Shown: one piece after another, positions 1 through 12,255 of the stretch
Layout of the letters: each line of letters begins with the position of its first letter
How positions within the stretch are numbered: position 1 is the first letter of the stretch
Assembly (NCBI GenBank): GCA_017940955.1
Contig: JAGAXP010000158.1
Coordinates: 1-12,255 of the forward strand
Direction: 5' to 3'
Length of the DNA: 12,255 bases
Source of the DNA: Oribacterium sp.
Lineage (GTDB): Bacteria > Bacillota_A > Clostridia > Lachnospirales > Lachnospiraceae
The notes under the pieces: generated by a model
What the model was told of the DNA's origin: nothing
The model's input: only the letters and a program-made list of their open reading frames with translations
Databases searched by the model: none
Position numbers and translations under genes: made by a program

Positions 1-1
1 C

Positions 2-226
2 TCCCTCTCCTCTTTCTTTAACTACTATTACAAGCTGGATATGATAGATAGGAATCCAGTATCAAAAGTAACGCCACCCAGAATTAAGAAACAATATCAG
101 ATTACGCCGTCAGTAAAAGCAAACCGGGATATTATTGATTTTATATACAATGGAAAACTTGAAGGCAAACAGGGTGAGTTCCAGGGAATAACAAATCTTC
201 GTGATGCCTCTGTACATAAACCTTAA
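2..226 (+). pseudogene. Tyrosine recombinase (integrase) fragment, truncated at both visible ends
   Basis: The frame is open from the left window edge. It reads as the end of a SAM-like core-binding domain (SLSSFFNYYYKLDMIDRNPV, then a 'PPRIKK' linker), the pattern seen in XerC/XerD-type integrases where the 'NP...' turn leads into the catalytic domain. It then continues with a stretch ending 'TNLRDAS', which matches the usual 'NLRDxAIL' that precedes the 'GTGLRVSEL' Arg-I motif. Here the homology stops: the reading continues only 'VHKP' and then a stop at 224-226. None of the catalytic R-H-R-Y residues are present, so the gene cannot be active. The beginning lies outside the window. The break near position 208 marks an old deletion or recombination junction. 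Assignment to the family is from recognised motifs; the exact subfamily is not resolvable. Confidence 0.72.
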
Positions 227-300
227 AGTTTACGTTGATTATCGAAAGGTTTACACAGGGGGGTGTTGCATGTTAGTAGTTTTCTCATTTATTATTCAGA

Positions 301-383
301 ATTATTAGCCGAAATACAATATAGTGGAATACTATATGGTCATAACCACCAAATATGCGTATTTAACTTATTATACGGTACTT
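301..383 (+). repeat. Element A: ~85-bp repeated upstream element, copy 1
   Basis: Positions 301-383 are closely similar to 3573-3657 (by eye more than 80 percent identical, with a 2-base length difference near 359). Similarity extends more weakly about 20 bases upstream. The copy lies directly before the TlpA gene; the other lies directly before the prsW-like gene, so both end at the ribosome site of a plus-strand gene. Inside it are a -10-like TACAAT (315-320, identical in both copies), a perfect small palindrome ATAGT-ggaat-ACTAT at 321-335 (this copy only), and an imperfect inverted repeat TATATGGT-7-ACCAAATA at 333-355 that is retained in the other copy. A good -35 is not visible. It is best read as a duplicated promoter/operator or leader; a small mobile repeat is the alternative. 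Confidence 0.6.
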
Positions 384-387
384 TATT

Positions 388-394
388 GGGAGGA
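388..394 (+). promoter_or_regulatory. Ribosome binding site that sets the tlpA-like start
   Basis: GGGAGGA lies 4 bases before the ATG at 399. The frame is also open upstream to a GTG at 324, but that extension lies wholly inside the repeated element, which is non-coding before the second gene. The ATG at 399 is therefore the start. Confidence 0.8.
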
Positions 395-398
395 CAAT

Positions 399-1031
399 AT
401 GGATAGAGAACCCAAAAGCAGAACCCGGATATCGTATTTCTGGAGAAATCCGGTATTCTATACCTCAACAATATCAATGTTCATAATGGCTATTGTGCTA
501 GGTATAGTAGGATTTAACATTTCGTATGTGGTGGCCTGGGGTAACAGAGATAAAATACAAGAATTGAATGCTTCGACCGATGTGTTCGCGGCGATTGATG
601 CAGAAACCCTCAGTGGTGGAAGCTTCACGAAAGATGACATGGAAAAGTCAAAAATCACAGCATTTAACGTATGGGAGACAACCTGCCCGTCGTGCCTTGG
701 TGAAATGAGCACGTTGGAAGAACTGTCAAAAAGCTATCCTTCATCTGAGTTTCAACTGGTAGGGATATGCGCAGACGTATACGACACCAAAGGGAACCTC
801 ATTCCTAAGCAGGTTGATAAGGCAATGGCAATCATGGATAATGCAGGAATTACCTTTACTAATCTGATTCCGCAAAAGGATATGCATGCCTTCATCCGTG
901 CATCTGTGGTAGGATATCCCACAACGTTTTTTGTTGACAGTGAAAGGCAAATAGTCCGGAGCACGGCCGGAGCAAAAGAGCTGGATGCCTGGAAGAGTAT
1001 GGTTGAATCGGTGATAGAGGAACAGAAATAA
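399..1031 (+). CDS. Membrane-anchored TlpA/ResA-like thiol-disulfide oxidoreductase
   Basis: A 210-residue thioredoxin-fold protein. Residues 1-18 are basic and cytoplasmic, 19-47 form one membrane anchor, and the rest should lie outside the cell. The redox motif is WETTCPSC with cysteines 96 and 99, and the cis-proline loop is GYPTTFFVD with proline 174, both standard for TlpA/ResA. It should therefore reduce or oxidise disulfides in exported proteins. The start at 399 is chosen from the GGGAGGA site; the longer frame from 324 would translate the upstream repeat. Its stop codon overlaps the next start (TAATG), so it is translationally coupled to the CXXC protein and the polyferredoxin behind it. 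The likely role is the extracytoplasmic thiol partner of that membrane electron-transfer unit; the actual substrate is unknown. No frameshift or missing key residue is seen. Confidence 0.88.
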   Translation: MDREPKSRTRISYFWRNPVFYTSTISMFIMAIVLGIVGFNISYVVAWGNRDKIQELNASTDVFAAIDAETLSGGSFTKDDMEKSKITAFNVWETTCPSCLGEMSTLEELSKSYPSSEFQLVGICADVYDTKGNLIPKQVDKAMAIMDNAGITFTNLIPQKDMHAFIRASVVGYPTTFFVDSERQIVRSTAGAKELDAWKSMVESVIEEQK

Positions 1032-1183
1032 TGAATGCTAAAGAAAAAAAGACAAACTTAATCGGATGTATGGTATTTGTTGCAGGAGTGGTAATGATGG
1101 TTGCCGGAATCTGGAGAGGTGAATTGTCTGTTGTCCTCACGAAAGCTGCCAACATCTGTATGCAATGCATAGGAATCGGATAA
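1031..1183 (+). CDS. CD1871A-family CXXC motif-containing small membrane protein
   Basis: A 50-residue protein with a short basic start, one hydrophobic segment (about residues 11-28), then 'RGELSVVL' and a C-terminal 'NICMQCIGIG' tail with cysteines 43 and 46. This arrangement (single membrane span, RGE-x-VL-x-KA-x-NIC-x-x-CIGIG end) is the signature I know as the CD1871A family of Clostridia, which is usually found between a TlpA-like protein and a 4Fe-4S binding membrane protein, exactly as here. The start ATG at 1031 shares a base with the stop of the preceding gene, and three bases separate its stop from the next ATG. The biochemical role is not established; the CXXC pair next to a membrane suggests that it relays electrons or a disulfide between its two neighbours, which is inference. 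It is short enough to be missed by gene finders. Confidence 0.85.
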   Translation: MNAKEKKTNLIGCMVFVAGVVMMVAGIWRGELSVVLTKAANICMQCIGIG

Positions 1184-1186
1184 TAA

Positions 1187-2653
1187 ATGGTAAAAAATAT
1201 GAATAAGTCTAAAAAGCAATCTTTGATACGTACATGGTTTCAGGCTGCCTGGTTTGTTTTCACCAACAGCTATCTGAGAGGATTTACAAAGGGCAAGATC
1301 TTTGCCGGCAATACCAAAGTAGTATGTTTTCCCGGGCTGAACTGCTATTCATGTCCCGGAGCACTTGCTGCCTGCCCAATGGGGGCGCTTCAGGCTGTGA
1401 TGGGTGATGTAACATATCGGATCTCGCTGTATGTTTTCGGTTTTCTGTCCGTGATGGGCGTGCTGTTTGGCAGATTGATCTGTGGATGGATGTGCCCTTT
1501 CGGGCTGGTTCAGGATCTGTTCAATAGAATACCTTTTCCTATAAAATTCAAGAATCTTCCGGGACACAAGTACCTGAAATATCTTCGTTATCTGATTCTG
1601 GTGGTTTTTCCGCTCCTTCTTGTATCAATCGTGACTGACGTGACCGGAGCCGGTGAGCCGTGGTTTTGTGAATGGATATGCCCGAGCGGTATGCTATTCG
1701 GAGGCATCCCCCTTGTATCTGTTAATGCAGGACTGCGCGAAGCTATTGGTGGAAGATTTTTCTGGAAACTTTTTGTTCTTATAGTAATACTTCTGATGTC
1801 GATTGTCGTTTATAGACCTTTCTGTAAATATCTCTGTCCTTTAGGTGCGATATACGGGCTGTTTAACCCGATTTCAAGTTACAGACTGGTTATTGATAAA
1901 GAGAAGTGTATATCCTGTGGTCAGTGCCATCGTGTATGCGGTATGGATATCATGACCTATGAACATCCAAACAGTCCGGAATGTATCCGCTGTGGCAGTT
2001 GTATCTCGGCCTGCCCGAAAGGTGCGATATCTTCCACATGGAGACAAACACAAGATAAGATAAAAAGTCGTTGCTTTGTTGATGATGACGAAGTAAACAC
2101 TAAATCAGTAAATATATCTCCGGGAATAAGGAATAAAGTCATATTCTTTGGTATCGCTACAATCCTTCTTGGTTTGTTCTCGGTGTTTGTTACTTTTTTC
2201 TACGGATTATTTGTCTCATTAGACGGAAGAATGACTATAGATGAATATGCCGATATATATCCGATGTATCTGGCTTTTGATACAGTGCTTGCTATATCGG
2301 CTGCCATGTTGCTGCTCATCGGCATCTATACGTTAAAAAACCGGAATAATCCAAAAGCTCTCATGTCCGTAAAAGAAAAGACTTCTTTTGTGTTTGTATT
2401 GAATGTCATAGCCTTTGTGCTCGGAATCATAGGAGCTGTGATAGATATAAAAAATCTGGGTATGATATTTATACCGATACGATTCGGCGTTGGGTTTATC
2501 GTGGGTACACTTATAGCTTTACTTATGGGAAGTTTATTGAAAAAGATGCTCCAGACCGGAAAGGAACATAATGTCCGGTGGATAATTCTTTCAGTGCTGT
2601 ATGTTTTGAACGTGCTTTATCTGCCACTGTTGGAAATACATTACAGGCTATAA
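1187..2653 (+). CDS. NapH-like membrane polyferredoxin (4Fe-4S binding) with long C-terminal membrane extension
   Basis: A 488-residue membrane iron-sulfur protein. An N-terminal cysteine group (C53, C56, C63) precedes repeated membrane-edge motifs CGWMCPFG (C99, C103), CEWICPSG (C161, C165) and CKYLCPLG (C213, C217), as in NapH/YccM-type proteins. Two ferredoxin motifs follow: C241-C244-C247-C251, where the fourth cysteine is followed by glycine rather than proline, and the canonical C266-C269-C272-C276-P. After residue ~315 there is a further ~170-residue part with four to five membrane segments that I do not recognise. The protein probably passes electrons across or along the membrane, and its operon partners suggest that the acceptor is the thioredoxin-like protein outside. 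The start at 1187 lies three bases after the previous stop; an in-frame ATG at 1199 is possible. The donor and acceptor cannot be read from sequence. Confidence 0.85.
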   Translation: MVKNMNKSKKQSLIRTWFQAAWFVFTNSYLRGFTKGKIFAGNTKVVCFPGLNCYSCPGALAACPMGALQAVMGDVTYRISLYVFGFLSVMGVLFGRLICGWMCPFGLVQDLFNRIPFPIKFKNLPGHKYLKYLRYLILVVFPLLLVSIVTDVTGAGEPWFCEWICPSGMLFGGIPLVSVNAGLREAIGGRFFWKLFVLIVILLMSIVVYRPFCKYLCPLGAIYGLFNPISSYRLVIDKEKCISCGQCHRVCGMDIMTYEHPNSPECIRCGSCISACPKGAISSTWRQTQDKIKSRCFVDDDEVNTKSVNISPGIRNKVIFFGIATILLGLFSVFVTFFYGLFVSLDGRMTIDEYADIYPMYLAFDTVLAISAAMLLLIGIYTLKNRNNPKALMSVKEKTSFVFVLNVIAFVLGIIGAVIDIKNLGMIFIPIRFGVGFIVGTLIALLMGSLLKKMLQTGKEHNVRWIILSVLYVLNVLYLPLLEIHYRL

Positions 2654-2669
2654 AATCTGATGGATGCCC

Positions 2670-2700
2670 ATGTATCCGATCATACATTAATCTACTTTTT
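2670..2700 (+). terminator. Weak hairpin with T-run between convergent genes
   Basis: ATGTAT (2670-2675) pairs with ATACAT (2682-2687) around a six-base loop, and a T-rich stretch ends in six Ts by 2701. It sits 16 bases after the polyferredoxin stop, so it may end that operon. The stem is short and AT-rich, so this is tentative. Confidence 0.35.
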
Positions 2701-3465
2701 TATCAGTAGTTCCTTTCCTTCAAAAGCAAAGGCAAGCTTTATTATCTTGTCTTTGTCGAGTCCTGCTTCCAGAAGCTCGGTTTCATATTTTTTGTCTTCG
2801 ATTTGTTTCAATGCCACATCGCAAAGCTCATCAAGGGTCTTGCCCTTTTCACTTCTGCGTTTTGACTTAAACTCGATGATCACAGCATTATCCTTTTTAT
2901 CCTTCGGTCGAAGCATGACATCATAACGACCAAGGCCACTTTCACGGTTTGACTTTATCTCGTATCGGCCACGCAGCTCAACAAGAAGTCCGATTACAAG
3001 ACCGTGATAGAAGTTTTCCGGAGCCGCTTTCCCACTTCCATCAAAGGTACTTATCATACTTTCGCAGATTTCTAATAATGTATCCGTCATGTCATCTATG
3101 TTGCCTTCCAGAAGTGCTTTTACGAAATAACTGTAATTTCCCCCAGCATTTTCAAACCACCTTTTCACAAGTATGCTGAAAGTGACCATAACCTCATAAT
3201 TAGTGAGTTTTAATTCATATTCTGCCACCCCATTGATGTCTTGAACAGAAATAGCTTTGAGATAACCGCTTGCATACAGAAGACTCCAGACTGCTTTTTT
3301 ATTTCCGTCCATTTCGCCGAAAACAAGCTGCTCATCTATCTCTGATTTTACACTGCCACCCTTCAAAAGCTCTTCAAAAGCCTTCTTTATCTCAATGCTC
3401 CCTTCTCTCACAAGCTTTGACACCAGTGAATTAGAGCTTGTATTAGCCCAATACGGCTCATATTT
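2692..3465 (-). pseudogene. 5'-truncated AAA-ATPase-like / PD-(D/E)XK nuclease family protein
   Basis: The readable frame starts after a TGA at 3466-3468. It begins mid-protein with 'YEPYWANTSSNSLVSKLVRE', the conserved sequence at the end of the AAA-like ATPase region in the widespread AAA-ATPase-like/PD-(D/E)XK family (the domains I know as PF09820 and PF08011). The remaining ~258 residues contain the whole nuclease-like part. Counting from the GTG at 3421-3423, these include 'ESGLGRYDVML' with D168 and 'VIIEFKS' with E184 and K186, the D...ExK core, then a 'VALKQIEDKKY' helix. Family members usually run to over 500 residues, so the ATPase half is lost. The GTG would give a 243-residue product, but it lies inside a conserved motif and has no ribosome site, so I call a remnant. 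It converges on the polyferredoxin operon. The family's function is unknown and its genes often occur in many copies. Confidence 0.8.
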
Positions 3466-3504
3466 TCATTTTTTAATCATAGGTGCCAGTCACTGTGAAC
3501 ACTG

Positions 3505-3548
3505 TTGCCAACATACAGGCAAAGGAAACGCTTTAATCAGCGTTTCCC
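3505..3548. repeat. Two adjacent inverted repeats at the truncation junction
   Basis: TTGCC (3505-3509) pairs with GGCAA (3518-3522). Directly after it, GGAAACGC (3524-3531) pairs perfectly with GCGTTTCC (3541-3548 region, 3540-3547 counting the first G at 3540) around the loop TTTAATCA, followed by a weak 'ctaatttt' tail. It lies between the broken end of the nuclease remnant and element B. It could be a weak plus-strand terminator or the end of a lost mobile element. Confidence 0.4.
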
Positions 3549-3572
3549 TAATTTTCCCATTAACTATTCCGC

Positions 3573-3657
3573 ATTATTAGCCGAAATACAATATTATGGA
3601 ATACTACATGGTCACAACTACCAAATATGCCGTTTTTTAATTTATTACACGGTACTT
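3573..3657 (+). repeat. Element B: ~85-bp repeated upstream element, copy 2
   Basis: This is the second copy of the element found at 301-383. Conserved blocks are ATTATTAGCCGAAATACAAT, then GGAATACTA, ATGGTCA, ACCAAATATGC and CACGGTACTT, with TACAAT again placed as a possible -10 box. The inverted repeat TACATGGT-7-ACCAAATA is at 3605-3627. A short frame starting ATG at 3597 reads MEYYMVTTTKYAVF and then stops, and the same frame in copy 1 opens with GTG and runs into the TlpA gene. Three of the five differences in the shared 12 codons are synonymous, so a leader peptide cannot be ruled out. It ends 12 bases before the ribosome site of the prsW-like gene. Confidence 0.6.
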
Positions 3658-3669
3658 ACTTTCTGAACC

Positions 3670-3675
3670 AGGAGG
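3670..3675 (+). promoter_or_regulatory. Ribosome binding site of the prsW-like gene
   Basis: AGGAGG lies nine bases before the ATG at 3685 and confirms that start. Confidence 0.75.
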
Positions 3676-3684
3676 AATACATTA

Positions 3685-4470
3685 ATGGGTATTATAAGTG
3701 CTATTTTATCATTACCTATAACGGTAATTCTTATATTGTGGATACTTAAAATGAAAAAGGATGATCCATTTCCAAAGGGAACCGTCCTGCGTACTCTTCT
3801 ATTCGGAATGTTGAGCACGATTGTTGTCTCGATTCTTACTGTTGGGGCCGGAATCATTAATTTGATAAAACTTATAGGGCTTGATGGAATCAATAAGCTT
3901 ATGACAGCTGCTACATCAGGAAATGAGGCTGCGGTCAAAGATATCATAGACAAGCTGAATTCAGGAATTGATAACTCCTTTGGCATTATGTTTATAAGGA
4001 CTTTTCTGGTAGTAGGACTTGTAGAAGAAATATTCAAGTTTCTGGTTATGAAATCATCCGTGAAAAGAATAAAAAATAGAATGTGTTGGCTGGATGTCGT
4101 TTTTTGTGGAGCTCTTGCAGGTCTCGGTTTTGAACTATATGAGGACATAATGTACTCGGGTAACGGGTTAGGCGTTGTCTTATTACGGTTATTAACACCA
4201 TTTCATTTTGTTTTTGGGGTACTTATGGGTTACCTGTATGGAAAAGCAATGTTTACAAAGAACAAAGTATGGATATTACTTTCTGTTTTGGCACCGGCAT
4301 TGATTCATGCTCTTTTCGACACATCGGTGCAGATGCTGCATTATAATGAGGACATATTCTATATAACATTTGCGGTCACAATACTTCTGATAGCAGCTTT
4401 TGTATTTGAAGTAATCATGATAAGAAAATGGTATAAGACAAAGGAACTTGATATAGATCTTCTGTCATAA
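3685..4470 (+). CDS. PrsW-family intramembrane protease-like protein
   Basis: A 261-residue protein with about seven to eight membrane segments. The family signatures are visible: VEEIFKFL (E114, E115, K118), GFELYED (E150, E153), the histidine of PFHFVFG (H174), and IHALFD (H208, D212). These correspond to the EExxK, FxxxE, H and HxxxD blocks of PrsW, a membrane metalloprotease-like family related to CAAX/Abi proteases. The founding member in Bacillus subtilis makes the first cut in the anti-sigma factor RsiW. PrsW usually has asparagine after the second-block glutamate; here the block reads ELYED. No anti-sigma or sigma gene is next to it, so the substrate is unknown. The insert at residues ~65-100 between the second and third spans is hydrophilic and probably forms a loop. 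The gene stands alone, starts right after element B and ends before a strong terminator. Confidence 0.82.
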   Translation: MGIISAILSLPITVILILWILKMKKDDPFPKGTVLRTLLFGMLSTIVVSILTVGAGIINLIKLIGLDGINKLMTAATSGNEAAVKDIIDKLNSGIDNSFGIMFIRTFLVVGLVEEIFKFLVMKSSVKRIKNRMCWLDVVFCGALAGLGFELYEDIMYSGNGLGVVLLRLLTPFHFVFGVLMGYLYGKAMFTKNKVWILLSVLAPALIHALFDTSVQMLHYNEDIFYITFAVTILLIAAFVFEVIMIRKWYKTKELDIDLLS

Positions 4471-4509
4471 TAATAAATGAACATGAAACGGTTTGAAATA
4501 CAATAAAGA

Positions 4510-4556
4510 GGTTCCAAAAGATGCCCTCGGAGGGGTGGTCTGTTGGAACCTTTTTT
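4510..4556 (+). terminator. Rho-independent terminator of the prsW-like gene
   Basis: GGTTCCAA (4510-4517) pairs with TTGGAACC (4543-4550) and six Ts follow at once (4551-4556). The 25-base interior carries a second small stem, CCCT (4524-4527) with AGGG (4531-4534). It lies 40 bases after the prsW-like stop and reads on the plus strand only; the opposite strand has no T-run. Confidence 0.88.
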
Positions 4557-4661
4557 GCATGGCTTATATTTTTTCTTAATTTGAGCTTTAAACCATGCAT
4601 ATTTCTGTCCTAAAACACTCACCTCATGATTTGCATGGTCTACATACTTTCCCCATTCCAT
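4542..4661 (-). other. Doubtful small ORF remnant downstream of the GH3 gene
   Basis: A minus-strand frame from ATG at 4661 starts 21 bases after the GH3 stop and reads about 35 protein-like residues ('WGKYVDHANHEVSVLG', then 'YAWFKAQIKKKYKP') before it enters the plus-strand terminator hairpin without a stop. No ribosome site is seen before the ATG. Composition up to about 4560 looks coding; beyond it the frame is only a shadow of the terminator and prsW gene. It may be the start of a lost gene whose 3' part was replaced when the prsW segment arrived. I recognise no family. Confidence 0.25.
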
Positions 4662-4682
4662 TTTTCATTTCAAACTTAAATT

Positions 4683-6710
4683 CTATTCTGTTAATAATCC
4701 ACTGCCTCTTTCATACAGATAATTTGAGCCAAAACCATATGTGCCATCTTCCAACTCAGTAAGTTCAGGTACATTTACCGGAAGTTTACCCTTTGGTTTA
4801 TTGTAACCGAAAATAGTTTCGATAGCGGCGATGATGTTTGCATTAATGGCACCTTTACTAACTCCGTCAGAAGTTTTATCTGTAGGATCTATATTTAGTC
4901 CCGAACCCATATACGAAAGAACTATACCATCGGCATCACTATAGACCGCTGCATCATAAGGAAGATTTTCACTCAGAAGGATAAATTTACCTCCATTATC
5001 ATGAACGTCCTTCAGTGCAGAATGAAGCGCTATGTATTGTGGATTCTCCTTGTCATAAAAAGCGCTGCCTGATGCATATGAAAATGCAATAACTATATCA
5101 GCACTTGATATTTTATTTTTCATATCATCTGTATAATTAAGTTTTACATCTGCAGAAGAATCATAATAATACTCAACACTTATATTACTATCTTCAGAAA
5201 TAAGACCTTCTTTCTTCATTTCATCAATAGCATAATTAATTGTGCATGAATCGTTCTTTTGTCTTCCAAGGAAAACAATATCCTTTTTATCTTGTGCTAA
5301 AGGAATAAGATCTTCATCATTCTTCAACAAAGTTATTGCTTTTCTGGCAATTTCCATCTCATCCTCATGATGTGCTTTAGAGCCTACCTCTTCAATATGA
5401 TTTTCAGAATTGGTTTTGCCTTCACTCTCATCTATGCTTCCGCCGTCAATATCAAAAATATGATATTTATTTTTCATTACCAATATACGTCTTACACTCT
5501 CATCAATTCTCTTTGAGCTGATTTCTCCAGACTTAACCAATTCAGATATTCCATTTATATAGTCATCATAATAGGCAGCAGCATCTTCATTATTAAGGTC
5601 TGTCGGTATCAAAAGAATGTCTACACCGGCATTAATGACTTCTCTGGCTACATTGATACCGTATTCCACAGTACCTTCCTCGCCTTTTACAAGTCCCGCA
5701 GTTCTTATTGCTTTCATTTCCAATGCATCTGTAACAACTACTCCATTAAAGCCCAGATCGTCACGCAAAATGTCAGTGATCATCTTCCTGGACATAGTGG
5801 CCGGATAATATCCTTTTGTAACTCCATCGCCAAATGTTACTTCATCATCAATCAATGGATAGGTAATATGTGCAGTCATTATCATATCCGCACCATTATT
5901 TATTGCTTCTTTAAAAGGAACCAATTCAACTTCTTTTATTTCGTCATATGTCTTTTCAACTGAAGGAGTCCCTATATGACTGTCAGTCTCAGTATCACCA
6001 TGCCCGGGATAATGTTTATATGTCGCAATTATATTTTTTTCCTTCAATCCATCTGCAAATGACTTACCGAGTTTTGCAACTACCTCCGGATCATCTGAAA
6101 ATGATCTTGTTCCAATGACAGGATTAGAAGGATTATTGTTTACATCGATATCCGGTGCATAATCTGTATTAAAACCTAGCGCTGCTAATTCTTCTCCTAT
6201 TATCTCTCCTGTTTTTAAGGCATTGCCTTCGGCATCCGTTGTTGCGCCTATTGCCATATTTCCTGTCATTCTGGTTCCGGATGTGAGTCTTACGACAATC
6301 CCACCCTCTTCATCCAAAGGCATAATATAAGGGATATGAACCGAAACGTTGTCTGACTGTTTATTATTATCCTGAAGATCCTTCACAAGATTATATACCT
6401 GTTCATTATCTATGATATTAGAACCAAAAAGAATGACACCACAATACTGATGCTTTTGCAAAGCGTCTCTTAGTTCCGAATTGTCATCTATATCTGTGAC
6501 GTTTTTACCATCCCAGGTTCTTATGGCCGGTATAATCATCTGAGAAATTTTTTCATCCATTGTCATGTTTGAAATAATTCCATCCATTTCAGAACCTTCT
6601 TTTTTTGAATCTTCTTTTTTTGAACATCCACTTAAACATAGAGCACTTATCAAACTGCCCATTATGATTATTCGTGATAATATCTTACGATTAATATGAT
6701 TCTTTTTCAT
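4683..6710 (-). CDS. Glycoside hydrolase family 3 lipoprotein, beta-N-acetylhexosaminidase (NagZ-like)
   Basis: A 675-residue secreted lipoprotein; numbers here count the two extra residues of the frame from 6716. A basic start, a hydrophobic stretch and the lipobox LSGC (Cys31) form a lipoprotein signal. Residues ~45-415 are the GH3 barrel: PLDEEGG (134-139), then KHYPGHGDT followed by the TDSH dyad (D245, H247), which is typical of NagZ-type enzymes that use an Asp-His pair as acid/base, and VVTDALEMKAI with nucleophile D330. After an acidic, low-complexity linker (~424-452) comes a second alpha/beta domain (~455-640), as in Bacillus NagZ (YbbD). It should remove terminal GlcNAc from peptidoglycan fragments or other glycans at the cell surface. 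The GGAGGA at 6717-6722 abuts the ATG at 6716 but is correctly spaced from the ATG at 6710, so the latter is the start. Confidence 0.88.
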   Translation of the reverse strand: MKKNHINRKILSRIIIMGSLISALCLSGCSKKEDSKKEGSEMDGIISNMTMDEKISQMIIPAIRTWDGKNVTDIDDNSELRDALQKHQYCGVILFGSNIIDNEQVYNLVKDLQDNNKQSDNVSVHIPYIMPLDEEGGIVVRLTSGTRMTGNMAIGATTDAEGNALKTGEIIGEELAALGFNTDYAPDIDVNNNPSNPVIGTRSFSDDPEVVAKLGKSFADGLKEKNIIATYKHYPGHGDTETDSHIGTPSVEKTYDEIKEVELVPFKEAINNGADMIMTAHITYPLIDDEVTFGDGVTKGYYPATMSRKMITDILRDDLGFNGVVVTDALEMKAIRTAGLVKGEEGTVEYGINVAREVINAGVDILLIPTDLNNEDAAAYYDDYINGISELVKSGEISSKRIDESVRRILVMKNKYHIFDIDGGSIDESEGKTNSENHIEEVGSKAHHEDEMEIARKAITLLKNDEDLIPLAQDKKDIVFLGRQKNDSCTINYAIDEMKKEGLISEDSNISVEYYYDSSADVKLNYTDDMKNKISSADIVIAFSYASGSAFYDKENPQYIALHSALKDVHDNGGKFILLSENLPYDAAVYSDADGIVLSYMGSGLNIDPTDKTSDGVSKGAINANIIAAIETIFGYNKPKGKLPVNVPELTELEDGTYGFGSNYLYERGSGLLTE

Positions 6711-6882
6711 TCCCATTCCTCCACCAACGTTTTTTTGTCTTAGAACTACTATATAATCTGAAGAACGTAGCGTGCCTATTTCGCATTTACTGCATTTTCT
6801 TATCTAAATGACATTGGGTTGCCTTGGGGTGCTTTTTCTGTCATCATGCTCCCTCTGTTATCTCTTTAGCGAGTTTCAATCC

Positions 6883-8670
6883 TTATAAATATATGATCAT
6901 ATTATTACTGTTGAATGCATTAAAATATGACATTTCCTTAGCCATCTTAGTCACAAGCCTGATTCCGATATATTTTTCCGGATCACCGTCATTATGGGCC
7001 ATGTAAAAATCTGTAGGGTTAAATTGATTACAATAGTCACGTAAGGTAAGACATATATCTCCGTCTTTTGTATAAAGCCTGTAATCTACAAACACTTTCT
7101 TTCCTGCCTTTGGTTTGCCATGAATAATGATATTTCCTGCCATCTCCTCAACAAAGCAGCCCATATGCCTGGCCTTTTTGGCATCACATCCATGGGCAAG
7201 GCAGAATTCTTCTGCGTTTTTGCTCTCTCTTACCACATCTTCTATACTTTCCAAGAAGGCATAGCTGTTTTCCCCCTCCCTGCCTCCAAAGCCCTCCGGC
7301 AGGAACATAAAGTCCTCAAGATGGCATGGCAAGCGCTTTAAGTGAACGCAGATTATAACAAATATCAGCAAAATCAGTACTGCTTTACCAACTGCAATGG
7401 ATGCAAGTACACCCTTAGATCCCCAGAAACTGCCCATTGTCAGTGCAATAATCACAGGGATTATAAAGCGTTCTCCAAAACTAAAGAGATTGACCAAAAG
7501 TCTATTTCGAATTCCTTGAAGATAATACTGAAAAGTAACAAGCAAGGTATCCATAACAAGACTGATTGCCATACACCTGAGTGAAAAGGCAGAAAACATT
7601 ATAACTTCGGGATCAGAGGTATAAAATCCAGCTATGAGATCTGCAAAAATGAACAATATGGCCGCCACCGCTCCGGACAATACAATTGCCATCTTTACCG
7701 AGTACGCAAACAGGTTCTTTAACCCGTTTTTATCATTTGAGCTGTAATAGATTCCAACAATAGACAAAAGAGCTTTTCCCATGCCCAACCCTATGCAGAA
7801 CATAAGTGTATTCAGATCATTTTGCATAGCTCTGGCCGCTACTGCAGCCCCTGTTAACGCAACACTCAGATTAATCCTGCTGATAAACAGATCCCTGAGT
7901 ACAGTTGCAAATTTACGAACAAGTGTAGGCATGCCCTCTTTTGCAATTTCAAATAACTGTATGAACCTGAGATTACTAAATGAAAATCTGAAGTAACTGT
8001 TTTTCCTTAAATAAAAGCTTAGCAGGAAAATCAGTTGTATATAAAAAGAAATGGTGGTTGCTATCCCCATCCCTATAATGCCACCATGAATAAAAAAAGC
8101 ATTTACAAGATCTCCGGCAACGTCACTGATGCAGAGTATAAAAGCTGAAATCGTAAAAAATGTCTTTCCGTTATCCATTACCACAAATGGTCCAATGATC
8201 TGAATAACCATTACGGCTGGGATACCAAACATATATCCGTAAATGTAGTCCTTCATCCCGTCATAAAACTTCGGATGACTCTCAATTGTTACTCCGCAGA
8301 TTTTAAATATAACATCCGGGAATGTCGTGCACAGAAAAATAAAGAAAAACGCAGCCAGAATAGTAATGATAATTGATATGGAAAACAAAGCATTTGCCTC
8401 TTTACGTTTTCCTTCACCCACAAGACTTCCACAGACAACCTGACTTCCGGTGGAAATAAAACCGGAAACCAGTGCCAGCGTCGAGACAAACGGCCCCACC
8501 AGTGATATAGATGATAAAGAATCAGGCCCCAGGAATCTGCTGGTGATAATTCCATCTATAATAGTTGCAACGACCCCGGCAACCTGAGAAAAGATCATTG
8601 CGACAGCTGCAGAGAAATACATACTTGAAATAACATCATTATTTTTTTTTCTAAATCCGACTTTTTTCAT
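6883..8670 (-). CDS. MATE-family transporter fused to a C-terminal HATPase (anti-sigma kinase-like) domain
   Basis: A 595-residue fusion. Residues ~12-445 are a 12-span MATE exporter of the NorM/DinF type, with features such as 'IDGIITSRFLGPDSLSSISL' near residue 38 and 'GSQVVCGSLVGEGKRKEA' near 75. MATE proteins exchange Na+ or H+ for drugs or metabolites. A hydrophilic hinge follows at ~446-475. Residues ~475-595 are a HATPase_c_2 domain like SpoIIAB/RsbW: N-box 'EEMAGNIIIHG' with E509 and N513, then 'LRDYCNQFNP' in place of the usual D-x-G-x-x-F (D545 kept, glycine replaced by C547), and a late 'GIRLVTKMAKEMSY' helix. The domain probably faces the cytoplasm, where it could phosphorylate or bind the STAS domain encoded two genes upstream. 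The preceding stop and this ATG are eight bases apart, with GAGAG before the ATG; a TTG at 8682 is the other possible start. Confidence 0.85.
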   Translation of the reverse strand: MKKVGFRKKNNDVISSMYFSAAVAMIFSQVAGVVATIIDGIITSRFLGPDSLSSISLVGPFVSTLALVSGFISTGSQVVCGSLVGEGKRKEANALFSISIIITILAAFFFIFLCTTFPDVIFKICGVTIESHPKFYDGMKDYIYGYMFGIPAVMVIQIIGPFVVMDNGKTFFTISAFILCISDVAGDLVNAFFIHGGIIGMGIATTISFYIQLIFLLSFYLRKNSYFRFSFSNLRFIQLFEIAKEGMPTLVRKFATVLRDLFISRINLSVALTGAAVAARAMQNDLNTLMFCIGLGMGKALLSIVGIYYSSNDKNGLKNLFAYSVKMAIVLSGAVAAILFIFADLIAGFYTSDPEVIMFSAFSLRCMAISLVMDTLLVTFQYYLQGIRNRLLVNLFSFGERFIIPVIIALTMGSFWGSKGVLASIAVGKAVLILLIFVIICVHLKRLPCHLEDFMFLPEGFGGREGENSYAFLESIEDVVRESKNAEEFCLAHGCDAKKARHMGCFVEEMAGNIIIHGKPKAGKKVFVDYRLYTKDGDICLTLRDYCNQFNPTDFYMAHNDGDPEKYIGIRLVTKMAKEMSYFNAFNSNNMIIYL

Positions 8671-8678
8671 AGGCTCTC

Positions 8679-9533
8679 TCAAGAAAAAACTTTAAGTACT
8701 TCATCACGAACTTTTTTACAATACTCTTCTGAAGCATGCTTCGAATATAACGCCTCAAATCGTAATTTAATAAGGAGTATTACCTTATTAAGTTCCTGCA
8801 GTTGTCTTTCTTTTTCCTCCTTTGTAACACCATTAAAATATTCCTTTTCAAAAGAGTCCCAGACAGCTTCTCTTGTTTTCCTGTCAAGTCCGTTGAAGCT
8901 ACTGACCTCTCCCGTTACGGATTCCGGGGATTCAAAAAAGCTAAAATGCAAAACTCCCAGGTCAAACAGTGGAGAACCAACAGAAAAGCTTCCCATATCA
9001 ATGAGCATTATTCCGTCACGGGTCTGCATAATATTATTCGTATGAAAGTCTCCATGGGTATAGGTCTGCGCCTCATCCAATTTCTGCATATAGTTCTCAA
9101 CATTTTCTCTGGTCTTTTCATCTAAATAGGTTGCATGCGGCAATGATTTTGCTATTTTTTCAGAAGACCTTGGAAAATCCTTTTCTTTTACCGTAGCGTT
9201 ATGGATCGATAGTGCAAGATGTGCAAGCTCCTGACCGATTTCCTCAGACCTTTCAGGACTCTCCTGAAGCTGCTCAGACAAAGTCCTGGCACTTATCATC
9301 TCATAGATAATTCCATACCTGCCATTAACCGTTACAGCGTCAAAAGATATAGGTGTCGGAATCCCTGCCACAAAGGCGGTTCTTGCATTTCGTTTTTCTA
9401 AAAGAGCTCGCTCCTTTGGAAATCCATCATAATATAACTTCAGAATTTGGTCTTCTCCCACTCTGAAGCATTCACCTGTTGCCCCTTTTGCAAAAGGAAC
9501 AAGTCCATCAATCTCTATCTGCTTAAAATCCAT
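8679..9533 (-). CDS. Aminoglycoside-phosphotransferase/choline-kinase-fold kinase, TIGR02172-like
   Basis: A 284-residue protein-kinase-fold phosphotransferase. The N-lobe has 'FAKGATGECFRV' as a nucleotide loop and the lysine of 'ILKLYY' (K32). The C-lobe has the catalytic loop 'HGDFHTNNIM' with D162 and N167, and 'LIDMGSF' with the metal-binding D179, in the pattern of APH/choline kinases. I match it to the family first listed as a Fibrobacter paralogous group (TIGR02172); its substrate is unknown. The core is clearly homologous to the kinase half of the gene upstream, so the pair arose by duplication. The start at 9533 is chosen because GAGGGGGA lies six bases before it; a longer frame to 9575 overlaps the upstream gene and has no such site. 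It is the middle gene of a three-gene minus-strand operon and probably works with, or is controlled by, the STAS and HATPase domains next to it. Confidence 0.82.
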   Translation of the reverse strand: MDFKQIEIDGLVPFAKGATGECFRVGEDQILKLYYDGFPKERALLEKRNARTAFVAGIPTPISFDAVTVNGRYGIIYEMISARTLSEQLQESPERSEEIGQELAHLALSIHNATVKEKDFPRSSEKIAKSLPHATYLDEKTRENVENYMQKLDEAQTYTHGDFHTNNIMQTRDGIMLIDMGSFSVGSPLFDLGVLHFSFFESPESVTGEVSSFNGLDRKTREAVWDSFEKEYFNGVTKEEKERQLQELNKVILLIKLRFEALYSKHASEEYCKKVRDEVLKVFS

Positions 9534-9543
9534 AGCTTCCCCC

Positions 9544-10698
9544 TCAGCCCACAAGTTTTTCCAATTCACTGACACTGTCTTTTATCCTGATATCCCTAAG
9601 CTCCGGCAATCCAATGCCCAGACTGGCTATCAGGAACATAAATCTTATAAGTCCCAACGCTTTTATTGTCCCTGACAACTTTATGAAATCATCACTATTT
9701 AAATCAGAATAATAATGTTTCAAAGTGTCATAATAGAGTTTTTCAGCAGCATATTTATTCAGATTCAGAAACTTTTCTGTATTATCCGGTTCATGAACAT
9801 CGAAAGTAATATAGGTCATGTACAATCCTGCAAATTCAAATATGGGATTTCCCTTGCTAAGGGTATCCATATCTATAATTATTAGTTCATCTGATGTCAT
9901 CATGATATTTTTCACCTGCAAGTCTCCGTGTATAATGCATTCTTCAACCGGAATAGAATTTATCTTATCCAATAACCTGTTATAAAGATTCCCGGGAAGA
10001 TACTCCCTGATTGCCATAAGATTATCAATATACATATCCTCAATCCTTGGCAGATTGATTTCTGATGCATTAACTGAATGTATACTCTTTATCAGTTTGG
10101 CATATCTTATGCAAAAATCATCTATCCTGCTTATATCTTCAGCTAAAAAATCATTACAGTTTTGGGCCTTTAACAGCTCAAAAACTGCGCCATATTTATC
10201 TCCAACCTTCACGATATCAAAAGGAATAGCTGTAGGCACCCCCAGCCAAAAAGCTTCTTTTGCCTTTTGGACTTCATCTTCAATAGAGGCAGTATCCTCT
10301 GCTCTATCATAAACTTTTATTATGGTGTCGCTATCTATTCTATAGACGCTTCCCATTGCCCCTTTTCCTATCATAGGGCATCCATCTATCGAGATATTCC
10401 TCATTTTCTTTTTGACATCCAATAAGTTAGTAAAACCTGTGGTTTCAAAAATATCATAAATTTCCGGGGAAACATTTCTGACAGTTAGTTTTTCTTTTCT
10501 TTTTTTACTAAGTTTTAAAAGAAAACGCAGACCTGCGCTTGAGATATACGATAGGTTTTCTGCATCAAATAAAAAGGGCGTATCATTCTTTTGCAAAATA
10601 TCCTCAGTTTTCCTCTCTATTTGCTCCACATTATCTGAACTGATTCTTCCCTCAAGGCAAATTATAAGCTTATCGCCTTCAATAACGCTCGTAATCAT
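9544..10698 (-). CDS. STAS domain (anti-sigma antagonist) fused to an APH/choline-kinase-fold kinase, TIGR02172-like
   Basis: A 384-residue fusion. Residues 1-96 are a STAS domain: 'LIICLEGRIS' strand, 'FDAENLSYISSAGLRFLLKL' with serine 54 at the place of the phosphorylated serine of SpoIIAA (Ser58; the aspartate before it is replaced by S53), and 'FETTGFTNLL' near the end. Residues ~104-384 are a kinase: 'IGKGAMGSVYRI' loop, K128 in 'IIKVYD', catalytic loop 'HGDLQVKNIM' (D259, N264) and 'IIDMDTLSKGNP' (D276). The catalytic set is complete, so an active kinase is likely; the substrate is unknown. It is the first gene of the operon, preceded by a strong AAGGAGGG, with only 10 bases to the next gene. 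The STAS half is the expected partner of the HATPase domain on the MATE protein. Alternatively it regulates its own kinase half. Confidence 0.85.
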   Translation of the reverse strand: MITSVIEGDKLIICLEGRISSDNVEQIERKTEDILQKNDTPFLFDAENLSYISSAGLRFLLKLSKKRKEKLTVRNVSPEIYDIFETTGFTNLLDVKKKMRNISIDGCPMIGKGAMGSVYRIDSDTIIKVYDRAEDTASIEDEVQKAKEAFWLGVPTAIPFDIVKVGDKYGAVFELLKAQNCNDFLAEDISRIDDFCIRYAKLIKSIHSVNASEINLPRIEDMYIDNLMAIREYLPGNLYNRLLDKINSIPVEECIIHGDLQVKNIMMTSDELIIIDMDTLSKGNPIFEFAGLYMTYITFDVHEPDNTEKFLNLNKYAAEKLYYDTLKHYYSDLNSDDFIKLSGTIKALGLIRFMFLIASLGIGLPELRDIRIKDSVSELEKLVG

Positions 10699-10703
10699 AG
10701 CGT

Positions 10704-10711
10704 CCCTCCTT
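10704..10711 (-). promoter_or_regulatory. Ribosome binding site of the STAS-kinase gene
   Basis: Read on the minus strand this is AAGGAGGG, five bases before the ATG at 10698, and it supports that start. Confidence 0.75.
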
Positions 10712-10730
10712 CACAAATATCCATTTTCTC

Positions 10731-10745
10731 GTTGATATAATCAAC
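10731..10745. promoter_or_regulatory. Palindrome upstream of the STAS-kinase operon
   Basis: GTTGAT-ata-ATCAAC is a perfect 6+3+6 palindrome 33 bases before the operon's start codon, in the expected leader or promoter area. It may be an operator or a small hairpin. I could not place a convincing -35/-10 pair around it. Confidence 0.35.
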
Positions 10746-10818
10746 CCCCCACGCCATTATTACCTTTTCAGCATACAGTACACTAATATTTTACAATTTT
10801 GCGTTCACTTATTGTTAG

Positions 10819-11166
10819 ATAAAGCTTGTAATCGGAAGCTTTACTGTTGATTGCACGAGTGATGATATCGATCCCATGACAAAGGGAATGCTTATGATGT
10901 GGGGAGTATTTTCTGAGATGGAGAGGGATATCATATCACAGAGGGTAAAGTCCGGGATGCAGAACGCAAGGGCAAAAGGGAAGAAGATAGGCAGGCCCAA
11001 GATGGATGCTTCAAATCTTCCGGATAAGCTCTACAAGTATTATCCGTTGTACAGGTCCAAGCAGCTTACAGCTACAGCTTTCGCAAGGGTAGTAGGATGT
11101 TCAAGGAAGACCATATACAATTACCTTTCTCATTATGAGAATACTCACGGTAACGAGTATGTATAA
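10819..11166 (+). pseudogene. 5'-truncated serine recombinase (resolvase/invertase type)
   Basis: The frame opens just after a TAG at 10816-10818 and reads 'VIGSFTVDCTSDDIDPMTKG' with no start codon before the ATG at 10876. It then gives 'GVFSEMERDIISQRVKSGM', 'ARAKGKKIGRPK' and a terminal helix-turn-helix ('TAFARVVGCSRKTIYNYLSHY'). This is the second half of the resolvase catalytic domain, the long E helix and the DNA-binding domain; the N-terminal half with the catalytic serine is missing. Full-length relatives are about 190-210 residues and ~115 remain. A 96-residue product from 10876 could in theory be made and bind DNA, but the ATG lies inside a conserved motif and lacks a good ribosome site. 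It is a scar of a mobile element next to the operon promoter region. Confidence 0.85.
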
Positions 11167-11191
11167 TTAACTTTGTATGTACTTGCTATTA

Positions 11192-11227
11192 GTTGAACGA
11201 TGGTCGAAAAATTGACCCTCGTATTTG
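11192..11227 (+). repeat. 36-bp direct repeat, left copy
   Basis: Identical over 36 bases to 11771-11806. It contains an inverted pair GGTC-8-GACC (GGTCGAAAAATTGACC). It follows the serine recombinase remnant by 25 bases. It is probably the end of an insertion sequence or a small repeat family. Confidence 0.85.
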
Positions 11228-11259
11228 TATGTTGATAATTATGTTTCAGTCTGCTCATC

Positions 11260-11706
11260 TCATTTCCATTGTTTTATTATTTGCGATATATCAGTACATT
11301 TGTCTTTTTCAAATAACCCCAGTGCTTTTACATCTTCTGGAGATATTGTGTCATCATCCCATATATCATCAACATAGGGTGCTGAGTTCTCCTGCTTGAT
11401 CCACATGGAAACCTTAGCGTCCAGAAATTCATTATCATCCAGCATATCTTCAAGTATGTTTCCTGCCACTTCACCGTGTTCCATGCTTATCCACTTTTTT
11501 CGCACAGAAGGATTCAATCCACCCCAGTCTATCTCATCATTGACCTGCGGCTTCTCAATCATATAATAAGTGCCGTCAGGAGAACTTAGGATTATGCACT
11601 CTACGCCAGATATAAAATTACCAGACTCTTTATCAGACTTTTTACATGATGTGAGGCACAACAACAGCATTGTCATTACAACCAATGTAATTAATCTCTT
11701 TTTCAT
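11260..11706 (-). CDS. Small lipoprotein of unknown function
   Basis: A 148-residue protein with a clear lipoprotein signal: MKKR, hydrophobic residues 5-17 and LTSC with the lipid cysteine at 21. The mature part is acidic and hydrophilic ('ILSSPDGTYYMIEKPQVNDE', 'WISMEHGEVAGNILEDMLDD', 'YVDDIWDDDTISPEDVKAL'). It would be tethered outside the membrane. I do not recognise the family. The start at 11706 is chosen because GGAG lies six bases before it; a frame four codons longer (11718) has no ribosome site. The gene lies between the two 36-bp repeats. Sixteen bases upstream ends another frame (KVAKKIDYKKTLEEL, stop at 11723-11725), which suggests it once followed a gene now lost. Confidence 0.7.
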   Translation of the reverse strand: MKKRLITLVVMTMLLLCLTSCKKSDKESGNFISGVECIILSSPDGTYYMIEKPQVNDEIDWGGLNPSVRKKWISMEHGEVAGNILEDMLDDNEFLDAKVSMWIKQENSAPYVDDIWDDDTISPEDVKALGLFEKDKCTDISQIIKQWK

Positions 11707-11722
11707 GGCCGTCTCCATATTT

Positions 11723-11875
11723 CTACAATTCTTCCAGTGTCTTTTTGTAATCTATCTTTTTAGCGACTTTGTTGAACGATGGTCGAAAAATTGACCCTCG
11801 TATTTGAAAAACAGGCTCAGGCAGCACAAACAGACCGGGAATCATGAGCACAGTTGTATCTACGCAGGTGTTCAT
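11723..11875 (-). pseudogene. Interrupted gene downstream of the HD-like gene (chimeric 50-residue frame)
   Basis: An ATG at 11875 directly abuts the stop of the HD-like gene and has GGAGG eight bases upstream, so a gene really began here. It reads 'MNTCVDTTVLMIPGLFVLPE' and then enters the right-hand 36-bp repeat (residues ~24-35). It emerges in-frame into 'NKVAKKIDYKKTLEEL' and stops. The first part is GC-rich like the HD-like gene and the last part AT-rich like the lipoprotein gene. The frame is best seen as the start of one gene joined across the repeat to the tail of another. Neither original gene is recognised. Confidence 0.55.
11771..11806 (+). repeat. 36-bp direct repeat, right copy
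   Basis: Identical and in the same orientation to 11192-11227; the flanking bases differ on both sides. It marks the exact border between AT-rich accessory sequence to the left and GC-richer sequence to the right. Confidence 0.85.
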
Positions 11876-12255
11876 TCACTCAACCTCCATAATCTCCACC
11901 CGCTCCGGCGCAATTCGCAGATCGGAGCGCTTCTCTACTACTTTGCGGCAGTAATCCAGCGTCTCCTGTATTTTCCCGGCAAGCTCTTCAATCAGCTCTT
12001 CAAATCTGGGCTCCTTAGGCTTTACATGCAGCACAATCGCATTCTCCGTCACCTCAACCATACGAATGGACTCGTGGAGGCCGAAGGCATCGATGTCCAC
12101 CTGTTTTGTCAGGGCAGACGTATCAAAAAGCAACTCCGGATTACGATCCACACCCACATCAATCTCGTCCGCCAGACGCAGCACTGCGGCAAGGTACGAA
12201 GTACGGATGACTCCATCCGATGTCTGAATGTCGGGATACTCCGTCTCGTCGAATA
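11876..12255 (-). CDS. C-terminal part of an HD-domain-like protein (continues beyond the window)
   Basis: The frame is open from the right edge (first complete codon at 12253) to the TGA at 11876-11878, about 126 residues. Near its start it reads 'IRTSYLAAVLRLADEIDVGV', followed by 'DRNPELLFD'. This resembles the helix with the last metal-binding aspartate of HD-type phosphohydrolases and the segment after it. The rest is a mixed alpha/beta tail with 'VTENAIVLHVKP' and a long helix 'FEELIEELAGKIQETLDYCR'. Members hydrolyse phosphoesters or nucleotides, but the catalytic HD pair lies outside the window, so activity cannot be judged. Base and codon use is GC-richer than in every other gene here, which suggests that it belongs to the flanking older chromosome segment. 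The HD assignment rests on one motif. Confidence 0.55.
   Translation of the reverse strand, partial: FDETEYPDIQTSDGVIRTSYLAAVLRLADEIDVGVDRNPELLFDTSALTKQVDIDAFGLHESIRMVEVTENAIVLHVKPKEPRFEELIEELAGKIQETLDYCRKVVEKRSDLRIAPERVEIMEVE

Follow-up and report, generated by a model that had tools for sequence, protein, structure and literature searches.

Control of sigma factors is the textbook role of partner switches. At the locus considered here, parts of that kind are joined instead to an exporter in the membrane and to a kinase family that is uncharacterised. The window, meaning the whole 12,255-nucleotide stretch of Oribacterium DNA that was analysed, has no sigma factor gene among its 11 scanned ORFs (Pfam, NCBIfam), as the preliminary description of this DNA had noted for the vicinity.

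The operon and the DNA upstream

That description's three tightly packed minus-strand genes, encoding STAS-APH, APH and MATE-HATPase_c_2 proteins, are borne out (ORFs 9544-10698, 8679-9575 and 6883-8682), with all Pfam scores above curated cut-offs: STAS at 40.7 bits and APH at 52.8 in the first gene, APH at 61.5 in the second, and MatE at 87.9 with HATPase_c_2 at 35.5 in the third. The operon features are as follows.

9544..10698, minus strand: STAS-APH protein, 384 aa (ORF list, Pfam, NCBIfam)
about 10408-10698, minus strand: STAS domain, residues 1-97 of the STAS-APH protein
10537-10539, minus strand: candidate phosphoserine Ser54 of STAS (alignment)
about 9547-10392, minus strand: TIGR02172-like APH-fold kinase domain, residues about 103-384 of the STAS-APH protein
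8679..9533, minus strand: second TIGR02172-like APH-fold kinase, 284 aa from ATG 9533 (ORF list, there from GTG 9575; Pfam, NCBIfam, sequence)
6883..8670, minus strand: MATE exporter with C-terminal HATPase_c_2, 595 aa from ATG 8670 (TTG 8682 in the ORF list)
6886..7278, minus strand: HATPase_c_2 tail of the pump, about residues 465-595 (Pfam and alignments)

From the sequence, the likelier start of the second kinase is ATG 9533, preceded by AGGGGGAAG and 10 nt past the stop of the STAS-APH gene, and that of the MATE-HATPase is ATG 8670, 8 nt past the second-kinase stop. Chance ORFs are ruled out by domain matches above cut-off, and the fusions are not accidental since many relatives carry them too. 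A GH3-type gene (4683-6716) was considered as part of the module and rejected, its protein joining no group of at least three among genes near pumps, and the window has no RNA feature at gathering scores.

Upstream of the operon the following are found.

10876..11166, plus strand: serine recombinase fragment (resolvase domain end and HTH), between the HD-CE gene and the operon (ORF list, Pfam)
11189..11227, no strand: 39-nt direct repeat, copy 1, containing the palindrome GGTCGAAAAATTGACC (repeat search)
11260..11718, minus strand: gene for a small predicted lipoprotein, flanked by the 39-nt direct repeats (ORF list; no Pfam family above cut-off)
11768..11806, no strand: 39-nt direct repeat, copy 2, 97% identical (repeat search)
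11876..12253, minus strand: HD-CE gene, C-terminal 125 residues, running off the window end (Pfam; 74% identity to the HD-CE protein of locus L007)

The HD-CE piece, covering only 178-260 of the PF24391 profile, scores 28.1 bits against a cut-off of 27, and the full-length relatives tested score 113.9-128. A gene for this phosphohydrolase-like protein, absent from the preliminary description, adjoins in relatives and is fused to STAS-APH in two loci (L012 and L026); a sequence search of the PDB with HD-CE gave no match. The recombinase fragment and the repeat-flanked lipoprotein gene that separate HD-CE from the operon are likewise additions to that description.

Linkage across genomes

A single-protein scan of genome contigs returned no relative and a broad alignment no conserved stretch; a narrower alignment yielded 64 loci. 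In a further set of 12, the kinase is next door in three, of which only L153 is new, and six of the 12 are apparently already among the 64. For counting, a window-like pump was one at least 38% identical with at least 1.5 kb either side, the window itself excluded, and pumps whose flank fell short of 1.5 kb or whose match spanned 400 columns or fewer were omitted, leaving 19 window-like and nine distant pumps. (A separate count, of pumps from the family draw, also comes to 19; it excludes L119, found via its kinase, and L139 is not counted as its nearby HATPase is a histidine kinase. The co-occurrence set excludes G111, whose match is without the HATPase part, and the kinase set consists of matches below about E 1e-60, some without STAS.) A TIGR02172-like kinase lies within three genes of 11 of the 19 window-like pumps. 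Some switch gene lies within that distance of 13, with none for the other six, and none is so placed for any of the nine distant pumps; one distant pump outside the nine (L055) has STAS and HD-CE next door.

A positional control in the same loci left out MATE genes and any unassigned ORF shorter than 100 aa. Of 145 genes lying no more than three away from a window-like pump, 19 are TIGR02172-like kinases, versus 1 of the 170 further out. Co-occurrence, the check proposed at the outset, held up when run, kinases being far commoner beside window-like pumps than further away. Linkage of pump and kinase is conserved, though not universal. The earlier interpretation is partly supported, by this linkage and by the existence of single chains with STAS, APH and HATPase; the exact three-gene order is shared with L001-L003 only. 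Linked kinase loci occur in records titled Lachnospiraceae, Oscillospiraceae and, for a kinase without STAS, Synergistaceae, and the grouping recurs in some gut and rumen bacteria. Gene order varies among loci, and still a single clade of 18 contains 15 of the 16 STAS-kinases that are linked to a pump. Among 32 STAS-kinase rows, 13 have no MATE-HATPase nearby and three more are single-chain fusions (L060 is labelled pump-linked on the strength of the last piece of a HATPase where its contig stops).

Ten whole genomes were also searched. Pumps outside the preselected loci have a kinase within 4 kb in one of 12 cases (L167) and HD-CE in none, and plain MATE frames, among the 150 matches listed, show a kinase or HD-CE link in 0 of 92. 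Two of the 25 presumed MATE-HATPases in these genomes are not MATE-HATPases. A comparison of all pumps with plain MATE frames is circular because the genomes were chosen for their linked loci, in which 8 of 9 kinase-linked and 5 of 5 HD-CE-linked pumps sit.

The STAS serine, the kinases and the pump tail

Ser54 of STAS lies, as claimed, in YISSAGLR. Together with HGD257-259, N264 and D276 it is invariant in 13 of 13 aligned proteins, and in another alignment the phosphorylatable serine is present in 53 of 53. Both STAS models score above cut-off (PF01740, 40.7 bits against 22.6; PF13466, 31.6 against 29.2), and a STAS profile matches SpoIIAA and RsbV chains; neither anti-anti-sigma model reaches its cut-off (TIGR00377, 50.2 against 53.45; TIGR02886, 31.3 against 114.75). 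For the two kinases TIGR02172 is the top NCBIfam model, at 130.2 and 98.2 bits, under its cut-off of 228.2, and the CcrZ model matches weakly (21.3 and 14.7 bits; cut-off 400). The family, with thousands of relatives in a protein search, has an APH fold that matches small-molecule kinases; its members also occur in fusions with STAS, HATPase and a RelA/SpoT-type HD domain, and in places adjoin SpoIIE.

The pump has both the MatE repeats and the MATE fold of a MATE transporter, and its tail scores 35.5 bits for HATPase_c_2 (PF13581, cut-off 27.4). In the window the tail retains N-box E509 and N513, D545 and G569, with Cys547 in place of the DxG glycine (D-Y-C). Among 52 aligned pumps E509 is kept in 52, N513 in 50 and D545 in 52, conservation that argues for nucleotide binding. 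Glycine stands at the DxG position in two and is absent in 50, unlike in the single-chain STAS-APH-HATPase proteins, where it is present in 25 of 25. Kinase activity of the pump HATPase is doubtful because this glycine is lost, which weakens the earlier proposal that it phosphorylates Ser54. With cysteine at an ATP-binding glycine, the domain could be an altered, possibly redox-sensitive, nucleotide sensor. The pump tails also lack four columns of the ATP-lid region that the stand-alone and fused HATPases aligned with them have, and the stand-alone HATPase of L033 retains DxG.

Searched against NCBIfam, RsbW/SpoIIAB equivalog models included, the window tail matched no family at E up to 0.01; neither the tail alone nor a profile of pump HATPases alone (E up to 1) matched the PDB. 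A profile that includes one stand-alone and one fused HATPase matches RsbW and SpoIIAB, a result resting partly on those two rows. (One further match list for the pump is filled by MATE and related flippase chains and so has no bearing on the HATPase fold.) In a large related family STAS, APH and an RsbW-like HATPase share a single chain; the HATPase of one such fused relative matches RsbW and SpoIIAB, and the single-chain protein adjoins SpoIIE in L020 and L117. SpoIIE, stand-alone STAS and stand-alone HATPase genes in other loci had been missed previously. No SpoIIE/PP2C phosphatase gene is present among the 11 window ORFs scanned; SpoIIE occurs in 10 of 10 relatives' genomes searched, in L033 at the locus itself, and non-pump HATPase_c_2 proteins are also present in the genomes searched.

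A possible switch on an exporter and its alternatives

The reading tentatively preferred here, at not quite an even chance, is a partner-switching variant without a sigma factor, a relative of RsbV/RsbW/RsbU that acts at the membrane, with an exporter and a kinase as its output. From observed domain content, gene linkage, fusions and motif conservation we infer STAS-HATPase binding, phosphotransfer, the direction of control, HD-CE activity and a substrate. The RsbW-like tail of the exporter would bind STAS, either within the STAS-kinase or as a stand-alone protein. An RsbW-like kinase would phosphorylate Ser54 and a SpoIIE-type phosphatase, its gene close by or elsewhere, would reset it; the state of Ser54 would set whether the exporter holds the STAS-kinase docked or leaves it free. 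Docking may tune the exporter, the TIGR02172-like kinase or both, and the HD-CE protein, probably a phosphohydrolase, would oppose the kinase. A more specific form, transporter-centred signalling in which the switch drives a cycle of TIGR02172-like kinase versus HD-CE phosphohydrolase docked on the MATE exporter, the much larger STAS-APH-HATPase sister family following the same logic without a pump, is possible and on balance unlikely.

Counted against partner switching are the six window-like and nine distant pumps without a switch gene, the absent DxG glycine, the lack of a PDB match for the profile of pump HATPases alone and of an NCBIfam match for the window tail, the lack of a phosphatase gene among the scanned window ORFs, the STAS-kinases that often have no pump nearby and the kinase near only one of 12 non-preselected pumps. 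The lost glycine, the shortened lid, the DxG kept in L033, the ubiquity of SpoIIE in the genomes searched and the non-pump HATPase_c_2 proteins there all suit a dead or ATP-sensing docking domain, with the pump only binding STAS or kinase, and another RsbW-like kinase, stand-alone or SpoIIE-fused and elsewhere, phosphorylating the serine; the conserved nucleotide-binding residues count the other way, and this is judged rather unlikely. A reading that builds on the preliminary description's idea of tagging and export, in which the two kinases phosphorylate a small molecule that the pump then exports, with HD-CE dephosphorylating and the STAS-HATPase contact a mere tether, gains from the small-molecule kinase fold, from the L033 locus adjoining an NRPS with methyltransferase and carrier domains, and from AMP-ligase and MFS genes near some distant MATE-HATPases. 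It is nevertheless improbable, the 11 scanned window ORFs including no biosynthetic gene next to the operon (the L001 and L003 flanks lie outside that scan), and the kinase family's fusions and proximity to SpoIIE being a signalling setting.

More improbable still is a neighbourhood without contact, its genes sharing regulation or inheritance and perhaps mobile among bacteria of the rumen, with STAS of the STAS-kinase pairing with a separate HATPase. The recombinase fragment adjoining the operon is in keeping with this, as is patchy distribution, with few candidates per genome scored in every draw. At E up to 1e-130, window-like pumps occur in 4 of 79 genomes from the genus to which one Butyrivibrio-titled genome belongs and in 11 of 81 from the family that includes L017's genome; a class-wide draw (391 genomes, three candidates scored in each) and a draw of one family (148 genomes) gave none beyond the query genome's. 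Linkage persists, however, through gene-order changes and gene fusion.

Partner switching as proposed here shares with RsbV/RsbW/RsbU and SpoIIAA/SpoIIAB/SpoIIE a STAS with a phosphorylatable serine, a HATPase_c_2 and, in some relatives of the locus, SpoIIE; it differs in that the HATPase is on a MATE exporter and lacks the DxG glycine, in the STAS-APH fusion and the HD-CE part, and in that the scanned window genes include no sigma factor. With CcrZ and other APH-fold kinases it shares the fold and a weak CcrZ-model match, and not the STAS fusion or MATE-HATPase linkage. To our knowledge MlaFB has neither a HATPase_c_2 tail nor a kinase fusion. It is a STAS protein regulating a transporter, there of ABC type (PMC7367683), so that a tie of STAS to a membrane transporter is common to both. 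Closer in output, BtrU/V/W and SypA/SypE are non-canonical switches of STAS-HATPase-type parts whose target is not a sigma factor, BtrUVW acting on a secretion system, and the review of them has in its main text no MATE or efflux link ('mate', 'efflux' and 'phosphotransferase' 0 times; 'transporter' 11 times, including STAS-carrying SLC26/SulP transporters) (PMC8256260). No description of the present grouping, HD-CE included, was found in open-licence PMC literature. If the contact is real, the kinase family would gain its first testable context, and a way would be shown in which bacteria could use reversible phosphorylation of proteins to regulate a secondary transporter. Butyrivibrio NC3005, a record titled with a strain name and no MAG label, carries every part of the system next to an NRPS, apparently in single copy, and so allows a direct test of the question.

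Operon and flanking genes

Open-reading-frame calls and Pfam searches bear out the preliminary description of a tightly packed minus-strand operon, in which a STAS domain fused to an APH-fold kinase, a second such kinase and a MATE exporter with a C-terminal HATPase_c_2 tail (the pump) follow one another. With ATG starts taken, the gaps are just 10 and 8 nt. Each operon domain scores over its own Pfam cut-off, and TIGR02172 is the nearest family for both kinases, at scores below its curated cut-off.

Genes and repeats of the window
324-1031 and 1187-2653, plus strand: TlpA/DsbE-like thioredoxin and polyferredoxin membrane protein, a pair outside the operon
2692-3423 and 3685-4470: PDDEXK_9 nuclease-like gene and PrsW-family intramembrane protease gene
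6883-8670, minus strand: MATE-HATPase (ORF call and Pfam, ATG start)
8679-9533, minus strand: APH kinase (ORF call and Pfam, ATG start)
9544-10698, minus strand: STAS-APH (ORF call and Pfam)
10876-11166: serine-recombinase fragment
11189-11227 and 11768-11806: 39-nt direct repeats, containing the palindrome GGTCGAAAAATTGACC
11260-11718: small lipoprotein gene, between the repeats
11876-12253, minus strand: C-terminal 125 residues, from an HD-CE gene that leaves the window (Pfam)

The HD-CE piece, upstream of the operon and on its strand, shares 74% identity with the HD-CE protein in a related locus, L007, where the gene lies two genes after the pump. The recombinase fragment and the repeat-flanked lipoprotein gene, both between HD-CE and the operon, look like remains of an insertion that may have parted the two. 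In 10 genomes, chosen from linked loci with the absence of a second HD-CE copy not known beforehand, HD-CE of the window type was present in 6, single copy in each, and no more than 1.5 kb from a MATE-HATPase domain in 5 of these 6.

Linkage of pump and switch genes

A protein search with the pump gave 145 relatives at E up to 0.001, 120 of them among the matches listed. Scanning of species genomes with alignment A2 yielded 64 loci, whose called ORFs were searched with profiles of six domains. The preliminary description had proposed counting STAS-TIGR02172 genes within three genes of MATE-HATPases. Among 19 window-like pumps (at least 38% identical to the window's) with enough flank, a TIGR02172-like kinase of any sort is within that distance for 11, two of which are the tandem pumps of L017 with one kinase common to both. 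The corresponding counts are 7/19 for STAS-APH, 6/19 for HD-CE and 13/19 for any switch gene; no switch gene, kinases included, was found within three genes of nine distant pumps (under 38% identity).

The case for the system is carried by this pump-only scan together with changes of gene order, fusions and the tree of STAS-APH proteins. Plain MATE genes of 10 genomes had also been compared, but that comparison proved largely circular and was dropped as linkage evidence. As a positional control, in loci that the pump search by itself had found, 19 of the 145 genes no more than three away from a window-like pump encode kinases, versus 1 of 170 further out; around distant pumps the figures are 0/85 and 0/67. 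A further 150 genomes, drawn separately from the family of the Butyrivibrio NC3005 genome, gave by pump search 19 pumps, 18 of them distant; at six of the 19 a switch gene lies no more than three genes away (L115, L133, L140, L143, L149 and L150). With scoring confined to each genome's 8 best pump candidates, pump and strong kinase matches each occur in 12/150 of these genomes and both in 6, one being the query genome (Fisher 4.8e-5, kinship not corrected).

The exact window order was seen in L001, L002 and L003 only. Pump, STAS-APH, HD-CE is the order in L007, L009, L015 and L035; a single HD-CE-STAS-APH protein follows the pump in L012 and L026, and a kinase without STAS does so in L016, L017 and L019 (titled Synergistaceae). 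No kinase adjoining the pump was found in L018 (titled Synergistaceae) or L022 (titled Fretibacterium). In L017, L019 and L022 the pump, with its kinase if present, is followed by a gene of ~260 aa and one for a PAS-guanylate/adenylate cyclase (typed in L017). Distant MATE-HATPases of L038, L041-L046, L050, L052, L061 and L063 lie among a protein group typed in L043 as AMP-ligases, some also with MFS transporter and LPG_synthase-GNAT genes, a setting different from that of the window-like group.

Fusions, a locus with all parts, and the STAS-APH tree

Single-chain STAS-APH-HATPase proteins occur in L020, L075/L131 and L117, with STAS and SpoIIE genes adjoining in L020 and L117. Precomputed Pfam places all three domains in 120/120 relatives among the matches listed; all 8000 scored candidates of that search matched, though some of them may not be fusions. 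By our own profiles, a single frame of L115 encodes MATE-HATPase-HD-CE, with a STAS-APH gene alongside on the opposite strand, and in L118 SpoIIE-HATPase adjoins STAS-APH. At L079:910-2388 a RelA/SpoT-type HD domain is fused to a TIGR02172-like kinase (NCBIfam), with an adjoining SpoIIE gene; L078:1138-2619 is similar by eye, the two being 492-493 aa.

The version with all parts is at L033 in Butyrivibrio NC3005 (G001), ordered STAS, MATE-HATPase, HD-CE, STAS-APH, HATPase, SpoIIE. Searches of this genome at the thresholds used gave a single SpoIIE, two HATPase_c_2 matches above cut-off, a single HD-CE and a single full STAS-APH; every one of them lies at C17 46.9-53.3 kb. No sigma factor is among the genes scanned at L033. 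Directly upstream (L033:2-8356) are NRPS (condensation, adenylation, methyltransferase, carrier, thioesterase), carrier-protein and oxidoreductase genes, and an epimerase-like gene is also upstream.

In a tree of 32 proteins, 15 of the 16 pump-linked STAS-APH proteins group together in an 18-member clade (support 100/99), and the 'linked' label changes 5 times versus a mean of 11.0 in shuffles. The remaining three members are from L113 (G145), L129 (G009) and L114 (G021). The genomes of the first two carry a MATE-HATPase and an HD-CE at another place (L133; in G009 the contig is the same, the distance 19.6 kb); for L114, near a contig end, no pump match was found in its genome at the threshold used. 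G009 also has, at L130:4247-15580, a cluster of two STAS-APH genes and two APH genes, none adjoining a MATE-HATPase.

Possible working and the pump's tail

The closest known systems are the Rsb/SpoIIA switches and the sigma-independent Btr and Syp switches (PMC8256260). Literature searches among open-licence PMC papers found no published account of a pump/STAS-kinase/HD-CE system, which we rate as a new variant of partner switching. From docking onward, we infer the following. STAS of the kinase would dock on the pump tail; Ser54, which we take to be the equivalent of the SpoIIAA phosphoserine, would be phosphorylated by that tail or another RsbW-like kinase, with SpoIIE removing the phosphate, and the alternation would switch docking, tuning export or the kinase. 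The probable role of HD-CE is to reverse what the kinase produces.

Pfam assigns the tail to the HATPase_c_2 family. Among 52 aligned pumps E509 (52/52), N513 (50/52), D545 (52/52) and G569 (51/52) are kept, but at the DxG glycine position 40 pumps have Cys and just 2 have Gly. Given both retention and loss, nucleotide is probably still bound by the tail, whereas its ability to transfer phosphate is uncertain, and here lies the main weakness of the mechanism first proposed. The position is Gly in 25/25 fused STAS-APH-HATPase proteins, and a substantial share of the distant pumps in these loci have Gly there as well (DDG or DNG).
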